From positions 1 through 64,000 of the forward strand of contig JAUIDB010000024.1 of the NCBI GenBank assembly GCA_030429235.1: a stretch of 64,000 bases of DNA, given 5' to 3'. Below the pieces are notes generated by a model. The model had not been told where the DNA came from. It saw only the letters and a program-made list of their open reading frames with translations, and searched no databases. Below, in pieces: positions 1 to 64,000 of the stretch. Positions within the stretch are counted from its first letter, which is position 1, and every line of letters starts with the position of its first letter. Made by a program: the position numbers and the translations under genes. The DNA is from Thermoanaerobaculia bacterium (lineage in GTDB: Bacteria > Acidobacteriota > Thermoanaerobaculia > Multivoradales > JAIOJS01).

Positions 1-110
1 CTGCCGCTGGCCGCCAAGCCCGCCACCCGCAGACGGTCCGGATGCTCCCGGACCACTCGGAGGGTACTCTCGCCGATGGAACCCGTCGAACCGAGAACGA
101 CCAGTTGCAT
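1..110 (-). CDS. dxr: 1-deoxy-D-xylulose 5-phosphate reductoisomerase, N-terminal fragment (cut by window edge)
   Basis: Only the first 36 codons lie in the window; the gene continues past base 1. The visible N-terminus [20 protein letters not shown] carries the GSTGSIG NADPH-binding loop typical of Dxr, which converts DXP to MEP in the non-mevalonate isoprenoid pathway in the cytosol. The ATG is 11 bases after the cdsA stop, so it is the last visible gene of a truA-cdsA-dxr run. The cdsA-dxr order is the common bacterial one. The family call rests on the short N-terminus and on synteny, and catalytic residues cannot be checked. Confidence 0.88.
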
Positions 111-121
111 CGAGGCCTGAC

Positions 122-946
122 TCACTCGGCGAGGCCCGGCCAGCGGATCAGCCAGAGGCCAGCGAAGAAGACCGGCGCGGCGATGAGCAGAGCATCGAGG
201 CGATCGAGCAATCCGCCGTGACCAGGTAACAGATTTCCCGAGTCCTTGATGTGGACGGAGCGCTTGAACAGCGACTCGAGGAGGTCACCCAGTTGGGCCG
301 AAACCGCCGTGATCGCCGCCACGAGCAGCAGGGCCACATCGACCGTTCCGAGAAAGAAGTAGCTCCATACCACGGTCGACAGCATCGCCATCCCGAAGCT
401 GGCGATCGCCCCTTCCCAGCTCTTGTTGGGACTGATTCGGGGCGCCATCTTGTGGCGCCCGATCGCCGAACCGACGTAGTAGGCCGCGCTGTCGCCGAGC
501 CAGACGATCGCCAGAAGCAGGAAGATCAGCCAGGGATCGATCTGCTGTAGGACTGCAATCGCGGCCGCCGGAAACGAGAAGTAGAACACCCCGAAGGCCA
601 GGAAACCGAGGGCCACGGGGGCTTCCTCCAGCTCCAAGCCCGACCACAGCAGCAGGACACAGAAGCCGATGGTCATGAGCAAACCCAGACCGATCACCAG
701 CGAGCGCGGGTCCCCTCCTCCCGACGGCGCCAGTACCCGATAGAGCCCTACCGCGGTGGCCGGCACGATCACCGGCAGGAGCCACAGAGGTCCCGTCGGA
801 GCCTTCACCTCCACCAGGCGGGTCAACTCGACGGCGCAACCGAGGACCGCCAGCAGGATCAGCACGAGAAACGGTACCTCGGGGAGCCAGAAGAGCGCGG
901 CGATCACGATCGGCGCGCCGACGGCGGCGGTCATCAGCCGCTTCAC
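122..946 (-). CDS. cdsA: Phosphatidate cytidylyltransferase (CDP-diglyceride synthase)
   Basis: Integral membrane enzyme making CDP-diacylglycerol from phosphatidate and CTP, the precursor of all phospholipid head groups. 274 residues with about eight hydrophobic segments. The C-terminal third holds SPNKSWEGA and then the family signature S-L-F-K-R-x4-K-D-S-G, followed by [11 protein letters not shown] chose the GTG at 946 because GGAG lies six bases upstream. A TTG at 958 would add four residues but has no ribosome binding site. It lies about 100 bases downstream of truA and directly before dxr. The usual upstream neighbour uppS is not here. The family assignment is secure from the signature. 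Confidence 0.95.
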
Positions 947-1048
947 GTCGGACTCCAACCGACCACTGGCTGGCTCGGAATCACTCGGGCGCAGATCTCC
1001 CCGGCTGGGTCCATAGTGAGAGTCGCTCGCATGGGTGGCGAGAAGGTA

Positions 1049-1834
1049 TCACACCTCGAGGAAGCAACTCGTCGGATAGGAGACCTGGTGGAGGGTCAGA
1101 CCTCGCGCCGGCGCGTTGGCTCCGGCGTCCCCTCGCTCTCCTCCGAGCAGGAGTCGCTCGAGGTCCGCAATCGTACGACGTCCCTCCCCGATGTCGAGCA
1201 GGGTCCCCACGATCGCTCGCACCATGCCCCGCAGGAAACCCTCTCCGTGCACCGACAGCGTCCAGCGGGTCTCCTCTTCGACCGACCAGCCAGCCGCGAA
1301 CAGCCGACGGTGAGGATCCCGATGGCTACCTCCGGTCTTGGCGAACGCCGAGAAGTCATGGCGTCCTACGAGCCGCCTCGTAGCTTGCTCTATCCGAGCA
1401 AAGTCCAAGTCCGGCCGCACCCGCACCGTGTGCCACGACTCCAGGGGAGAGAGCACCTCCGTGGCCCGCAGGGAGTAGCGATACTCCTTCGATTCTGCAT
1501 CCCGTCGGGCGTTGAAACCGGGCACTGCTCTGCGCACGGCCATCACTCGGATGTCGTGGGGCAGGAAGCGATTCGTCCCGTGCACCAACGCCGCCAGGGG
1601 CCGAGACTCTGGTAGGGACAGCGAGACGACCTGCGCTCGCGCGTGCACCCCCCGGTCGGTGCGACCGGACCCGACGGTCCGGACTGCCTGCCCCAACAGT
1701 TCGGCCAGGGCCTCCTCGAGCACTTGCTGCACGGCCAGAGCGTTCTCCTGCCGCTGCCACCCGGCGTAGGCTCCACCGCGGTAGGCAAGAGTGAGGGCAT
1801 AGGTCGCCGACGTGGACGCCTTTAGTTCAGACAC
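1049..1834 (-). CDS. truA: tRNA pseudouridine(38-40) synthase TruA
   Basis: Converts uridines 38-40 of the anticodon stem-loop to pseudouridine in many tRNAs. 261 residues, the usual TruA length. Near the N-terminus are YRGGAYAGWQRQ and the catalytic motif GSGRTDRGVHA, in which the Asp of RTD is the nucleophile; HDFSAFAKTGG and RGMVRAIVGTLL follow in the C-terminal half. The frame stays open well upstream, but the start is set by tandem GTG codons at 1837 and 1834 preceded by AAGGAG. The second GTG has the better six-base spacing. Its 5' end overlaps the 3' end of the GT87-like gene by 13 bases, so the two are probably translationally coupled. Confidence 0.95.
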   Translation of the reverse strand: MSELKASTSATYALTLAYRGGAYAGWQRQENALAVQQVLEEALAELLGQAVRTVGSGRTDRGVHARAQVVSLSLPESRPLAALVHGTNRFLPHDIRVMAVRRAVPGFNARRDAESKEYRYSLRATEVLSPLESWHTVRVRPDLDFARIEQATRRLVGRHDFSAFAKTGGSHRDPHRRLFAAGWSVEEETRWTLSVHGEGFLRGMVRAIVGTLLDIGEGRRTIADLERLLLGGERGDAGANAPARGLTLHQVSYPTSCFLEV

Positions 1835-3252
1835 CACGAGCTCCTTCCCCGCCGGACTTCCCACCCCACCAACCCCGCGGCGGGTAACCAGATCGCGGCG
1901 TAGACCCAGGGCCAGAGTTCGACCGCAGCAAACTGGGGCCAATAGGACAGGAGAGCGGCGCCCGCCACCCACAACCAACCACGATGCTTTGCCAAGGCTG
2001 CCCACGGGAGCACCCAGAGAAGATACCAGGGATAGAGGGTCGCCACACAGAGCAGGAGGCCCCCGAACAGGGCTCCGGTGGCCTCCAACACGTCGCGGCG
2101 CCGCAGGCTCCGCCACACCACGATCCCAGCCAATCCCGCCAGCAGCCCTTTCGCTAGGAACTGAGCGTAGATCCAGGGGTAGAACCGGTTCCAGAGAGCA
2201 TGCCGACCGCTGATTCGTTTGATCGCATCGAGCCCGCCAGCGACCGCTTCGGGAACTGCGGCGGCGTCGAGGCCTCTCCACAGCGGTTCGTAGAGCGGAC
2301 CGTTGAACTCCCAGGATACGGCGTAGGCCGTCAGTCCCGGCGGAACTCCCGGCGCGAACACGGGGGCCAGAGCCAGGCCCGTGACCGCCGCCGCCACCGC
2401 CAGGTAGAGCGCCGGGCGGGAACTGGTCCGGGCCCAGAGAGGCCACGCGACGATCGGCACCAACTTGGCGAGACAAGCAGCCGACGCCGCGACGGCCGAG
2501 GCCTTCACGCGCGGGGTTGGCACCACCAGCCAGTACACCGCGAGCAGGCACGCGGCGACGCCCAGGATGTCGATGTGGCCCATTCCGCTGACCTCGAACA
2601 GGACCAGCGGATGCAGGATGTACCAGAGGGTTCGGGTTCGGGACAATCCCCTGGCGTCGGCCAGCCGTAGGAGCAACCAACAGGCCAGGAGATCGATCCC
2701 CATCAGCAGCACCTTCCACCACCACAGCGACCCCGGCAACCGGGCCACTACACTCTGCGCCGTGAGGGCGAGAGGTGGATACACCGTGGGCACGGCCCGA
2801 TGATGCAGACGCTCCCAGAGATCTCCGCCCTCGAGCTCCCGCAGTCCCCTGAGCTGCGGGTCGTCGGGCGGGATACGGTAGGGATCGAACCCGGCCGCCG
2901 CGACCCGGCCGTCCCACAGATAGCGCCACACGTCCTGCGAGAGATCAGGCGCCAGAGGTACCATCAGCAACCGCCCGAGCAGCGCCAGACCCAGAATCAG
3001 GCGGTACGACCGGATCCGCGAACCCCACCGAATCGACACCGCCAGCCCCAGCCAGGAAAGCCCAAGCAGTCCCACCGTCACCAGCGGCCGGTGCGACAGA
3101 TCGGAGTACAGATGCAGCCCCGCGAGAGCCCCCAACCAGAACACCAGCCCGAGGACCAGAATCGACGATTCTCCCCAGGGCCGGGGGGAGGCTGCTGGTG
3201 AATCCTCTCGTCGCGGCGTGGTCCGCTCTGGCTCCGTCGACCGCCCTTCCAT
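1822..3252 (-). CDS. GT87-like membrane glycosyltransferase (polyprenyl-phosphate-mannose type)
   Basis: A 476-residue polytopic protein with about ten hydrophobic segments. After the first helices comes a periplasmic-loop motif, DLSQDVWRYLWDGRV followed by GFDPYR, which resembles the D-x-x-R-Y-x-W-D-G and N/D-P-Y motif of GT-C/GT87 enzymes that use lipid-linked sugars. Donor and acceptor cannot be told from sequence. The start is uncertain: ATG 3252 has no Shine-Dalgarno but has TAGGCT six bases upstream, a leaderless-type signal. This start makes the first 55 bases overlap head-to-head with the divergent GT2 gene. The neighbouring GT2 gene suggests a shared role in envelope polysaccharide or lipid glycosylation, which is inference. 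Confidence 0.8.
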   Translation of the reverse strand: MEGRSTEPERTTPRREDSPAASPRPWGESSILVLGLVFWLGALAGLHLYSDLSHRPLVTVGLLGLSWLGLAVSIRWGSRIRSYRLILGLALLGRLLMVPLAPDLSQDVWRYLWDGRVAAAGFDPYRIPPDDPQLRGLRELEGGDLWERLHHRAVPTVYPPLALTAQSVVARLPGSLWWWKVLLMGIDLLACWLLLRLADARGLSRTRTLWYILHPLVLFEVSGMGHIDILGVAACLLAVYWLVVPTPRVKASAVAASAACLAKLVPIVAWPLWARTSSRPALYLAVAAAVTGLALAPVFAPGVPPGLTAYAVSWEFNGPLYEPLWRGLDAAAVPEAVAGGLDAIKRISGRHALWNRFYPWIYAQFLAKGLLAGLAGIVVWRSLRRRDVLEATGALFGGLLLCVATLYPWYLLWVLPWAALAKHRGWLWVAGAALLSYWPQFAAVELWPWVYAAIWLPAAGLVGWEVRRGRSSWCLN

Positions 3253-4754
3253 GGCTGGAGCCTAGCGTCCTCGCCCTCTACTACGCGACCCTCGGGGTTC
3301 TGGCCCTGTTCGGTAGCCACCGCTTCTTCTTGCTGTGGGCCTGGTGGCGCAGTGAGCGCGAAGGGCAGCGCTCCCATCCCGTGCTCCCCGAGGATCCCGT
3401 CACCTGGCCACGCGTCACGGTGCAGCTACCGCTCTACAACGAACGATTCGTCGCCGAGCGTTTGATCGCCGCCGTCGCCGCTCTCGACTATCCAGCCAAT
3501 CGGTTGGAGATCCAGGTCCTGGACGACTCGACCGACGATACCCGCGAGATCGTCCGGCGAGCGATCGAATGCCACGCGACCGAACAGCGCCCCATTGCAC
3601 ACCTGCACCGCCGTGACCGCCAGGGGTACAAGGCCGGAGCGCTGGCGGCGGGGATGAACACCGCGACCGGAGAACTGCTCTGCGTCTTCGATGCCGATTT
3701 CGTGCCTCGACCTGACTTCTTGCGCCGCCTGGTGCCACACTTCGAGGATCCGGAGGTCGGCATGGTTCAGGCTCGATGGGAGCACCTCAACCGCGAAGAC
3801 TCGCTCCTGACTCGGGTCCAGGCGATTCTGCTCGACGGCCACTTCGCGATCGAGCACGCAGCCCGCCACGCCGGCGGCTGCTTCTTCAACTTCAACGGCA
3901 CTGGCGGCATCTGGCGGCGCCGAGCCATCGAAGACGCGGGCGGCTGGACCGCCGATACGCTCACCGAAGACCTCGACCTGTCGTACCGCGCCCAACTCGC
4001 CGGCTGGCGCTTCGTCTACCGCGCCGACGTCACCGTTCCGGCCGAGCTTCCACGCGATGTCCCCGCCTTCAAGAGCCAACAGTTCCGTTGGGCGAGGGGC
4101 TCGATCCAAACCGGTCGCAAGCTGCTACCGAGGATCCTCCGCGCCGATCTTCCCGGCTCGATCCGTCGGGAGGCCTTCATCCACCTCACCAACAACCTCA
4201 GCTACCCGCTGATGATCCTGCTCGCCGCCCTGGTCTTTCCGGCGATGGCTTTCCGGCGCGGCAGCGAAGCGTGGAAGCTCTTGGCCATCGACGCTCCGCT
4301 GTTTCTCGCCGCAAGTGTTTCGGTACTGCTCTTCTACCTCGCCAGCCAGGCCGCCGTGGGGCGGTCGTGGCCCCGAGCGATCCGTTATCTCCCCGCCGTC
4401 ATGGCCACCGGCATCGGGCTCGCCGTAAGCAATACCCTGGCCGTGCTCGGAGGACTGTGGCGCAACGGCGGCGTCTTCCACCGCACTCCGAAGACCGGTG
4501 ATCGGGCCGGCGCCACGGGATCCGTCTACCGCCTGCCGCGGCAGTTCTCATGGTGGATCGAGGGTGCCCTGGCGACCTACTTTCTCGCCGGCACCACACT
4601 CGCGATCAAGGTAGGTATGTGGCTTTCGGTTCCGTTTCTCTACCTGTTCCTGCAGGGCTTCACCTACCTCTTCGTTCTGCCGCTGCTGAACCCCGATCCG
4701 ATCGATGGGACGAGCGATCGGGCACCTCTTCCGGCCGAAGAGGCGGTGGGCTGA
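3198..4754 (+). CDS. Cellulose-synthase-like family 2 glycosyltransferase, membrane-bound
   Basis: 518 residues with one or two N-terminal membrane helices, a cytoplasmic GT-A domain, and about five C-terminal helices. The GT2 landmarks are in order: VQLPLYNE, LDDSTDD (UDP binding), GYKAGAL, CVFDADF (metal-binding DxD), LTEDLDL (catalytic TED) and FKSQQFRWARG (QxxRW). It should transfer sugar from a nucleotide donor, forming beta-linked chains or glycolipids; the product is unknown. The start is GTG 3198 with GGGGGGAGG seven bases upstream, a strong ribosome binding site. It diverges from, and slightly overlaps, the GT87-like gene, and its stop lies 13 bases from the convergent MBL gene. No PilZ domain or bcsB partner is adjacent. 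Confidence 0.9.
   Translation: MNPLVAAWSALAPSTALPWLEPSVLALYYATLGVLALFGSHRFFLLWAWWRSEREGQRSHPVLPEDPVTWPRVTVQLPLYNERFVAERLIAAVAALDYPANRLEIQVLDDSTDDTREIVRRAIECHATEQRPIAHLHRRDRQGYKAGALAAGMNTATGELLCVFDADFVPRPDFLRRLVPHFEDPEVGMVQARWEHLNREDSLLTRVQAILLDGHFAIEHAARHAGGCFFNFNGTGGIWRRRAIEDAGGWTADTLTEDLDLSYRAQLAGWRFVYRADVTVPAELPRDVPAFKSQQFRWARGSIQTGRKLLPRILRADLPGSIRREAFIHLTNNLSYPLMILLAALVFPAMAFRRGSEAWKLLAIDAPLFLAASVSVLLFYLASQAAVGRSWPRAIRYLPAVMATGIGLAVSNTLAVLGGLWRNGGVFHRTPKTGDRAGATGSVYRLPRQFSWWIEGALATYFLAGTTLAIKVGMWLSVPFLYLFLQGFTYLFVLPLLNPDPIDGTSDRAPLPAEEAVG
3259..3264 (-). promoter_or_regulatory. Candidate leaderless -10 element before the GT87-like gene
   Basis: On the minus strand TAGGCT ends six bases before ATG 3252, and no Shine-Dalgarno is visible. 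It lies inside the divergent GT2 coding region. There is no good -35 at the expected distance. This is the weakest of the seven leaderless candidates. Confidence 0.3.
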
Positions 4755-4767
4755 GGCGGTCCGCCGT

Positions 4768-5982
4768 TCAGGGCTCGACGCGCGGGGCCCGGTACCGCGA
4801 TTCCGCGGTGACGTAGGTCGCTGCCGTCACCAGACCTTTGGGGTCGATCTCGAACGTCACGTACCGTTCGGGGTCGAGACTGCCTCGGATCCGGAAGCGG
4901 TCTCGCGCCACCGGCAGCAGTTCGTAGAAGCCGCTCTCCCACTGCCTGGCCACGATCCGCCCCCCTTCGAGGGTGAGTCGAAGATCGATGCCATCCTCGT
5001 AGCGGTACTGTCCCAGGTAGGCCTCGATCGAGGGCCCTCGGAGCGGCACCAGATCGACGAAGTCGGTCGCCAGGGTCCGACTGAGAAACCTCTCGAACGA
5101 GGTATCCGAGATCGGCCGTTCGGCATGACGCAGGTTGAACTCCGCCCGCAGGGTCTGCAGTTCGGCGTCGCGGAGCATCGCCTCCTCCGTGGTCCCGACC
5201 TCGACCAGGGCGCGAACTCGCTCATGCCAACGGATGCAACGCTTTCGGTAGTCGAGCAGATCCGCACGATGGGCCGGTCGGCCGTGCCCCGGCACGATCA
5301 CCGTCTCTTCGTCCGCCAGGTCCAGAGCTAGCTCCAGGACCGCCAGCTGTCCCTGGTGTCCCCCCGAGTAGAAGGTCGGATGCCAGACGTTGGTGTAGGT
5401 ATCCCCGAGCAGGATCACATTGTTGCGCTCGAGGTGGATCAACGCATCGTCCGGAGAGTGGGATCGCTGGGCGATCAGGGTGATCGTCTCGCCGTAGAGC
5501 TCGACCTCGAGTCGCTGGGTGAAGGTCTCGATCGGATAGGCCCTGGGACTCCGGTAGCGGACGTTCTCCTGCGCCACGATGGTCGCGCCGAGGGCCACCA
5601 GTCGCTCGTTGCCTCCCGAGTGGTCGGAGTCCCCGTGGGTGTTGAAGACATGGGTGATCGGACCCGCCGTGATCTCCCGCACGGTGCGGAGTAGGCGCTC
5701 ATGGCTCTCGTCCTTCATGGCATCGAAAAGAACCACGCCCTCGGCTCCCACCAGGACCCCGACGTTGGCCCCCGCGCCGTTGCCCCCCTCGATGAGCTGG
5801 AAACTCGCCGTCAGCGGCCGAACCGGGAACGGAGGATCCGCGCCCTCCGTCTGTGTCCACGTCGGAGCCAGGAGAAGGAGAGTTCCGAGCCCCCACCCGA
5901 GGGCTCCGGCCCGCTGGAGGCGCTGTCGCTCTCGGAGTTGCGACGCGATGCGTTCGGCAGATAGAGACGTCCGTGGGATCAT
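4768..5982 (-). CDS. Secreted metallo-beta-lactamase-fold hydrolase
   Basis: 404 residues. A basic N-terminus and a hydrophobic stretch (about residues 25-41) look like a signal peptide or anchor. The MBL fold is clear: VVLFDAM, then HGDSDHSGGN (HxDxDH zinc motif), HSPDDA and VPGHGRPAH as further metal ligands. About 140 C-terminal residues form a separate region of unknown role. Substrate is unknown; similar secreted MBL proteins include lactamases and lactonases, so no activity is assigned. ATG 5982 has GGAG four bases upstream. It follows uvrD by 46 bases on the same strand and may be the last gene of the mglB-to-uvrD run. Its stop converges with the GT2 gene. Confidence 0.85.
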   Translation of the reverse strand: MIPRTSLSAERIASQLRERQRLQRAGALGWGLGTLLLLAPTWTQTEGADPPFPVRPLTASFQLIEGGNGAGANVGVLVGAEGVVLFDAMKDESHERLLRTVREITAGPITHVFNTHGDSDHSGGNERLVALGATIVAQENVRYRSPRAYPIETFTQRLEVELYGETITLIAQRSHSPDDALIHLERNNVILLGDTYTNVWHPTFYSGGHQGQLAVLELALDLADEETVIVPGHGRPAHRADLLDYRKRCIRWHERVRALVEVGTTEEAMLRDAELQTLRAEFNLRHAERPISDTSFERFLSRTLATDFVDLVPLRGPSIEAYLGQYRYEDGIDLRLTLEGGRIVARQWESGFYELLPVARDRFRIRGSLDPERYVTFEIDPKGLVTAATYVTAESRYRAPRVEP

Positions 5983-6028
5983 CCGACTCCTACGTCGGAG
6001 GCTCCCCTCGAGTTGCAGGCACCGTGCC

Positions 6029-8485
6029 TCAGATGCGTTCGAGCTTGGCGTACTTCGCCACCAGCATGCGCTTGCCCCAGCGCTCGAACAGCACCGAAAT
6101 CCGACTCTGCTCGCCGCTGCCGATCACCTCGAGAACGACGCCCTGGCCGAGCGTCGGATGCTCGACGTGGACTCCCTGCTGCAGTGCGCCCCGACCCCCG
6201 CCGCCGGTTGGTGAAGGAGGCTTCGCCGCCGCGCTCGGCCGCGATCCACCGGGCGGACGGGGGTAGTCGGCGGCGGAGCCGCTGGCAGGGCCCGGCGCCC
6301 CACTGGCCGCTCCCGGCTGTCGGAAAAACCGGTAGACCTCGCGGGACCGCTCGTCCATCAGACGACTCTGACTGACCTCGATGTCGAGGTACTTCTCGGG
6401 TACCTCGGCCAGGAAGGGAGACTCGATCTGATCCTGATAGCGCCCGGCGATGCGGCGGCGGCGGCAGCACGTCAAGGCCAGGTGCTGCATGGCTCGCGTC
6501 ATCCCGACGTAGAGAAGGCGCCGCTCCTCTTCGAGGTCGGCTCGACTGCCCTGGGAATTGAAGTGCGGCAGGATCCCCTCCTCGAGCCCGGCCACCACGA
6601 CTACCGGGAACTCCAGTCCCTTGGCGCTGTGCATGGTCATCAGGGAGACCCCGCCATCTTCCTTCATGGCGTCGAGATCGGTGGTCAGCGAAACGTGGTC
6701 GAGAAAGTCGGTGAGACACTCGAAGGGGGTCAAGTCTGGCCTTCCTTCGGCGAACTCCTGCGCCGCGGAGCGGAACTCCTCGACGTTCTCCAGACGGGAC
6801 TGGGCCTCGACATCGCCCTTCTTGATCAGTGCATCAGCGTACCCAGACTCCTCGATCAGACGCCCCAGGAGCGTCGGTAGGTCGAGGTGTTCGGCCTCGT
6901 CCATGAGGGTGACCATGAAGTCTCGGAAGCGGCGCAGCGCCTTCGATCCTCGGGGGGGGATGCTGTCGAGAACCTGGTTCTGCAGCAGGGCGTCCCAGAC
7001 CGTCACTCCCATGCTGTCGGCCTGCTCGTCGAGCAGTGCCAACGTGCCCCCCCCGATGCCGCGGGGAGGATTGTTGATGACTCGCGACAGCGAGTAGTTG
7101 TCGCGGGGGTTGCGCAGAACGCGGAGGTAGGCGACGAGGTCCTTGATCTCCGCTCGGTCGTAGAAACGAACGCCGCCGACCAGCCGATAGGGAACCCCAG
7201 ATCGCAACAACTCCTCTTCGAGAGCCCGGGTCTGGGCGTGGGTCCGCACCAGCACTGCCATCTCCTGAAGGTCGAAGTCGTGGCGCCACTCCTTGAGCTG
7301 CTGCACGATCCAGCGCGCCTCGTCTCCCTCGTCGGAGCCCTTGAAGACCTTGATCGGCTCGCCCTTGGATTCGTCGGTCCAGAGCCGCTTGCCCCGGCGC
7401 GACTCGTTGTTCTCGACCATCGCCCCCGAGGCGTCGAGGATGGTCTGGGTCGACCGGTAGTTCTGCTCGAGCTTGCGGACGACCGCCCCCGGGAAGTGCC
7501 GCTCGAAATCGAGGATGTTGTCGAGCTCGGCCCCGCGCCAGCGGTAGATCCCCTGGTCTTCGTCCCCCACCGCGGTGAGATTGGGCCGCTCGCCGGTAGC
7601 CTGGCCGCTGAGCAACTTGACCAGTTCGAGCTGAGCGTGGTTGGTGTCCTGGAACTCGTCGACCAACAGGTAACGCACTCGCCTTCGGTACCCGGCCAGC
7701 ACGTCCTCTTCCTGGCGCAGCAGCCGAACCGCGAAGTAGAGCATGTCGTCGAAGTCGACCGCTCCCGCCTCCCTCAGGAGTCCCTGGTAGCGCCGGTAGA
7801 CCCGGGCCACCCGACGTCCGTAGAAATCCGACACCTGGTTCTCGTAGTCGCTCGGCGAGAGCAGGAGGTTCTTGGCGCCGCCGATCGACGACAGCACGGT
7901 GCGGGGGGCGAAGGTGCTCTCGGCCAGCTCTTCGAGGGCCAAGGCCTTCTTGACCAGCTGGAGTTGATCCTTGGTATCGAAGATGGCGAAGTCTTTGTGG
8001 AGATTGACGCGCTCTCCGAACCGCCGCAAGAGCACGAGAGCCCAGCGGTGGAAGGTCCCGACGAAACCGCGACTCGAGGAGTACCCTGACAGGTGCTCTA
8101 CTCTCTCCCGCATCTCGCCGGCCGCCTTGTTGGTGAAGGTCACCGCGGTGATGGCCGAAGGATCGACTCCCTGGTCCCGAATCAGCCACGCGATGCGGTA
8201 GGTGATGACTCGCGTCTTGCCCGAGCCCGCTCCAGCGAGGACGAGCTGCGGCCCCTCTCCGTGACGCACCGCCGCCAGCTGTGCGGCGTTGAGCGTGGTC
8301 TCCCAGTCGATCGCAGGACTCGCCCGGCCCTCGACCGGAGGAGGTTGGACGACCGGTGGCGCCTCGGTTCTGACCGGACCGGCCGAGGCTTCTCGGTCGG
8401 CCTGGGGTTCGGGTCCATCGGCCGGGCCGCCTTGCCCTCCGGAGTCGGCCTTGTCGGCCTCGAACGTGAAAGAGAACTGCCCCAT
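6029..8485 (-). CDS. UvrD/PcrA-type superfamily 1 DNA helicase
   Basis: ATP-dependent 3'-5' DNA helicase of repair and replication restart. 818 residues: a 60-residue Pro/Gly-rich N-terminal extension, then the SF1 motifs: LNAAQLAAV (Q motif), AGAGSGKT (about 84-91), TFTNKAAGEMRER, LLVDEFQDTN, VGDEDQGIYRWRGA, LEQNYRST, LMTMHSAKGLEFPVV, and VGMTRAMQHL. The last 50 residues (HPTLGQGVVLEV...) resemble the PcrA/UvrD C-terminal Tudor-like domain that binds RNA polymerase. The extension is longer than in standard PcrA. The start is ten bases after the glmS stop, in an operon with cell-wall precursor genes. UvrD and PcrA cannot be separated confidently. Confidence 0.95.
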   Translation of the reverse strand: MGQFSFTFEADKADSGGQGGPADGPEPQADREASAGPVRTEAPPVVQPPPVEGRASPAIDWETTLNAAQLAAVRHGEGPQLVLAGAGSGKTRVITYRIAWLIRDQGVDPSAITAVTFTNKAAGEMRERVEHLSGYSSSRGFVGTFHRWALVLLRRFGERVNLHKDFAIFDTKDQLQLVKKALALEELAESTFAPRTVLSSIGGAKNLLLSPSDYENQVSDFYGRRVARVYRRYQGLLREAGAVDFDDMLYFAVRLLRQEEDVLAGYRRRVRYLLVDEFQDTNHAQLELVKLLSGQATGERPNLTAVGDEDQGIYRWRGAELDNILDFERHFPGAVVRKLEQNYRSTQTILDASGAMVENNESRRGKRLWTDESKGEPIKVFKGSDEGDEARWIVQQLKEWRHDFDLQEMAVLVRTHAQTRALEEELLRSGVPYRLVGGVRFYDRAEIKDLVAYLRVLRNPRDNYSLSRVINNPPRGIGGGTLALLDEQADSMGVTVWDALLQNQVLDSIPPRGSKALRRFRDFMVTLMDEAEHLDLPTLLGRLIEESGYADALIKKGDVEAQSRLENVEEFRSAAQEFAEGRPDLTPFECLTDFLDHVSLTTDLDAMKEDGGVSLMTMHSAKGLEFPVVVVAGLEEGILPHFNSQGSRADLEEERRLLYVGMTRAMQHLALTCCRRRRIAGRYQDQIESPFLAEVPEKYLDIEVSQSRLMDERSREVYRFFRQPGAASGAPGPASGSAADYPRPPGGSRPSAAAKPPSPTGGGGRGALQQGVHVEHPTLGQGVVLEVIGSGEQSRISVLFERWGKRMLVAKYAKLERI

Positions 8486-8495
8486 CGACCGCCGA

Positions 8496-10322
8496 CTACT
8501 CCACCGTTACGCTCTTGGCCAGATTGCGCGGCTGGTCGACGTCGGCCCCGCGGCGAACCCCCACGTGGTAGGCCAGCAGCTGCAGCGGGATGACGTTGAC
8601 CACCGGCTGCAAGTGCTCACCCACCGACGGGACCGTCAGGACCGCATCAGCTAGGTCCGCGAAGTCCTGCGGGCGGTCGGTGACAACCAGGACCTTGCCG
8701 TCTCGGGCTTTGGCCTCTTGGAGGTTGGAGCGCATCTTGTCGAAGACCTTGCCCCCGGTGGCGATGGCCACCACGGGTAGGTCCTCGTCGATCAATGCGA
8801 TCGGACCGTGCTTCATCTCGCCGGCCGGATACCCCTCGGCGTGGATGTAGGAGATCTCCTTGAGCTTGAGCGCTCCCTCCAGGGCGATCGGGTAGTTGAT
8901 CCCGCGACCGAGGTAGAGGAAGTCCTGGGCCCGATGTACCGAGCGAGCCAGGGCATCGATCGCCTCCTCCTGCTCGAGGGCCTCGGCCACCGCCTGGGGC
9001 AGGTGGGCCAGATCCCGCACGATCGACTCGGCGACCGCGACCCCGCGCACCCGGGCCAGGTGCAGGGCGAGGAGGTAGAAGGCCACCAACTGCGTGGTGA
9101 AGGCCTTGGTCGAGGCAACTCCGACCTCGGGCCCGGCGTGGGTGATCAACGAACCCTCGCTGATCCGGGTCGCCTGGCTCCCCGGCACGTTGCAGATGCA
9201 GGCGAGGGTGGCGCCGCGTTCTCGGGCCGCCTCCATCGCCGACAGGGTGTCGGCGGTCTCCCCCGATTGGGTGATCCCGATCGCCAGCACGCCAGAATCG
9301 ACTATGGGGTTGCGGTAGCGGTACTCGGATCCGTAGTCGACCTCGACCGGCACCCGCACCAACTCCTCGATCAGAAACTTCCCGATCAGAGCCGAGTGCC
9401 AGGAGGTACCGCAAGCCAGGAGATGGATCCGATCGATCTGTTGCAACGTCTCGTCCGAGATCCCCAGATCCTCCAGATGGACGCTGCAACGCTCGAAGTT
9501 GACCCGACCTGCGAAGGTCTCCTGCAGGGCCCTGGGCTGCTCGTGGATCTCCTTCAACATGAAGTGCTTGTAGCCGCCCTTCTCGGCCTGGATGGGGTCC
9601 CAGGTCAAGTGGTGTTCGGGGCGTTCGACGGGCTGTCCAGCCTGGTCGCGGACCGAGAACCCATCGGCCGTCAGCACCGCGCTGTCGCCGTTCTCGAGGT
9701 AGACGACGCGTCGAGTGTGCTCGAGCAGCGCGGTGGGATCCGAGGCCAGGAACTGCTCGCCGTCGCCGATTCCGAGGACCAACGGAGGCCCCTGCCGAGC
9801 CACCACGACCCGCCGCTCCCGATCGCCGACCGCCACCGCGGCGAAGGCGTAGTGTCCCTCCAGACGGGCCACGACCCGACGGACCGCCTCCTCGAGGTCA
9901 CCCACTCGATCGAATTCGGACGACAGCAGATTGGCCACCACTTCGGTATCGGTCTCCGACTGGAAGGTCCAGTCCCGAGCCAGCAACTCCTGTTTGAGTT
10001 CGGCGAAGTTCTCGATGATCCCGTTGTGGATCACGGCGAGGCGACCCTTGGAATCGACCAGGGGATGCGCGTTACGCTCAGAGGGGCGCCCGTGCGTCGC
10101 CCACCGGGTGTGCCCGACGCCGAGCGATCCGGCCACCGGCCGCGTCTCGAGGCGACCGACCAGTCCGTCGAGTTTGCCTTCCGCCTTGACGGTCGTCAGG
10201 TCCTCCCCGTCGATCACGGCGACGCCCGCCGAGTCGTACCCCCGGTACTCGAGCTTGCGCAGACCAGAGAGCAGGATGGGGACGACCTCCTGGTGTCCGA
10301 CGTAGCCGACGATTCCGCACAT
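8496..10322 (-). CDS. glmS: Glutamine-fructose-6-phosphate aminotransferase (isomerizing)
   Basis: Makes glucosamine-6-phosphate from fructose-6-phosphate and glutamine, the first step to UDP-GlcNAc. 608 residues, normal length. It begins MCGIVGYVG with the Cys2 nucleophile of the class II glutaminase domain (about 1-230). Two SIS domains follow, with ACGTSWHSALIGK, ITQSGETADT and the second-SIS GRGINYPIALEGALKLKE. It ends in the conserved AKSVTVE tail. The ATG has AAGGAG seven bases upstream. It starts four bases after the glmU stop, so two steps of the same pathway are co-transcribed. No glmS ribozyme or leader is present; the gene sits inside the operon. Confidence 0.98.
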   Translation of the reverse strand: MCGIVGYVGHQEVVPILLSGLRKLEYRGYDSAGVAVIDGEDLTTVKAEGKLDGLVGRLETRPVAGSLGVGHTRWATHGRPSERNAHPLVDSKGRLAVIHNGIIENFAELKQELLARDWTFQSETDTEVVANLLSSEFDRVGDLEEAVRRVVARLEGHYAFAAVAVGDRERRVVVARQGPPLVLGIGDGEQFLASDPTALLEHTRRVVYLENGDSAVLTADGFSVRDQAGQPVERPEHHLTWDPIQAEKGGYKHFMLKEIHEQPRALQETFAGRVNFERCSVHLEDLGISDETLQQIDRIHLLACGTSWHSALIGKFLIEELVRVPVEVDYGSEYRYRNPIVDSGVLAIGITQSGETADTLSAMEAARERGATLACICNVPGSQATRISEGSLITHAGPEVGVASTKAFTTQLVAFYLLALHLARVRGVAVAESIVRDLAHLPQAVAEALEQEEAIDALARSVHRAQDFLYLGRGINYPIALEGALKLKEISYIHAEGYPAGEMKHGPIALIDEDLPVVAIATGGKVFDKMRSNLQEAKARDGKVLVVTDRPQDFADLADAVLTVPSVGEHLQPVVNVIPLQLLAYHVGVRRGADVDQPRNLAKSVTVE

Positions 10323-10326
10323 GGTG

Positions 10327-11730
10327 CTACTCCTTGGCGTCGTCGGGACGAGGCCGACGGGTCCATTCGGGGATGTTGCGCTGCCGAGCCCGACCTACGG
10401 CCAGGGCCTCGTTCGGCACGTCCTTGGTGATCACCGATCCGGCCCCGGTCGTGGCCCCGTCGCCCACCGTCACCGGAGCCACCAACATGGTGTCGCTCCC
10501 CACAAAGGCTCCCTTGCCGATCTGGGTTCGGTGCTTGTTGACACCGTCGTAGTTGCAGGTCACGACGCCGGCACCGATGTTGGCTCCCGCTCCGACTTCG
10601 GCGTCCCCCAGATAGGTGAGGTGGGACGCCTTGGCGCCGGCACCGAGGACTGCGTTCTTTACCTCGACGAAGTTGCCGACCCGCGCCTCGGCCTCGAGAC
10701 GTGCCGCGGGGCGCAGCCGAGCAAACGGTCCGACCTGGCAGGAAGGTCCGACCTCGGCGCGGTCGAGCACCGAGTAGGGGTGTACGACGCTCCCGGATTC
10801 GATCGAGCTATCGCGGATCCAACATCCCTGGTGCACGGTGACTCCGGTCGCGATCCGCGTCCGTCCACTGAGTTGCACCTGGGGATGGAGCACCACGTCG
10901 GGTGCCACCTCGACGTCGGGACCGACCCGAATAGTCGACGGCGCGATCAGGCTGACCCCCTCGGCGAACAGTTGGTGTCGTCGTCGCTCCATCAACACTT
11001 CGTCGACCCGAGCCAGCTCGGCCCGGGTGTTGACTCCGGTGGCCTCGTCGGGATCCTTGAGGTAGTGCAGGGCGATCCGCCCCTGTCGTGCCAACGCCGT
11101 AACCGCATCGGTCAGATAGAGCTCCCCCTGCGCGTTGTCCGTGCCGATCGCGCGCAGCGCGTCGAAGGTCGGCCCCGCCGGCAGAGCGTAGATCCCGGCG
11201 TTGATGGTTCGGATCTGGAGCTGTTCGGGCGATGCATCCGCCGCTTCGACGATGGCGGCGAGACCACCCGTGCCATCGTCGAGCACCCGTCCCAGGCTGC
11301 CGGGCTCGTCCATCTCCGCCACCACCATGGCCCCGGCGCCGGCCCGGGCCAGGGCGACGAGCTGCTGCAGGGTCTCGGGACGTACCAGAGGCACGTCTCC
11401 CGACAGGACCAGCAGCAGATCCTCACGAGCGACGACGGCCTCGGCCTGGGCCAGCGCGTGCCCGGTGCCGAGTTGTTCGGCCTGGACCACCCACCGCACG
11501 CCAGCGTCCTCGAAACGCTCCTGCACCTCCTCGGCGCGGTGTCCGACGACCGCCACGGCATCTTCGCACCCCGTGCGACGCGCAGCGTCCAGTACCCAAC
11601 CCAAGAGAGGCCATCCAGCCGCCTCGTGGAGCACCTTGGGGAGTTCGGAGCGCATGCGCGTACCCTTACCCGCCGCCAGGACCACCGCCACGACACGACC
11701 GGACTCGGTTCCCGTCGCGCCCGCCGTCAC
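10327..11730 (-). CDS. glmU: Bifunctional GlcN-1-P acetyltransferase / GlcNAc-1-P uridylyltransferase
   Basis: Catalyses the last two steps to UDP-GlcNAc. 467 residues: an N-terminal nucleotidyltransferase domain with LAAGKGTRMRSELPKVLH (about 17-34), then a left-handed beta-helix acetyltransferase domain with hexapeptide repeats (about 260-450) containing KNAVLGAGAKASHLTYLGD and GAGVVTCNYDGVNKH. The catalytic His and the YLGDAEVG region are intact. The start is GTG 11730 with GGGAG eight bases upstream. It follows the TPR gene by 30 bases and precedes glmS by four, in the polarity-to-wall-precursor operon. Confidence 0.97.
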   Translation of the reverse strand: MTAGATGTESGRVVAVVLAAGKGTRMRSELPKVLHEAAGWPLLGWVLDAARRTGCEDAVAVVGHRAEEVQERFEDAGVRWVVQAEQLGTGHALAQAEAVVAREDLLLVLSGDVPLVRPETLQQLVALARAGAGAMVVAEMDEPGSLGRVLDDGTGGLAAIVEAADASPEQLQIRTINAGIYALPAGPTFDALRAIGTDNAQGELYLTDAVTALARQGRIALHYLKDPDEATGVNTRAELARVDEVLMERRRHQLFAEGVSLIAPSTIRVGPDVEVAPDVVLHPQVQLSGRTRIATGVTVHQGCWIRDSSIESGSVVHPYSVLDRAEVGPSCQVGPFARLRPAARLEAEARVGNFVEVKNAVLGAGAKASHLTYLGDAEVGAGANIGAGVVTCNYDGVNKHRTQIGKGAFVGSDTMLVAPVTVGDGATTGAGSVITKDVPNEALAVGRARQRNIPEWTRRPRPDDAKE

Positions 11731-11760
11731 GAAATCGGCTCCCAGTGCGGAGCGCTCACT

Positions 11761-12381
11761 TCACTCACCGACTGCGAAGAGGGCCGCAAACTCGTCGGAT
11801 TCCCGCAGGTCCTCGAGGTCGGGATCGTGTCGTGCCTGGCCTCGGCTGCGCGCGTCGAGTTCATAGGCCTTCTCGAGATGGGCCGCCGCCGCCTCCAGGT
11901 TGCCCTGCAGCACCTCGACCGTGGCCGCGAGATAGGCGAACCGACCACCGTCCGACCGCTTCGCCTTGCGGCACAGAGCCAGGGCACCGGGGTAGTCCCC
12001 CGCGTTCTTGAGGACCACGGCTTCCAGGTACGGATCGTTCGGTTTCTCCGTTCCGGTCCGGGCCGAAGCCACCTTGGCGTACTGTCGCGCCCGCGCCACC
12101 ACCTCGGGCGGGCCGTCGCTCTCTCCGACCAGGCTCAGCGCCTCCGCTGCTTCCTTCCAGCGCTCGGCGTACAGGGCCTGCATTCCGCGCTCGAAGGTAG
12201 CGATCAAGGCGAGTTCGGACTCGGCCCGGTCCCCACCCGTGGAGTCGATCTGTAGATCGCGCAGCTTGGCTTCGACCGTCTCGGAATCGGTGTGAAGACG
12301 CTCCGCCATCTCCCGCGGGGACTTCACCCCGGCATACCGTTCGAGGTACTGCACCTCGACCTCCAGCCAACGTCGACTCAT
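11761..12381 (-). CDS. TPR-like protein co-translated with MglA, unknown function
   Basis: 206 residues, soluble, no signal peptide. The N-terminus (about 1-50) reads as a small helical domain ([19 protein letters not shown], then [12 protein letters not shown]) that looks like a helix-turn-helix or peptide-binding bundle. Residues 65-200 form TPR-like helical repeats ([48 protein letters not shown]). Its ATG overlaps the mglA stop by four bases, which implies a stoichiometric link with MglA. It may be an MglA effector or adaptor; that is inference from coupling only. I do not recognise a named family. Confidence 0.75.
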
Positions 12382-12962
12382 CGCTTGCGCAGCTCGACGA
12401 GGATCAGCTTCGCCACCGCCTTGAGGGTGTCGAAGACGCCGATACCTTCTGGTGCGACCGCCTCGAAGGTGGGCTCGCGCTTGAAGTTCAGGGTCCGGTA
12501 CATGTCGTCCACCGTCATCGCGTTGGGCAGATCGCGCTTGTTGAACTGCAACGCGTAGGGAATGGTGTTCAGATCCAGACCGTGCTCCTTGAGGTTGGAA
12601 TCGAGGTTCCGGATCGCCTCGATGTTGGCTTCGCGCCGCTCTTCCTGGCTGTCGGCCACGAACACCACGCCATCCACCCCTTTGAGGATCAGTTTTCGGC
12701 TGGCGTCGTAGAACACCTGACCCGGCACCGTGTAGAGGTGGAACCGGGTGGTGAAGCCGCGGATCGAACCGAGGTCGAGGGGCAGGAAATCGAAAAAGAG
12801 GGTGCGGTCAGCTTCCGTGGCCAGCGAGATCATCTTGCCTTTGGCGTCGGGAGCGGTCTTGTTGTAGATGTACTGCAGGTTGGTCGTCTTGCCCCCCAGG
12901 CCGGGACCGTAGTAGACGATCTTGCAGTTGATCTCCTTGCTGGCGTAGTTGATGAAAGTCAT
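12378..12962 (-). CDS. mglA: MglA-type small Ras-like GTPase (cell polarity)
   Basis: A 194-residue cytoplasmic GTPase that sets front-rear polarity for type IV pili or gliding in Myxococcus and Thermus. It shows the MglA P-loop [11 protein letters not shown], the switch II region [13 protein letters not shown] instead of the canonical Ras DxxG, and NKRDLP for guanine recognition. The start [19 protein letters not shown] is the typical MglA N-terminus. The mglB stop lies 82 bases upstream and the TPR gene overlaps its stop by four bases. MglB should be its GTPase-activating partner. No motility motor or pilus genes lie in the window. Confidence 0.95.
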
Positions 12963-13044
12963 CGCGTTTGGCTATCTCCGGGCTCTCGGAACCGACGGCC
13001 TCTGAACGGCGCCAGGGCCGCCCCTCGTCGTCTCCCCGCTCGCA

Positions 13045-13533
13045 CTACTCGCTGAAGAGGGCGTCGATGTCCTCTTCGGTAATCTCCGAGAAGGGACTGG
13101 CGTCGGCCTCGGAAGTGGCCTCCTCCCCCTTGCGGGCCATCGCCTCGAAGATCCGCTCCATCTCTTGGCTGGAGCGCTTCACCCGCAGGCGCACCAGACC
13201 GAGCGAAGAGCGGTCGTCGAAAATCACCAGGAGAATCGCACGCTTGCCCACGATCGAGATGTGAATGTGGTCCTGCTGCCCCTCGTGGAAGAGCACCGAG
13301 AATTCACGCTCGCCGATCAACTTCGCCAGACCGTCGGTGGCGGCGACGTTACCCGCCGTCAGCGAGGCCAGCGACGTCGTGTCGAACTGCTCGGTTTCAC
13401 CCGCCGAGGCGATCTGTTGACCGTTCTTGTCGATCAGGAATACGACCCGGGCGTTGGCATCATGGCGCAACCGCTGGAGGGACTCCTCCAGTTGCCCAAA
13501 CTCCTCGCCGTAGATCACCAAGTTCGAAGGCAT
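13045..13533 (-). CDS. mglB: MglB-type roadblock/LC7 protein (GAP of MglA)
   Basis: 162 residues. The roadblock/LC7 fold covers about residues 8-125, with LVIYGEEFGQLEESLQRL, VVFLIDKNGQQIAS and the FHEGQQDHIHISIVG strands found in MglB homologs. An acidic C-terminal tail (about 135-162, SEITEEDIDALFSE) follows. MglB dimers stimulate MglA GTP hydrolysis and mark the opposite cell pole. The ATG is preceded by GGGAG eight bases upstream, with an extended -10 candidate further up. It is the first gene of the mglB-mglA-TPR-glmU-glmS-uvrD run. Overlap between mglB and mglA, common elsewhere, is absent; the 82-base gap holds nothing I recognise. Confidence 0.93.
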   Translation of the reverse strand: MPSNLVIYGEEFGQLEESLQRLRHDANARVVFLIDKNGQQIASAGETEQFDTTSLASLTAGNVAATDGLAKLIGEREFSVLFHEGQQDHIHISIVGKRAILLVIFDDRSSLGLVRLRVKRSSQEMERIFEAMARKGEEATSEADASPFSEITEEDIDALFSE

Positions 13534-13554
13534 GTTTTCAACTCCCGGCTGCTA

Positions 13555-13563
13555 GATATATCA
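13555..13563 (-). promoter_or_regulatory. Candidate extended -10 promoter for the mglBA operon
   Basis: The minus strand reads TGATATATC: TG, one base, then TATATC, an extended -10. No clear -35 is seen 16-18 bases further up. It leaves a short leader with GGGAG before mglB ATG 13533. This is the only promoter-like site I found for the 9-kb run. Confidence 0.4.
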
Positions 13564-13671
13564 CAGTGGTCTCGCCCGAAGCCGCCTTCGCACACGCTCC
13601 CACGGCGCACCAAAGGATCCGGTTCCGAGTGCCCGAGTCTACGTCAAGAAGACCACTTTCCCAAGAGCTGA

Positions 13672-14148
13672 TCACCGGAAGTAGCGCCATCCGGTCAGAA
13701 TGTCCGACTCGGCGAGGACGATCTCGCGGCCCGACTCGGTGAAGGCCAGCGGAATCGGCTTGCAGCCTCCCCCTCCGTCGTTCACCTCCTGCACCCGGAA
13801 GGACTTGTCGCACTTGCGACAGGTAACCCAGTCTCCGCCGGGAGCGTAACCACGCTTCAGCTTGTAGCAGATCTCGTTGGCGTCGAACGCCACCTGGAGC
13901 ATGCCGTTGCGGTCGCGAGCGACGAAAAAACGGACCTCCTGATTGCCCGGGTTCAAGAACCGGTAGAAGCGGAAGTCGCCGCTGCCCAGGTCGTCGACCC
14001 CGATCCGCACCACTCCCTGCCGGTCGGGTGACACCCGAATGAAGTCCTGTCCCGGCCCTCCCGCCAGGATCAGGTCGGCGAGGAGTACCGCACCGAAGAA
14101 GAGCGGCACGAGCAGCAGTCCGTAGACGGGTCGAAAGCGTGTCTTCAT
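13672..14148 (-). CDS. Membrane-anchored DUF2318-like Cys protein
   Basis: 158 residues. Residues 1-30 form a single signal-anchor helix (KTRFRPVYGLLLVPLFFG). The exported part contains FDANEICYKLKRGY, WVTCRKCDKSF and GGGGCKPIPL, an arrangement of Cys residues matching DUF2318, a family often encoded near iron or copper uptake systems and thought to bind metal or redox cofactors. No Ftr1-like permease is nearby. I prefer ATG 14148 because TATACT sits seven bases upstream (leaderless type) and because this start puts the hydrophobic segment at the N-terminus. GTG 14190 would add 14 residues. Function is inferred from the family only. Confidence 0.75.
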   Translation of the reverse strand: MKTRFRPVYGLLLVPLFFGAVLLADLILAGGPGQDFIRVSPDRQGVVRIGVDDLGSGDFRFYRFLNPGNQEVRFFVARDRNGMLQVAFDANEICYKLKRGYAPGGDWVTCRKCDKSFRVQEVNDGGGGCKPIPLAFTESGREIVLAESDILTGWRYFR

Positions 14149-14155
14149 CGGAGGA

Positions 14156-14161
14156 AGTATA
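14156..14161 (-). promoter_or_regulatory. Leaderless-type -10 element (TATACT) before the DUF2318 gene
   Basis: On the minus strand TATACT matches the -10 consensus at five of six positions and ends seven bases before ATG 14148. There is no Shine-Dalgarno between. No -35 match is seen. The transcript would start at or next to the start codon. Confidence 0.5.
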
Positions 14162-14307
14162 GAACCTTCTCGGGTTCCGAGGCTCGCCACGACGAGGAGC
14201 GGCCTCTCCGGCCCGTGCTAGAGTTTTCGGGCCATCCCGCTACCCCAGCGGCCAGCCCCGGACGCTGGCTCTACGATCCCCTCCCCCACCGCCCGAAGGA
14301 GGCTCCT

Positions 14308-15771
14308 ATGTGTCTCCGCCAGAGATCGATTCCCGCTGCGGCCGCACTCCTCGGGTTCTTGCTCGTCGCCGGCTCTCCCGTGGTCGCTGACGGGACCGAT
14401 TGGAGCCGGTTTCGCGGACCCAACGGGAGCGGTGTCGACGAGAGCTCGCCGCTGCCCAACCTGGAACAGCCCGCCGAGCAAGAGCGTTGGGCTACGCCGG
14501 TGCCCCTGGGCCGTTCGTCGCCGGCGGTGGGCGAAGAACTGCTCTTCCTCACCGCGGTGGAGGGCCATCGGTTGTCGACCCTGGCCTTCGACCGGAGCGA
14601 CGGTACCCTGGTGTGGAAACGGTCGGTGGAGCGCCCCCGGGAAGAGACGATCTACCCGGCGACCGACTCCGCCACCCCCAGCCCCGTGACCGACGGTAGC
14701 AACGTCGTCGTCTTCTTCCAGGAGTTCGGTCTGATCTCGTACGACGCCACCGGCGTCGAACGCTGGCGCCACCCCCTGGGCCCGTTCCGCAACTTCTACG
14801 GCACCAGCGCCTCTCCGCTTCTGGTCTCCGGTCTGGTGATCCAGGTCTGCGACCAGGCCGAGAGTTCCTTCGTGGTCGCGGTCGATGCCGACTCCGGGAA
14901 GCAGGTCTGGCGGCAGGACCGCGACGGCCGCGTCGAGGCCTACGCCACCCCGATCCTCTACCCCGGCGACCACGATCCCACCGCGCTGCTCCTCCTGGGA
15001 TCGCGCTGGATCGATGCCTACGAACCCACCACGGGGCGGCACCTGTGGAGTACCCCTGGTCTGGGTAGCGGTCCGGTGGCCAGCCTGGTTCTGGTAGGCA
15101 ACACCCTGTTCACCTCCGCTCCCCAACACGCCGAAGACGGCTGGCCCGAGTTCGGCCCACTGGCCGACAAGTACGACGCCAATGGAGACGGCGTGTTCTC
15201 GCCCGTCGAGGTCGACGGCGTGTGGCTCGCCAACCATTTCGGCTGGCTCGACGTCGACGGTGACGGCGCGATCAGCCCGTCGGACTGGGCCAACCTGGCA
15301 CAGCAGGTCTCCCACGACGATTGGGGGGTCTACGCCCTGCGCCTCGGGGCCGACGGCGGTGAGAAGGTGTGGAACTACCGCAGCAACGTCCCCTACATCC
15401 CGACTCCCCTGGCCTATCGAGGCGTGCTGTACCTGATCAAGGACGACGTGCTGACCGCACTCGACCAGCAGAGCGGAGAGCTCCTCGAAAAGGGGCGCCT
15501 GGAGGGCAAGGGAGGCAAGGTCTACTCCTCCCCCGTCGCCGGCGACGGCAAGGTCTTCATCGGTTCGCTGGGTGGAGAACTGATCGTCCTACGGGCGGGC
15601 CGCGACTGGGAGGTCACCGCCCGCCACGATCTCGACGGCGAGATCTGGGCCACCCCGGCGATCGCGGATGGGCATCTGTACGTCCGCACCTCGAATCGGC
15701 TGCTCGACTACTCGGTGCCCGCGGCCGTCGAGCCGGCCACGGAGACGGTAACCGAAGCCGCAGGGGACTGA
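14308..15771 (+). CDS. Secreted PQQ-like beta-propeller protein with embedded EF-hand pair
   Basis: 487 residues. A signal peptide (about 1-27, AAALLGFLLVAGSPVVA) precedes WSRFRGPNGSG, the entry motif of PQQ-like/BamB-like propellers. Blades recur as LAFDRSDGTLVWKR, VAVDADSGKQVWR and LYLIKDDVLTALDQQSGELL. Between blades, about residues 290-335, lie two calcium-loop sequences, DANGDGVFSPVE and DVDGDGAISPSD, a classic EF-hand pair. No quinoprotein dehydrogenase catalytic residues are evident, so a scaffolding or binding role is likelier than an enzyme. The start is set by AAGGAGG five bases before ATG 14308; the frame is open further upstream. It appears to be a single-gene unit diverging from the DUF2318 gene. 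Confidence 0.88.
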   Translation: MCLRQRSIPAAAALLGFLLVAGSPVVADGTDWSRFRGPNGSGVDESSPLPNLEQPAEQERWATPVPLGRSSPAVGEELLFLTAVEGHRLSTLAFDRSDGTLVWKRSVERPREETIYPATDSATPSPVTDGSNVVVFFQEFGLISYDATGVERWRHPLGPFRNFYGTSASPLLVSGLVIQVCDQAESSFVVAVDADSGKQVWRQDRDGRVEAYATPILYPGDHDPTALLLLGSRWIDAYEPTTGRHLWSTPGLGSGPVASLVLVGNTLFTSAPQHAEDGWPEFGPLADKYDANGDGVFSPVEVDGVWLANHFGWLDVDGDGAISPSDWANLAQQVSHDDWGVYALRLGADGGEKVWNYRSNVPYIPTPLAYRGVLYLIKDDVLTALDQQSGELLEKGRLEGKGGKVYSSPVAGDGKVFIGSLGGELIVLRAGRDWEVTARHDLDGEIWATPAIADGHLYVRTSNRLLDYSVPAAVEPATETVTEAAGD

Positions 15772-15785
15772 GCGGGATCGATCCG

Positions 15786-15814
15786 TTGCCTCCGTGAGGC
15801 ACAGCGCGTACCAT
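15786..15814 (+). promoter_or_regulatory. Leaderless-type promoter of the diguanylate cyclase gene
   Basis: TTGCCT and TACCAT are separated by 17 bases, and TACCAT ends seven bases before ATG 15822. No Shine-Dalgarno lies between. Of the seven leaderless candidates this is the only one with a plausible -35. A small inverted repeat, TGCCTC-CGT-GAGGCA (15787-15801), overlaps the -35 and could be an operator. Confidence 0.5.
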
Positions 15815-15821
15815 CGTCTCG

Positions 15822-17498
15822 ATGTCCCCTTCCAGCCGTTATGGCTCGCTGGCTCTCCTCGCCGCCGCGGTGAGTGGTGTCGCCTGGTCCTTCTTCGGCG
15901 CCCCGGGACCGCGAGGGATCGAGGAATCGCCTCTCCTGGTCATCGCCTTCCTGGTCGCTGGAATCCTGGCGGCTCGACATCGACCCTGGGGTCGGCTCGG
16001 TCTGGGCATCGGCGCGGCCATGGTCGCCCCGGTCGCGCTGCTCCTCGGACCCGCAGCCACCCTGGTGGTCGCCGTGGGGACCAGCGCTAGTGGCTTTCTG
16101 GGCAGCGGTCGTCGACAACAACCTCGCAGTCGACGGTTGGACGACCTCACTCGACACACCCTGGTCGCGTCTCTGGTCGTGTCCCTCGACGCGGCGGTCG
16201 CCGTCTCCCCCCAGGCCCGCACCCTGTTGATCCTGATCCTCTGGACCGGAGGTCTCGTCTCGATCCAACTCCTGCAACAGCGACTCGCTGGCCGGCAACA
16301 GATCGAAACCTGGCGTCTGGTCCTCGCCGCCCTGATCGAGACGGTGGCGCTGGCCACCGGCATGGTGCTGGCCGCCGTAGCCCAGGGAGTGACGGTCGAA
16401 GCGAGCCTGGCCCTGGCCATTGCGCTGGCTACGCTGGCCGTCGAAGCCTCCCGACAGAGCCGGTTGCGCGAGCAAGCCGAGATCCGCGTCCGCGCCTTCG
16501 AGCGCCTGGGCCGCGCCGGACGTCGGCTCGTCACCCAGCCCTCGGAGGTCGGCGGTGTGGCCCCCGCCCTGTACCGGGAGTGCCGCCAGGTTCTGCGCTT
16601 CGACGGCTTCGAGCTGGAGCTGGTGCCGCGGCGTTCCGGCGACGCCTCCGAGTTCTGGTCCGCTGGCCCCGACGGTAGGCTGCACAACCAACCACTGGAG
16701 CTTCCGGAGCGTCCTCCGATGCGCCCCCGGGTGCCACGGCGCGTGGAGTGGCAACGCTTCGAGCACCGACTCGACGCCGGGGGCGTCGACGCGCTCGCCT
16801 ACCTCCGTCTCTGGTGTGATCCCCGTCGGATCAGTCCCGACAGCGAGGAGCTCTTGCAGCAGCTCGTCCCACAACTCGGCGGCATGGTCTATCGGGCGCT
16901 GCTCGGCGAGCAAGCCCGCACCGATCCACTGACCGGAACGGCGTTGCGTCGGGTCTTCGATACCCGGCTCGAGGAGGCCTTTGCCCGCAGTCGCTCCAGC
17001 GGGGATCCGGTGGCGATCGTGCTCTGCGACCTCGACTTCTTCAAGCGTGTCAACGACACCTACGGGCACGCAGCGGGCGACCGAGCCCTCGTCGCCGTCG
17101 CCTCGGTCCTGAGTTCCGGCCTTCGCGAGAGCGACCTGTGCTCGCGTTACGGCGGGGAGGAGTTCGCCCTCGTCCTGGAGGGCCTCGAGGGTCAACGAGT
17201 GCTCGAGGTGGCCGATCAGATCCGCCAACGGGTCGAAGCCCTCGAGGTACCGGCGGACGAGACCGACACCCTGCTACCGCTCACCCTATCGGCCGGGATC
17301 GCGGTCTATCCCGAAGTCCACTGCCACCGACCCGAGGAGCTGACCGAACTCGCCGACATCGCGCTCTACGAAGCCAAGAACCTCGGCCGCAACGGTTGTC
17401 TGCTCTACCGGGGCAGCGGGCGATTCCAGGACGCGCGGGGCCGGGTCATCGAAACGCGGGAAGCCGGCCAGGTCGAGGCGCCTCACTTCTTCGCCTGA
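15822..17498 (+). CDS. Membrane-bound GGDEF diguanylate cyclase
   Basis: 558 residues. The N-terminal 200 residues contain about six hydrophobic segments forming a membrane input module. A middle region (about 220-365) after a short coiled segment looks like a degenerate GAF-like fold. The GGDEF domain covers about 370-545: DPLTGTALRRVF, LCDLDFFKRVNDTYGHAAGD and the active-site loop RYGGEEF. The RESD five residues before GGEEF is an intact RxxD I-site, so product inhibition by c-di-GMP is expected. It should synthesise c-di-GMP from two GTP. No EAL or PilZ protein is next to it. The gene converges with trkH. Confidence 0.93.
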   Translation: MSPSSRYGSLALLAAAVSGVAWSFFGAPGPRGIEESPLLVIAFLVAGILAARHRPWGRLGLGIGAAMVAPVALLLGPAATLVVAVGTSASGFLGSGRRQQPRSRRLDDLTRHTLVASLVVSLDAAVAVSPQARTLLILILWTGGLVSIQLLQQRLAGRQQIETWRLVLAALIETVALATGMVLAAVAQGVTVEASLALAIALATLAVEASRQSRLREQAEIRVRAFERLGRAGRRLVTQPSEVGGVAPALYRECRQVLRFDGFELELVPRRSGDASEFWSAGPDGRLHNQPLELPERPPMRPRVPRRVEWQRFEHRLDAGGVDALAYLRLWCDPRRISPDSEELLQQLVPQLGGMVYRALLGEQARTDPLTGTALRRVFDTRLEEAFARSRSSGDPVAIVLCDLDFFKRVNDTYGHAAGDRALVAVASVLSSGLRESDLCSRYGGEEFALVLEGLEGQRVLEVADQIRQRVEALEVPADETDTLLPLTLSAGIAVYPEVHCHRPEELTELADIALYEAKNLGRNGCLLYRGSGRFQDARGRVIETREAGQVEAPHFFA

Positions 17499-17540
17499 AG
17501 CGCCGCGCGGCCACGGCGTCGTGCGCCCCGCTGACGCGCC

Positions 17541-18986
17541 TCAGCGTCGCCAGAACGCGAAGGTGGCCACCGCGGCGATGGCGTAGACCTCGAGACGGCC
17601 GAGCCACATCAGCCCCACCATGAGCAGCTTCTGCCAAGCCGCGAAGTGGGCGAAGTTCTGAGTCGGCCCGGCCTGGGCCAGACCGGGACCTACGTTTCCC
17701 AAGGTGGCGATACAGGCCGTCGCGGCGGTCACCAGGTCGTGCCCCCCCAGGGTCAGCAGCAAGGTACCGACGCCCCAGGTCGAGAGGAAGAGGATGAAGA
17801 ACCCTGCCACCGAGGAGACCACCGCGTCGGGCACCAGGCTGCCCCCGATCTGGATGCCGCGCACCCGACTGGGAGCGAACACCAGCCGCACCTCTCGCAG
17901 GGCGAACTTCAGCCCCATCAGCATGCGCGCGATCTTCATCGACCCGGAGGTCGACCCGGCACAGCCACCGACGAACATCAATGCGACCAGGATCCCCGTG
18001 CTGAGCGGAGGCCACCCATCGAAGTCGGCGGTGGCATACCCGGTGGTGGTGAGCAGGGAAGCAACCTGGAAGAGCGCATCCAAAGCACTACGGAAGAACG
18101 GGATCTCCGCCACCCGCACCAGGTCGACCGTGATCACCACACTCGCCGCAGCCACCAGGACCAGGTAGAAGCGGAACTCGGCGTCGCGCAGCAGCACGCG
18201 GCGGCGCCCGAGCCACACCAGGTAGAAGAGGGAGAAGTTGACCCCGGAGATCAACATGAAGACGATCACCACCAGTTGGGGGCCGACCCCGAACGCCGCC
18301 ATCGAAGCGTTGCGCGGCGAGAACCCCCCCGTGGAGAGGGTCGAAAAGGTGTGGGTCAGGGCATCGTAGAGGTCCATCCCCACCACCAGCAGCAGAGCCG
18401 TCTGCACCAGGGTGAAGAGCAGGTAGATCCGCCACAACACGATCGCCGTGTCCCGTACCCGGGGATGCAGCGTCTCGGCCGTCGGACCGGGTACCTCCAT
18501 CTTGAACAGGAACCGGGCCCCCGGCACGATCTCCGGGAGCAACGCCACGAACAGTACGATGATCCCCATACCACCCAACCACTGGGTGAAGCTGCGCCAG
18601 AACAGGATCCCGCGGCCGTTGCTCTCGATATCGGTGAGGACCGAGGCCCCAGTAGTAGTGAAGCCGGAAGCCGCTTCGAAGAGGGCATCGACCGGCGAGG
18701 CGATGGTACCGGTCAGAAGGTAAGGCAGAGCGCCGAAGAGCGAGGCGAGCACCCATCCCCCGACCACGATGGCGATCCCCTCCCGGCGGTACAACCCCTC
18801 GGAGGAGCGCCCCCCGATCAGACTCAGGACCAAGCCGGCCGCCAGGGTCAGCGACGAAGCGATGAGGAAGTCCCTGGCGTCGCTGGCCTCCGCGTACGCC
18901 CAGCAGCACACCGCCGGGATCGCCAGGGCAAAGGACAACAGGATCAGGATCCTTCCCAAGAACCGGCAAACCGGCCTGAAGTTCAC
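17541..18986 (-). CDS. trkH: Trk potassium uptake system, membrane subunit TrkH
   Basis: A 481-residue polytopic channel protein of the TrkH/KtrB superfamily. All four selectivity-loop segments can be seen: GFTTTGASVL, TLSTGGFSPRN, LLTTTGYATADF and the final ATLGNVGPGL, with CAGSTSGSMK before the last. It conducts K+ gated by the cytosolic TrkA ring. The start (ATG 18986) overlaps the trkA stop by four bases, so subunits are co-translated in the order trkA-trkH. It converges with the diguanylate cyclase gene. Confidence 0.96.
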   Translation of the reverse strand: MNFRPVCRFLGRILILLSFALAIPAVCCWAYAEASDARDFLIASSLTLAAGLVLSLIGGRSSEGLYRREGIAIVVGGWVLASLFGALPYLLTGTIASPVDALFEAASGFTTTGASVLTDIESNGRGILFWRSFTQWLGGMGIIVLFVALLPEIVPGARFLFKMEVPGPTAETLHPRVRDTAIVLWRIYLLFTLVQTALLLVVGMDLYDALTHTFSTLSTGGFSPRNASMAAFGVGPQLVVIVFMLISGVNFSLFYLVWLGRRRVLLRDAEFRFYLVLVAAASVVITVDLVRVAEIPFFRSALDALFQVASLLTTTGYATADFDGWPPLSTGILVALMFVGGCAGSTSGSMKIARMLMGLKFALREVRLVFAPSRVRGIQIGGSLVPDAVVSSVAGFFILFLSTWGVGTLLLTLGGHDLVTAATACIATLGNVGPGLAQAGPTQNFAHFAAWQKLLMVGLMWLGRLEVYAIAAVATFAFWRR

Positions 18987-20335
18987 TCCTCGCGCCCCGG
19001 GAAGAGCAACTGCACCATCTCGAGTCCGTCCTGCTGGGCGAACAGGATCACCGAGTCGCCGGCCTCGAGTCGATCGCTACCGCGCGGCACGAAGACCTTC
19101 TCGCCCCGCACCACAGCCCCGACGATCAACCCCGGAGGCCGTCCCATCTCCGCCAGGGTCACGCCGGCCGCCGGACTGGCGGCGACCAACTCGCGTTCCA
19201 GAAAGACTCCTCCCTCACGCAGCGACACGATCGCCGGTTCGTAGCCGCTGTCTACGTAGTCCTTGATCCGCTCGTAGGCCAGGGCGCGAGGCGAGACGAT
19301 CTCGATGTCCCCCAGGCGCTTCCACAGGCGCCGGGTCTCGACGCGCTCGACCATGGCGATCACCCGCTCCACCTCGAGTTCCTGAGCCAACAGGCTGGCC
19401 ATCAGGTTGCTGTCGTCCTGCCCGGTGCAGGCGACGAAACTGGTGGCGCGATCGATCCCCTCGGAACGCAGGAAGGCCAGGTCGGTGGCGTCGCCGTGCA
19501 GGACCTCGACCTTCGGCAGCCGATCGGCCAACATGCGAGCACGCCGACGATCTCGCTCCAGGACTTTGACCCGAACGTTCCAGCCCTGCAGGGCGTCGGC
19601 TACGGTCGATCCCGTCTCTCCTGCCCCCGCGATCACCACCAACTGCTCCCGTTGGCCATGCCCGCTGATCATCTCTTCGGCCCGGGGCATCACGTCGGTC
19701 GAGGCCAGGACCAGGGCCTCGTCGCCGACCTGAGCCTGATCGTCACCGGCCGGAATCAGCAGTTCACCGTCTCGGAACAGGCCGACCACCAGGGCCCCCC
19801 GGGGAACCGCCAGGTCCCGCAGCGGCGCCCGCGTCAATCGAGCCCCCTTGTCGAGCCGGAACTTGCGCAACTGCACCTTGCCCCCGGCCAGATACTCCAC
19901 CGCCATCGTGCGGTGGCCTCGCAGGTAGTCGAGGATGCGAACCGTCGTCAGTAACTGGGTCGACAACAGCAGATCGATGCCAAAAGCCTGCTGATAGGTA
20001 CGTCGGTGCGAGACGACCTCGTCGGCGATATGGACCCGCACCACGGTGCGCTCCGCCCCCAGGCGCTTGGCCAGGAGCGACGCCACCATGTTCGCCTCGT
20101 CGGAGGACGAGACCGCCAGAAAGAGCTCGGCCCGCGAAACCTCGGCCTGCTCCAACACCGGCAGGTAGGCGCCGTTGCCGCCGACCACGGCGACATCGAG
20201 GGCATCCTCGAGCTTGGCCATCCGCCCGGGATCCTGTTCGATTACCACGACTTCGCGACCGGCCTCCGACAGTACCCGGGCGAGATGGAATCCCACCTGA
20301 CCTGCCCCCATGATGACGAATCTGGAAGACCCCAT
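18983..20335 (-). CDS. trkA: Trk potassium uptake system, NAD(H)-binding regulatory subunit TrkA
   Basis: 450 residues, the full-length two-repeat TrkA. Each half has a Rossmann RCK-N domain followed by an RCK-C domain: MGAGQVGFHLARVLSEAG with VVIEQDP in the first, and IAGAGETGSTVADALQ with VLERDRRRA in the second. Both GxGxxG motifs are intact. The protein forms the cytosolic gating ring of TrkH. I set the start at ATG 20335, which has GAGGGAG upstream and puts the Rossmann motif at the N-terminus; the frame remains open to 20479. A plausible promoter lies about 75 bases upstream. Confidence 0.95.
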   Translation of the reverse strand: MGSSRFVIMGAGQVGFHLARVLSEAGREVVVIEQDPGRMAKLEDALDVAVVGGNGAYLPVLEQAEVSRAELFLAVSSSDEANMVASLLAKRLGAERTVVRVHIADEVVSHRRTYQQAFGIDLLLSTQLLTTVRILDYLRGHRTMAVEYLAGGKVQLRKFRLDKGARLTRAPLRDLAVPRGALVVGLFRDGELLIPAGDDQAQVGDEALVLASTDVMPRAEEMISGHGQREQLVVIAGAGETGSTVADALQGWNVRVKVLERDRRRARMLADRLPKVEVLHGDATDLAFLRSEGIDRATSFVACTGQDDSNLMASLLAQELEVERVIAMVERVETRRLWKRLGDIEIVSPRALAYERIKDYVDSGYEPAIVSLREGGVFLERELVAASPAAGVTLAEMGRPPGLIVGAVVRGEKVFVPRGSDRLEAGDSVILFAQQDGLEMVQLLFPGREE

Positions 20336-20411
20336 CCGAACTCCCTCTTGCCTTGAAACTGTTCGGGCCGAACCCGTGTCGCGACGATTCCTGAACCGAG
20401 GCGCCAGATTC

Positions 20412-20440
20412 AGCGTATCTACCCTCGAAGCTCCCGCCAA
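20412..20440 (-). promoter_or_regulatory. Candidate promoter of trkA-trkH
   Basis: On the minus strand TTGGCG and TACGCT are separated by 17 bases, giving a leader of about 70 bases before trkA. The match to consensus is moderate. Confidence 0.35.
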
Positions 20441-20468
20441 GAGGAGCGCTCGGCCAGACCGAATCTCC

Positions 20469-20524
20469 TTGACGTCCAACAGCGACTGATCTAGTGTTGC
20501 TTAGACGTATCCCGCTGATATACA
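20469..20524 (+). promoter_or_regulatory. Tandem candidate promoters of the TonB receptor gene
   Basis: Two overlapping sigma-70-like sites lie here: TTGACG-17 bases-TAGTGT (20469-20497) and TTGCTT-16 bases-TATACA (20497-20524). Either would give a leader of some 60-90 bases before ATG 20594. Confidence 0.45.
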
Positions 20525-20593
20525 GAGGATAGTCGAGGGCCTGGCCGACGTCGAGTCCAGCCCGAGTCACTCAGTGAAGAAGGAGAATTTGGC

Positions 20594-22972
20594 ATGCGTT
20601 CGAAGCTCGTGGCCCTAGCCATCACCCTCGCGTTCCCTGCCCTGGTCCTGGCTCAGGGTCAGCTGTCGGGTACCCTGTCCACCGCTGACGGCCCCCTGGG
20701 AGGCGTCACCATCGTCGTCAACGAAGTCGCGATGGCCGAGATCACGCTTCCCAACGGCTCCTACAGCATCTCGGGCGTGCCCGCGGGTACCTACTCCGTC
20801 ACGTTTACTCTCGGCGACAACACCACGACCGTCGAAGGGGTCGAGGTCCAGGATGGTCAGACGACCGACCTCTCCCGCACCGTCGACTGGGACGTCAGTT
20901 TTGCCGAGACCATCACGGTCTACTCCGCCTCCCGTCGCGTCGAGCGGATCGTCGAAGCCCCGGCAGCGGTCACCGTCGTTTCCGAGATGGAGATCGAGCG
21001 TGAGGCTTCCCACGGCCAGTTGCCGCGACTCCTCGAGGCCACGCCCGGCGCCGAGGTCACGCAGAGCGGGCTCTACGACTTCAACCTCAACACCCGTGGT
21101 TTCAACAGTTCGCTGAACCGTCGCGTCCCCGTCCTGATCGACGGTCGCGATCCCGCGGTTCCCTTCCTCGGAGCCCAGGAGTGGCCTTCGATGGCCGCGA
21201 TCACCGACCTCGCTTCCGCCGAGTTGGTCCGCGGTCCCTCCTCCGCCCTCTACGGTACCAACGCGTTCAACGGCATCCTCAACCTCACCACCAAGCAGCC
21301 GAAGTTCTCGACCGGCGGCGAGGTGCGGCTCTCCGGCGGTGAACTCTCGACCATCCGCGGCGACATCCGGTTCGCCAACGAGGTGGGCGCTAACAGCTAC
21401 ATCAAGGCGATGGGCAGCATCACCCAGAGCGACGACTTCTATCGCTCCCGCAACCAGACCGTCGAGTACTCGCAGTTCTGCGGCGGCGGCATCACCACCA
21501 ACTGCCTCAACCGCGAGGCGGTGCCGGTGGCCACTCTCGAAGACGAGATCTTCGTCGGCACCTTGCGCTTCGACCACTACTTCGGCGGCGGCGACGTGCT
21601 GACCCTCGAAGGCGGTCTGTCGCAGGGTGAGGGTCCGGTCCTCCAGACCGGAATCGGCCGGATCCAGGTGCTCGAGTCCGACCGTCCCTGGATGCGCCTG
21701 AACTTCAACGACGAGCACTTCAACCTCCTCGGGTACTACAACCGCCGCGATGCTCCCGAACAGCTCGCGCTCGCCTCCGGCGCCAACCTCATCCTCGACT
21801 CCACCATCTGGGCCGTCGAGTTGCAGGGCAACACCGGCTTTGCCTCCGGCAAGGGCCAGTTCGTGGGCGGTATCTCCTACCGCGACGAAGAGATCGAGAC
21901 CAAAGGCACGCTGACCAGCGCCGACGTGGGTGGCGACCGGCAAGCCGTCTTCGGACAGGTCGAGTACAGCTTCACCGACAATTTCAAGACCGTCGTGGCG
22001 GCCCGTTACGACGAGGCTTCGTTGCACGAGTCGAAGCTGGCTCCCAAGCTCGCTCTGGTGTACTCGCCGAGTTCCAACCAGACCCTGCGCCTCACCTACA
22101 ACGAGGCGTTCCAGTCGCCGAACTACTCGGAGTTCTTCCTCCGGGCCCCGGCGGGCGCTCCGGTACCTCTGGCCAGCGCCGCCGCGGGAGCCGGCTTCGG
22201 AGCCCTCTCTCCGGTGCTGACGCTGCTCGGGTTCGAGCCCACCCCGGTCCTGGCCCTCGGAAACTCCAACCTGGAGCTCGAGGAGATCTCGACCATCGAG
22301 CTGGGCTACAGCGGCATCATCGGGGGCAACCTGTTCCTGACCGCCGATTATTACCAGAGCGATCTCGAGAACTTCGTGACCGACCTGCTGCCCGGCGTCA
22401 ACTCGGCCTTCTCCCCGTACCAGATCCCGATCCCGCTGCCGCCGCAGGTCGCGGGTGGGGTCATGGCCTTCCTGCAGGCTGCACTGGGACCGAACTTCGC
22501 CGGTCTGACCACCGTCGGTGGTAGCCCGGCCATCGTGGTGTCCTACGCCAACGCCGGTTCGGCCGAGAGCGAGGGCATCGACCTCGGGCTCAACTGGTAC
22601 GTCACCCCGCAGTGGAACTTGACGGCCAACTACAGCTGGTTCGACTTCGAGGTGATCTCGCAGCAGATCGGCGACAAGTTGCTCCCCAACGCCCCCGAGA
22701 ACCAGTACAGCCTCGGCGTGACCTACGTCGGAGACAACTTCGACATCGGAGTCACCGGTCGGTTCGTCGAGAGCTTCGACTGGGCGGCCGGCGTGTTCCA
22801 GGGACCGATCCCCTCCTACGAGGTGTTCAACCTGACCGCCAACTACCGCCTGTCGGAGGCTTGGGCTCTCGGCGTGAACATCTCCAACATGTTCGACGAC
22901 GAGCACTACGAGGCCTTCGGTGGCGACCTTCTCGGACGCCGCGCCCTCGGTACCGTGAAGTTCTCCTGGTAG
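20594..22972 (+). CDS. TonB-dependent receptor with carboxypeptidase-regulatory-like N-terminal domain
   Basis: A 792-residue outer-membrane transporter. Signal peptide 1-20 ends ALVLA-Q. Residues about 22-95 form an Ig-like carboxypeptidase-regulatory domain (GQLSGTLSTADGPLGGVTI...). A TonB-box-like ETITVYS follows, then the plug (RRVPVLIDGRDPAVPFLG, ELVRGPSSALYGTNAFNGI) and a 22-strand-type barrel ending GTVKFSW with the usual aromatic terminal residue. The substrate is unknown; no partner ABC genes are linked. ATG 20594 has AAGAAGGAG eight bases upstream. A strong intrinsic terminator follows, so the gene is monocistronic. This N-terminal domain is common in Bacteroidota and Acidobacteriota receptors. 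Confidence 0.93.
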   Translation: MRSKLVALAITLAFPALVLAQGQLSGTLSTADGPLGGVTIVVNEVAMAEITLPNGSYSISGVPAGTYSVTFTLGDNTTTVEGVEVQDGQTTDLSRTVDWDVSFAETITVYSASRRVERIVEAPAAVTVVSEMEIEREASHGQLPRLLEATPGAEVTQSGLYDFNLNTRGFNSSLNRRVPVLIDGRDPAVPFLGAQEWPSMAAITDLASAELVRGPSSALYGTNAFNGILNLTTKQPKFSTGGEVRLSGGELSTIRGDIRFANEVGANSYIKAMGSITQSDDFYRSRNQTVEYSQFCGGGITTNCLNREAVPVATLEDEIFVGTLRFDHYFGGGDVLTLEGGLSQGEGPVLQTGIGRIQVLESDRPWMRLNFNDEHFNLLGYYNRRDAPEQLALASGANLILDSTIWAVELQGNTGFASGKGQFVGGISYRDEEIETKGTLTSADVGGDRQAVFGQVEYSFTDNFKTVVAARYDEASLHESKLAPKLALVYSPSSNQTLRLTYNEAFQSPNYSEFFLRAPAGAPVPLASAAAGAGFGALSPVLTLLGFEPTPVLALGNSNLELEEISTIELGYSGIIGGNLFLTADYYQSDLENFVTDLLPGVNSAFSPYQIPIPLPPQVAGGVMAFLQAALGPNFAGLTTVGGSPAIVVSYANAGSAESEGIDLGLNWYVTPQWNLTANYSWFDFEVISQQIGDKLLPNAPENQYSLGVTYVGDNFDIGVTGRFVESFDWAAGVFQGPIPSYEVFNLTANYRLSEAWALGVNISNMFDDEHYEAFGGDLLGRRALGTVKFSW

Positions 22973-22996
22973 ACCAGGAAGCACCACGAAGCGGCG

Positions 22997-23035
22997 ACGG
23001 GAGGGGGCCCTGGGGCTCTCTCCCGTTTCCTTTTT
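22997..23035 (+). terminator. Strong intrinsic terminator after the TonB receptor gene
   Basis: A 13-bp stem with two G-U pairs (22997-23009 pairing with 23014-23026) and a CTGG loop is followed by TTCCTTTTT. It is the only terminator in the window with a proper T tract and separates the receptor gene from the tRNA operon promoter. Confidence 0.88.
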
Positions 23036-23042
23036 GCGGCGA

Positions 23043-23071
23043 TTGACAGCGCGACGGGAAGTGCTTAGACT
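23043..23071 (+). promoter_or_regulatory. Consensus sigma-70 promoter of the tRNA operon
   Basis: TTGACA and TAGACT are separated by 17 bases. The -10 ends 15 bases before the first tRNA. The perfect -35 and optimal spacing fit a stable-RNA promoter, and this is the best promoter match in the window. Confidence 0.85.
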
Positions 23072-23086
23072 CAGCGTCCGTTTTGT

Positions 23087-23160
23087 CGGGGCGTAGCGCA
23101 GTCTGGTAGCGCACCTGCCTTGGGCGCAGGGGGTCCTCAGTTCAAATCTGGGCGCCCCGA
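23087..23160 (+). tRNA. tRNA-Pro (anticodon UGG)
   Basis: Full cloverleaf: acceptor CGGGGCG pairs with CGCCCCG, D-stem GCGC, anticodon stem CCTGC/GCAGG with loop CTTGGGC (anticodon TGG), T-arm CTCAG-TTCAAAT-CTGGG, discriminator A. The 3' CCA is not encoded: ATT follows the discriminator. It decodes CCA and probably other proline codons. First of four tRNAs in one transcript. Confidence 0.97.
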
Positions 23161-23191
23161 ATTCGGACCCAACTCAGCGGTGTTGACATGG

Positions 23192-23268
23192 CTGCCTGTA
23201 GCTCAGTTGGATAGAGCGGCGGCCTTCTAAGCCGCGGGTCGGGGGTTCGAATCCCTCCGGGCAGGCCA
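23192..23268 (+). tRNA. tRNA-Arg (anticodon UCU)
   Basis: Acceptor CTGCCTG pairs with CGGGCAG (one U-G pair); the anticodon loop CTTCTAA gives TCT; T-loop TTCGAAT; discriminator G. CCA is encoded at 23266-23268. It decodes AGA/AGG. Confidence 0.97.
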
Positions 23269-23326
23269 ACCCGACACAGCGGATGACAACCCGCCAGTTC
23301 TTTCAAAGTCGATCTCAAGAGTTCAT

Positions 23327-23402
23327 GGTGAGCGTAGTTCAATGGTAGAGCCCCGGATTGTGGTTCCGGTTGTTGGGGGTTCGAATCCCCTCGCTCACCC
23401 CA
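23327..23402 (+). tRNA. tRNA-His (anticodon GUG)
   Basis: It has the extra G at position -1 (23327) opposite discriminator C, the histidine identity element. Acceptor GTGAGCG pairs with CGCTCAC; the anticodon loop TTGTGGT gives GTG; T-loop TTCGAAT. CCA is encoded at 23400-23402. Confidence 0.97.
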
Positions 23403-23476
23403 TCTTCTCTTCTCGATAGCCACCCCTGGTGGCCGAGGCCCCCTCCCCGGCCCATCCCGGATCGAGGCCTCACCCC

Positions 23477-23553
<77 letters not shown>

Positions 23554-23557
23554 TTCG

Positions 23558-23591
23558 AAGACCCCGCCGCGCCGAGCGCCTGCGGGGTCTT
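23558..23591 (+). terminator. Hairpin terminator of the tRNA operon
   Basis: A perfect 10-bp inverted repeat, AAGACCCCGC with GCGGGGTCTT, encloses a 14-base loop just after the last tRNA. Only a few T residues follow, so termination may be weak or assisted. Confidence 0.65.
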
Positions 23592-23675
23592 GTCGTAGAT
23601 GCCTTGGTGAGACTCCACCGACCTCATGCTCGACGTCGGGACGGCGACTCGCGTTGGGTAGGGCGATTCCCAGGC

Positions 23676-23705
23676 TTGTCGCTTCATGTCATCGTGCTAT
23701 ATACT
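23676..23705 (+). promoter_or_regulatory. Promoter of the small secreted protein gene
   Basis: TTGTCG and TATACT are separated by 18 bases. The -10 matches consensus at five of six positions. The expected start gives a leader of about 30 bases containing AGAGGAG before ATG 23742. Confidence 0.6.
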
Positions 23706-23741
23706 GACCGACACGTTTCGAATCCCATAGAGGAGATCCTC

Positions 23742-24230
23742 ATGTCGAACACCAAGTCCCGCTTGCAATTCGTCGCCGTCGCGGCCGTACTGGTCCTGGC
23801 CGTTGGTCTGCTCGCCGTGCCCGCCACGGCCGAGACCTACACCATCACGATGACCACTGGGGACACCTTCCAGAGCCGCTACGATCCCGTCGAGGCGCCC
23901 TGGGATGCCGACAAGATCCTCTTCACGAACGAGTACGGAACTCGCATGACGCTGGCCAAGGCCGATGTCGAGTCGGTCACCTCTTCGACCGAGACCTCGG
24001 GCTTCGGACGAGTCATCGACTCGACCACGGTCGACCTCGGGATCCTTTTGGTCGATGTACCTCAGGCCCAGGACGAGGATCCGGCCGAGACCCAGCGGCA
24101 GAACTTCGCGCAGTACCTCGACGACGTGAACTCTCGCTACAGCGTCGAGCAGTTCGTCGATCCGTCCGAACTCGGTTCGGGTGGACTCCCCGCCTGGGGG
24201 AGCAGCGTCGGTTCGAGCGGCAACTTCTGA
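23742..24230 (+). CDS. Small secreted protein of unknown function
   Basis: 162 residues. A clear signal peptide (about 1-31, hydrophobic core VAVAAVLVLAVGLLAV, cleavage after ATA) precedes YTITMTTGDTFQSRYDPV. The mature part is about 130 residues, with predicted beta-strands first and a polar, Ser/Gly-rich C-terminus (GSSVGSSGNF). No family is recognised. ATG 23742 is fixed by AGAGGAG six bases upstream and its own promoter. It stands alone between the tRNA operon and the B12 riboswitch. Strong expression signals suggest an abundant periplasmic or surface protein, which is inference. Confidence 0.8.
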   Translation: MSNTKSRLQFVAVAAVLVLAVGLLAVPATAETYTITMTTGDTFQSRYDPVEAPWDADKILFTNEYGTRMTLAKADVESVTSSTETSGFGRVIDSTTVDLGILLVDVPQAQDEDPAETQRQNFAQYLDDVNSRYSVEQFVDPSELGSGGLPAWGSSVGSSGNF

Positions 24231-24239
24231 TTCGGGCGA

Positions 24240-24262
24240 CGAAGCCGCGCGGAACGGCTTCG
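24240..24262 (+). terminator. Hairpin after the small secreted protein gene
   Basis: An 8-bp perfect stem, CGAAGCCG with CGGCTTCG, and a 7-base loop start ten bases after the stop codon. There is no T tract. It is possibly a terminator or a 3'-end stabiliser. Confidence 0.45.
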
Positions 24263-24281
24263 GACCTGATACAGTCCTGAG

Positions 24282-24303
24282 CGGCGTCACTTCGGTGGCG
24301 CCG
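24282..24303 (+). terminator. Very stable cUUCGg hairpin upstream of the B12 riboswitch
   Basis: A 9-bp stem (24282-24290 with 24295-24303, one U-G pair) is closed by a C(UUCG)G tetraloop. It may be the true 3' end of the preceding transcript or part of the btuB leader. Only TT follows the stem. Confidence 0.45.
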
Positions 24304-24341
24304 TTCCAGCGTGTGGCCCCTTTCTAGGGCGACACTTCGTG

Positions 24342-24488
24342 GTTGCGGTTCTGGGAAGTCGGTGGGATACCGACGCGGCCCCCGCCACTGTAACCGGGGA
24401 CGATCCCCCCAACTCCGTCCACTGCGGTCGATACCGTGGGAAGGCCGGGGGGAGAGGATGATCCGGGAGCCAGGAGACCGACCGCAAC
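24342..24488 (+). ncRNA. Cobalamin (B12) riboswitch
   Basis: An adenosylcobalamin-class aptamer. P1 forms between GTTGCGGT (24342-24349) and ACCGCAAC (24481-24488). The conserved core GCCACTGTAA lies at 24384-24393 and the B12 box AGCCAGGAGACC at 24468-24479. It controls the btuB-F-D-C operon that starts at 24605. The 374 bases between the previous stop and btuB hold two hairpins, this aptamer and an SD-sequestering hairpin; I see no clear promoter for it. Confidence 0.93.
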
Positions 24489-24557
24489 GCATCGGCCGTC
24501 TCGCGAAGACGGCGCGTTCCGCCTCCGGGGTGCGAGGCGGCCGAGGGTCGAATAGAA

Positions 24558-24595
24558 CTCCGGTCGTCCGAGGCGAAGCGTCTCTCCAACCGGAG
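24558..24595 (+). promoter_or_regulatory. SD-sequestering hairpin, probable riboswitch expression platform
   Basis: CTCCGGT (24558-24564) can pair with ACCGGAG (24589-24595). The 3' arm contains GGAG, the only ribosome binding site for btuB GTG 24605, nine bases away. An inner stem, GAGGCG-AAG-CGTCTC (24570-24584), stabilises the hairpin. This indicates control of translation start rather than transcription termination. Confidence 0.6.
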
Positions 24596-24604
24596 ATATC
24601 CAAC

Positions 24605-26410
24605 GTGATTCGATTCTCGATTGTCCTGCTCGGCTCGCTCCTGCTGTCGAGTTCCCTCCTGGCCCAGGTAGGCCAGACGACCTACCAGGACGAGCTCCTG
24701 GTCACCGCGACCCTGGCCGCCACCGAGGAGTCCGAACAGCCGGTCACCGTCCACCGGATCGACCGCCAGCAGATCGACGAACGGCTCGTCGACTCGGTCG
24801 AAGACCTGCTGCTCGAACTGCCTGGCGTCCACACCGTCACCCTCGGCTCGCCCGGTCAGCAGACCTCCCTCTTCGTCCGCGGAGCCGAGTCCGACCAGGC
24901 CCTGGTCCTGTGGAACGGCATCCCACTCAACGACCCCTACTTCGGTGGTTTCAACTGGGCCTACCTGCCCACCGAGGGAGTCGATCGGGTCGAGGTCGTG
25001 AGTGGTCCGGTCAGTGCCCTCTACGGCAGTGCCGCCGTGGGCGGCGTCGTCCAGCTGATCACCGGCGACGCGCCGCACGCACGCCTCGACCTCGAGGCCG
25101 GCGAGAACGCCCACCGACGCGTGGCCACCAGCGTCAGCGACCGGTTCACTGACTGGAGCTTCGACCTGCACGGCCATTGGCGCGAAGGCGATGGCCACCA
25201 CCCGAACGACTTCTACGACAGCACCGAGGTCGCCGGGCTGGTTCGTTACCATCCCTCCGAGCAGACCTGGCTCGGGGCCCGCGTACGCCACAATGATTCG
25301 CAGACCGGGATTCCCTTCGACGGAGCCCGGGCGAGTCTCGAACGACAGATCGACTGGCAGGAGACCCAGGTCGCCGTGCCGTTCGAGGCGACCTTCGAGC
25401 AGTGGGACGTCACCGGCTATCTGGGCCAGATCGACTACGACTACCTGTTCACGGACCCCCAGGACCCGTTCGGATTCACCGAGGGTCGCACCGAGTCCGT
25501 CTCGCGACGCGTCCGGAGCGTGGTCACGGTGCGTCCCAACGACGACTTCTGGATCGGAGTCGGGGCCGATCACGAAGAGCTCGAGGTCGACGACCGTTCG
25601 AGCTACGGTTCGAACCTCGACGGTGCCGAGCAGGAGACCACCGGCCTCTTCTCGCAGGCCCACTACTCCACCGACCGAGCCAGCTTCGACCTCGGCCTAC
25701 GCTACGACGACAACGACGTCTACGGCAGCGAGACCAGTCCTCGCGTCGGCGCCACGTTCCTCATCCACCCCGAGCTGAGGCTGCGCGCCTCCTACAGTGA
25801 GGGCTTTCGAGCCCCGTCGCTCGGCGAACTCTACTTCCCGTTCTCGGGGAACCCCGAACTCGACCCGGAGCGTAGTGAAGGGTGGGAGGCAGCGGTTCAC
25901 TGGCAACGCGACCGCTGGAGCCTCGATCTGGTCACCTTCGAAACCCGTTTCTCGAATCTGATCAGCTACGACTTCGCGGCGGGAGGGAACATCAATCTCG
26001 GACGGGCCCGGAGCCGCGGTACCGAGCTGCAGGTCGGCTACCGCTCTTCGGCCTTGGAGCTCCGAGCGCAGTGGAGCCTGCTCGACGCCGAGAGCCTGGA
26101 GACCGGTGAGCCCCTGAGGCGTCGACCAGACGACAGCGGTAGCCTGGCGTTGACCCTACGTCCGGGACGCTGGACCATCAACCTGCGTTCGATCTACGTT
26201 GGCCCACGTGCCGACGTCGACGCGGTGACGTTTGCCGACGCCACCAACCCGTCCCACCTGCGGCACGACCTGGCACTGCGCTGGCAGCTGAGCGATCGTC
26301 TGACCCCGTACCTGAAGGTCGTCAACGCCGCCGACGAGGAGTACCAGGAAGCGCTCGGCTTCCCGGCGCCCGGTCGGACGCTCACCGCCGGGATCACGTT
26401 CTCACGGTGA
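24605..26410 (+). CDS. btuB: TonB-dependent vitamin B12 receptor
   Basis: A 601-residue outer-membrane receptor bringing cobalamins to the periplasm. The signal peptide (IVLLGSLLLSSSLLA-Q) is followed by the TonB box DELLVTAT, the plug (SLFVRGAESDQALVLWNG, VSGPVSALYGSAAVGGVV) and a barrel ending GITFSR. The size matches E. coli BtuB. The start is GTG 24605, nine bases after GGAG; the frame is open through the riboswitch but that region is RNA. The B12 riboswitch upstream and the co-translated btuF-D-C genes fix the substrate class. The stop overlaps btuF by four bases. Confidence 0.93.
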   Translation: MIRFSIVLLGSLLLSSSLLAQVGQTTYQDELLVTATLAATEESEQPVTVHRIDRQQIDERLVDSVEDLLLELPGVHTVTLGSPGQQTSLFVRGAESDQALVLWNGIPLNDPYFGGFNWAYLPTEGVDRVEVVSGPVSALYGSAAVGGVVQLITGDAPHARLDLEAGENAHRRVATSVSDRFTDWSFDLHGHWREGDGHHPNDFYDSTEVAGLVRYHPSEQTWLGARVRHNDSQTGIPFDGARASLERQIDWQETQVAVPFEATFEQWDVTGYLGQIDYDYLFTDPQDPFGFTEGRTESVSRRVRSVVTVRPNDDFWIGVGADHEELEVDDRSSYGSNLDGAEQETTGLFSQAHYSTDRASFDLGLRYDDNDVYGSETSPRVGATFLIHPELRLRASYSEGFRAPSLGELYFPFSGNPELDPERSEGWEAAVHWQRDRWSLDLVTFETRFSNLISYDFAAGGNINLGRARSRGTELQVGYRSSALELRAQWSLLDAESLETGEPLRRRPDDSGSLALTLRPGRWTINLRSIYVGPRADVDAVTFADATNPSHLRHDLALRWQLSDRLTPYLKVVNAADEEYQEALGFPAPGRTLTAGITFSR

Positions 26411-27330
26411 GCCACCCCCAACCCACGCCCCACACTGGCCGTCGAAGCCAGTCCAGTCGACGCCAGTCCGGTCGCATCTGGACCCTCCTCCTGCTGGCGT
26501 CCTGTCTGCTGGTCCCCGGTCCCGGGCGAGCGGCGGAAGCGGAACCCCAGCGCATCGTGGCCCTGGCCCCGAACGTGGTGGAGCTGCTGTTCGAACTGGG
26601 GCTGGGCGATCGGGTGCGCGGCGTGGGTGACTACTGTCACTGGCCCCCCGAGCTCGAGGCCCTGCCTCGCCTCGGGGGGCTGGTCGACCCCCATCTCGAG
26701 CGGATCCTCGGCCTCGGCCCCGACCTGGTGGTCGCGCTCGAGAGCGAGGAACGGCTGGCCACTGGGATGGAACAGCTCGGCGTTCCCGTACTCCGCCTCC
26801 ACATCGAGACGGCGGCTGAAGTCGCCGAGGCGGCCCGCAAGATCGGAGAGGCCACCGGGCGCAACGAGGTCGCGGAGGCGTTTGCCCACGGCTTTCTCGC
26901 CCACCTCGGGTCCCGTCGGGTAGTGGGGGAACCCTCCGTAGCGGTCGTCTTCGGCCGGGAAGCGGGAACGCTCGGCCAGCTGATGACGACGGGAGAGGAT
27001 ACCTACGTCACCGAACTCCTCACCCACCTGGGAGCTCGCAACCTCTTCACGGACGCGATCGGACGCTATCCCCGGATCGGCCTGGAGGAGATCCTGCGCC
27101 GAGATCCCGATTGGATCGTCGAACTGCAGTGGGAAGAGCGCGACGCCCGCGGACGCGACCTCCTGCTCGACGACTGGCGCCGCTTCTCCACCCTCCGCGC
27201 CGTACAGGAAGGACGCATCGGGGTGTTGGATGGCGGGTACACCGTGATCCCGGGACCCCGACTGCGCCAGCTCTACGACGCCCTGGCCGATCTGCTCGGC
27301 GCCGAACCGGTCCCCCCGCCGCCACCATGA
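26407..27330 (+). CDS. btuF: Periplasmic cobalamin-binding protein
   Basis: 307 residues. A long basic N-terminus (residues 1-25) precedes a signal-peptide core, WTLLLLASCLLVPGP, so this is probably the periplasmic vitamin B12 binding protein. A Cys at about 33 is not in a good lipobox. The mature protein has the two-lobed, helical-backbone pattern of BtuF: RIVALAPNVVELLFELGLGDRVRGVGDY, PRLGGLVDPHLERILGL, PDLVVAL and later RYPRIGLEEILRRDPDWIVEL. The start is GTG 26407, overlapping the btuB stop (GTGA). Riboswitch control of the operon supports B12 rather than heme or siderophore. Confidence 0.9.
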   Translation: MSHPQPTPHTGRRSQSSRRQSGRIWTLLLLASCLLVPGPGRAAEAEPQRIVALAPNVVELLFELGLGDRVRGVGDYCHWPPELEALPRLGGLVDPHLERILGLGPDLVVALESEERLATGMEQLGVPVLRLHIETAAEVAEAARKIGEATGRNEVAEAFAHGFLAHLGSRRVVGEPSVAVVFGREAGTLGQLMTTGEDTYVTELLTHLGARNLFTDAIGRYPRIGLEEILRRDPDWIVELQWEERDARGRDLLLDDWRRFSTLRAVQEGRIGVLDGGYTVIPGPRLRQLYDALADLLGAEPVPPPPP

Positions 27331-28136
27331 GCCAACCTTCCGCCGCACTTCCACTGGTGGCCGATGGTCTCGGCTGGAACCCAGGTGGAACCCGCGTTCT
27401 GGGCCCGCTCGACCTCACGGTGCAACGGGGTGAACTCCTGGTCATCGTGGGCCCCAACGGCGCCGGCAAGACCTCGCTGCTTCGGCTGCTCGGGGGACTG
27501 CTCGAGCCCGATACCGGCACGCTCCGTTGGGGAAAACTACGGGGCGCCGGGGCCGAACGGCGCCGGAATCGTGCTCGCCAACTGGTCTACCTACCCCAGC
27601 TGAGCCCGCTCTCGATCCCGCTGACGGTCCGCGAATTCGTGCGGCTCGGTCGCTACCCACACCGCGACCGCTGGACACTCTCCGCCACGGCCCAGGACCA
27701 CGAGATCACCGAGTCGGCGCTGGCGCGGCTCGAACTCTTGGAGATGGCCGACCGCTCGATGGTCTCACTCTCCGGCGGCGAGCGGCAGCGCGTGTCGTTG
27801 GCGGCGGCTCTGGCCCAGGGCGGAGCCGTCTGGCTGCTCGACGAACCGACGACCTACCTCGATCCGCGCCATCAGGTCGAGATCGCCTCGATTCTCCAGG
27901 CCGTGCACCGCGACGGCCACACCCTGGTGGTGACGACCCACGACCTGAATCTCGCGGCGCAGCTCGCCACTCGAGTGGTGGCCCTCGAGGAGGGTCGGAT
28001 TCTGGCCCAGGGCGCTCCTCGCGAACTCCTGACTGAGGAGCAACTCGAGACCCTGTTCGGGGTGGCCTTCACGGTCGAATCCTCTCCGCAGGGACTCCGG
28101 ATCTGGCCGCGCGCCGCCGAGGGGGCACGATCGTGA
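27327..28136 (+). CDS. btuD: Cobalamin ABC transporter ATP-binding protein
   Basis: 269 residues. The ABC ATPase signatures are in order: Walker [10 protein letters not shown] (about 37-45), Q-loop YLPQLSP, signature LSGGERQRV, Walker B VWLLDEPTTYLD and switch H TTHDLN. It belongs to the FecE/BtuD/HmuV group of metal-chelate importers. ATG 27327 overlaps the btuF stop in ATGA; the open frame upstream is within btuF and not coding. It powers BtuC. Confidence 0.93.
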   Translation: MSQPSAALPLVADGLGWNPGGTRVLGPLDLTVQRGELLVIVGPNGAGKTSLLRLLGGLLEPDTGTLRWGKLRGAGAERRRNRARQLVYLPQLSPLSIPLTVREFVRLGRYPHRDRWTLSATAQDHEITESALARLELLEMADRSMVSLSGGERQRVSLAAALAQGGAVWLLDEPTTYLDPRHQVEIASILQAVHRDGHTLVVTTHDLNLAAQLATRVVALEEGRILAQGAPRELLTEEQLETLFGVAFTVESSPQGLRIWPRAAEGARS

Positions 28137-29113
28137 ACCGGCTATGGCTCCTCGTCCTGTTGGTGCTGGTGACGCTGGTCGTCGCCCCCCTGCTGGGGAG
28201 CCAACCTCTCGATCTGAGAGAGGCGTTGGCCGGCGATCCCCTGGCCTCCACCATCCTCTGGCAGCTGCGCCTGCCCCGGGTCCTGCTCGGACTGCTCGCC
28301 GGCAGCCTGCTCGCCCTCTCGGGCCTCGCCTTCCAGACGCTCTTCCGCAACGACCTGGCCGAGCCCTACACGCTAGGCGTCGCCAGCGGGGCGGCTCTCG
28401 GCACCGCCCTCGTCTTCGTCCTCGGCCAGTCTCTTGACCCCGGTCTGCCCTGGCTCGGACTGGCTGGGTTCGTCGGCGCTACGGTGGCCACGGCGATCGT
28501 GCTGGCCCTCGGTTCGGATCGGCACTCCCCGACTGGGCGGCCGGGCGGCAGTGGCAGCTTGCTGTTGGCCGGCGTCGCCGTCGCCCTGACCTGCCAGGCC
28601 CTGATCCTCTGTCTGCAGTACCTCTCCGATGCCACCCAGACGCTGCGTATGGTCCGTTGGATGATGGGAGGCATGGGCGTCGTCGGCTACGGTGAAGTCC
28701 TCTGGCTCCTGCCCTGGGTGGTGCTGCTCGCCGTCGCGATGGTGCTCCATCGGCCCGAGCTCGACCTCCTGCTCGCGGGCGAGGAGATCGCGGCTGCTCG
28801 CGGCGCCGACGTCACTCGGCTGCGACTCTGGCTGCTCGGCACGTCGTCCCTGGCCGTGGGAGCGCTGGTGGCCGTGGCTGGCCCCATCGGTTTCGTCGGC
28901 CTGGTCGTCCCCCATCTGGCCCGCCGCTTCGTGGGACCGAGCCACCGGCGACTGATCCCGGCTAGCGCCCTCCTCGGAGCCGCCTTCCTCACCCTGTGCG
29001 ACCTGGGGGCCCGCATCGTCATCGCCCCCACCGAGTTGCCGGTCGGTATCGTGACCGCCCTGCTGGGAGGACCCTTCTTCCTCTGGGTCCTGCGCCGCCA
29101 ACGGCGCGGTTAG
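28133..29113 (+). CDS. btuC: Cobalamin ABC transporter permease
   Basis: 326 residues with about nine to ten membrane helices, of the FecCD/BtuC family: LRLPRVLLGLLAGSLLALSG near the N-terminus, TLGVASGAALG, and the C-terminal GPIGFVGLVVPHLAR followed by LPVGIVTALLGGPFFLWVL. The start is GTG 28133, overlapping the btuD stop (GTGA). Last gene of the riboswitch-controlled operon. The gene for the next enzyme begins ten bases later but has its own start signal. Confidence 0.93.
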   Translation: MNRLWLLVLLVLVTLVVAPLLGSQPLDLREALAGDPLASTILWQLRLPRVLLGLLAGSLLALSGLAFQTLFRNDLAEPYTLGVASGAALGTALVFVLGQSLDPGLPWLGLAGFVGATVATAIVLALGSDRHSPTGRPGGSGSLLLAGVAVALTCQALILCLQYLSDATQTLRMVRWMMGGMGVVGYGEVLWLLPWVVLLAVAMVLHRPELDLLLAGEEIAAARGADVTRLRLWLLGTSSLAVGALVAVAGPIGFVGLVVPHLARRFVGPSHRRLIPASALLGAAFLTLCDLGARIVIAPTELPVGIVTALLGGPFFLWVLRRQRRG

Positions 29114-29116
29114 AAT
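29111..29116 (+). promoter_or_regulatory. Leaderless-type -10 element (TAGAAT) before the FAH-family gene
   Basis: TAGAAT overlaps the btuC stop codon (TAG) and ends seven bases before ATG 29124. It matches the -10 consensus at five of six positions. No Shine-Dalgarno is present and the -35 region is weak. It would give the downstream gene a transcript separate from the B12 operon. Confidence 0.5.
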
Positions 29117-29123
29117 CGGCGCC

Positions 29124-29894
29124 ATGTTGCTCTACCGCCTCGCCACCGACGGTGGCTACGCCGTCGTCAGCGACGACCAGCCGGCTCGTCGCCTGCAGTC
29201 GAATCCGTGGGCCACGTCCCTCGACCGCTGGAGCCTGGGGGAGCCGGTCGAGATCGACCACCTGCTGCCGCCCGTCGAGCCGAGCAAGATCGTCGGGATC
29301 GGCCGCAATTACGTCGCCCACGCCGAGGAACTGGGCAACGAAATGCCGAAGGAGCCCCTCATCTTCCTCAAGGCACCCTCTTCCCTTCTCGCCCCCGGAG
29401 CTCCGATCCTGCTGCCTCCCGAATCGCACCGCGTCGAACTCGAAGGGGAGATCGCACTGGTGATCGGCGCGCGCCTCCACCGAGCCGGCCGAGACGAGTG
29501 TCGAGCGGCGATTCTGGGTGTGACCGCCGCCAACGACGTCACCGCGCGCGACCTGCAGCGCTCCGACAAGACCTTCGCCCGCGGCAAGTCCTTCGATACC
29601 TTCTGCCCGGTCGGTCCCGCTCTCCGCCTCGGCTCCGACCTGGACGACCTCAGCGTCGAGACCCGCCTCGACGGACAGGTCGTCCAGCGGGGGCAGGTGC
29701 GCGAGATGGCCTGGAAACCCCTCGATCTGGTGGAGTACGTCTGCCGCCACATGACCCTCGAACCGGGTGACCTCCTGCTCACGGGAACCCCGGCCGGAGT
29801 GACCCCGTTGCGGCCCGGTCAAACGGTGTCGGTCGAGATTGCTGGGGTCGGAACGCTCACCAACCCGATCGCGGCCTGGGAAGATCCCACATGA
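29124..29894 (+). CDS. Fumarylacetoacetate hydrolase family protein
   Basis: 256 residues with a short N-terminal domain and the FAH catalytic fold (about 55-255). Visible landmarks: KIVGIGRNYVAHAEELGN, FLKAPSSL, the metal ligands in VELEGEIALVIG and NDVTARDLQ, the lysine in KSFDTFCPVGP, and TGTPAGVTPL. Such enzymes hydrolyse C-C bonds in 2-oxo acids (acylpyruvases, oxaloacetate decarboxylases, HpcE-type isomerases). The exact substrate is unknown. The stop overlaps the next small gene by four bases. Confidence 0.92.
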   Translation: MLLYRLATDGGYAVVSDDQPARRLQSNPWATSLDRWSLGEPVEIDHLLPPVEPSKIVGIGRNYVAHAEELGNEMPKEPLIFLKAPSSLLAPGAPILLPPESHRVELEGEIALVIGARLHRAGRDECRAAILGVTAANDVTARDLQRSDKTFARGKSFDTFCPVGPALRLGSDLDDLSVETRLDGQVVQRGQVREMAWKPLDLVEYVCRHMTLEPGDLLLTGTPAGVTPLRPGQTVSVEIAGVGTLTNPIAAWEDPT

Positions 29895-30091
29895 CGCTGC
29901 CGCGGACCGCCGTCCTCACCGGAGTGTCCTTTGCCGGTGGCGTGCTCTACGCCGTCTTCGCTCGTGGCTACCCGCTGCTGCTCGGCCTCTTCCTCGGCGC
30001 CGCGATCGCGGCGATGGTCTTTTCGATCGTGCGGACGTCCGATCGTCTACGGTCGATGGCCCGTCGGCGGCCCGACGACGGTTCCGACTGA
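29891..30091 (+). CDS. Small two-helix membrane protein, unknown
   Basis: 66 residues with two hydrophobic helices (about 7-25 and 29-46) and a basic C-terminal tail (RLRSMARRRPDD), a typical inside-positive topology. ATG 29891 overlaps the FAH gene stop in ATGA, which favours a real, coupled gene. No family recognised. Its stop lies four bases from the convergent SGNH gene stop. Confidence 0.6.
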   Translation: MTLPRTAVLTGVSFAGGVLYAVFARGYPLLLGLFLGAAIAAMVFSIVRTSDRLRSMARRRPDDGSD

Positions 30092-30095
30092 AACC

Positions 30096-31691
30096 TCAGA
30101 ACTCGCCGTAGCGGAACCACTTGTCGTAGAACCCGCGCCGACTGGCCTCGAGGCGCTGGATCTCCCCCGTCGCCATCGGTTCGCCGAGCAGATCGCGCCG
30201 TTCGGCGGCCAGCACCTGGGGCAGAATCTCCAACGCTTCACGGACAACAGGAGGCACTTCCTCGGGCACCGCCGTACCCGGTCGTCCGCCCGAGCGCCGG
30301 ACGAGGGCGTTCACTTGCCGCGCCCAGCCGACGGCCGCCTGGTATTGGTGATTGATCAGGGCCATGCCGAGACTCTTCATGTGCAGATGGAAGTCGTCGG
30401 CCTCCCGGTAGTCCTCCGAGAGAGGAGGCAGGGTCCAGTCGGCGTCGAGGCGCGGGAGGGCGGCGAGTTCCTTCCCCAGGCGGTCGGCGATCTCTCGGTT
30501 TCCGGCCACGGTCGGGTGCACATAGTCGAGGAACAGGTCGAAGCCGGGCGCCACCCGGGCTGCGACGCCGTCGAGATCCCGCTCGAGGTCGACGAGCCGC
30601 GTCGTCCCTCCCCGGCCCGCGAGTTCTCGGACCGTGGTTTGGAAGGGTCCGATGGCCCGAAACGGGTTGCGGTCCTCGTCTCGCGCTCGGCGGTAGGCAT
30701 CGCGAGCCACCTCGGAGCGCCCCGTCCCCTCCTCCGCTCGAGCAAGCCAGAACCAGGTCTCGGCGTGGGCCGGGGCCAGCTCGCTCGCCCGCCGAAGGCT
30801 GGCGGCAGCCTCCGCGAACTCACCCCGCAGCAAGGCGGCCCGTCCCCCTCGATGGGACGCTTCCCAGGAACCGTGAACCGAGGGAGCCGGCGACCTGCTG
30901 ACGGTCGGTAGCCAGTCGCGCAGGTTGCTGGGAACGGTGGTCAGAAGCAGAGGTACGTCACGCTCTGCCGCGGCCCTGGCCATCGCCCGGAGGCTCGCAG
31001 CGTAGTGCTCCTGCACCGCGCGGTATTGCTTCGGGTCGTCGCGGAGTTCGGTGGCTTGCCGCTGCACTCTCGCCCACATCGAGGCGGCGAGCTCGTTCAG
31101 TTCCTCTCCCGAGAGTTCGGCGCGACCACCCAGGAGGCTGCGGCTCCGCCGCACCAGCTGAGTACGTCCCAGCCATCCCCCCAGAATCGAGAGGCCACCG
31201 TACCGACGGTGCTCGAGGAACTCGTTGTTGCCGCAGTAGAGCACGATGGCATCGGGCGACAGCTCCAGGACCTCGTCGAAGACCGTCCGCACCCGATAGC
31301 TCGGGAAGCCGTGAGCCGCCGCGTTGATGACCTCGATCGACCGCCCGGACCGACTCGCCAACCCGCGTTCGAGATAGCTGGAGAAGGTCTCTTCGGGCGG
31401 ATGGGGCCAGCCCGCGGCCGCCGATGCCCCCAGTACGAAGATGCGGAACGATCCGGCCGGCTTCTCGACGGCGAACCGAACCCCCCGCTCCGGGTAGGCG
31501 TAGGGATGGCTGATGCGGTAGTAGTCACCGTCGCTTTCCGCCTCGCGGCTGAAGAGCGTGAACTCCGCCACCCCGACTCCCCGGAAGGCTTCGTCGGAGG
31601 TGGGCAAGAGCCAGAATAGCCCCTCCAGACAGAGTACCAACAGGCAGCCCAGACCGAAGGCGAGGAGGCGAAAGAGGGCGGGGCGCTTCAA
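30096..31691 (-). CDS. Membrane-anchored SGNH/GDSL-type hydrolase with inserted TPR segment
   Basis: 531 residues. An N-terminal helix (LFRLLAFGLGCLLVLCLEGLF) anchors or exports it. SGNH blocks: block I FVLGASAAAGWP (catalytic Ser), block II HGFPSYR, block III YCGNNEF, block V DYVHPTVAGN (Asp and His). Between blocks III and V lie about 100 residues of TPR-like helices (RGEFAEAAASLRRASELAP, AETWFWLARAEEGTG). The likely activity is esterase or acyl/acetyl transfer on envelope glycans. I chose TTG 31691 because GGAGG lies five bases upstream; GTG 31733 would add 14 residues without a ribosome binding site. Confidence 0.82.
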   Translation of the reverse strand: MKRPALFRLLAFGLGCLLVLCLEGLFWLLPTSDEAFRGVGVAEFTLFSREAESDGDYYRISHPYAYPERGVRFAVEKPAGSFRIFVLGASAAAGWPHPPEETFSSYLERGLASRSGRSIEVINAAAHGFPSYRVRTVFDEVLELSPDAIVLYCGNNEFLEHRRYGGLSILGGWLGRTQLVRRSRSLLGGRAELSGEELNELAASMWARVQRQATELRDDPKQYRAVQEHYAASLRAMARAAAERDVPLLLTTVPSNLRDWLPTVSRSPAPSVHGSWEASHRGGRAALLRGEFAEAAASLRRASELAPAHAETWFWLARAEEGTGRSEVARDAYRRARDEDRNPFRAIGPFQTTVRELAGRGGTTRLVDLERDLDGVAARVAPGFDLFLDYVHPTVAGNREIADRLGKELAALPRLDADWTLPPLSEDYREADDFHLHMKSLGMALINHQYQAAVGWARQVNALVRRSGGRPGTAVPEEVPPVVREALEILPQVLAAERRDLLGEPMATGEIQRLEASRRGFYDKWFRYGEF

Positions 31692-31772
31692 TACTGCCTC
31701 CGAGGACCGAGCGGCGCGGGGGCCGATCGCCACTGGCGCCGACCCTCGGGGTGACGACGGGCCCTCACCGGA

Positions 31773-32243
31773 TCAGTAGTACACCACGAGGCGGGTGCTC
31801 GGTCCCTCGGGGCTGAGCGTGAGAGCGACCACTCGAGTCCCTTGCCACAGCTCCTGGCGGCCCCCCTCGGTCGAGAGTCCCGCCGCGGGAAGCTCCCAGC
31901 CCGCGGCCCGCAGTTGGGCGGCATACTGGGTCGCGATCGTGGCCGGGGGTTTGGCCACCAGGAACTCCACCCAACGCTCTTCGCCTCCGAGATCGGTCAC
32001 GCTCGCCCCGGGCACGGTGGGCAGATCCGCGGGATACTCGCTCGGCAGCTGCCCCGACAGGTCGGCCGCGGCTATCCGCGCCTCCTTCGTATCGAGGGTC
32101 GGGTCCACCAGCGCATCGGGGGGCAGAGAGACATCCTCGGTTTCGAGCGGCGCGTCGCCCGTCGGTTCTGGGGTCGGGGCGCAGGCCGGAGCGAGGATTA
32201 GCAGGCTGAGGAGGCTCGCTCGGAGAGTGCTCCGCGCCCTCAT
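31773..32243 (-). CDS. Small lipoprotein of unknown function
   Basis: 156 residues. Signal peptide with lipobox LAPAC at Cys21, so it should be lipid-anchored. The Pro/Asp/Glu-rich linker (about 22-75) is followed by a compact domain with WVEFLVAKPPATIATQYAAQLRAAGWEL and LVVYY. The A-x-Y-x-x-x-L-x-x-x-G-W pattern resembles small periplasmic domains often found in lipoproteins, but no function is known. ATG 32243 overlaps the fluC stop by four bases. It is followed after 39 bases by the upstream region of the SGNH gene. Confidence 0.75.
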   Translation of the reverse strand: MRARSTLRASLLSLLILAPACAPTPEPTGDAPLETEDVSLPPDALVDPTLDTKEARIAAADLSGQLPSEYPADLPTVPGASVTDLGGEERWVEFLVAKPPATIATQYAAQLRAAGWELPAAGLSTEGGRQELWQGTRVVALTLSPEGPSTRLVVYY

Positions 32244-32635
32244 GTCGTGAGCCCCCGGGCCAGCAGGTCACCGCACCAGGCTCCCACCAGACCCAGCAGC
32301 GGACTCCCGCAGACGTTGGCCACGCCGAGCCCGTAGTAGCCGGCTCGTAGAAGTTCCAGGCTCTCGACCGCGAAGGTGGAGAAGGTCGTGTACCCGCCCA
32401 GGACCCCGACCAGGAGGAAGGTGCGCAGGGCCGGCGACGCGTCTCCCCGAGCCTGCAGGACTCCGGCCAGCAGGCCGAGCAGGAAACAACCGCTCAGGTT
32501 GACGGCCAGGGTCCCCAGGGGAAGCCGGCCGGCCAGCGAATCTGCCCAGGTCGAGCGGTAGACCCAGCCGGAGATCTGGAAGCGGAGCCAGGCTCCGATC
32601 GCACCCCCACCCGCCGCCGCCCAGCCCAGCGTCAT
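32240..32635 (-). CDS. fluC: Fluoride ion channel FluC/CrcB
   Basis: 131 residues, four membrane helices, the dual-topology dimeric Fluc family. Family landmarks: GAIGAWLRFQIS at the N-terminus, GTLAVNLSGCFLLGLL (conserved Asn), and GVLGGYTTFSTFAVES with the TTFSTF phenylalanine box. It exports fluoride and protects enzymes. The start (ATG 32635) overlaps the preceding 52-residue gene by four bases. No fluoride riboswitch is visible upstream. Confidence 0.95.
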   Translation of the reverse strand: MTLGWAAAGGGAIGAWLRFQISGWVYRSTWADSLAGRLPLGTLAVNLSGCFLLGLLAGVLQARGDASPALRTFLLVGVLGGYTTFSTFAVESLELLRAGYYGLGVANVCGSPLLGLVGAWCGDLLARGLTT

Positions 32636-32790
32636 GGGTCCTCCGGCGCGGGAGCCAACGCCTCTCGCCAGGGGAACGTCACGAGGGCAGCAACCAGGAG
32701 AAGATGAACCAGCCCACCCATCGCCCAACCCACGAACAGCAGGCCGAGCCAGGCTCCGAGGCAGGCGAACGAAAGAACCAGGCGCACCAT
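32632..32790 (-). CDS. 52-residue membrane protein, lmo0937/DUF5670-like
   Basis: 52 residues with two hydrophobic helices: VRLVLSFACLGAWLGLLFVG and GGLVHLLLVAALVTF. The G-x-x-x-GG-x-x-HLLLV pattern resembles the lmo0937 family of tiny membrane proteins. ATG 32790 is supported by the TATTCT seven bases upstream and by the four-base overlap of its stop with fluC. It would be the first gene of a three-gene unit with fluC and the lipoprotein. Function unknown. Confidence 0.65.
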   Translation of the reverse strand: MVRLVLSFACLGAWLGLLFVGWAMGGLVHLLLVAALVTFPWREALAPAPEDP

Positions 32791-32797
32791 TGGCGTG

Positions 32798-32803
32798 AGA
32801 ATA
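32798..32803 (-). promoter_or_regulatory. Leaderless-type extended -10 before the fluC unit
   Basis: The minus strand reads TGC-TATTCT, an extended -10 ending seven bases before ATG 32790. There is no Shine-Dalgarno between. The 190 bases between here and atpC hold no other recognised element. Confidence 0.45.
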
Positions 32804-32979
32804 GCAGGTCGGAGCCGCCGCCGGAGCTGTCCTAGGCCGCGCTGACCTTTGCACGGTCTTGGCAGACCATCTGCCGTAGATCCGGAGCAGCGATGCCGCC
32901 GCACGGCCGCTCACGCACGTCCGTAATCGGGCGCCGAAGGTATCGACGAGAGTACGGGGTGCGGGTTGACGCCCCGAAT

Positions 32980-35799
<2,820 letters not shown>

Positions 35800-35841
35800 G
35801 GTCTAGAGACTGAAACTGATGAGCGGGGTTCGGAGGGGCTT

Positions 35842-37374
<1,533 letters not shown>

Positions 37375-37386
37375 ATCTCGTCTCTC

Positions 37387-37923
37387 CTAAACGCGGGCGA
37401 GATCGGCGGTGAGCCGATCGAGCTGACCCTTGACACTGGCGTCGTAGTAGTTGCTTCCGATGCGCACGACGAAGCCGGCGAGCAGGCTTTCGTCGACGGC
37501 AGCCTCGAGCTCGACCTGCTTGCCGAGTTTGGCCTCGAGCACCGAGGCTAGTCGCTGCTGGGCTTCGTGCGAGAGGGCCTCGGCGCTCTGCACCTTGGCC
37601 ACGACGATGCCGCGCTTCTCGTTGAGTAGTTCGGTCACCCCGTCGAGGATCTCGTCCAGACGCCCGAGCCGATGCCGGGTCAGGAGAGCCTGGAGGAAAC
37701 GACGGGTCATCGGCGTGAATCCGGCCTGATTCGAGATCGAATCGAGCACCTTTTCCTTGACCTCGGGCGGAACCGCCGGGTTCACGGCCATGCGTCCCAG
37801 GGCAGGAACCTCCTGGGTCATCTGCCGGAAGGCGGCCAGTTCGTCTCGGATTCTCCCCGCCTCGTCCAACGATCCCGCAGCCCCTAGCAGGGCATTGGCG
37901 TAGGGTCGAGCCAGACGGTTCAT
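37387..37923 (-). CDS. atpH: F-type ATP synthase delta subunit
   Basis: 178 residues, the peripheral-stalk connector to F1 (OSCP-like). The N-terminal helical domain starts LARPYANALLGAA; the C-terminal region has LLNEKRGIVVAKVQSAEALS and LLAGFVVRIGSNYYDASVKGQL, the usual OSCP signature. ATG 37923 overlaps the atpF stop by four bases. The frame remains open far upstream, but that is antisense-free read-through of the b and b' genes in another frame. Confidence 0.96.
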   Translation of the reverse strand: MNRLARPYANALLGAAGSLDEAGRIRDELAAFRQMTQEVPALGRMAVNPAVPPEVKEKVLDSISNQAGFTPMTRRFLQALLTRHRLGRLDEILDGVTELLNEKRGIVVAKVQSAEALSHEAQQRLASVLEAKLGKQVELEAAVDESLLAGFVVRIGSNYYDASVKGQLDRLTADLARV

Positions 37924-38525
37924 GACGGGTTCTCCGCGGTCGTCTTCTGGAGCCGAGCCAGGTTGGTATCGAAGAGACGGCTGCGGTCTTCCGCCGTGAG
38001 GCTGGACGCTACGCGTTCCTCGGCCAGACGACTGGCCAGCGCCACCGCATGACGGGTCAGCTCTTCGCGGGCCTGTTGCAGGCGGTGGCGGACCTCTTCC
38101 TCGGCCTGGGCTTCGAAGCGTGCGCGCTCTCGTTCGGCCTCGGCCAGGATCTCGGCTCGTTCTCGCTCCCCTTCGCGCTCCGAGCGCTTGCGGAGTTCCT
38201 CGACCTCTTCCTGGAGTTCGGCGATCTGCGCCGCCAGGGTCGCGGACATCTCCTGCGCCTCCTTCTTCTGGCGTTCGGCCTCGGCCAACGCCTCGCGAAT
38301 CCCGACCTGCTTGTCGTTCAGGTACTTCTTCAACAGCGGTCCGATGAAGTAGCCGAGGATCCCGAAGAAGAGGATCAGGTTGATGCTGAGAAGAATCCAG
38401 CGGGGGATGCCCAACCACTTGTCGGTCAGAGCCGCGCCTCCGCCGGCGGCGGCCGGGGCGGCAACGAAGAACGACGCCACGGCGACGACGGTCAGTCCGC
38501 GACCGAGTCTGGACAGGGACTTCAT
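37920..38525 (-). CDS. atpF: F-type ATP synthase b subunit with signal-peptide-like N-terminus
   Basis: 201 residues. Residues 1-28 form a signal-peptide-like segment (basic start, hydrophobic core, VAAPAAAG), followed by the usual single membrane helix (PRWILLSINLILFFGILGYF) and a long charged coiled coil (about 65-190, many Glu/Arg/Ala). The extra N-terminal segment is absent in E. coli but seen in some deltaproteobacterial b subunits. It pairs with the b' subunit encoded just upstream. ATG 38525 overlaps the b' stop by four bases. Confidence 0.92.
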   Translation of the reverse strand: MKSLSRLGRGLTVVAVASFFVAAPAAAGGGAALTDKWLGIPRWILLSINLILFFGILGYFIGPLLKKYLNDKQVGIREALAEAERQKKEAQEMSATLAAQIAELQEEVEELRKRSEREGERERAEILAEAERERARFEAQAEEEVRHRLQQAREELTRHAVALASRLAEERVASSLTAEDRSRLFDTNLARLQKTTAENPS

Positions 38526-38944
38526 ACCGCTCGCTCCAACACGCGACTGGCGATCTTGTCGGCCAGTTGATCGACCTGGGCTTCGAGCTTGCTGCGCTCC
38601 GCCGCAACCTGCTCGGCCACTTCGCGGCGCACGGTGGCGATCTTCTCGTCGGCGACCTTCTTGGCCTCTTCGAGGCTCTGCCGGCGGGCCGTCTGCGCCT
38701 CGCGACGCAGGGCATCCCGGTGTCCGGCCGCCTCGCGCCGTGCCTCCGTCAGCTTGCGGCGCTCGGCCTCAAGCGTCTCCTCGGCATCGGTGCGGGCGCT
38801 CTCGTACACCGTCGCCGCGTCGGCGATCTTCGCCTCGCGCGCATCGAGAACCTGCATCAGGGGCTTGAACAGAAAGATCCGAAGAATCGTGTAGACGACT
38901 CCGAAGATCCCCATCATCACCAGCAAGCTGGCATCGAATTCCAC
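38522..38944 (-). CDS. F-type ATP synthase b' subunit (second b-type stalk protein)
   Basis: 140 residues: one N-terminal membrane helix (SLLVMMGIFGVVYTILRIFLF) and a coiled coil to the end, beginning KPLMQVLDAREAKI. Two different b-type genes side by side imply a b/b' heterodimer stalk as in photosynthetic bacteria, plastids and Geobacter. I prefer GTG 38944, which places the helix at the N-terminus; an in-frame GTG at 38983 would add 13 polar residues. Neither has a strong ribosome binding site. First gene of the operon, about 70 bases after the promoter. Confidence 0.9.
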   Translation of the reverse strand: MEFDASLLVMMGIFGVVYTILRIFLFKPLMQVLDAREAKIADAATVYESARTDAEETLEAERRKLTEARREAAGHRDALRREAQTARRQSLEEAKKVADEKIATVRREVAEQVAAERSKLEAQVDQLADKIASRVLERAV

Positions 38945-39019
38945 GTTCTTTTTCCGGTTCGGTTGTGAGGTTTCGGGACGCACCGGCAGCGGCAGCCGCG
39001 AGTGCTGTGAGCGAGCCGG

Positions 39020-39048
39020 ACCTTACCATGCCCCCTAGGGAGGGTCAA
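39020..39048 (-). promoter_or_regulatory. Promoter of the ATP synthase operon
   Basis: On the minus strand TTGACC and TAAGGT are separated by 17 bases. The -35 matches consensus at five of six positions. It lies between the upstream membrane-protein gene and b', so the operon does not depend on the mpl cluster. An inverted repeat (CCCTCCCTAGGGGG) lies in the spacer. Confidence 0.6.
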
Positions 39049-39090
39049 CCGATCCAGGGCCCGTCGCAGGCCGCTTCGCGGCGCTCTTTC

Positions 39091-39657
39091 TCAGCGGTCG
39101 GCCCGCCACAGCGCGAAGGCGATTCCGAGGTTGCAGAAGCCGGTAGCCAGCGCAAAAAGAAGCATCGGGTCGACCAGCATGGGCCAGAGGGCGAGAGCCC
39201 CCGCCCCCTGATACGTCAGTCCAAACCGACGAAAGGGAGGAAACCCCAGACTCCCCAGGGAATAGAAAGAGTGACCGAGGAGCAGCAGCCACACCCCAGG
39301 GATGTAGGAAGGGGCGCGTGCGACCAACAGAGCGACGGTCAAGAGGACGGCGACCAGCGACAGGTTGCCCTGGGCTCGCATTACCCAGCCGGCCAGCGCC
39401 GAGGTCCCGAAGCGCCGCCGTCCGAAGTGGATTCCGACCCCCTCGACCAATCCCCCCACCAACACGACTCCGAACCAGAGCACGAAAACGGACCCGACGG
39501 GGAACCCCTCGGCCACTCCCCGAGTCGCCAAGGCCGCGATCGGCAGCAACAGGCCCCAGGTCAGCCAGGACCACGGGAACTGCAGATAGGGCTCGGCGGC
39601 GGCCGCAAACTCGTCCTGCACCCGCAGCAGGTCGAGCCCCCGGTTCTCCGAACCCAT
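39091..39657 (-). CDS. Polytopic membrane protein, unknown
   Basis: 188 residues with about five hydrophobic segments (for example WLTWGLLLPIAALATRGVAEG, SVFVLWFGVVLVGGLVEGVG, LSLVAVLLTVALLVARAP, ALWPMLVDPMLLFALATGF). No conserved charged residues suggest an ATP synthase a subunit; it is not atpB. ATG 39657 has GGGAG eight bases upstream; a GTG at 39696 would add 13 residues. It follows the RDD gene by 42 bases, so it is probably the last gene of the mpl-TPR-RDD unit. No family recognised. Confidence 0.75.
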   Translation of the reverse strand: MGSENRGLDLLRVQDEFAAAAEPYLQFPWSWLTWGLLLPIAALATRGVAEGFPVGSVFVLWFGVVLVGGLVEGVGIHFGRRRFGTSALAGWVMRAQGNLSLVAVLLTVALLVARAPSYIPGVWLLLLGHSFYSLGSLGFPPFRRFGLTYQGAGALALWPMLVDPMLLFALATGFCNLGIAFALWRADR

Positions 39658-39699
39658 CGGTTCGTACTCCCGACTGACACCCGACCCTTCGTCCACGGC

Positions 39700-40275
39700 T
39701 CAGAAGAGTTCCGCTGCCGTTCGCGACAGCCGGTCGGCGAAGGAGCGCCCCGTCGGCAACAGGAGCCACGGCAGTCCGCACAACAGCACCACCAGGCAAC
39801 TCGCGAGCCAGCGTCGCGTGGCCTGCGACAGGGTCAGCTCGCCGCCGTCGGAGGTCACCCGCAGACCCGCCACTTCGAGCCCCAGGGTCCTGCCCCAGAA
39901 CGCCAGTGGAATCACGTGGTAGAAGAGCGAGAAGATCGCCAGCAAGAGCACCAGGGCCGGTAGTTCACGGCCGCCGACCACGATACCGAGGAAGCGCAGT
40001 CCGACCAGGAGCACCAGCACCACGGCGCCGTGGACCGCCCCGTCGACGGCCCCGGCGTACAACAGGGCCAAACGGGAGGGTGTCGCCTCGCGGTCGATCT
40101 CAGGCTCCGAGACCTCCTCGCGCGGTTGGGAGTGAGCCAGGGTGTCGGCCTCGGACGGGTCGACAGGCTCCACCGAGGCTGCTTCTCCCGCGACCTCGTC
40201 CTCGACCGAGCCACCACCACCCAGTTCGAGATCGAACAGGCTCGACTGCTCGAGCGGCCCCCGCGTCGGGCTCAT
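39700..40275 (-). CDS. RDD family membrane protein
   Basis: 191 residues. The first 65 residues are acidic and probably disordered (rich in Glu, Ser, Pro). The RDD domain follows, with three hydrophobic segments (AVVLVLLVGLRFLGIVV, ALVLLLAIFSLFYHVIPLAF, WLASCLVVLLCGLPWLLL) and the GRTLGLEVAGLRV loop between them. RDD proteins are usually accessory or ion-transport related, with no fixed role. It is co-translated with the 835-residue TPR gene (four-base overlap), so it is plausibly its membrane partner. The acidic N-terminal tail resembles the composition of that neighbour. Confidence 0.85.
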   Translation of the reverse strand: MSPTRGPLEQSSLFDLELGGGGSVEDEVAGEAASVEPVDPSEADTLAHSQPREEVSEPEIDREATPSRLALLYAGAVDGAVHGAVVLVLLVGLRFLGIVVGGRELPALVLLLAIFSLFYHVIPLAFWGRTLGLEVAGLRVTSDGGELTLSQATRRWLASCLVVLLCGLPWLLLPTGRSFADRLSRTAAELF

Positions 40276-42779
40276 ATCGGGCGCGGGGTGAGATGCTTGG
40301 CGTAGATGCGGAAGAGTAGGTCCTGAGAGCGCCGTTCGTACGAGCGGGCAAAGGCGAGGTGTCGCTGGATGTCCTCGTCTTCGGGAGCCAGCCGACTCGC
40401 CTCCTCAAAGCTCTCGAGAGCCGAATCGACCCGTCCTTGCTGCAGACCCCGAACTCCGAGATTGAAGTAGGAAGCGAGCAGCAGGTGGTTGGCCACCGAG
40501 TTCGACGGGTCCTCCTCGCGGGCCAGCCAGAGGTCCCGCAAGGCGCGGTCGTACTCGGCCTCGCGCAGCAACGTGATCTGACCCTGGAAGGGCTCGAGGG
40601 CCGTGGCGGCGGTCTGTCGCTCCCGCGCGTCTTCGCCCTCGAGCGGGGCGATCATCGACGCGCGATCGAGCAGGGGTATCGACTCCCAGTAGCGCTGCTG
40701 CTGATTCAGCAGGCGGGCCCGGTCGATCAGGCCCTGACGCTCGACCAACTGCGCTTCGGTGGGGCCCGCTTCCGCCGCCGCTTCCGCTTCCCACTGGGCG
40801 ATCAAGGTCTGTCCCTCCTGATAGTAGGGACTGGCGGGAGGCAGTCGCTTGAGCTGGGCGATCGCGGCCGAACGTTTGCCTTCGTCGTACTGCGCCGTCG
40901 CTCGCTCGATCGGCGTGACCTCGGGCACGTCGGGTTCGACGATCTCCACGGTGTTCGGGAAGAACGAACTCCACTTCATCCAGAGGAAACCACCCCCGGC
41001 GAGGACCAGGAGTGCCACCACCGCCGCGATGGTCAAGAAGCGACCGCGACCGGCGGGTTTGGGCGGCGCCACCGGCGGAGGAGCCGACTTGGGTGCCGCC
41101 GCCGCTTCGGCCGGAGCAGCTCCGACTGGGGCGTCGGCTACCGGTTCCGCGGCGGCGACTGGCAGTTCGGGCAGTTCCTCGTCGGCCAGGAGGCTCTCAC
41201 CTTCCCCGGCGTCGAAACGCGCCACGAACTCCCCGGCTTCGGCGTGGTTGGGCTGGAGTTCGAGTACGCGACGGAACGCGGCCTCGGCAGCCGCCAGATC
41301 CCCCCCTTCCAACGCGGCCTGACCGTCGTGAAAGGCCGACTCGACCTGCCGTTCCTCCTCGGCCTTCTGGCCACGGGCCCGGTCGATGCGCTGGGCCGCT
41401 TCCTGATGATCGATATCGATGAGGAAGATGCGAGACCAGGCGTCGATCGCGTCTTGAAACTCCTGTCGCTCGTACGCCGCCTGTCCCTCGTCGAGAAGCT
41501 CGGCGATCCGCGGATCCGGGTCCGAGGGTCCCGAAGCAGACGCCGCCGGAGCCGCCGGTTCCTCGATCGGTTCGAGCTCGGGGAGCTGATCGAAGCCATC
41601 GAGCGCCAAGTCGTCGTCGAGTTCGGCCAGGGCTTCCACCTCCCCCTCGACCGGTTCGAACGGTTCGGCCTCCAGCGCCGGCAGCTCTTCGAGTTCGTCG
41701 TCCGCGGCTTCGAACTCGAGGGGACCGGTGATGCTGTCCGCACTCTCGCTGGTGCCCGCGGTCTCGTCGAAGCTCGCGCTCAGGTCGCCCCCCATGCCGT
41801 CTCCGAGATCGCCGAAGCTGGTCTCGTCCGGACCCGGAGCCGTCAATCCCACGGTAGGGGCAACGTCGTCCTCCGCCTCGAGGTCGAAGCCACCCCCCAG
41901 GTCGAATCCGGCGTCGGCGTCAGCGCTCGTCGCCGCGTCGGGGTTCAACGAAGGATCGAGAGAGAGGTCGGTCGCCAACGGCGTATCGGTATCGAGGGCG
42001 AGGTCCTCGTCCAGGGCATAGGTCCCGTCATCGAACTCGTCCAGGCTCTCGAGTTCTGGAGCGTCGAAACTCTCGAGGCCCGCCTCGAGTTCGTCCGGCG
42101 GCTCGATCTCTCCGTCGAGAGTGAAGGAAGGAGAGGTTTCATCCAGAGGATCCGCCACCGCAGGGGGAGCATCGGGAGCCGCGCCGCCGGCCTGCAGCAA
42201 CTTCTGCAAAGTGTCCAGATCGGGGTGGGTCGGGTCGAGGGCGCGCGCCTTCTCGAGAAGGCCGGCCGCCGATACGGCATCTCCGCCTTCCAGTGCCGTT
42301 CCCGCCTGCTGCAGGAAACTCTCGACGTAGGGCGCGGCTTCCATCCGCTCCTGGGCTTGACCCAGGATCTGCTGCAAGCTGGGATCGGAGGCGATCGCCG
42401 CCGACTCCTCCTGCGCCCGGGCCGCCAACTCTTGGAAACTGCGCCCCGCCAGTAGGGACTGAAACTCCGTAACCAGGGACGCCGGGTCGATCGCGGCCGC
42501 AGCCTCCAGGCCAGCGGCCGGAGCCGTCGCGGGCGCCGCCCCAAGGGCGAGGTCGCTGACATCCACCGGGCCCACTGCCCCCTCGAGGCGCTGCGCCAGG
42601 ACCTTGGCGGGTCGAAACTCGGGGTCGAGGCGACTGATGAAGTCACAGCCCAGTCGAGCCTCTTCCAACCCTCCGGTCGCGGCGACCGAAAGGGCGTGTT
42701 CGTAGGTCTCGAGGATCCGTTCGCGGACGTCCTCCTCGAGCGCCGAGTTGCCGGGATAGGTCGGTCCGAAATCGGTCAT
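40272..42779 (-). CDS. Large acidic TPR scaffold protein with one membrane helix
   Basis: 835 residues. The N-terminal 210 residues are helical with TPR-like pairs (LLEKARALDPTHPDLDTLQKLL). Residues about 215-430 are extremely acidic and low-complexity (Asp/Glu/Leu/Ala). TPRs follow (about 430-530, AYERQEFQDAIDAWSRIFLID, GGDLAAAEAAFRRVLELQPNHAEA), then a Pro/Ala linker, one membrane helix (LTIAAVVALLVLAGGGFLW, about 580-600) and another TPR array to the end. The layout (acidic cytoplasmic part, single helix, TPR) recalls FimV-type polar scaffolds, though without LysM. Function unknown. ATG 42779 has AGGTGAG upstream. Co-translated with the RDD gene. Confidence 0.85.
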   Translation of the reverse strand: MTDFGPTYPGNSALEEDVRERILETYEHALSVAATGGLEEARLGCDFISRLDPEFRPAKVLAQRLEGAVGPVDVSDLALGAAPATAPAAGLEAAAAIDPASLVTEFQSLLAGRSFQELAARAQEESAAIASDPSLQQILGQAQERMEAAPYVESFLQQAGTALEGGDAVSAAGLLEKARALDPTHPDLDTLQKLLQAGGAAPDAPPAVADPLDETSPSFTLDGEIEPPDELEAGLESFDAPELESLDEFDDGTYALDEDLALDTDTPLATDLSLDPSLNPDAATSADADAGFDLGGGFDLEAEDDVAPTVGLTAPGPDETSFGDLGDGMGGDLSASFDETAGTSESADSITGPLEFEAADDELEELPALEAEPFEPVEGEVEALAELDDDLALDGFDQLPELEPIEEPAAPAASASGPSDPDPRIAELLDEGQAAYERQEFQDAIDAWSRIFLIDIDHQEAAQRIDRARGQKAEEERQVESAFHDGQAALEGGDLAAAEAAFRRVLELQPNHAEAGEFVARFDAGEGESLLADEELPELPVAAAEPVADAPVGAAPAEAAAAPKSAPPPVAPPKPAGRGRFLTIAAVVALLVLAGGGFLWMKWSSFFPNTVEIVEPDVPEVTPIERATAQYDEGKRSAAIAQLKRLPPASPYYQEGQTLIAQWEAEAAAEAGPTEAQLVERQGLIDRARLLNQQQRYWESIPLLDRASMIAPLEGEDARERQTAATALEPFQGQITLLREAEYDRALRDLWLAREEDPSNSVANHLLLASYFNLGVRGLQQGRVDSALESFEEASRLAPEDEDIQRHLAFARSYERRSQDLLFRIYAKHLTPRPI

Positions 42780-42830
42780 GGTCTCACCTGCAGGGGCGGT
42801 TGTGGCACAAACGGTTGTCTCCAGTCAACG

Positions 42831-42860
42831 ATATTAGCATCGCGTTTTGAGACCATCCAA
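42831..42860 (-). promoter_or_regulatory. Candidate promoter of the TPR-scaffold/RDD unit
   Basis: On the minus strand TTGGAT and TAATAT are separated by 18 bases, in the 129-base gap after mpl. It would give a leader of about 45 bases before ATG 42779. Confidence 0.5.
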
Positions 42861-42908
42861 TCCGACGCATCGGGCCCGGAAGTGCCCCCCCTCAACGCCC
42901 GAGTGGAG

Positions 42909-44333
42909 TCAGCTGAGTTCGCGCAGCAACCGGTGGGGCAATCCGCCGAACGAACCGGAGGACATACAGACCAACACATCGCCCTCTCGGGCCTCGCCGA
43001 GCGCCCGCTCCGCCAGGTCGTCGAGGTCTGACGCCACCGCGAGCGGGACGCCGATCTCGGCCAGATCCTTCGCCAGCCGTGTGGTCTCGAGTCGCTCCTC
43101 CGCCGCCAGCCGCTCGGCGTAGAAGATCGGCGCGAGCAGGACGCGATCCGCTCCCGCAAAGGCGTCGACGTAGGCGCGCTGGAAAAACTCGCGGCCGGCG
43201 GTGAGCGAGCGCGGCTCGAACAGCGTCACTAGGCGGCGGCCGGGATAGCGATCCCGCAGCCCCTGGAGCGAAGCCGCCACCGCGGTCGGGTGGTGTGCGA
43301 AGTCGTCGACCACGGTGATGCCCCGAGCGGTGCCCAGTTCCTGCAGGCGCCGCAGGACACCTCGAAACGAGCCTAGAGCGGCCGCGGCCGCGGCCGGATC
43401 GAAGCCCTCGGCACAGGCCGCCGCCCAGACCGCCAGGGCGTTGCTCAAGTTGTGGTGCCCGGGCACCTGGAGCTCGATCGGCCACCGCCGGCCGTCCCGA
43501 TCGACGAAGTGAGCCCGAACGTCACCGGGAGCCCCCGGCTCGGCTCGGACGTGGTTGTCCTCGGCCAAGCCGTACAGGGTCACGGCGCAAGGAGCCGCCG
43601 CCGCCAGTTGCCGCACGTCTGCCGAGTCTCCGCAAGCGATCAGGTGACCGTGGGCCGGCAACTGTGCGATGACCTGTGCGAAGGCGGCGCGCAGGTCGGC
43701 CGGAGTCGCATAGAGATCGACGTGATCGTGCTCGACGCTGGTGACGATCAAGGTCTCGGCCCTGTAGTGCAGAAACTTCGGACCACGGTCGAAGTAGGCC
43801 GCGTTGTACTCGTCCCCCTCGATCACGAAGCGATCTCCCCCTCCGAGGCTGAAACTCTGGCCCAGGTCGACCGGGACTCCCCCGATCAGAAACCCTGGGT
43901 CGGCCCCCAGCTGCCGCCAGGTCCAAGCCGCCATGGAGGAGGTGGTGGTCTTGCCGTGAGTGCCGGCGGCGACCAGGGCTCGCCGGTCCTCCAACAGGAA
44001 CCGCCCCAGCGCCTGCGGCATCGAGATGCGCTCCCACCCGCGCTCCTCGACCGCGACCGCCTCCGGGTTCTGGCGGGGCACGGCATTGCCGACGACGACC
44101 AGATCGGGCCGAGGGTCGAGGTTCTCCACCGAGAAACCGACCGCAGGTTCGATGCCGGCTGCCGCCAGCAGATCGCTCATCGGTGGGTAGAGCGGGCGAT
44201 CCGATCCCCGCACTCGGTGACCGAGTTCCTGCAGCAGGCAGGCCAGGGGGGCCATTCCGGTTCCGCCGATGGCGATGCAGTAGATGTCCAGGGATTCGGT
44301 TGCGGTCGGGGTGTTCGGTCGGTGCGTCGGCAA
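42909..44333 (-). CDS. mpl: UDP-N-acetylmuramate:L-alanyl-gamma-D-glutamyl-meso-DAP ligase (murein recycling)
   Basis: Joins recycled tripeptide to UDP-MurNAc. 474 residues with the Mur ligase three-domain layout: Rossmann start IYCIAIGGTGMAPLACLLQE, Walker A GTHGKTTTSSM, then the central EGDEYNAAYFDRGPKFLHY and SVEHDHVDLYAT, and the C-terminal domain with VVDDFAHHPTAV and LFEPRSLTAG. The EGDEYNAAYFD segment separates Mpl from MurC. The start is TTG 44333, with GAGGAG eleven bases upstream; no better start is in frame before the Rossmann motif. It shows peptidoglycan recycling and a DAP-type wall. Confidence 0.94.
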   Translation of the reverse strand: MPTHRPNTPTATESLDIYCIAIGGTGMAPLACLLQELGHRVRGSDRPLYPPMSDLLAAAGIEPAVGFSVENLDPRPDLVVVGNAVPRQNPEAVAVEERGWERISMPQALGRFLLEDRRALVAAGTHGKTTTSSMAAWTWRQLGADPGFLIGGVPVDLGQSFSLGGGDRFVIEGDEYNAAYFDRGPKFLHYRAETLIVTSVEHDHVDLYATPADLRAAFAQVIAQLPAHGHLIACGDSADVRQLAAAAPCAVTLYGLAEDNHVRAEPGAPGDVRAHFVDRDGRRWPIELQVPGHHNLSNALAVWAAACAEGFDPAAAAAALGSFRGVLRRLQELGTARGITVVDDFAHHPTAVAASLQGLRDRYPGRRLVTLFEPRSLTAGREFFQRAYVDAFAGADRVLLAPIFYAERLAAEERLETTRLAKDLAEIGVPLAVASDLDDLAERALGEAREGDVLVCMSSGSFGGLPHRLLRELS

Positions 44334-44498
44334 GAGTTCACAGTCTCCTCAGGTCCGGGCGCGAGCCGGCCCTCTGACCCGAACCGCCCCCGGCTTCACT
44401 AGTTCTTCGGCCCCGCGATCGTCCGTCTGGCCCGAATCCGGGCTCGGGCACGAGCGAGAAACCCACCCTCTCGATGTCTCCGGGAACCCCCGTACTCG

Positions 44499-44525
44499 TT
44501 GAGTCCCGAGGCGCCGCAGTATACC
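44499..44525 (+). promoter_or_regulatory. Candidate promoter of the DUF1573-rph unit in the mpl divergent region
   Basis: TTGAGT and TATACC are separated by 15 bases. The GTATAC core is palindromic, so the opposite strand also reads TATACT, a possible -10 for mpl. The 287 bases between mpl and the DUF1573 gene hold nothing else I recognise. Confidence 0.4.
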
Positions 44526-44620
44526 ATCGGACCTTGCATCCGGCCCCGCACCACTCGCTGCATTCCGGCGCGAGGCGGCGGCCGAAGTACCCAGATCGAG
44601 CCCGCGAGGAGAAGCCTCCC

Positions 44621-45634
44621 ATGTCCCGACAAACGCACCGTCTCACGTTCGCTATCCTGGCGCTTTCGGCCCTCTTGCTCGCCTCCGTCGCCACGGCGCA
44701 GGCTCCCAACGCCACCGTCGCCGCCCCGCTCCACGATGCCGGGGTCGTGACGCGTGGTGACGTCGTCAGCCACACCTTTACGATCGCCAACGAAGGGGAT
44801 GCCCTACTGGAGATCCGAGAAGTCCGGCCCGCCTGTGGCTGCACGGTAGCCAGTTTCGACGAGACGATCGCGCCGGGAGCCACGGGTTCGGTGACGGCCG
44901 AACTCAGTACCGGTGACTTTCGGGGTCCGGTCTCCAAGTACGTGACCGTGTTCACCAACGACCTCGAAAACCCTCGCTTCCGCCTGACGCTGCGCGCCGA
45001 CATCCGACCGCTGGTCGACGTGCTGCCGGGGTACGGTCGTTTCCTGCACGTGCAGGGCACGGCGCCGAAGGTGCAGACGCAGACCCTGTGGTCGACCGAC
45101 GAAACGCCGTTGACGGTCGAGGGAGCCACCTCCTCGATTCCGCAGGTCGCCGTCGAATACCGCCTCGCCTCGTCCGAAGAGCGCTCGCCGGAAGGACCCG
45201 AGCGGCAGTGGCTGATCATCGGCACCCTCGCCTCCGACGCCCCGGCGGGTCCCCTTACCGGCAGCATCAGGGTGCAGACCAACCACCCCGAGATGTCGGA
45301 GATCTCGGTCCCGATCGGCGGCTACGTTCGCCCCCAGCTGCTGGCCAGTCCCCCCTTGATCGACTTCGGCTCCTTCCCGGCGGAGCAGCCCCGCAAGGCG
45401 AGCGTCCTCGTCACCAGCTTTGCTGACGATCCGGTCGCCATTACCGGGGTCGAGACCGACGTGCCGGGTCTGGTGACCGAAATCGAGGAGCAAGCCGAGG
45501 GTCGCAAGTTCGCCATCCACCTGACCCTCGAAAGCACAGCGGGCGCTGGGCCGTTCGAAGGCAAGCTGACCATTCGCTCGAGCAACCCCAACCATCCCGA
45601 AACCGTGCTTCCGGTCCGGGGTTCCATCCAGTGA
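44621..45634 (+). CDS. Secreted DUF1573 protein
   Basis: 337 residues. Signal peptide LTFAILALSALLLASVATA-Q. The DUF1573/ASH-like domain (about 35-125) has the hallmark DVVSHTFTIANEG, the PACGCTVASFD cysteine pair and a following G-x-x-x-V-x-A-E-L strand. A second immunoglobulin-like repeat starts near 230 (SPPLIDFGSFPAEQPRKASV). These domains occur in many exported proteins, with no fixed role. ATG 44621 is preceded by GAGGAG, and the frame is open upstream without coding character. Its stop overlaps rph by four bases, an odd pairing of a secreted protein with an RNase. Confidence 0.88.
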   Translation: MSRQTHRLTFAILALSALLLASVATAQAPNATVAAPLHDAGVVTRGDVVSHTFTIANEGDALLEIREVRPACGCTVASFDETIAPGATGSVTAELSTGDFRGPVSKYVTVFTNDLENPRFRLTLRADIRPLVDVLPGYGRFLHVQGTAPKVQTQTLWSTDETPLTVEGATSSIPQVAVEYRLASSEERSPEGPERQWLIIGTLASDAPAGPLTGSIRVQTNHPEMSEISVPIGGYVRPQLLASPPLIDFGSFPAEQPRKASVLVTSFADDPVAITGVETDVPGLVTEIEEQAEGRKFAIHLTLESTAGAGPFEGKLTIRSSNPNHPETVLPVRGSIQ

Positions 45635-46452
45635 GTTCACCGCGCTCCCGGCCCCACGGACGCGCCCTCGATGCCCTCCGTCCGATCAGCATCGAGACCG
45701 GCGTGCTGAAGTTCGCCGCCGGCTCGGCCCTGATCGAAGTTGGCGACACCCGAGTTCTGGCGGCGGCCAGCGTCGAGGAGCGCGTACCGCACTTCATCTC
45801 GGGATCGGGCAAGGGTTGGATCACGGCCGAGTACGCGATGTTGCCAGCCGCCACCCACACCCGTTCGACGCGCGAGGTCACCCGGGGAAAACCCGCCGGG
45901 CGGTCGAGCGAGATCCAGCGCCTGATCGGTCGGAGCTTGCGGGGTATCGTCGATGCCAAGGCCCTGGGGGAGCGCACGCTCACCCTGGACTGCGACGTCC
46001 TCCAGGCCGACGGTGGCACCCGCACCGCCTCGATTACGGCGGCCTACGTCGCCATGGTTCAGGCGCTGGGACGCCTGCTGCTCACTGGCGACCTGAAGCA
46101 ATGGCCCCTGACCTCATCGCTCGCCGCGGTTTCGGTGGGTCTCCTCCACGGCGAGGCTCGCCTCGATCTCGAGTACATCGAAGACCAGGCGGCAGACGTC
46201 GACCTGAACGTGGTCGGCACCGGCGACGGAGCTCTCGTCGAGGTGCAGGGTACGGGGGAAGGGAACACCTTCACCCGGGAAGAGTTGACCCAGATGGTCG
46301 ATCTCGCCCTGGCAGGGATCCAGGAGCTGACGGCGATCCAGCGAGCGACCTTGGCCCCGATCCAGGCCGAAATCGACGCCGCCCTGGCCTCACCTCGTAA
46401 ACAAGCGGCTCCGAAAGCGGAGCGCGAACTGTGGGGTCAGCCGCGCAGCTGA
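45631..46452 (+). CDS. rph: Ribonuclease PH
   Basis: A phosphorolytic 3'-5' exoribonuclease that trims tRNA 3' ends. 273 residues, about 30 more than usual because of a Lys/Ala-rich C-terminal tail (SPRKQAAPKAERELW). Conserved stretches: RPISIETGVLKFAAGSALIE, GKGWITAEYAMLPAATHTR, RLIGRSLRG, LDCDVLQADGGTRTASITAA and GTGEGNTFTREEL. The start is GTG 45631 in a GTGA overlap with the DUF1573 gene. It converges with murI. Usefully, three of the four tRNAs in this window have encoded CCA ends. Confidence 0.95.
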   Translation: MSSPRSRPHGRALDALRPISIETGVLKFAAGSALIEVGDTRVLAAASVEERVPHFISGSGKGWITAEYAMLPAATHTRSTREVTRGKPAGRSSEIQRLIGRSLRGIVDAKALGERTLTLDCDVLQADGGTRTASITAAYVAMVQALGRLLLTGDLKQWPLTSSLAAVSVGLLHGEARLDLEYIEDQAADVDLNVVGTGDGALVEVQGTGEGNTFTREELTQMVDLALAGIQELTAIQRATLAPIQAEIDAALASPRKQAAPKAERELWGQPRS

Positions 46453-46489
46453 CCGCGCGACCTTCGCCTCCGCCCCGCTGAACGCGCCC

Positions 46490-47281
46490 TCAACCGACCT
46501 CGACCAGTTCCAGCGACAGATCGGGATCGCCGAGGAAGTCGGCCGCGATCCGCCGAAACCGCGACCCCGCGTCGGTCACGCAGTAGTGGTCCTCGACGGC
46601 CGAGTCCGACGCGAGAGCGCCGCTCGATTCGAGGTCCTGGTGCAGACGCTCGGCCACGGCCCCGGCCGAATCGACCAGTTGCACTTCCGAACCGAGGAGC
46701 CCGGCGAGGAGGTCAGCGAGGAGCGGGTAGTGAGTGCAACCGAGAATCACGGTATCGACCCGCTGCTCGATCAGTGGCTGCAAGTAGCGCCGCGCGACCT
46801 CGGCGGTCACCGTGTCGTCGTACCACCCCTCCTCGATCAGGGGAACGAAGAGGGGGCAGGGTTGGCTCACGACCCGGAGATCAGACCGAGCCGCCCGCAA
46901 CGCGATTCCGTAGGCGTCCGAGGCGATCGTCGATTCCGTCGCCAGCACTCCCACGCAACCCCGACTGATCTCGGCCGCTCGGCGCGCTCCCGGTTCGATG
47001 ACACCCAGGACCGGAACCGGCTCCTCCAGTCCCGCGAGCCCCAGAGCCGAGGCCGTATTGCAGGCCACGACGACCGCTTTGACTCCCCGAGATGCCAGGA
47101 AATCGACGTTGCGACGGCTGTACCGTTCGACGGTGAGCGGCGACTTCGTGCCGTAGGGCAGTCGCGCGGTGTCTCCGAGATAGAGCACCGACTCTCGGGG
47201 CAGGCGTCGTTTCAGGGCCGCAACCACGGTCAGGCCACCGACCCCCGAATCGAAGACCCCGATGGGACGTTCGTCACTCAC
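46490..47281 (-). CDS. murI: Glutamate racemase
   Basis: Makes D-glutamate for peptidoglycan. 263 residues. Motifs: PIGVFDSGVGGLTVVAAL, YLGDTARLPYGTKS, VVVACNTASALGL (catalytic Cys) and VILGCTHYPLL (second catalytic Cys). All catalytic residues are intact. I set the start at GTG 47281, which overlaps the GerMN gene stop in GTGA and lies just before the first motif; a start at 47371 would lie within the GerMN gene. Third gene of the amidase-GerMN-murI unit. Confidence 0.95.
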   Translation of the reverse strand: MSDERPIGVFDSGVGGLTVVAALKRRLPRESVLYLGDTARLPYGTKSPLTVERYSRRNVDFLASRGVKAVVVACNTASALGLAGLEEPVPVLGVIEPGARRAAEISRGCVGVLATESTIASDAYGIALRAARSDLRVVSQPCPLFVPLIEEGWYDDTVTAEVARRYLQPLIEQRVDTVILGCTHYPLLADLLAGLLGSEVQLVDSAGAVAERLHQDLESSGALASDSAVEDHYCVTDAGSRFRRIAADFLGDPDLSLELVEVG

Positions 47282-47916
47282 GGAGATGAGGCGATCAGGC
47301 TGGGGTCTCGCACCAGTACGTGACCGGTGTCTACGTGCCCCGCAAAGGCGGGGCGCTGTCGACCGTTCCACAGCAGCACCACACCCCGCAGGGAACCGAC
47401 GTTGTCGAGGGCGCTGTGCACCACTCCGTACACCCGCTGGCGTTCGACCCGCGAGCCGGACGGAGGGGGATCGGGCGATTCGGCCGATACGAGATCGACG
47501 ATGGCCACTTGCTCATCTCCCACCAGGGACGAGAGGTAAACCCCTCCGAGATGAACGTCCTCGGGAAAGGGACGCGCCAAAGCATCGGAGCGGGGACCCG
47601 CCAGGTACTCGTCCAACACGACCCGGGCACGCTGCACGGCCTCTTCGGGCAGTTCGACCCGCCGCGGTTCCGGGTATAGGAGACCCGAGGCGCCGGGAAA
47701 GTAGAGCGTGATCTCGTCGCGGTCTCCGGCTGCTACCGCTTCGTGATCCTCGGTCCCATCGGTGGACGCCTCGACCCCTTCGTCCCCGTCGCTGCCCTCG
47801 GCCGCCGTCGTGGCGTCGTCCGTGCCCCCGCCGCAAGCCTGGAGCAGCAGGAGGAGCATGGCCAGGAGCAGCCACAGGGAGAACCGATCTCCCAGACTCC
47901 GCGAAGAGCGGATCAT
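47278..47916 (-). CDS. GerMN-domain lipoprotein
   Basis: 212 residues. The signal peptide ends in lipobox LLQAC (Cys28). An acidic Gly/Ser/Asp linker follows, then the GerMN domain (about 70-195: ITLYFPGASGLLYPEPRRVELP, ARVVLDEYLAGPR, VAIVDLV, RVYGVVHSALDNVGSLRGVVLLWNG). GerM-type domains occur in spore germination and cell-wall proteins; here the co-translation with an amidase and murI suggests a peptidoglycan role. Four-base overlaps on both sides. Confidence 0.88.
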   Translation of the reverse strand: MIRSSRSLGDRFSLWLLLAMLLLLLQACGGGTDDATTAAEGSDGDEGVEASTDGTEDHEAVAAGDRDEITLYFPGASGLLYPEPRRVELPEEAVQRARVVLDEYLAGPRSDALARPFPEDVHLGGVYLSSLVGDEQVAIVDLVSAESPDPPPSGSRVERQRVYGVVHSALDNVGSLRGVVLLWNGRQRPAFAGHVDTGHVLVRDPSLIASSP

Positions 47917-49418
47917 GGAGCAGCGCTCTTGGCGCTGGTTTCGGACTCCGAGTCGTAGAAGCGATCGACGGCCCGCACCAGGGCATCGACGAGCTCCGTC
48001 TGATAGGAGAGCCGACGCAACTTGGTCTCTTCCTCGGGATTGCTGATGAACCCGAGTTCGACCAACACTGCGGGCATCGCTGCTCCCATCAGCACCCGAA
48101 ACGGCGCCTGTTTGACCCCGCGGTCCCGGAGACCGAGCGCCTGGTTCAACTCGGCCTGGACCAGGGTCCCCAGCCGCTGACTCTGCGCCAGGAACCGACT
48201 CTGCGAGAGGTCCCAGAGGATCAGATCGAGCTCGTCCATGGCTCCGTCGCTGCCGCTGATGGCGTTTTCGGTCTGCGCCGCAGCCGCCGCGGCCGCATCG
48301 GTCGCCTCGAGATTGAGGAAGTAGGTCTCGGCGCCGTGCGCTCCGCGCCCGGTGGACGAGTTGAGATGCACCGAGATGAAGAGATCGGCACGGTGTTGGT
48401 TGGCGATGGCCGTCCGGCGGTCGAGGTCGAGGTCGACGTCGCTCTCTCGCGTGAGGATCACCCGCACCGGAAGTCGGGACTCCAACCGGCGAGCCAGTGC
48501 CCGCGCCAGTTGCAGGGTCAGGGCCTTCTCCTCGACTCCACTGGGACCGACGGCTCCCGTCTCACTCCCGCCATGCCCGGGATCGATGACGATCACCCGC
48601 CCGCGGCGCGCCTCGAAGTCGGAGCCCCGATCCCCAATCGCGTCGAGCCGTTGGTAGAGGTCGAAGACGAGACGGAAGGGTCGCTGCTGCTCGTAGTGGT
48701 CGACCGTCGTCCCCGGGGCCTTGTCGATACGAATCCGTGAAGATCCAAACTGCAGAGAGCGCACCAGCGGATCGGGGTCCACCCGTCGTGGTCCCACCAC
48801 GGCCCGTTCTCCCCCGAGCAGTTCGACGGTGATCGAATCCGCCGACTCCTCGATCCGGTAGCGCGGCCGCTCGGCGAACTGCAAGACGAGGGTAGAGATT
48901 CCCTGCAGATGGACCAGATGCCAGTCCACCTCCACGTCGCGAGCCTGCTGAGCCATGGCGAAGAGCCGACGATCGCTCTCACTCCACACGAAGTCATAGT
49001 GGAGCTCTACCCCGAGCGTACGCGTCAAGAGATCGACCGGTACCTGCACGCCGCCGATTCCCAACCGCGGGGGCTGCGACAGGCGGACGATCTCTTCGCC
49101 GATGGTCATCACGTGGCTGCCCGCACCGAGGACCGCTTCCTCCTCGAAGAGCCGGAGCCGGAAACTCTGGCCCAGCGGTCCCTGCCGTAGCTCTCCTCCC
49201 AGGCGCTGCATGATCGCCGGGAGCCCGAAGAGCGGCCCGAGTACGGTCTGGCTCATCGGAATCTCGAACTCCTGACCGTCGACGACGAGAAGCGCCGCCC
49301 CGGTCGACAACGTCGGCAACAGCTCCGACTCCTCTTCCGATTGCGCCGAGAGTGGGCTGACGACGGTACCGAGCAAGAGGGCCAGGATCGAAACGGTGGG
49401 AGCGAATCGACGCAGCAC
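47913..49418 (-). CDS. N-acetylmuramoyl-L-alanine amidase (AMIN + Amidase_3)
   Basis: A 501-residue zinc amidase that cleaves septal peptidoglycan (AmiA/B/C type). Signal peptide near the N-terminus (TVSILALLLGTVVSPLSA). Residues about 25-150 look like a copper-amine-oxidase-type beta domain, about 155-250 an AMIN-like beta domain. The Amidase_3 domain (about 275-495) has zinc ligands in VIDPGHGGSETGAVG, GVEEKALTLQ, ISVHLNSSTGRG and the catalytic Glu in LVELGFISNPEEE. An Ala-rich insert (DAAAAAAAQTENAI) fits the loop that holds the inhibitory helix in AmiB/C. GTG 49418 is a best guess. Confidence 0.9.
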   Translation of the reverse strand: MLRRFAPTVSILALLLGTVVSPLSAQSEEESELLPTLSTGAALLVVDGQEFEIPMSQTVLGPLFGLPAIMQRLGGELRQGPLGQSFRLRLFEEEAVLGAGSHVMTIGEEIVRLSQPPRLGIGGVQVPVDLLTRTLGVELHYDFVWSESDRRLFAMAQQARDVEVDWHLVHLQGISTLVLQFAERPRYRIEESADSITVELLGGERAVVGPRRVDPDPLVRSLQFGSSRIRIDKAPGTTVDHYEQQRPFRLVFDLYQRLDAIGDRGSDFEARRGRVIVIDPGHGGSETGAVGPSGVEEKALTLQLARALARRLESRLPVRVILTRESDVDLDLDRRTAIANQHRADLFISVHLNSSTGRGAHGAETYFLNLEATDAAAAAAAQTENAISGSDGAMDELDLILWDLSQSRFLAQSQRLGTLVQAELNQALGLRDRGVKQAPFRVLMGAAMPAVLVELGFISNPEEETKLRRLSYQTELVDALVRAVDRFYDSESETSAKSAAP

Positions 49419-49494
49419 GGGCGAAGGATACCACCGGAGGTGGCGCTCGGGGAGCGGTACAGATAGGCTTGAGGGCTCTACCCGTGAGCCGACC

Positions 49495-49926
49495 ATGAGC
49501 ACCTCCCGCACCACCCCTCCCCTGCCCAAGCAGGTCCTCTTCGAACCGACCGCCGAGATCTTCGCGACCGACGGCGGCGGCGCCTTCCACTTTCCGCTCC
49601 AAGTGGGAGACGACGCCTGGGTGCAGACCAGCCCCTACGACGAGGTGCGTTTTCTGGTCTCGGCCTGGCACCCATCGCCACAGCGCTCCATCGATCTCGA
49701 CAAGGCCTACCTCGAACTCCGCGTTCGGGTCGACCCGCGCGAGGACCATTGGCTGAAGCTGGCCGAGGTGGAGCCGATCGTCCCCGCCTACGCCAATGGC
49801 GAGAGTTTCGATGGACTGGTCGTCCTGCCGGTGATGGCGGAGCGTTGTGCCTTTGCGCTCTTCGGCAGCGGCTTCGAGTCGCGGGCCCGTCTCCAGCTAC
49901 GGTCTTACGCCTACTTGGTGACCTGA
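49495..49926 (+). CDS. Small predicted beta-sheet protein, unknown
   Basis: 143 residues, no signal peptide or membrane helix. Alternating hydrophobic residues suggest a beta-sandwich: AFHFPLQVGDDAWVQTSPYD, EVRFLVSAWHP, AYLELRVRVDP, RARLQLRSYAYLV. I recognise no family. The frame is open upstream to 49396, but ATG 49495 is the reasonable start; no ribosome binding site is obvious. It is the first of three short plus-strand genes and diverges from the amidase gene. Confidence 0.65.
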   Translation: MSTSRTTPPLPKQVLFEPTAEIFATDGGGAFHFPLQVGDDAWVQTSPYDEVRFLVSAWHPSPQRSIDLDKAYLELRVRVDPREDHWLKLAEVEPIVPAYANGESFDGLVVLPVMAERCAFALFGSGFESRARLQLRSYAYLVT

Positions 49927-49965
49927 GGCGCCACGCCGGACCCCCAGGACGCCCTGACAGGAGCG

Positions 49966-50391
49966 ATGGAAGAGAAAACCCAGATCGGAGCCCCACCCGA
50001 TCGCGTCTTCGGGCTCCTCATCGAGCCCCGCAGCTGGAGTCAGTGGTGGCGCGACGCACGGTTTGCCCGCAGCGCGGACTTCAAACCCCTCCGCGAAGGT
50101 TCCCGCTTCGAGATGACCCTGGAGTTCGGAAGGCTCCGCAGTACCCTCAAGCCCACGGTGACGCTCTGCGCCGACGGCAAGGCCTTGGCCTGGAAGGCCG
50201 ATTGGTTGGCCCTGCCGGTTCGTCAGGAGTACTACCTGCAGGCGAACGAGCGAGGGTGCCAGGTGCGAGCTCGCACCCTCTTCCCCGGCGCCCTCCAGAA
50301 GCCACTGGCCTGGCTGCGAATCGACCGGATCTGGCAACAGATGATCCAGCGCCAGTTGCGCTCCCTGCGCCAAACGGCCGAACGCCTCTGA
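49966..50391 (+). CDS. SRPBCC/polyketide-cyclase-like ligand-binding protein
   Basis: 141 residues, START/Bet v1 helix-grip fold: MEEKTQIGAPPDRVFGLLIE (strand and helix 1), SWSQWWRDARFARS, then strands EGSRFEMTLEFG and KALAWKADWLALPVRQEYYL, and the long C-terminal helix RIDRIWQQMIQRQLRSLRQ. Such proteins bind hydrophobic ligands or act as cyclases; no ligand is indicated. AGGAG lies two bases before ATG 49966. It follows the previous gene by 39 bases. Confidence 0.82.
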   Translation: MEEKTQIGAPPDRVFGLLIEPRSWSQWWRDARFARSADFKPLREGSRFEMTLEFGRLRSTLKPTVTLCADGKALAWKADWLALPVRQEYYLQANERGCQVRARTLFPGALQKPLAWLRIDRIWQQMIQRQLRSLRQTAERL

Positions 50392-50432
50392 CTCTCGGTC
50401 CGATCCCAGAGCTGCGAACGATCACCGACCGA

Positions 50433-50441
50433 TGCTATGAT
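50433..50441 (+). promoter_or_regulatory. Extended -10 element just before the macrodomain gene
   Basis: TGC-TATGAT ends nine bases before ATG 50451, with no Shine-Dalgarno. An extended -10 with no -35 is typical of leaderless or near-leaderless starts. Confidence 0.45.
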
Positions 50442-50450
50442 ACGTCGGCT

Positions 50451-51014
50451 ATGGCGACGGACACGCAGCAAACAGCAGGGCGCAGCCTTTCGATCACCCT
50501 GCGGGAAACTCAGCTCGATATCATCGAGGGAGAGCTTCTCGATCAGGAGGTCGAGGTCCTTGTCAACGCAGCCAACGAGGAGCTGCAACTGGACCAGGGA
50601 GTCGGGGCCGACCTGTTGGCCGCCGGTGGCCCCTCGATCCAGGAGGAGTGCGACCGAGTCGGCGGAGTCGCCACGGGTACCGCCGTCATGACCGGGGCCG
50701 GTGAGCTCGAAGTCAAGCACGTCATCCACGCCGTAGGCCCCCACTTCGGAGAGTCCGAAGCCGATCGCAAGTTGTCGTCCGCCGTGCGGTCGAGCCTGGC
50801 CCTGGCCGAGCGACACGGCATGGTGTCGATCGCCCTGCCGCCGATCTCGACCGGTGATCGCGGCTACCCGATGGACCGGACCGCTCGCATCACCCTGACC
50901 GAGATCCAGCGCTACATCCAGGGCGGCACCAAGCTCGAGCGCGTGGTCGTCGTGCTACCGGGCGATGGCGTGTTCGACATCTTCAAGCGCGAACTGCGCC
51001 GCGGCTTCCGCTAG
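50451..51014 (+). CDS. Macrodomain protein
   Basis: 187 residues. A single macrodomain (about 18-185): DIIEGELLDQEVEVLVNAANEEL (NAAN motif), GVGADLLAAGGPSIQEECD, AVMTGAGELEVKHVIHAVGP and the phosphate loop ALPPISTGDRGYPM. It should bind ADP-ribose derivatives; de-ADP-ribosylase or O-acetyl-ADP-ribose deacetylase activity is likely (YmdB/MacroD type). The TIVNAAN-like Asn is present. ATG 50451 is preceded by an extended -10. Convergent with the next gene (25 bases). Confidence 0.93.
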   Translation: MATDTQQTAGRSLSITLRETQLDIIEGELLDQEVEVLVNAANEELQLDQGVGADLLAAGGPSIQEECDRVGGVATGTAVMTGAGELEVKHVIHAVGPHFGESEADRKLSSAVRSSLALAERHGMVSIALPPISTGDRGYPMDRTARITLTEIQRYIQGGTKLERVVVVLPGDGVFDIFKRELRRGFR

Positions 51015-51039
51015 CCGGCAAACCGCTTCCGCCGCCGCG

Positions 51040-51741
51040 TCAGGCGCAGGGCCGGAAGGCGCGGTAGAACTCGATCAACACCGCCTCGTCGGCCGGCGTC
51101 CCTGTCAGTTCGAGCGGCAGCTCGCCATCCGTGGCCACCTCGTCCATCGGGTCGGGCCCGAACCAGATCCCGAGCCGGACCCGCGGGTCCTCACACTCGA
51201 TGTAGGTCAAGACCTGAAGCCCCTCGAAGGTCTGCTCGCCGGTGTCGACCTCGCCCCGGTAGGCGGCGTAGAGATGCCGTCGACCTTCGATCTCGAAGCT
51301 GCCTCGTCGTAGCGACTGCGACGAGTCGAAGTCGATCGAAGTGTCGTCCAGCATGTCGAAGTCGTCGGTCTTGCCCTCGAGGTAGTCGATCAGATTCTGC
51401 CGTTTGGCTCCGAACATCCGACCGTCGAGGTAGATGAATCCCGACTCGTCGATGCCCTGCGGCTCGGGTCCCTCGCCGGGACGGTCCGACAGCATCGCCA
51501 TCTCGAAGGCGAAGGGGATGGAGATGCTGATCATCGGGTAGTAGCCCTCCGGAAGCTGCTCCGCCCCCAACACCTCCTTGACCTTCTCGCTGCGGGCTAC
51601 CGGGTCCGACATCTCCTCCGCGAACTCCTGCCCCTTCTTGGCCAGGAAGAGACCTCCACCGACCAGCACCGCGATCGCCAGGACCACGGCGATGCCGCAA
51701 CCGATGACCATGTAGAGACAGGGAGATGACTTCTTGGACAT
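51040..51741 (-). CDS. Membrane-anchored protein of unknown function
   Basis: 233 residues. Residues 11-33 form one membrane helix with Cys/Gly content (YMVIGCGIAVVLAIAVLVGG). The C-terminal domain is acidic and soluble (LPEGYYPMISISIPFAFEMAML, GFIYLDGRMFGAKRQNLIDYL, LIEFYRAFRPCA). No family recognised. GAGG lies upstream of ATG 51741 and TAGACT (a possible -10) about 25 bases before the start. It follows argS by 39 bases and may be co-transcribed. Confidence 0.75.
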   Translation of the reverse strand: MSKKSSPCLYMVIGCGIAVVLAIAVLVGGGLFLAKKGQEFAEEMSDPVARSEKVKEVLGAEQLPEGYYPMISISIPFAFEMAMLSDRPGEGPEPQGIDESGFIYLDGRMFGAKRQNLIDYLEGKTDDFDMLDDTSIDFDSSQSLRRGSFEIEGRRHLYAAYRGEVDTGEQTFEGLQVLTYIECEDPRVRLGIWFGPDPMDEVATDGELPLELTGTPADEAVLIEFYRAFRPCA

Positions 51742-51780
51742 GCTGGATTCCTCGACAGTTTGGCCCAGTCTAGCCGAGAC

Positions 51781-53718
51781 CTACATCCGGTCGGGAGTCG
51801 GGATGCCGAGCACCGCTGCCAAGTCCGTGAGAGCGTCACAGAAGGCCTGGGTTGCCGCCAGTCGCACCGCGCGCAGCGCTTCGTCCGACTCGTGCAGGAT
51901 CGGATGCCGGTGGTAGAGGGCGTTGAACTTCTGCGCCAGATCGAGAGCATGGCGAGCGATCAGCGACAGCTCGAGAGTCCGCCCCGCCTTGTCGACGCTA
52001 TCGCGCACCTGCGCGGCGCAGAGCACCAGGTCCCAGAGATCGTCGCTCCAGACCTCCTCCGAGAGTGCCGCCACGGTGTCCGGCTCCAATCGACTGGCCA
52101 GCCCCGCCTCGTCGAGCTTGCGGCGGATGTTGGCCGCCCGCACCAGGGCGTACTGCAGATAGGGTCCCGACTCTCCCTCGAACGACAGCGCCTCGGCGAA
52201 GTCGAAAGCGATCACGCGATTGGTCGATGCCTTGACCATGAAGAAGCGCAAGGCAGCGACTGCGATCTGGTGCGCCAGCGCGGTGAGTTCCTCGCTACCG
52301 AGTTCCCGATTCCGATCCTCGATCTCCTGCCGCGCCTTCGCCTCCAACTGGTCGATCAGATCGTCGGCCTTGACCCCGACCCCCTTGCGGCCCGACATCT
52401 CGAGCGACTTGCCCTCGTCGGCGTCCTCGTCGGCCTCGTCGAGGTAGCCCAACTGCCGCGCCGTATCGGCCGATAGCGCCACCATCTCGTACGCGAAGTG
52501 GATCGATCGCTCCGCTTCGGCGTGGTGGTCGAGCGCCTCGAGTCCGGCCCGCACGATCTTCTGCAGATAGCTCTGCCGGATGTCGATGACGTTGATCACG
52601 TCGTCGGCCGCGCCGAACGCGGGATGTTCGTCGACTCCGGGGCGGTGGGTGGTCCACAGCCCCTGCTCTTCCCAGAAACGGTACTCGAAGTCCCGCCCGA
52701 GGAGACCGAACTTCCAGAGCTGGTACGCGATGTCCTTGCCCACATAGGTGACGGTACCGTCCGAGCGAACGATCACCTTGTCGGGATCCTCGAGACCAGC
52801 GAACTCCTCGGATTCCGAAAGCGGCATCACCCAGCAGCCCTCGTTCTTGCCCGCCTCTTCGAGGTGGATCGCCCCCGTCGCCACCAGCTTGTCGAAGGCG
52901 TTTCGGAAGAAGTCGAGGCCGAGAATGTCACTCTCATGGGTCAACAGGTCGTAGCCGATCCCCAGCCGGGCCATCGTCTTCAGGTGCCGGGTGACGATGC
53001 GGCGGGCGACGATGCGACCGATTTCGGCGCGCTCGCCCTCGCCGGACTCGAGCTCATGCAGGGTCTTCCGTCGGAGTCCGCGGCGCTCTTCGTCCTCTTC
53101 GTACCAGCGCCCGACCTCGCTGTAGAGGTCCCAACAGTAGTAGTCGAAGGGCTCGGGAAGTGCTTCGACCGCGGCCGCGTCGAGACCTCGAATGTCGACG
53201 AATCCGACGACCACATCGGCCACCTGGACGCCGGTGTCGTCGATGTAGTTCTGGACCTCGACCCGACGACCGAGGGTGCGGAGCGTGGCCGCGAGTACGT
53301 CGCCGAGCACCGAGTTCCGCAGGTGACCGATATGCGCTGCCTTGTTCGGGTTGATGTTGGTGTGCTCGATGACGGTCTTGGTGCCTTCGACTTCGTCGGT
53401 CGCGTCGCGGAGTGCCGGGCGCGCGAGCAGAGCCGCGGCCCCAGAGCTACGCTGAAGGAAGGCGTTGAGGTACCCGGCGCCAGCGATCTCGAGGCTGCGA
53501 ACTCCCGCCGGCAGGTCGATACCCTCGAGGATCTCGGCCGCGATCTGCCGCGGGTTGCGCTTGACGACCCTGGCCAGATGCAGAGGAGCGGGAAAGGCGA
53601 TATCTCCCAGGTCCCGGCGTGGCGGTATCTCGACCACGGGGTCGTGGTCGACCTCGTACAACGTACGGATCCTGGATTCGAGACGGCGGCTGAGTTCGTG
53701 CTTGGCTGCGCTCCACAT
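51781..53718 (-). CDS. argS: Arginyl-tRNA synthetase
   Basis: 645 residues. Class I synthetase with the N-terminal Add-1 domain (about 1-100), HIGH motif in NPNKAAHIGHLRNSVLGD, the Arg-specific YIDDTGVQVADV, the KMSKS-equivalent SLEMSGRKGVGVKADDLID, and the C-terminal DALR domain ending PTPDRM. ATG 53718 is supported by TACAAT eight bases upstream (leaderless type); ATG 53739 would add seven residues but would lie upstream of that element. Two of the arginine tRNAs it charges are encoded in this window. Confidence 0.96.
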   Translation of the reverse strand: MWSAAKHELSRRLESRIRTLYEVDHDPVVEIPPRRDLGDIAFPAPLHLARVVKRNPRQIAAEILEGIDLPAGVRSLEIAGAGYLNAFLQRSSGAAALLARPALRDATDEVEGTKTVIEHTNINPNKAAHIGHLRNSVLGDVLAATLRTLGRRVEVQNYIDDTGVQVADVVVGFVDIRGLDAAAVEALPEPFDYYCWDLYSEVGRWYEEDEERRGLRRKTLHELESGEGERAEIGRIVARRIVTRHLKTMARLGIGYDLLTHESDILGLDFFRNAFDKLVATGAIHLEEAGKNEGCWVMPLSESEEFAGLEDPDKVIVRSDGTVTYVGKDIAYQLWKFGLLGRDFEYRFWEEQGLWTTHRPGVDEHPAFGAADDVINVIDIRQSYLQKIVRAGLEALDHHAEAERSIHFAYEMVALSADTARQLGYLDEADEDADEGKSLEMSGRKGVGVKADDLIDQLEAKARQEIEDRNRELGSEELTALAHQIAVAALRFFMVKASTNRVIAFDFAEALSFEGESGPYLQYALVRAANIRRKLDEAGLASRLEPDTVAALSEEVWSDDLWDLVLCAAQVRDSVDKAGRTLELSLIARHALDLAQKFNALYHRHPILHESDEALRAVRLAATQAFCDALTDLAAVLGIPTPDRM

Positions 53719-53726
53719 AGCGCGCG

Positions 53727-53732
53727 ATTGTA
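53727..53732 (-). promoter_or_regulatory. Leaderless-type -10 element (TACAAT) before argS
   Basis: On the minus strand TACAAT matches the -10 consensus at five of six positions and ends eight bases before ATG 53718. No Shine-Dalgarno separates them. The -35 region is weak. Confidence 0.45.
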
Positions 53733-53885
53733 GCCTCATTCCACCGCCGCGAAGGATTCCGCGCCCCGCTGCATCCAACGAAGCAAACCATGGCACGAAC
53801 GGGTGTCCGGCTTGGATCCGAGCGACACAGGGTCGTTCGAAGAGCTGGGCCACTCCGATGCCAGCACTGCCAAGGAGGCTTCGAG

Positions 53886-55016
53886 ATGTTCCGATCCACT
53901 AGCAACCGACCCTTCGTCCCCCTGGTCGCTGGGCTTCTGGCGGGGGCGCTCCTCGTCGGAACCGGGCTGCTCTCGGCTCACGACACCGACTACACGATTC
54001 CCGACGCGTCCCACTGCACCTGGACCTCATCGGGCGGCGCCGATGGCTTTCTCCCGCTGATCCCGGGACTCTCCCTCCACCTATCCGGCGAAGAGGAGGA
54101 TGAGGGCGAGATCGTGCAGATCGACTCGATCAACACGGTGACCTACGACACCGAGGTCGTCGCCGGAGTTCGCACTCGCGTCTACCTGGAGGTCGAGTCC
54201 GAGGACGGCGAGTTGGTCGAGATCTCTCGCAACTTCGTCGCCATCTGCCGCGAAACCGGCGACGTCTGGTACTTCGGCGAGGACGTCGACGACTACGAAG
54301 ACGGTGAGATCGTCGGACACGAGGGAGCCTGGCGCGCCGGAGTCGACGGCGCCCAGCCGGGCGTGCTGATGCTGGGTAATCCGCTCTTGGGGTCCCGCTT
54401 CTTCGAGGAGGTCGCGCCCGGAGTCGCCCTCGATATCGCCGAGATCGTCAGTCTGGGAGACAGCGTCGACGTCCCCCTGGGAACCTACACCGACACCGTC
54501 GGAACTCTCGCCGGTAGCGCCCTCGAACAGGACCCGCCCGGCGATGCCAAGTGGTACGCACGGGGCCTTGGCAATATCGTCGACGAGGACCTCGAGTTGG
54601 TCGAGATCACGCTGCCGGAGTGCATGCCCGGTGCCACGACGCACTGTCTATCCGGTGGACGTTTCGAGGTCGAGGTCGAATGGGAGGACTTCAAGGAGAA
54701 CGTCGGCGAGGGACACGCCATCCTGCCTACCGATACCGCTGGTGAGTTCTGGTTCTTCGGACCGGAGAATACCGAGGTGTTGGTCAAGGTCATCGATGCC
54801 TGTGAGACCTTCGACCGCTTCTGGGTCTTCGCCGCCGGCCTGACCAACGTCGAGGTGTCGCTGACCGTAACCGACGTTGCCACCGACCAGGAGTTCACGG
54901 TGATGAGCCCCCTGGGACAGGACTTCGTCCCTGTGCTCGACACCGACGCCTTCATGACCTGCGACGCCGAGTGGGAACTCGACCTCGACCTCGGTGACGA
55001 TGACGACGACGAGTAG
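53886..55016 (+). CDS. Secreted protein with C-terminal beta domain and Asp-rich tail
   Basis: 376 residues. Signal peptide with core FVPLVAGLLAGALLVGTGLLSA. Residues about 25-245 hold a domain with TVTYDTEVVAGVRTRVYLEVE, RETGDVWYFGEDVDDYEDGEI and DIAEIVSLGDSV. Residues about 250-360 form a second domain of the pattern C...GRFEVEVEWEDF, GEFWFFGPENTEVLVKVIDACETFDRFWVFAAGLTNVEVSLTVTD, which I have seen in several Acidobacteriota exported proteins. The end is DLDLGDDDDDE. AAGGAGG lies seven bases before ATG 53886. Function unknown; possibly surface or calcium-binding. Confidence 0.82.
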   Translation: MFRSTSNRPFVPLVAGLLAGALLVGTGLLSAHDTDYTIPDASHCTWTSSGGADGFLPLIPGLSLHLSGEEEDEGEIVQIDSINTVTYDTEVVAGVRTRVYLEVESEDGELVEISRNFVAICRETGDVWYFGEDVDDYEDGEIVGHEGAWRAGVDGAQPGVLMLGNPLLGSRFFEEVAPGVALDIAEIVSLGDSVDVPLGTYTDTVGTLAGSALEQDPPGDAKWYARGLGNIVDEDLELVEITLPECMPGATTHCLSGGRFEVEVEWEDFKENVGEGHAILPTDTAGEFWFFGPENTEVLVKVIDACETFDRFWVFAAGLTNVEVSLTVTDVATDQEFTVMSPLGQDFVPVLDTDAFMTCDAEWELDLDLGDDDDDE

Positions 55017-55055
55017 TCGCGACGGAAGCCCCGAGCCCCGCTACTGATGGCGGGC

Positions 55056-55098
55056 GGCGAGGAGTGGGTCCGAAGAGACCCGGGCCCTACTCTTCGCC
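55056..55098. terminator. Large hairpin between convergent genes
   Basis: Outer stem GGCGAGGAGT (55056-55065) with ACTCTTCGCC (55089-55098), 10 bp with one G-U; inner stem GGGTC/GACCC with loop CGAAGA and a 7-base bulge. No T tract on either side. Position between two convergent stops suggests a bidirectional terminator or barrier. Confidence 0.5.
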
Positions 55099-55138
55099 TC
55101 GGGACGGGTCGCTTACCGGATCGCCGCCACCCCAACCG

Positions 55139-55945
55139 TCACTTGGTGCGGTAGTCGAGTTCGGCCCGCCGGACCTTCCAAACGGCCAGGCTCACGCCGA
55201 GCGCGGCGTACACCAACAGCTGCACGACCACCAGCCAGGTCGGCAGTGGCTCAGCGAGCATGGCGAAGGGACCCTCCGAGAGGGGCACCGGGCTCAGCGA
55301 GCGCAAGTAGTAGACCACCGACAGCTGCTTCAGCCCTGGCGGCAGCATGAACTGCGCCCACTCGATGAGGAAGAACACCGCCACCACGTAACCCGGCCCC
55401 CGCAGCAACGTGCCGACGGCAAGGAAGAAACCGCCGTAGGCCAGGCAGCCCAGCGCTGCGATTCCCAGGTAGGTGAGGACCTCCATCTGGAGTCTGGGGT
55501 CACCGAACGCGGCCAGACCGTGTGGCAGTTGAAACAAGGCCCGACCGATGACACCGGGCAGGAGGAAGAAGCACCAGGCGAGAAAGACGCCAGCGAGGTA
55601 CTTGCCGACCACTAGCTGCCACCTCGGGATCGGCGTCAGCAGGGAGTAGTGCCACGAGCGTTGGTCCAACTCCCCGCGGATCTGCCCGATGAAGATCGTG
55701 GCACAGCCGAAGAAGAGCACGATCCGAACCACCATGCCCTGGAAGAAGTGAGCGTAGTTCTCCTGCAGCTCCGCGGTCGTCAGACCCTCGGGATGCCCGA
55801 ACTTCGAGACCGCCCAGGCCACCACGGCCATCATCGTGACGGGAGCCGCAGCCAACAGGAAGTACCAGAGGAGTCGACCGGGCGAAGCCTGACGACGCAA
55901 TTCCAACTTCGCGACTCCGAACAGCCGTCGGCGTGACGAGCTCAT
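55139..55945 (-). CDS. ABC-2 type transporter permease (second pair)
   Basis: 268 residues with six hydrophobic segments: [20 protein letters not shown], a periplasmic loop, [95 protein letters not shown]. The [30 protein letters not shown] segment is the coupling-helix region of ABC-2 exporters. ATG 55945 overlaps the ATPase stop by four bases. Last gene of the operon. Substrate unknown. Confidence 0.88.
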
Positions 55946-56886
55946 AGCGACCCCCCTTCCGTACCCACGAGGTAGCGATACACCGCCATGACGTCGTCGT
56001 CCGCCGGAGCCACCGACTCGAGGTCGATCGCCCCCTCGGCGACCAGCTCATTGAGCAGCAAATAGAAGTGCTCCGCCTGCTTCGTCTTGACCATCAGTCC
56101 GCCGCCGTCCTCGTGGAGTTTCACCTCGACTACGTGGTCGTGCGAGAAGAGCGTCGAGGCCACCAGCGCTGGATCGGCGCACCGCAGCATCACCTGCATC
56201 GGGTGGTCGACCATCTCCTCCCGCACCTCGGGGATATCCCCCTTGGCCACGATGTACCCCTGATTGATCAACACCACCTGGTCGGCAATGACGTCGACTT
56301 CGTGCAGGATATGACTGGACACGATGACGTGCCTCCCTTCGGCCGCCAACTCGCGGAAGAGGTCGATCAGTTCGGCGCGAGCCATCGGGTCGAGCCCGTT
56401 CAACGGTTCGTCGAGTACCAGGATCTGTGGGTCGTGGGCCATCGCTTGCGCCAGCTTGATCCGTTGCCGCATCCCCTTGGAGTACGCAGCCACTCGGCGG
56501 CCGGCCGCCTCGGTCAGCTGGACCCGGTCGATGGCCCGCAGCGCACGGCTCCGCGCCTCGACCGGCCCCATGCCGTGGAGCGTGAGATACCCGACCAGGA
56601 ACTGGAGGCCAGTGACCCGCCGAGGAAAGGTGTCGAACTGGGCGCAGTAGCCAATGCGGTCGAACAGTGCTGGCGATCGACTCGGCTCCTCGCCCAATAC
56701 GCGCACCGAACCCTGGGTCGGCTCGAGCAGTCCGGTCATCAGGTTCATCACCGTGCTCTTGCCGGAGCCGTTCGGCCCCACCAGGGCGGTGATGCCCGGG
56801 CCGATCCGAAGGTCGACCCGGTTGACTCCCAGAACTTCGCCGTAGAACTTCGAGACGTCCTCGAAGAGGATCACACGCTCGCTCAT
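55942..56886 (-). CDS. ABC exporter ATPase (second pair)
   Basis: 314 residues. Walker [11 protein letters not shown]-loop GYCAQFDTF, signature [12 protein letters not shown], Walker [13 protein letters not shown], switch SSHILHEVD. About 90 C-terminal residues after the ATPase domain form a small regulatory domain common in this exporter group. ATG 56886 overlaps the upstream permease stop in ATGA. It pairs with the permease just downstream. Confidence 0.92.
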
Positions 56887-57743
56887 TCCACCACCTCGTA
56901 GGCCCGCACCCGGCGCCTGAGGACCACCACGGCCACCGCGCCCAGGGTACCGAGAGCGAGAGCTGCTGCCAGCGGACCGACCTCCTTGGAGGGCGTGATC
57001 CCCATCAGCGCTCGCACCACCGAATCGATGAGCGTGAACACGTTGAACAGAACCCCCTTCTCGGTGTCGAGAGTCTCGTTCATGACCTGGCCGAAGAGGG
57101 CTCCTAGGATGAAGATCCCGACGAAGCTCGCCTCGGCGGCCGCCTTGGCTCGCAGAGCGGCCGAGATCGCCAGCGCCACCAGTCCGTAGAGCAGTAGTAC
57201 CACCCAGGAGCCAGCGAAGATCCCCAGCCCCAGCCTGAGGTTGGCCATCACCCAGGAGAACCCCTCGAGGATCCCCTGCAGACCGAAGAGCAGGCCCATC
57301 GGTACCCAGGTCACCGCCGAACCCAGCACCAGCAGAACCGTCAGCTTGCCGAGCAGATACTCGGCCTGCGACAGGGGACGACCCAGGTACAGCGGTAGCG
57401 CGTTGTCCCTGAGGTCGACCGAGATCAGCTTGGTCCCGGCCCCGAGAAAGAGGAAGAAGGCCGCGGCGAACTGAGCCTTCAAGATGAAGAGGAAGAAGCG
57501 GCCGTCGATCGGCACCAGTTCTTCGATCGGCAGCCGGAGGATCGCCAACGCCTCGGCGTTGTGGTGGATGTAGATCATGACCGCCGCGATCAGCGGAGCC
57601 ACGATCGACAGCACCAGGGTCACCAGCGTACGGCGGCTCTTGATCACATCCTGCAGGGCGTACTTGGCCAAGACCATGAAGCGCCACTGCGCTGCCGTCA
57701 ACGCCCCGCGGTAGACCCGGTAGCCCTGGTCATAGACTGCCAT
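56883..57743 (-). CDS. ABC-2 type transporter permease (first pair)
   Basis: 286 residues with six to seven hydrophobic segments: [94 protein letters not shown] and [20 protein letters not shown]. The N-terminus [13 protein letters not shown] is cytoplasmic, and the [18 protein letters not shown] segment looks like the coupling helix. The 5' end overlaps the upstream ATPase gene by 14 bases. Confidence 0.88.
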
Positions 57744-58734
57744 GATCCACCTCCATCGCCTGCAAGAAGATGTCTTCGAGAGAGTCCCGCTTGTAGATCA
57801 AGCGCCGCACTTGAGTCTCCTGGTCCCGCGCGATGCGATAGAGATCGGAGACCGAAACGGCCTCGGGCAGGACGACCTTGAGACGGCGCTTGCCGTGCAC
57901 TGCAACTTCACAGCCCAGGCCGGCGATCGCCTCGGCAAAGGAGCTGCGACCGCCGCGTACCTCGATCTCGAGGAAGCTGCGGTTCGAGCGCCTCTCAGCT
58001 TCCAGGTCTCGGTAGGCGACCACGCGGCCTGCCTTCAGCACCACCACCTCGTCGCACACCGCTTCGACGTCGCGAAGGAGATGTGAAGAGATCAGGATCC
58101 GTGCTTCGCCCCGGTCGCGGATCGAGGTGATGAGATCGAGCATCCGCTGACGCCCCGAGGGGTCGAGGCCGTTGGTCGGTTCGTCGAGGATGATCAAGCG
58201 AGGGCCATGGACCAGGGCCTGGGCCAGCTTCGCCATCTGTTTCATGCCCAAAGAGTAGGTGCCGATCTTTCGGTAGCGCGCCTCGCCGAGACCGACGTAG
58301 AAGAGCATCTCGTGGGCGCGCTCGAGCGCCACCTGCGGCGGCAACCCCGACAGTTCGCCCATCAGCCGTACGAAGTGGACGCCGGTCATCTCCGAAACGA
58401 ACGCATCGCGCTCCGGCATGTAGCCAACCTGGGCCTTGAGCTCACGTCCCTGCCGCGCCACGTCCCAGCCGAGCACCGTGGCGCGTCCAGCCGACGGCCG
58501 ATGAAAACCGAGGAGCGTGTGGACCAATGAGGTCTTGCCGGCACCGTTCGGACCGAGCAGACCGATCGCCCGCCCCGAGAGCGCCACCGACACCTGGTCC
58601 AGGGCCTGTACCTTCCCGAATCGCAGGCTGAGCCCGTCGAGCTCGATGACCGGCGCGCTACTCCCCGGTTCGGAAGCGGCCGACGGCTCCGCTCCCGCTG
58701 TCGCCCCTTCTGAGCGACTCTCCAGACTCTCCAT
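57730..58734 (-). CDS. ABC exporter ATPase (first pair)
   Basis: 334 residues. A Ser/Ala/Glu-rich N-terminal tail (about 1-28), then Walker [10 protein letters not shown], the Q-loop GYMPERDAF, signature [12 protein letters not shown], Walker [13 protein letters not shown] and switch SSHLLRDVE, plus a C-terminal domain (about 245-334). ATG 58734 has GGGAGG six bases upstream, better than the GTG at 58737. First gene of the four-gene ABC operon. Confidence 0.92.
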
Positions 58735-58832
58735 CACGGACCTCCCTCTGTTCTCGCACTCTGCATGCTACAGCCTACGAGACAGAGGCGGGGAGTGTTC
58801 CCCGCCTCTGCCATCGCCCGAAGCTCTGACCG

Positions 58833-61370
58833 TCAGAGGGTCTCGAGCAGGTCGCGGACGGCCAACAGTTGCAGCAGGCCCAATGGGTTTCGCGTCGACG
58901 TCGAACCGACCGTAATCTCGTCGTCGGCTCCGGTGGCGTAGACCAGCATGGGACCCATCGTCTCCCCGATCGATACCAGCTCGTCCCGGATCTCGGGCGG
59001 CATCTGCTCACCGAGGGGGCCTCCCGACAGCAGCGCTCCGAGAGGCTCGAGCATGCCCGACAGATCCTGGTACAGGAGGGCCGAGTAGTTCATCTGCCCG
59101 TCGGCCGGCAGCAGGGCGCTGATCCGATCCGAGGTGGCGAGATTGAAGGCCGAGTCGTGGAAGCGCGAAGCCTGGCCCAGCAGGGCCGCCGACGGCGTCG
59201 CCACCAGATAGCCATCGAAGAAGTCGTAGTGGATCTGACGCAGCGAACCGAGCTCGGCGTGACCGGTCAGCACCCAACCTCCGTTCGGAGCCTCGGCCAG
59301 TTCCATCGGCTCCTGCCCTTCGGCGATCAGCCGGTCGTTGGCATCGGCGACGAAACTCTCGATTCCGTGCTGCAGACGATTCGCGTCGTAGACCTCGATC
59401 ACCAGCTTCCAGGAGGGAACCGGAGCGAGGGGACCGTCGAGCGCCAGGGCGACTTCACCACCCAGAGCCGCCAGGAAGTCCTCCCGCGGATTCCAGCCAT
59501 GTTCCTGGTCGAACTCGGCGAGATCCGACTCGACCTCCTCGACCTCTTCCGGCGACAGCGAAGCCAACACGTCCTCGAACAGCCGGCTCGGGTCCTCGAC
59601 CAGGCTCACGGCTACCGCCGTGGTGTCCGGCGACAGGAAGGTCAGACTCATCATCGGACCCGGAGTGGCGAGCCAGGAAGCGACGCCCCGGCGGGCCTCG
59701 GAGAAGGCCAGGTTGGCCTGACGCTCGACGCGATCGGCCACCGACCGCTGCTCGATGATCAGGTCCTCGAGACCGTCGAAACCCATGGCCGCGAAGTCGT
59801 CGTCGCTGGCGATCGCCCGCTCCACCCACGGTCGCAGGTCGACGGCGAGGATCGAACCGACCCCCAGCTCGTAACGACTCTGCAGTCGGCCGTGGAACGG
59901 GTTGTCGGCAAAGCTCGGAGCCGCGCCGGTCGCGGCGGCGATCACCTCGCGCAGGGCCGTGGCTCCCGGAGCGGCGATCACTCCCCGCTCCGAGACCCAG
60001 ATCAGGAGCCCGTGGTCGGGGAGGTCCGCAGCGTAGGGATCGGACACCAGGATCAGGTTCTCGTGATCCTCGAGGGCATCGAGTTCGGCGGCGAGATCGG
60101 CGCGCAGGGAATCGGACTGCCCCGACTCGGCGAGCAGAGCGGGACCGACGAAGTCGTCCCCCCTCCACCAACCCGCGATCACCAGTTCCTCACCCAAACG
60201 CTCCCCGAGGGGCGCGACCCGGCCGATCGCCTCTCGCAAGTGGTCGAGTTCCTCGCTATGGCCGATCCATCCGCTCAGCACGACGCTGGTCTGCATCCGC
60301 GACTCGAGCAGTTCGACCGTCTCTCGGATCGAGGACGAGAAGTTGGAAAGGCCGAGGTAGACCGCCGTCTCGGGCGGCAGCAACTCGAGGATGTTCGAGG
60401 AGTAGCGGAGGTTCGGCTGTGGCCGGTTCCGCAGCTCGAGGTTGAGATCGGTCAGCTCGCGCAGCAGGGCCAGATGGTCCGCGGCGTTGACCGACCAGGC
60501 GATCTCATCGGCCAGGGACACGGTACCCAGACTGGCCCGCGTCGCCACCTGGTCACCGGGATTCAGCGTGTGCTCGCGGCCTCCCTCGTTGACCTCGACC
60601 TCCCCTTCGAACACTGCGACCCGCGAACCGCGGGTCCCGTGGTTGACCGAGAACACCGTGCCCTTGACCGCCACCAGGCAGTCGTCGGTGGCCACGTAGA
60701 GACGGCCCTGCTTCTGCTTGGCCGCTTCGACCACGATGTTGCCGGCGGCGAGATCGATGGTGGTGCCGCGCCGCCCCTCGCGCACGGCGAGGCGGGAGCG
60801 CTCTCGCAACTCCACCAACGAACCATCGGCGAGTTGCAGCACGGCGTTCTCACCCCGTGGTGTGATCACTTCACGGTCGTAGCCGATCTCGCTTCCGATC
60901 TCGACCGGTGCCACCATCTCCCCGGTCGGGGCGAGCAGCGACCCCGACACCAGCTCGAACGTAGCGTCCGAGGGTCCGGCGAAGAACCCTCCGAAGTAGA
61001 GGGCCGGCGCCAGAGCCAGGGCGGCGATCAATCCCGCCGCCAGTGCCCAGCGGCGCGGTGCCGTCGGAGCGTCGGTCTCGATCGCCACCTCGGTGGGCCG
61101 ACGCAGCGCGCGACGGCAGGGGATGCAGGATCGAGCGTGATCCTCGACCAACAGGGACCGTTCGGGACTCAGCTCGCCCGCACGGTATGCCGGGAGCAGT
61201 TCCTGCAGGGCATCGCAGTCGAACACCCGGGACGATTCACTCTCGATCGCGGTCCAGGCGCGCTCGAGCGCAGCCTCCGCGGTCTTCTCTTCCATCTCTG
61301 CTGCCTCGTCGTGCAGTTGGCTCACCGCTGCCTCGAGCAGCAGCTCGTCGCGATCTCGTTCCTGGTTCAT
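58833..61370 (-). CDS. Giant membrane anti-sigma/FecR sensor with DUF3352-like periplasmic region
   Basis: 845 residues. The cytosolic N-terminus carries a zf-HC2 type anti-sigma zinc motif (H78-x3-C82-x2-C85, with Cys52 upstream), then one membrane helix (about 108-130). A FecR-like beta domain follows (about 140-290: GENAVLQLADGSLVELRERSRL, KGTVFSVNHGTRGSRVAVFEGEVEV). The rest, about 550 residues, is a large periplasmic region with the segments NPREDFLAALGGEVALALDG and LVIEVYDANRLQHGIESFV that recall DUF3352. It should hold the ECF factor encoded upstream and sense an envelope signal. ATG 61370 shares one base with the sigma stop (TGATG). The domain assignment of the last part is tentative. 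Confidence 0.85.
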   Translation of the reverse strand: MNQERDRDELLLEAAVSQLHDEAAEMEEKTAEAALERAWTAIESESSRVFDCDALQELLPAYRAGELSPERSLLVEDHARSCIPCRRALRRPTEVAIETDAPTAPRRWALAAGLIAALALAPALYFGGFFAGPSDATFELVSGSLLAPTGEMVAPVEIGSEIGYDREVITPRGENAVLQLADGSLVELRERSRLAVREGRRGTTIDLAAGNIVVEAAKQKQGRLYVATDDCLVAVKGTVFSVNHGTRGSRVAVFEGEVEVNEGGREHTLNPGDQVATRASLGTVSLADEIAWSVNAADHLALLRELTDLNLELRNRPQPNLRYSSNILELLPPETAVYLGLSNFSSSIRETVELLESRMQTSVVLSGWIGHSEELDHLREAIGRVAPLGERLGEELVIAGWWRGDDFVGPALLAESGQSDSLRADLAAELDALEDHENLILVSDPYAADLPDHGLLIWVSERGVIAAPGATALREVIAAATGAAPSFADNPFHGRLQSRYELGVGSILAVDLRPWVERAIASDDDFAAMGFDGLEDLIIEQRSVADRVERQANLAFSEARRGVASWLATPGPMMSLTFLSPDTTAVAVSLVEDPSRLFEDVLASLSPEEVEEVESDLAEFDQEHGWNPREDFLAALGGEVALALDGPLAPVPSWKLVIEVYDANRLQHGIESFVADANDRLIAEGQEPMELAEAPNGGWVLTGHAELGSLRQIHYDFFDGYLVATPSAALLGQASRFHDSAFNLATSDRISALLPADGQMNYSALLYQDLSGMLEPLGALLSGGPLGEQMPPEIRDELVSIGETMGPMLVYATGADDEITVGSTSTRNPLGLLQLLAVRDLLETL

Positions 61371-61978
61371 CAGTTATCTCCTTCGGTCGCCGGCGCATCC
61401 GACGACGGGTTCTTCTTTCGTTGGTTCTGGGTCTGGCGCTCGATGCCATGCCGGTGCATGGTCTCGATGACACTCTTGCGGGCCCGGTGCAGGGTGACGG
61501 CGACAACTCCCGCCGAAGTGCCGAGTTCCGCCGCGATGGCTGGATTGGTGAGGCCCTCGATGTACCGAAGGACGAACACCTCCGCCATCCGGTCGCTCAG
61601 GCCAGCGATCGCCTCACGCAAGGCCGAACTCAGATCGGCGTTCTTGAGATTGAGATCGGGCCGGTCGCGGCGGTCGGCCAGGAGTTCCGATTCGGCATCG
61701 TCCAGATCGACCGGCGCCGCGGTCTTGCGTCGGCGCAGGAGATCCAGGGCAGCATTGGTCCCGGCTCGCTGTAGGTACGGTCCGGGATGCTTGCCGAGTC
61801 GGGCGACGTGGCCCTGGCGGGCGAGTCGCACGAAGACGGTCTGCAACGCGTCCTCCGCGTCCGAAGAGCTGCCGGTAATCCGCAGCGCTGCGCGGAACAC
61901 CTGTCTTCCGTAGTCCCGGTACAGCGACTCGAGCGAGTGCGCTGCGGGGGGTTGGTTGTCTGTCATGGCTAGTTGCAC
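61370..61978 (-). CDS. ECF-type RNA polymerase sigma factor
   Basis: 202 residues. Region 2 (about 15-85): LESLYRDYGRQVFRAALRITG, DAEDALQTVFVRLAR; region 4 (about 125-180): ALREAIAGLSDRMAEVFVLRYIEGLTNPAIAAELGTSAGVVAVTLHRARKSV split by a short acidic linker. A basic C-terminal tail (KKNPSSDAPATEGDN) extends it slightly. GTG 61978 has GGAGG seven bases upstream; ATG 61966 is the alternative. It is cotranscribed with the membrane anti-sigma gene and diverges from the lipoprotein gene. A GGAAC with GTC 14 bases on lies upstream, a possible but short-spaced ECF target. Confidence 0.93.
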   Translation of the reverse strand: MQLAMTDNQPPAAHSLESLYRDYGRQVFRAALRITGSSSDAEDALQTVFVRLARQGHVARLGKHPGPYLQRAGTNAALDLLRRRKTAAPVDLDDAESELLADRRDRPDLNLKNADLSSALREAIAGLSDRMAEVFVLRYIEGLTNPAIAAELGTSAGVVAVTLHRARKSVIETMHRHGIERQTQNQRKKNPSSDAPATEGDN

Positions 61979-62134
61979 CTGGGGACCTCCGTAGTCAGTT
62001 CACACTTTCACTACGGGCCGCCTCGACGATTCTTACATGTCGTTCCGCCGGCAACGGCGGGAGCCGGTTCGGCGCGGCAGCTGGTTCGCCGTAAGATCAG
62101 TTGCCCAACCACTCGCTCCTCGTCCTCCGTCGCT

Positions 62135-63277
62135 ATGCCACCACGATCCCACCCCACATTGGTCCTGAACCTGACGCTGCTCGTGGGGACCCTAGGCCTC
62201 CTGGTCGGCTGCAACTCGACGCCGAGAATCGGTGGCGAGTACCTGATGGTCGAAGGAACGGCCCTCGGCGAGATCGCGGAGGAACTCGCGACCCTGCAGG
62301 GCACCCGGATCGGCCGGGTGGCAGACGAACTGCTGGCCGAACTGCCCGACTGCTCGACCTTCTCGCGCCACTGCCCGGACGGTCGCTGTCCGGAGCAGGA
62401 GCCGCTCCGATGCGAGGTCGCCCCCGCCCTGAGCCCTCTGGCCACGGACGAAGACCCCTGGGCGATTCACTACCGGCGTCCACTTTCGGACCACCACTGG
62501 GTCGAGGTGCGTGCGGCGCGGGCTCCCGGTGGAGCCACCCGCGGCGAGGTGTCGCTACCCGTTCGAGCGCTCGGGATGCCGGGGCTGGCTCCCGCTGGCG
62601 CCGCGCCCGCACCTTCCGTATCCTCGGCCCACGGGCGCTTTCTTCACCTGATGCTCCGCCCCGAGGGTGGCCTCGACATCGCCTCGGCGCTTCCTTCCGA
62701 CGGTTGGGGCGCGCGGCTCTTCGCACTCCAGAGTGCGCTCTTCTCCGCTACCACGCTCGAAGGGTCCCTCGAGGTGGCGATGTATACACCCGGGGAGGAT
62801 CAGGCTATGCCACCCTGGATCCTCGCCGTCCCGATCCTCGACTCCGAGCGAGCCGTTGCCGCCATGGAACAGTTCCTCGCCGAGATCCGGGCAAAGTGGC
62901 CGGTCGAGGTGCATCCGATCGAGGATGCTCGCGGTGTCTGCCTCACCAACCTCAACCTGCTGCCGAACCTGTCTCCTTGTTACATCGCGACGCCGCAACA
63001 CCTCGTCCTGGGTTGGAACTTCGAGTCCCTGCTGGCCGCCGCGCAGACCCCACCGAGCCCCGATCTGCTCGCCGCGACGAGCCACCTGGAGATCGACTTC
63101 GAGGCCCTCGGCAAGGCGGACGTGGCGATCGCTCGCGCCACCCAGGCCAGCCTGGAAACCCCGTCCTATCCCTGGTCGGCGGCGCGTGTCGCCGCCGTCA
63201 CCAACGACGGCATCCTCACCTTGCGGTGGGAGACCCTGCCCCGGACGATCGACGCACCGAACGAGGCCACACCGTGA
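62135..63277 (+). CDS. Lipoprotein of unknown function, possibly related to the sensor's periplasmic region
   Basis: 380 residues. Signal peptide with lipobox LLVGC (Cys28) gives a lipid anchor. Features include a Cys-rich stretch (CSTFSRHCPDGRCPEQEPLRC, about 70-92) and a later domain of alternating strands and helices: PPWILAVPILDSERAVAAMEQFL, CYIATPQHLVLGWNFESLLAAAQ, LEIDFEALGKADVAIARA. The second part resembles in pattern the periplasmic region of the divergently encoded anti-sigma protein. ATG 62135 has no clear ribosome binding site; the frame is open from 61973. Its stop overlaps the next gene in GTGA. Confidence 0.72.
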   Translation: MPPRSHPTLVLNLTLLVGTLGLLVGCNSTPRIGGEYLMVEGTALGEIAEELATLQGTRIGRVADELLAELPDCSTFSRHCPDGRCPEQEPLRCEVAPALSPLATDEDPWAIHYRRPLSDHHWVEVRAARAPGGATRGEVSLPVRALGMPGLAPAGAAPAPSVSSAHGRFLHLMLRPEGGLDIASALPSDGWGARLFALQSALFSATTLEGSLEVAMYTPGEDQAMPPWILAVPILDSERAVAAMEQFLAEIRAKWPVEVHPIEDARGVCLTNLNLLPNLSPCYIATPQHLVLGWNFESLLAAAQTPPSPDLLAATSHLEIDFEALGKADVAIARATQASLETPSYPWSAARVAAVTNDGILTLRWETLPRTIDAPNEATP

Positions 63278-64000
63278 GGGCCAAGCTGGTCCTCGTGACC
63301 CTACTCGTCGTCCTTCTCCTGGTGGCCTACCAGGCCCAGCAACGCGTACGAGGCTTCCGTCAGGCGGAGACTGTCTGCCAGGCCGTCGAGGCCGAGGATT
63401 GGGAGCGCGTCCTCCGACAGAGCGATGGCTTCGAGGGCAAACCGACCCAGGAGCGACGGGTCGCTGGCTGCCGTTGTGTGGCCCAGATCCGGACTGGACA
63501 AGCCGGAGCCTGTGCCGAGACTCTCCACACCCTTCGCCAACGCACCGCTCACGAGGACTGGATTCCGCCTCCACACCTGACGCTGCTCCTGCTCGACTGG
63601 ATGCACCGGCAAGGTCAGCTCAGCTCCGCCGCCGAACTCTCGCGACGAGCTGCGAGTGCCTACCCCGACTCCGCTCCGTTGGGCCAGGCCGAGATCGAGC
63701 TCCGCAGTCTGGTAGAGGACGAGGACCTGGTCTTGCGCGACATCACGCGCCGCCTCGACCGGTCTTCGCCACCAGAGGTCCGAGTACACCTCGCCAACCG
63801 ACGGACCGACCGACATGAGTGGGATGAGGTGCTCGCCCTCACCGACCAATTGCCCGACGAGCCGACACTTCGAGCCACGGCGCGGCACCTTCGCGGCGAG
63901 GCCCTGGCCAAGACCAACCGCATGGAAGAGCTACAGGAGCTCTACCACATGCTGGGAGAGCCTTCGGAGGCGCCGGCCGAGGACCTGGCTCGCTACGCTG
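63274..64000 (+). CDS. Membrane-anchored helical-repeat (TPR-like) protein, cut by window end
   Basis: 242 codons visible; the gene continues past base 64000. One N-terminal membrane helix (LVLVTLLVVLLLVAYQ), then a TPR/SEL1-like run of amphipathic helix pairs (TVCQAVEAEDWERVLRQSD, AELSRRAASAYPDSAPLGQAEIELRSLVE, HEWDEVLALTDQLPDEPTLRATARHLRGEALAKTN split here by loops). A Cys pair (GCRC) lies near residue 67. GTG 63274 overlaps the lipoprotein stop by four bases, so the two are coupled. Function unknown; no stop before the edge. Confidence 0.7.
   Translation, partial: MRAKLVLVTLLVVLLLVAYQAQQRVRGFRQAETVCQAVEAEDWERVLRQSDGFEGKPTQERRVAGCRCVAQIRTGQAGACAETLHTLRQRTAHEDWIPPPHLTLLLLDWMHRQGQLSSAAELSRRAASAYPDSAPLGQAEIELRSLVEDEDLVLRDITRRLDRSSPPEVRVHLANRRTDRHEWDEVLALTDQLPDEPTLRATARHLRGEALAKTNRMEELQELYHMLGEPSEAPAEDLARYA

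Follow-up and report, generated by a model that had tools for sequence, protein, structure and literature searches.

A six-gene ECF sigma factor operon of Acidobacteriota with a giant anti-sigma factor and a predicted ABC-2 exporter

An exporter operon behind an ECF sigma factor

An ECF sigma factor gene, the gene for an 845-residue anti-sigma factor and four ABC exporter genes make up, as judged from sequence, one operon unit on the minus strand of a Thermoanaerobaculia contig (JAUIDB010000024.1, positions 1 to 64,000; this 64,000-nucleotide stretch is hereafter the window). The best overall explanation, which we regard as probable, is that the six genes form an autoregulated ECF operon, shared among Acidobacteriota, that drives an ABC-2 exporter in response to a sensed envelope compound. 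An initial annotation had correctly identified the sigma factor gene and an anti-sigma factor with a zf-HC2 domain, one membrane helix and a FecR domain, but it drew the unit on the wrong side: the operon runs past position 58833 into the four transporter genes (58737-55139), which that annotation did not include. Its broader notion of a self-contained envelope-sensing module holds, albeit with different members, namely the downstream ABC-2 exporter rather than a divergently encoded lipoprotein and its TPR partner. The operon and its predicted promoter comprise:

62012..62038 (-): predicted sigma-dependent promoter, TGTAAGAA-N13-CCGTA, a conserved motif upstream of the sigma gene
61370..61978 (-): ECF sigma factor, 202 aa; start GTG 61978 or ATG 61966; Sigma70_r2 and r4_2 over cut-off
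58833..61370 (-): giant anti-sigma factor, 845 aa; zf-HC2 52-86, TM 109-127, FecR-like ~137-283, DUF3352-like ~320-560 and 570-845
57730..58737 (-): ABC ATPase 1, DrrA/GldA-like, 335 aa; ABC_tran E 8e-25; Walker A, signature and Walker B intact
56883..57743 (-): ABC-2 permease A, 286 aa; ABC2_membrane_2 below cut-off; weak PmtD match
55942..56886 (-): ABC ATPase 2, DrrA/GldA-like; ATG 56886; Walker motifs intact
55139..55945 (-): ABC-2 permease B, 268 aa; ABC2_membrane_3 over cut-off

The downstream genes, in the order ATPase, permease, ATPase, permease, are tightly packed, with the permease A gene overlapping that of ATPase 1 and the ATPase 2 gene sharing 4 bp with each of the two permease genes. 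Together they encode the components of an ABC-2 exporter: both ATPases are of the DrrA type and have intact motifs, and both permeases are of the ABC-2 type, permease A alone falling below its Pfam cut-off. The similarity of permease A to PmtD, which belongs to a peptide exporter encoded by four genes, is weak (18.3 vs a curated cut-off of 220 bits), and the Pmt equivalog cut-offs are likewise not reached for PmtC (106 vs 375 bits) or PmtA (89-100 vs 350 bits). The solved sequences nearest to ATPase 1 are ABCA phospholipid transporters.

The sigma factor and its oversized anti-sigma factor

Profile searches found region 2 (E 4e-13) and region 4 (r4_2, E 4e-14) as the only Sigma70 regions of the sigma factor, the composition that defines the ECF group, as well as a TIGR02937 match (E 4e-24). 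In the anti-sigma factor, the zf-HC2 domain scores above cut-off, a single hydrophobic helix follows, and the FecR domain (168-259, E 2.5e-16) precedes about 520 further periplasmic residues. The zinc ligands C52/H78/C82/C85 are at least 90% conserved among 80 sequences, and H78-C82-C85 forms the Hx3Cx2C motif which, together with a position beside an ECF gene, defines the class I zinc-binding anti-sigma factors (ASDI; PMC7406223). The protein shares motif and gene position with that class and differs from it in size and periplasmic architecture. Its cytoplasmic zf-HC2 domain is predicted to bind and inhibit the cognate sigma factor. Profile search found no FecR-type N-terminal domain, the place of which is taken by zf-HC2, and the FecR equivalog model aligns with the periplasmic part only (35 vs 385 bits). 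The other FecR-domain proteins of the genome have neither blastp similarity to the anti-sigma factor nor a similar operon around them.

The periplasmic extension had been described as carrying DUF3352-like segments. Profile search calls DUF3352 (PF11832) in 15 of the 19 close relatives scanned, at E 7.5e-8 for the best of them, but not in the window protein itself at E 0.01. The two halves of the extension match each other (hhalign P 2.4e-6, probability 89%). The AlphaFold model of the anti-sigma factor (pLDDT 83.9) matches the cell-surface-signalling domain of PupR and the anti-sigma factor BDI_1681 (structure comparison, E 1e-5 to 2e-6), and it matches TP0453 with E 0.004, probability 1.00 and TMt 0.45, the E-value being at the margin of significance and the rmsd high (about 9 Å). 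On the model, the extension may be described as two DUF3352-like domains in tandem that resemble TP0453, a lipoprotein that inserts into membranes. Searching solved structures by sequence with the whole protein returned the FecR-like part of PupR as the sole match, and a literature search found no paper on DUF3352 or on this six-gene operon.

Conservation across Acidobacteriota

Of 59 genomes of the order, 47 have an orthologue of the anti-sigma factor; a few of these matches are short and weak, and among the first 58 genomes 45 have a clear one. Pattern matching retrieved 237 contigs from the GTDB collection, and the 80 of these that were listed belong to Acidobacteriota, save for generic or apparently mislabelled titles. 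Across the phylum, 157 of 197 sampled genomes gave no match, with four candidates per genome scored, such that the presence found is a lower bound.

Where the anti-sigma factor occurs, its neighbours are retained. Sigma orthologues lie directly upstream in 60 of 69 loci, the full order of sigma, anti-sigma, ATPase, permease, ATPase and permease is kept in nearly all of the 21 loci of the order, and at least two ATPases follow in 44 of the 49 phylum-wide loci that have at least 6.5 kb downstream. Within 58 genomes of the order, permeases A and B, both single-copy, are present in 44 of the 45 genomes with the anti-sigma factor and in none of the 13 without it (Fisher p 4e-12, with genomes treated as unrelated); in the single exception, genome G016, the contig ends inside the operon. 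The exporter is not directly downstream in G014 and a few loci (L093, L100, L133). Absences of the operon fall in two families (f2 and f9), both of which also hold positive genera. The six-gene unit is, by these comparisons, conserved over much of Acidobacteriota, and the neighbouring lipoprotein is not.

Predicted promoter and regulon

Upstream of the sigma gene lies a conserved pattern, TGT(T)AAKAA-N13-nCGTn. A promoter model trained on other classes was applied to both strands of 19 test loci (8-19.5 kb), and in 17 of them it ranked the site above every other position; an eighteenth (L060) also has the site and was missed solely from the truncated start of its sigma ORF. The threshold was reached by 10 of the 19 real loci vs 3 of 1900 shuffles. 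No classical GGAAC-type ECF motif was prominent in the upstream regions, in which unbiased word counts led instead to TGTTAATAA/CGTT. Some genomes have the anti-sigma factor and lack the strict pattern at the operon, namely G007, G015 and nearly every member of genus g3 in family f3.

Genome-wide scans used this strict pattern. The window's genome has one other match, antisense within a surE-like ORF, and over 58 genomes the matches away from the operon did not exceed a reversed-pattern control. The circuit thus looks local and autoregulated, since the only other strict match lies inside a coding region: as predicted from sequence, a promoter of the sigma factor's own type stands 5′ of its gene with few or no others. 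Gene content, domain architecture, phylum-wide linkage, co-inheritance and this conserved promoter are all read from the sequences themselves, and the circuit that they outline has both a defined predicted promoter and a predicted tiny regulon.

Proposed mechanism and alternative explanations

In the mechanism that we propose, the zf-HC2 domain would sequester the sigma factor in the cytoplasm while the FecR-like domain and the two tandem TP0453/DUF3352-like domains sense what may be a hydrophobic or membrane-active envelope compound. Upon sensing, the sigma factor would be freed, probably through regulated intramembrane proteolysis by a site-2 protease (the genome has a strong match to peptidase M50, the site-2 protease family), and would transcribe its own operon from the conserved promoter. 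Transcription would supply more sigma factor, more anti-sigma factor closing the loop, and the two-ATPase, two-permease exporter, which would presumably remove or relocate the compound. The likely role of the operon is the export of a hydrophobic or membrane-active compound once it has been sensed; the assignment of the exporter's substrate is tentative. A hydrophobic or membrane signal is itself weakly indicated by the model, because the TP0453 match has a marginal E-value and a high rmsd.

The strongest competing explanation, clearly less likely than ours but still a contender, retains the same circuit with a different signal and substrate: the exporter would be a housekeeping transporter of lipids or envelope components (ABCA-like), and the periplasmic domains of the anti-sigma factor an accessory or substrate-binding part reporting transporter load rather than a toxic compound. 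Its single-copy conservation over many families sets the operon apart from resistance genes, the distribution of which is typically patchy, and both the ABCA-related sequence of ATPase 1 and the TP0453-like, membrane-associated fold of the anti-sigma factor agree with such a role. However, the likeness of an ATPase to ABCA tells little about its substrate, and the operon cannot be essential everywhere because entire genera in families f2 and f9 lack it.

Another idea, to which we give a rather low chance, is that the anti-sigma factor is both receptor and transporter accessory, its tandem TP0453-like domains capturing a lipid or amphipathic molecule and passing it to, or reporting it from, the exporter, with the state of loading exerting direct control over sigma release. 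If true, a single protein would couple transport flux to transcription.

Cell-surface signalling of the FecI/FecR type through a distant, unlinked TonB receptor is improbable. The FecR-like domain does have the fold of the PupR signalling domain, but its usual N-terminal partner is replaced by zf-HC2 and, as the initial annotation had observed, no TonB receptor is linked, either among the conserved neighbours or among the scanned neighbours in the window. The predicted regulon also consists of the exporter operon and the sigma factor itself, whereas expression of E. coli fecIR is independent of FecI (PMC8144685).

The divergent lipoprotein and its partner

On the other side of the sigma gene, on the plus strand, are two genes that we judge to lie outside the module:

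62135..63277 (+): divergent lipoprotein, 380 aa; lipobox ...LLVGC26
63274..64000 (+): start of a TPR/type I phosphodiesterase protein, the lipoprotein's partner, continuing to contig position 65526

The lipoprotein is real, and its neighbour, first described as TPR-like, is indeed a TPR protein that the window's end cuts short; in full (63274-65526, 750 aa) it has, at its end, a domain of the type I phosphodiesterase/alkaline-phosphatase superfamily (PF01663, E 8e-7). We find it very hard to credit that the sensor, lipoprotein and TPR protein form one module in which the lipoprotein is ligand, decoy or regulon member: the divergent layout, 156 bp apart, is kept in both species of the window's genus, yet the lipoprotein adjoins the ECF locus in that genus only, the pair is absent from all 60 loci outside the genus for which 3 kb or more of upstream sequence was available, a failure of conservation that makes up half of what had been named beforehand as refuting the idea, and no copy of the sigma promoter was found on the lipoprotein side.

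In two genomes (G036 and G071), distant homologues of the lipoprotein show no linkage to the ECF locus but retain the TPR-phosphodiesterase partner. The suggested similarity of its late domain to the sensor amounts to a weak hhalign match with the second DUF3352-like half at P 0.002 and a probability of 14%. The lipoprotein had four homologues only, and its structure model is too poor for comparison with the sensor (pLDDT 47.5). We rejected the lipoprotein as a module member on linkage, promoter and phyletic pattern. The lipoprotein and TPR-phosphodiesterase are, on sequence grounds, a separate module and neighbours only, because the lipoprotein lacks the promoter, adjoins the locus in one genus and has this partner of its own elsewhere.

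Relation to known systems

The SigY operon of B. subtilis (sigY-yxlCDEFG) is an autoregulated ECF operon with an ABC-2 ATPase/permease pair at its end and a very small regulon. By analogy, the six-gene operon would be of the same kind, an autoregulated ECF operon with terminal ABC-2 genes and a small regulon, but SigY is accompanied by negative regulators of small size and by a single ATPase and a single permease, in place of an 845-residue FecR/DUF3352 anti-sigma factor, two ATPases and two permeases. YxlF/YxlG is listed as an ABC system of unknown function (PMC11466899).

FecI/FecR and PupI/PupR likewise combine an ECF sigma factor with a single-pass anti-sigma factor bearing a FecR-like periplasmic domain, which in PupR is also the fold match. 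Unlike them, the present system has a zf-HC2 cytoplasmic domain, more than 500 extra periplasmic residues, no linked TonB receptor, an exporter in place of an importer, and predicted autoregulation. In staphylococci, PmtABCD with PmtR similarly places four ABC exporter genes, for two ATPases and two permeases, behind a regulator gene, with PmtR lying within the transcript that it controls (PMC5080381); PmtR is a cytosolic GntR repressor, unlike an anti-sigma factor, and the proteins of the present operon fall far short of the Pmt cut-offs.

What had been guessed to be a two-sided module is replaced by a testable six-gene circuit that recurs over much of a poorly studied phylum. TP0453 of Treponema pallidum is a free outer-membrane lipoprotein, whereas the anti-sigma factor described here incorporates two DUF3352-like units as a fusion, and these TP0453-like tandem domains offer a structural lead on what such an oversized anti-sigma factor can sense.

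Conserved exporter operon

Judged by sequence comparison, six minus-strand genes in the window, which covers the first 64,000 bases of a 65,838-base contig from a Thermoanaerobaculia-type Acidobacteriota genome, are a conserved unit, and our confidence in this operon and its co-inheritance is high.

Features of the operon and its surroundings
61978-61370, minus: ECF sigma gene; both Sigma70 regions above the Pfam cut-off
61370-58833, minus: anti-sigma gene, 845 codons; zf-HC2 and FecR above the Pfam cut-off
58737-57730, minus: first ABC ATPase; Walker A, signature and Walker B intact
57743-56883, minus: first ABC-2 permease; overlaps the neighbouring exporter genes
56886-55942, minus: second ABC ATPase; Walker A, signature and Walker B intact
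55945-55139, minus: second ABC-2 permease; overlaps the neighbouring exporter gene
62038-62012, minus: predicted promoter, TGTAAGAA-N13-CCGTA, the window's copy of the pattern
62135-65526 of the contig (62135-64000 within the window): two-gene module of lipoprotein and TPR protein

The sigma and anti-sigma genes overlap by one base, and after a 95-base gap follow four ABC genes on the same strand, which overlap one another. The initial annotation correctly recognized the sigma factor and its 845-residue anti-sigma with zf-HC2, FecR and one helix, the last located as a single hydrophobic stretch between the zinc domain and the periplasmic part; it left out the exporter genes and so cut the operon short. 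At each of the four zinc-ligand positions, conservation among 80 orthologues is 90% or more. The nearest named relative, a Thermoanaerobaculia MAG, shares 65–67% identity in the anti-sigma protein. Three other contigs of the same genome (C6, C42 and C87; loci L003, L006 and L002) carry further large FecR-domain open frames of 788, 629 and 607 residues, none with blastp similarity to the 845-residue protein.

The order sigma, anti-sigma, ATPase, permease, ATPase, permease recurs in nearly all loci where the contig permits (ORF clustering; 21 loci, same order). Among the matches listed, 80 further GTDB loci include Terriglobia, Blastocatellia, Bryobacterales, Thermoanaerobaculia and Polarisedimenticola; in these the sigma gene lies directly ahead of the anti-sigma gene in 60 of 69 loci, and at least two ATPases lie downstream in 44 of the 49 with enough sequence. 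In the 58 genomes that represent the order, the permeases are single-copy genes, and both occur in 44/45 genomes with the anti-sigma and 0/13 without (Fisher p 4e-12, relatedness ignored); absences are confined to two families, both of which also contain positive genera. The anti-sigma is present in at least 40 of 197 genomes sampled across the phylum; scoring was limited to four candidates per genome, which makes this count a minimum. The circuit is of an ordinary class (ECF, anti-sigma, ABC-2 exporter), unusual in form and found across the phylum, and the operon is apparently undescribed in the literature searched.

The anti-sigma and both permeases are jointly missing from genera g2, g10, g20, g22, g24, g25 and g26 of family f2 and g18 of f9; sister genera retain them, providing a natural set for phenotype comparison. 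One copy of the operon (L097) sits on a contig titled "Deltaproteobacteria bacterium" that coincides with an order-level relative (G004), and the title looks mislabelled. Near the window's operon lie a Macro-domain protein (50001-51014, plus) and arginyl-tRNA synthetase (51781-53853, minus); the latter and a small unknown protein (51040-51741) also accompany it in several other genera (L052, L054, L055).

Putative periplasmic sensor

The AlphaFold model of the anti-sigma, built with 80 orthologues, is confident (pLDDT 83.9), being low mainly at the membrane helix and linker. By Foldseek it resembles the PupR signalling domain and the anti-sigma BDI_1681 (~115 columns aligned) and, along ~260 columns, Treponema pallidum TP0453 (rmsd 9, TMt 0.45, E 0.004, probability 1.00). 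By length, the former would fit the FecR domain and the latter one of the two repeats. Luthra et al. (2011; cited in PMC10353723) state in their title that TP0453 senses and integrates into membranes via two amphipathic helices. For the DUF3352-like segments proposed earlier, 15 of 19 relatives have a DUF3352 call. Residues 320-560 and 570-845 match mutually (profile comparison; P 2.4e-6, probability 89%), the region therefore being a tandem duplication.

Predicted autoregulation

Unbiased word counting found TGTTAATAA or TGTAATAA ~13 bases ahead of nCGTT/nCGTC, upstream of sigma; the weight matrix exceeds 14 in most of 75 loci, the same 75 that served for its refinement. In an independent test, a model trained on other classes only was applied to 19 loci of the window's order: 10 passed a score of 14, as against 3/1900 shuffles and 0/19 reverse complements, and in 17/19 the site upstream of sigma outscored every other position on either strand of the locus. 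On the lipoprotein side, the window holds no copy. The strict pattern occurs once more in the window's genome, antisense within a surE-like ORF, and across 58 genomes its matches away from the operon show no excess over a reversed-pattern control. Read most simply, this is an autoregulated circuit with its own operon as the predicted regulon, and our confidence in this predicted autoregulation is good.

Possible mechanism and substrate

The zinc domain would hold sigma until the periplasmic domains detect a hydrophobic or membrane-active compound; sigma would then be released, possibly by site-2 proteolysis of the kind described for E. coli FecR (PMC8144685). The window's genome encodes a strong peptidase M50 homologue, which alone proves nothing. 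Freed sigma would raise its own operon, exporter and fresh anti-sigma included. In its four-gene make-up and a weak permease match the exporter resembles PmtABCD, an exporter of amphipathic peptides with a regulator encoded in the controlled transcript (PMC5080381), but its scores fall far below Pmt membership. The nearest ATPases of solved structure belong to ABCA phospholipid transporters, which makes a lipid substrate a serious alternative; confidence in any substrate assignment is low.

Divergent lipoprotein pair

The initial annotation had tentatively placed the lipoprotein and TPR protein in the same envelope-sensing module, a view that the genome comparison speaks against. The lipoprotein adjoins the ECF operon only in the two species of the window's genus; distant homologues in two other genera (genomes G036, G071) lie away from the ECF locus, again beside a TPR-phosphodiesterase protein, and the pair is therefore its own module. 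The lipoprotein is cysteine-rich, with six conserved cysteines besides the lipobox, and the 750-residue TPR protein ends in a type I phosphodiesterase/alkaline-phosphatase-superfamily domain. No more than a suggestive similarity links the lipoprotein to the second DUF3352-like half, and the lipoprotein's structure model is too poor for comparison with the anti-sigma. In G036, a topoisomerase VI subunit A/Spo11-like gene (L147:7726-8958) adjoins the lipoprotein homologue.
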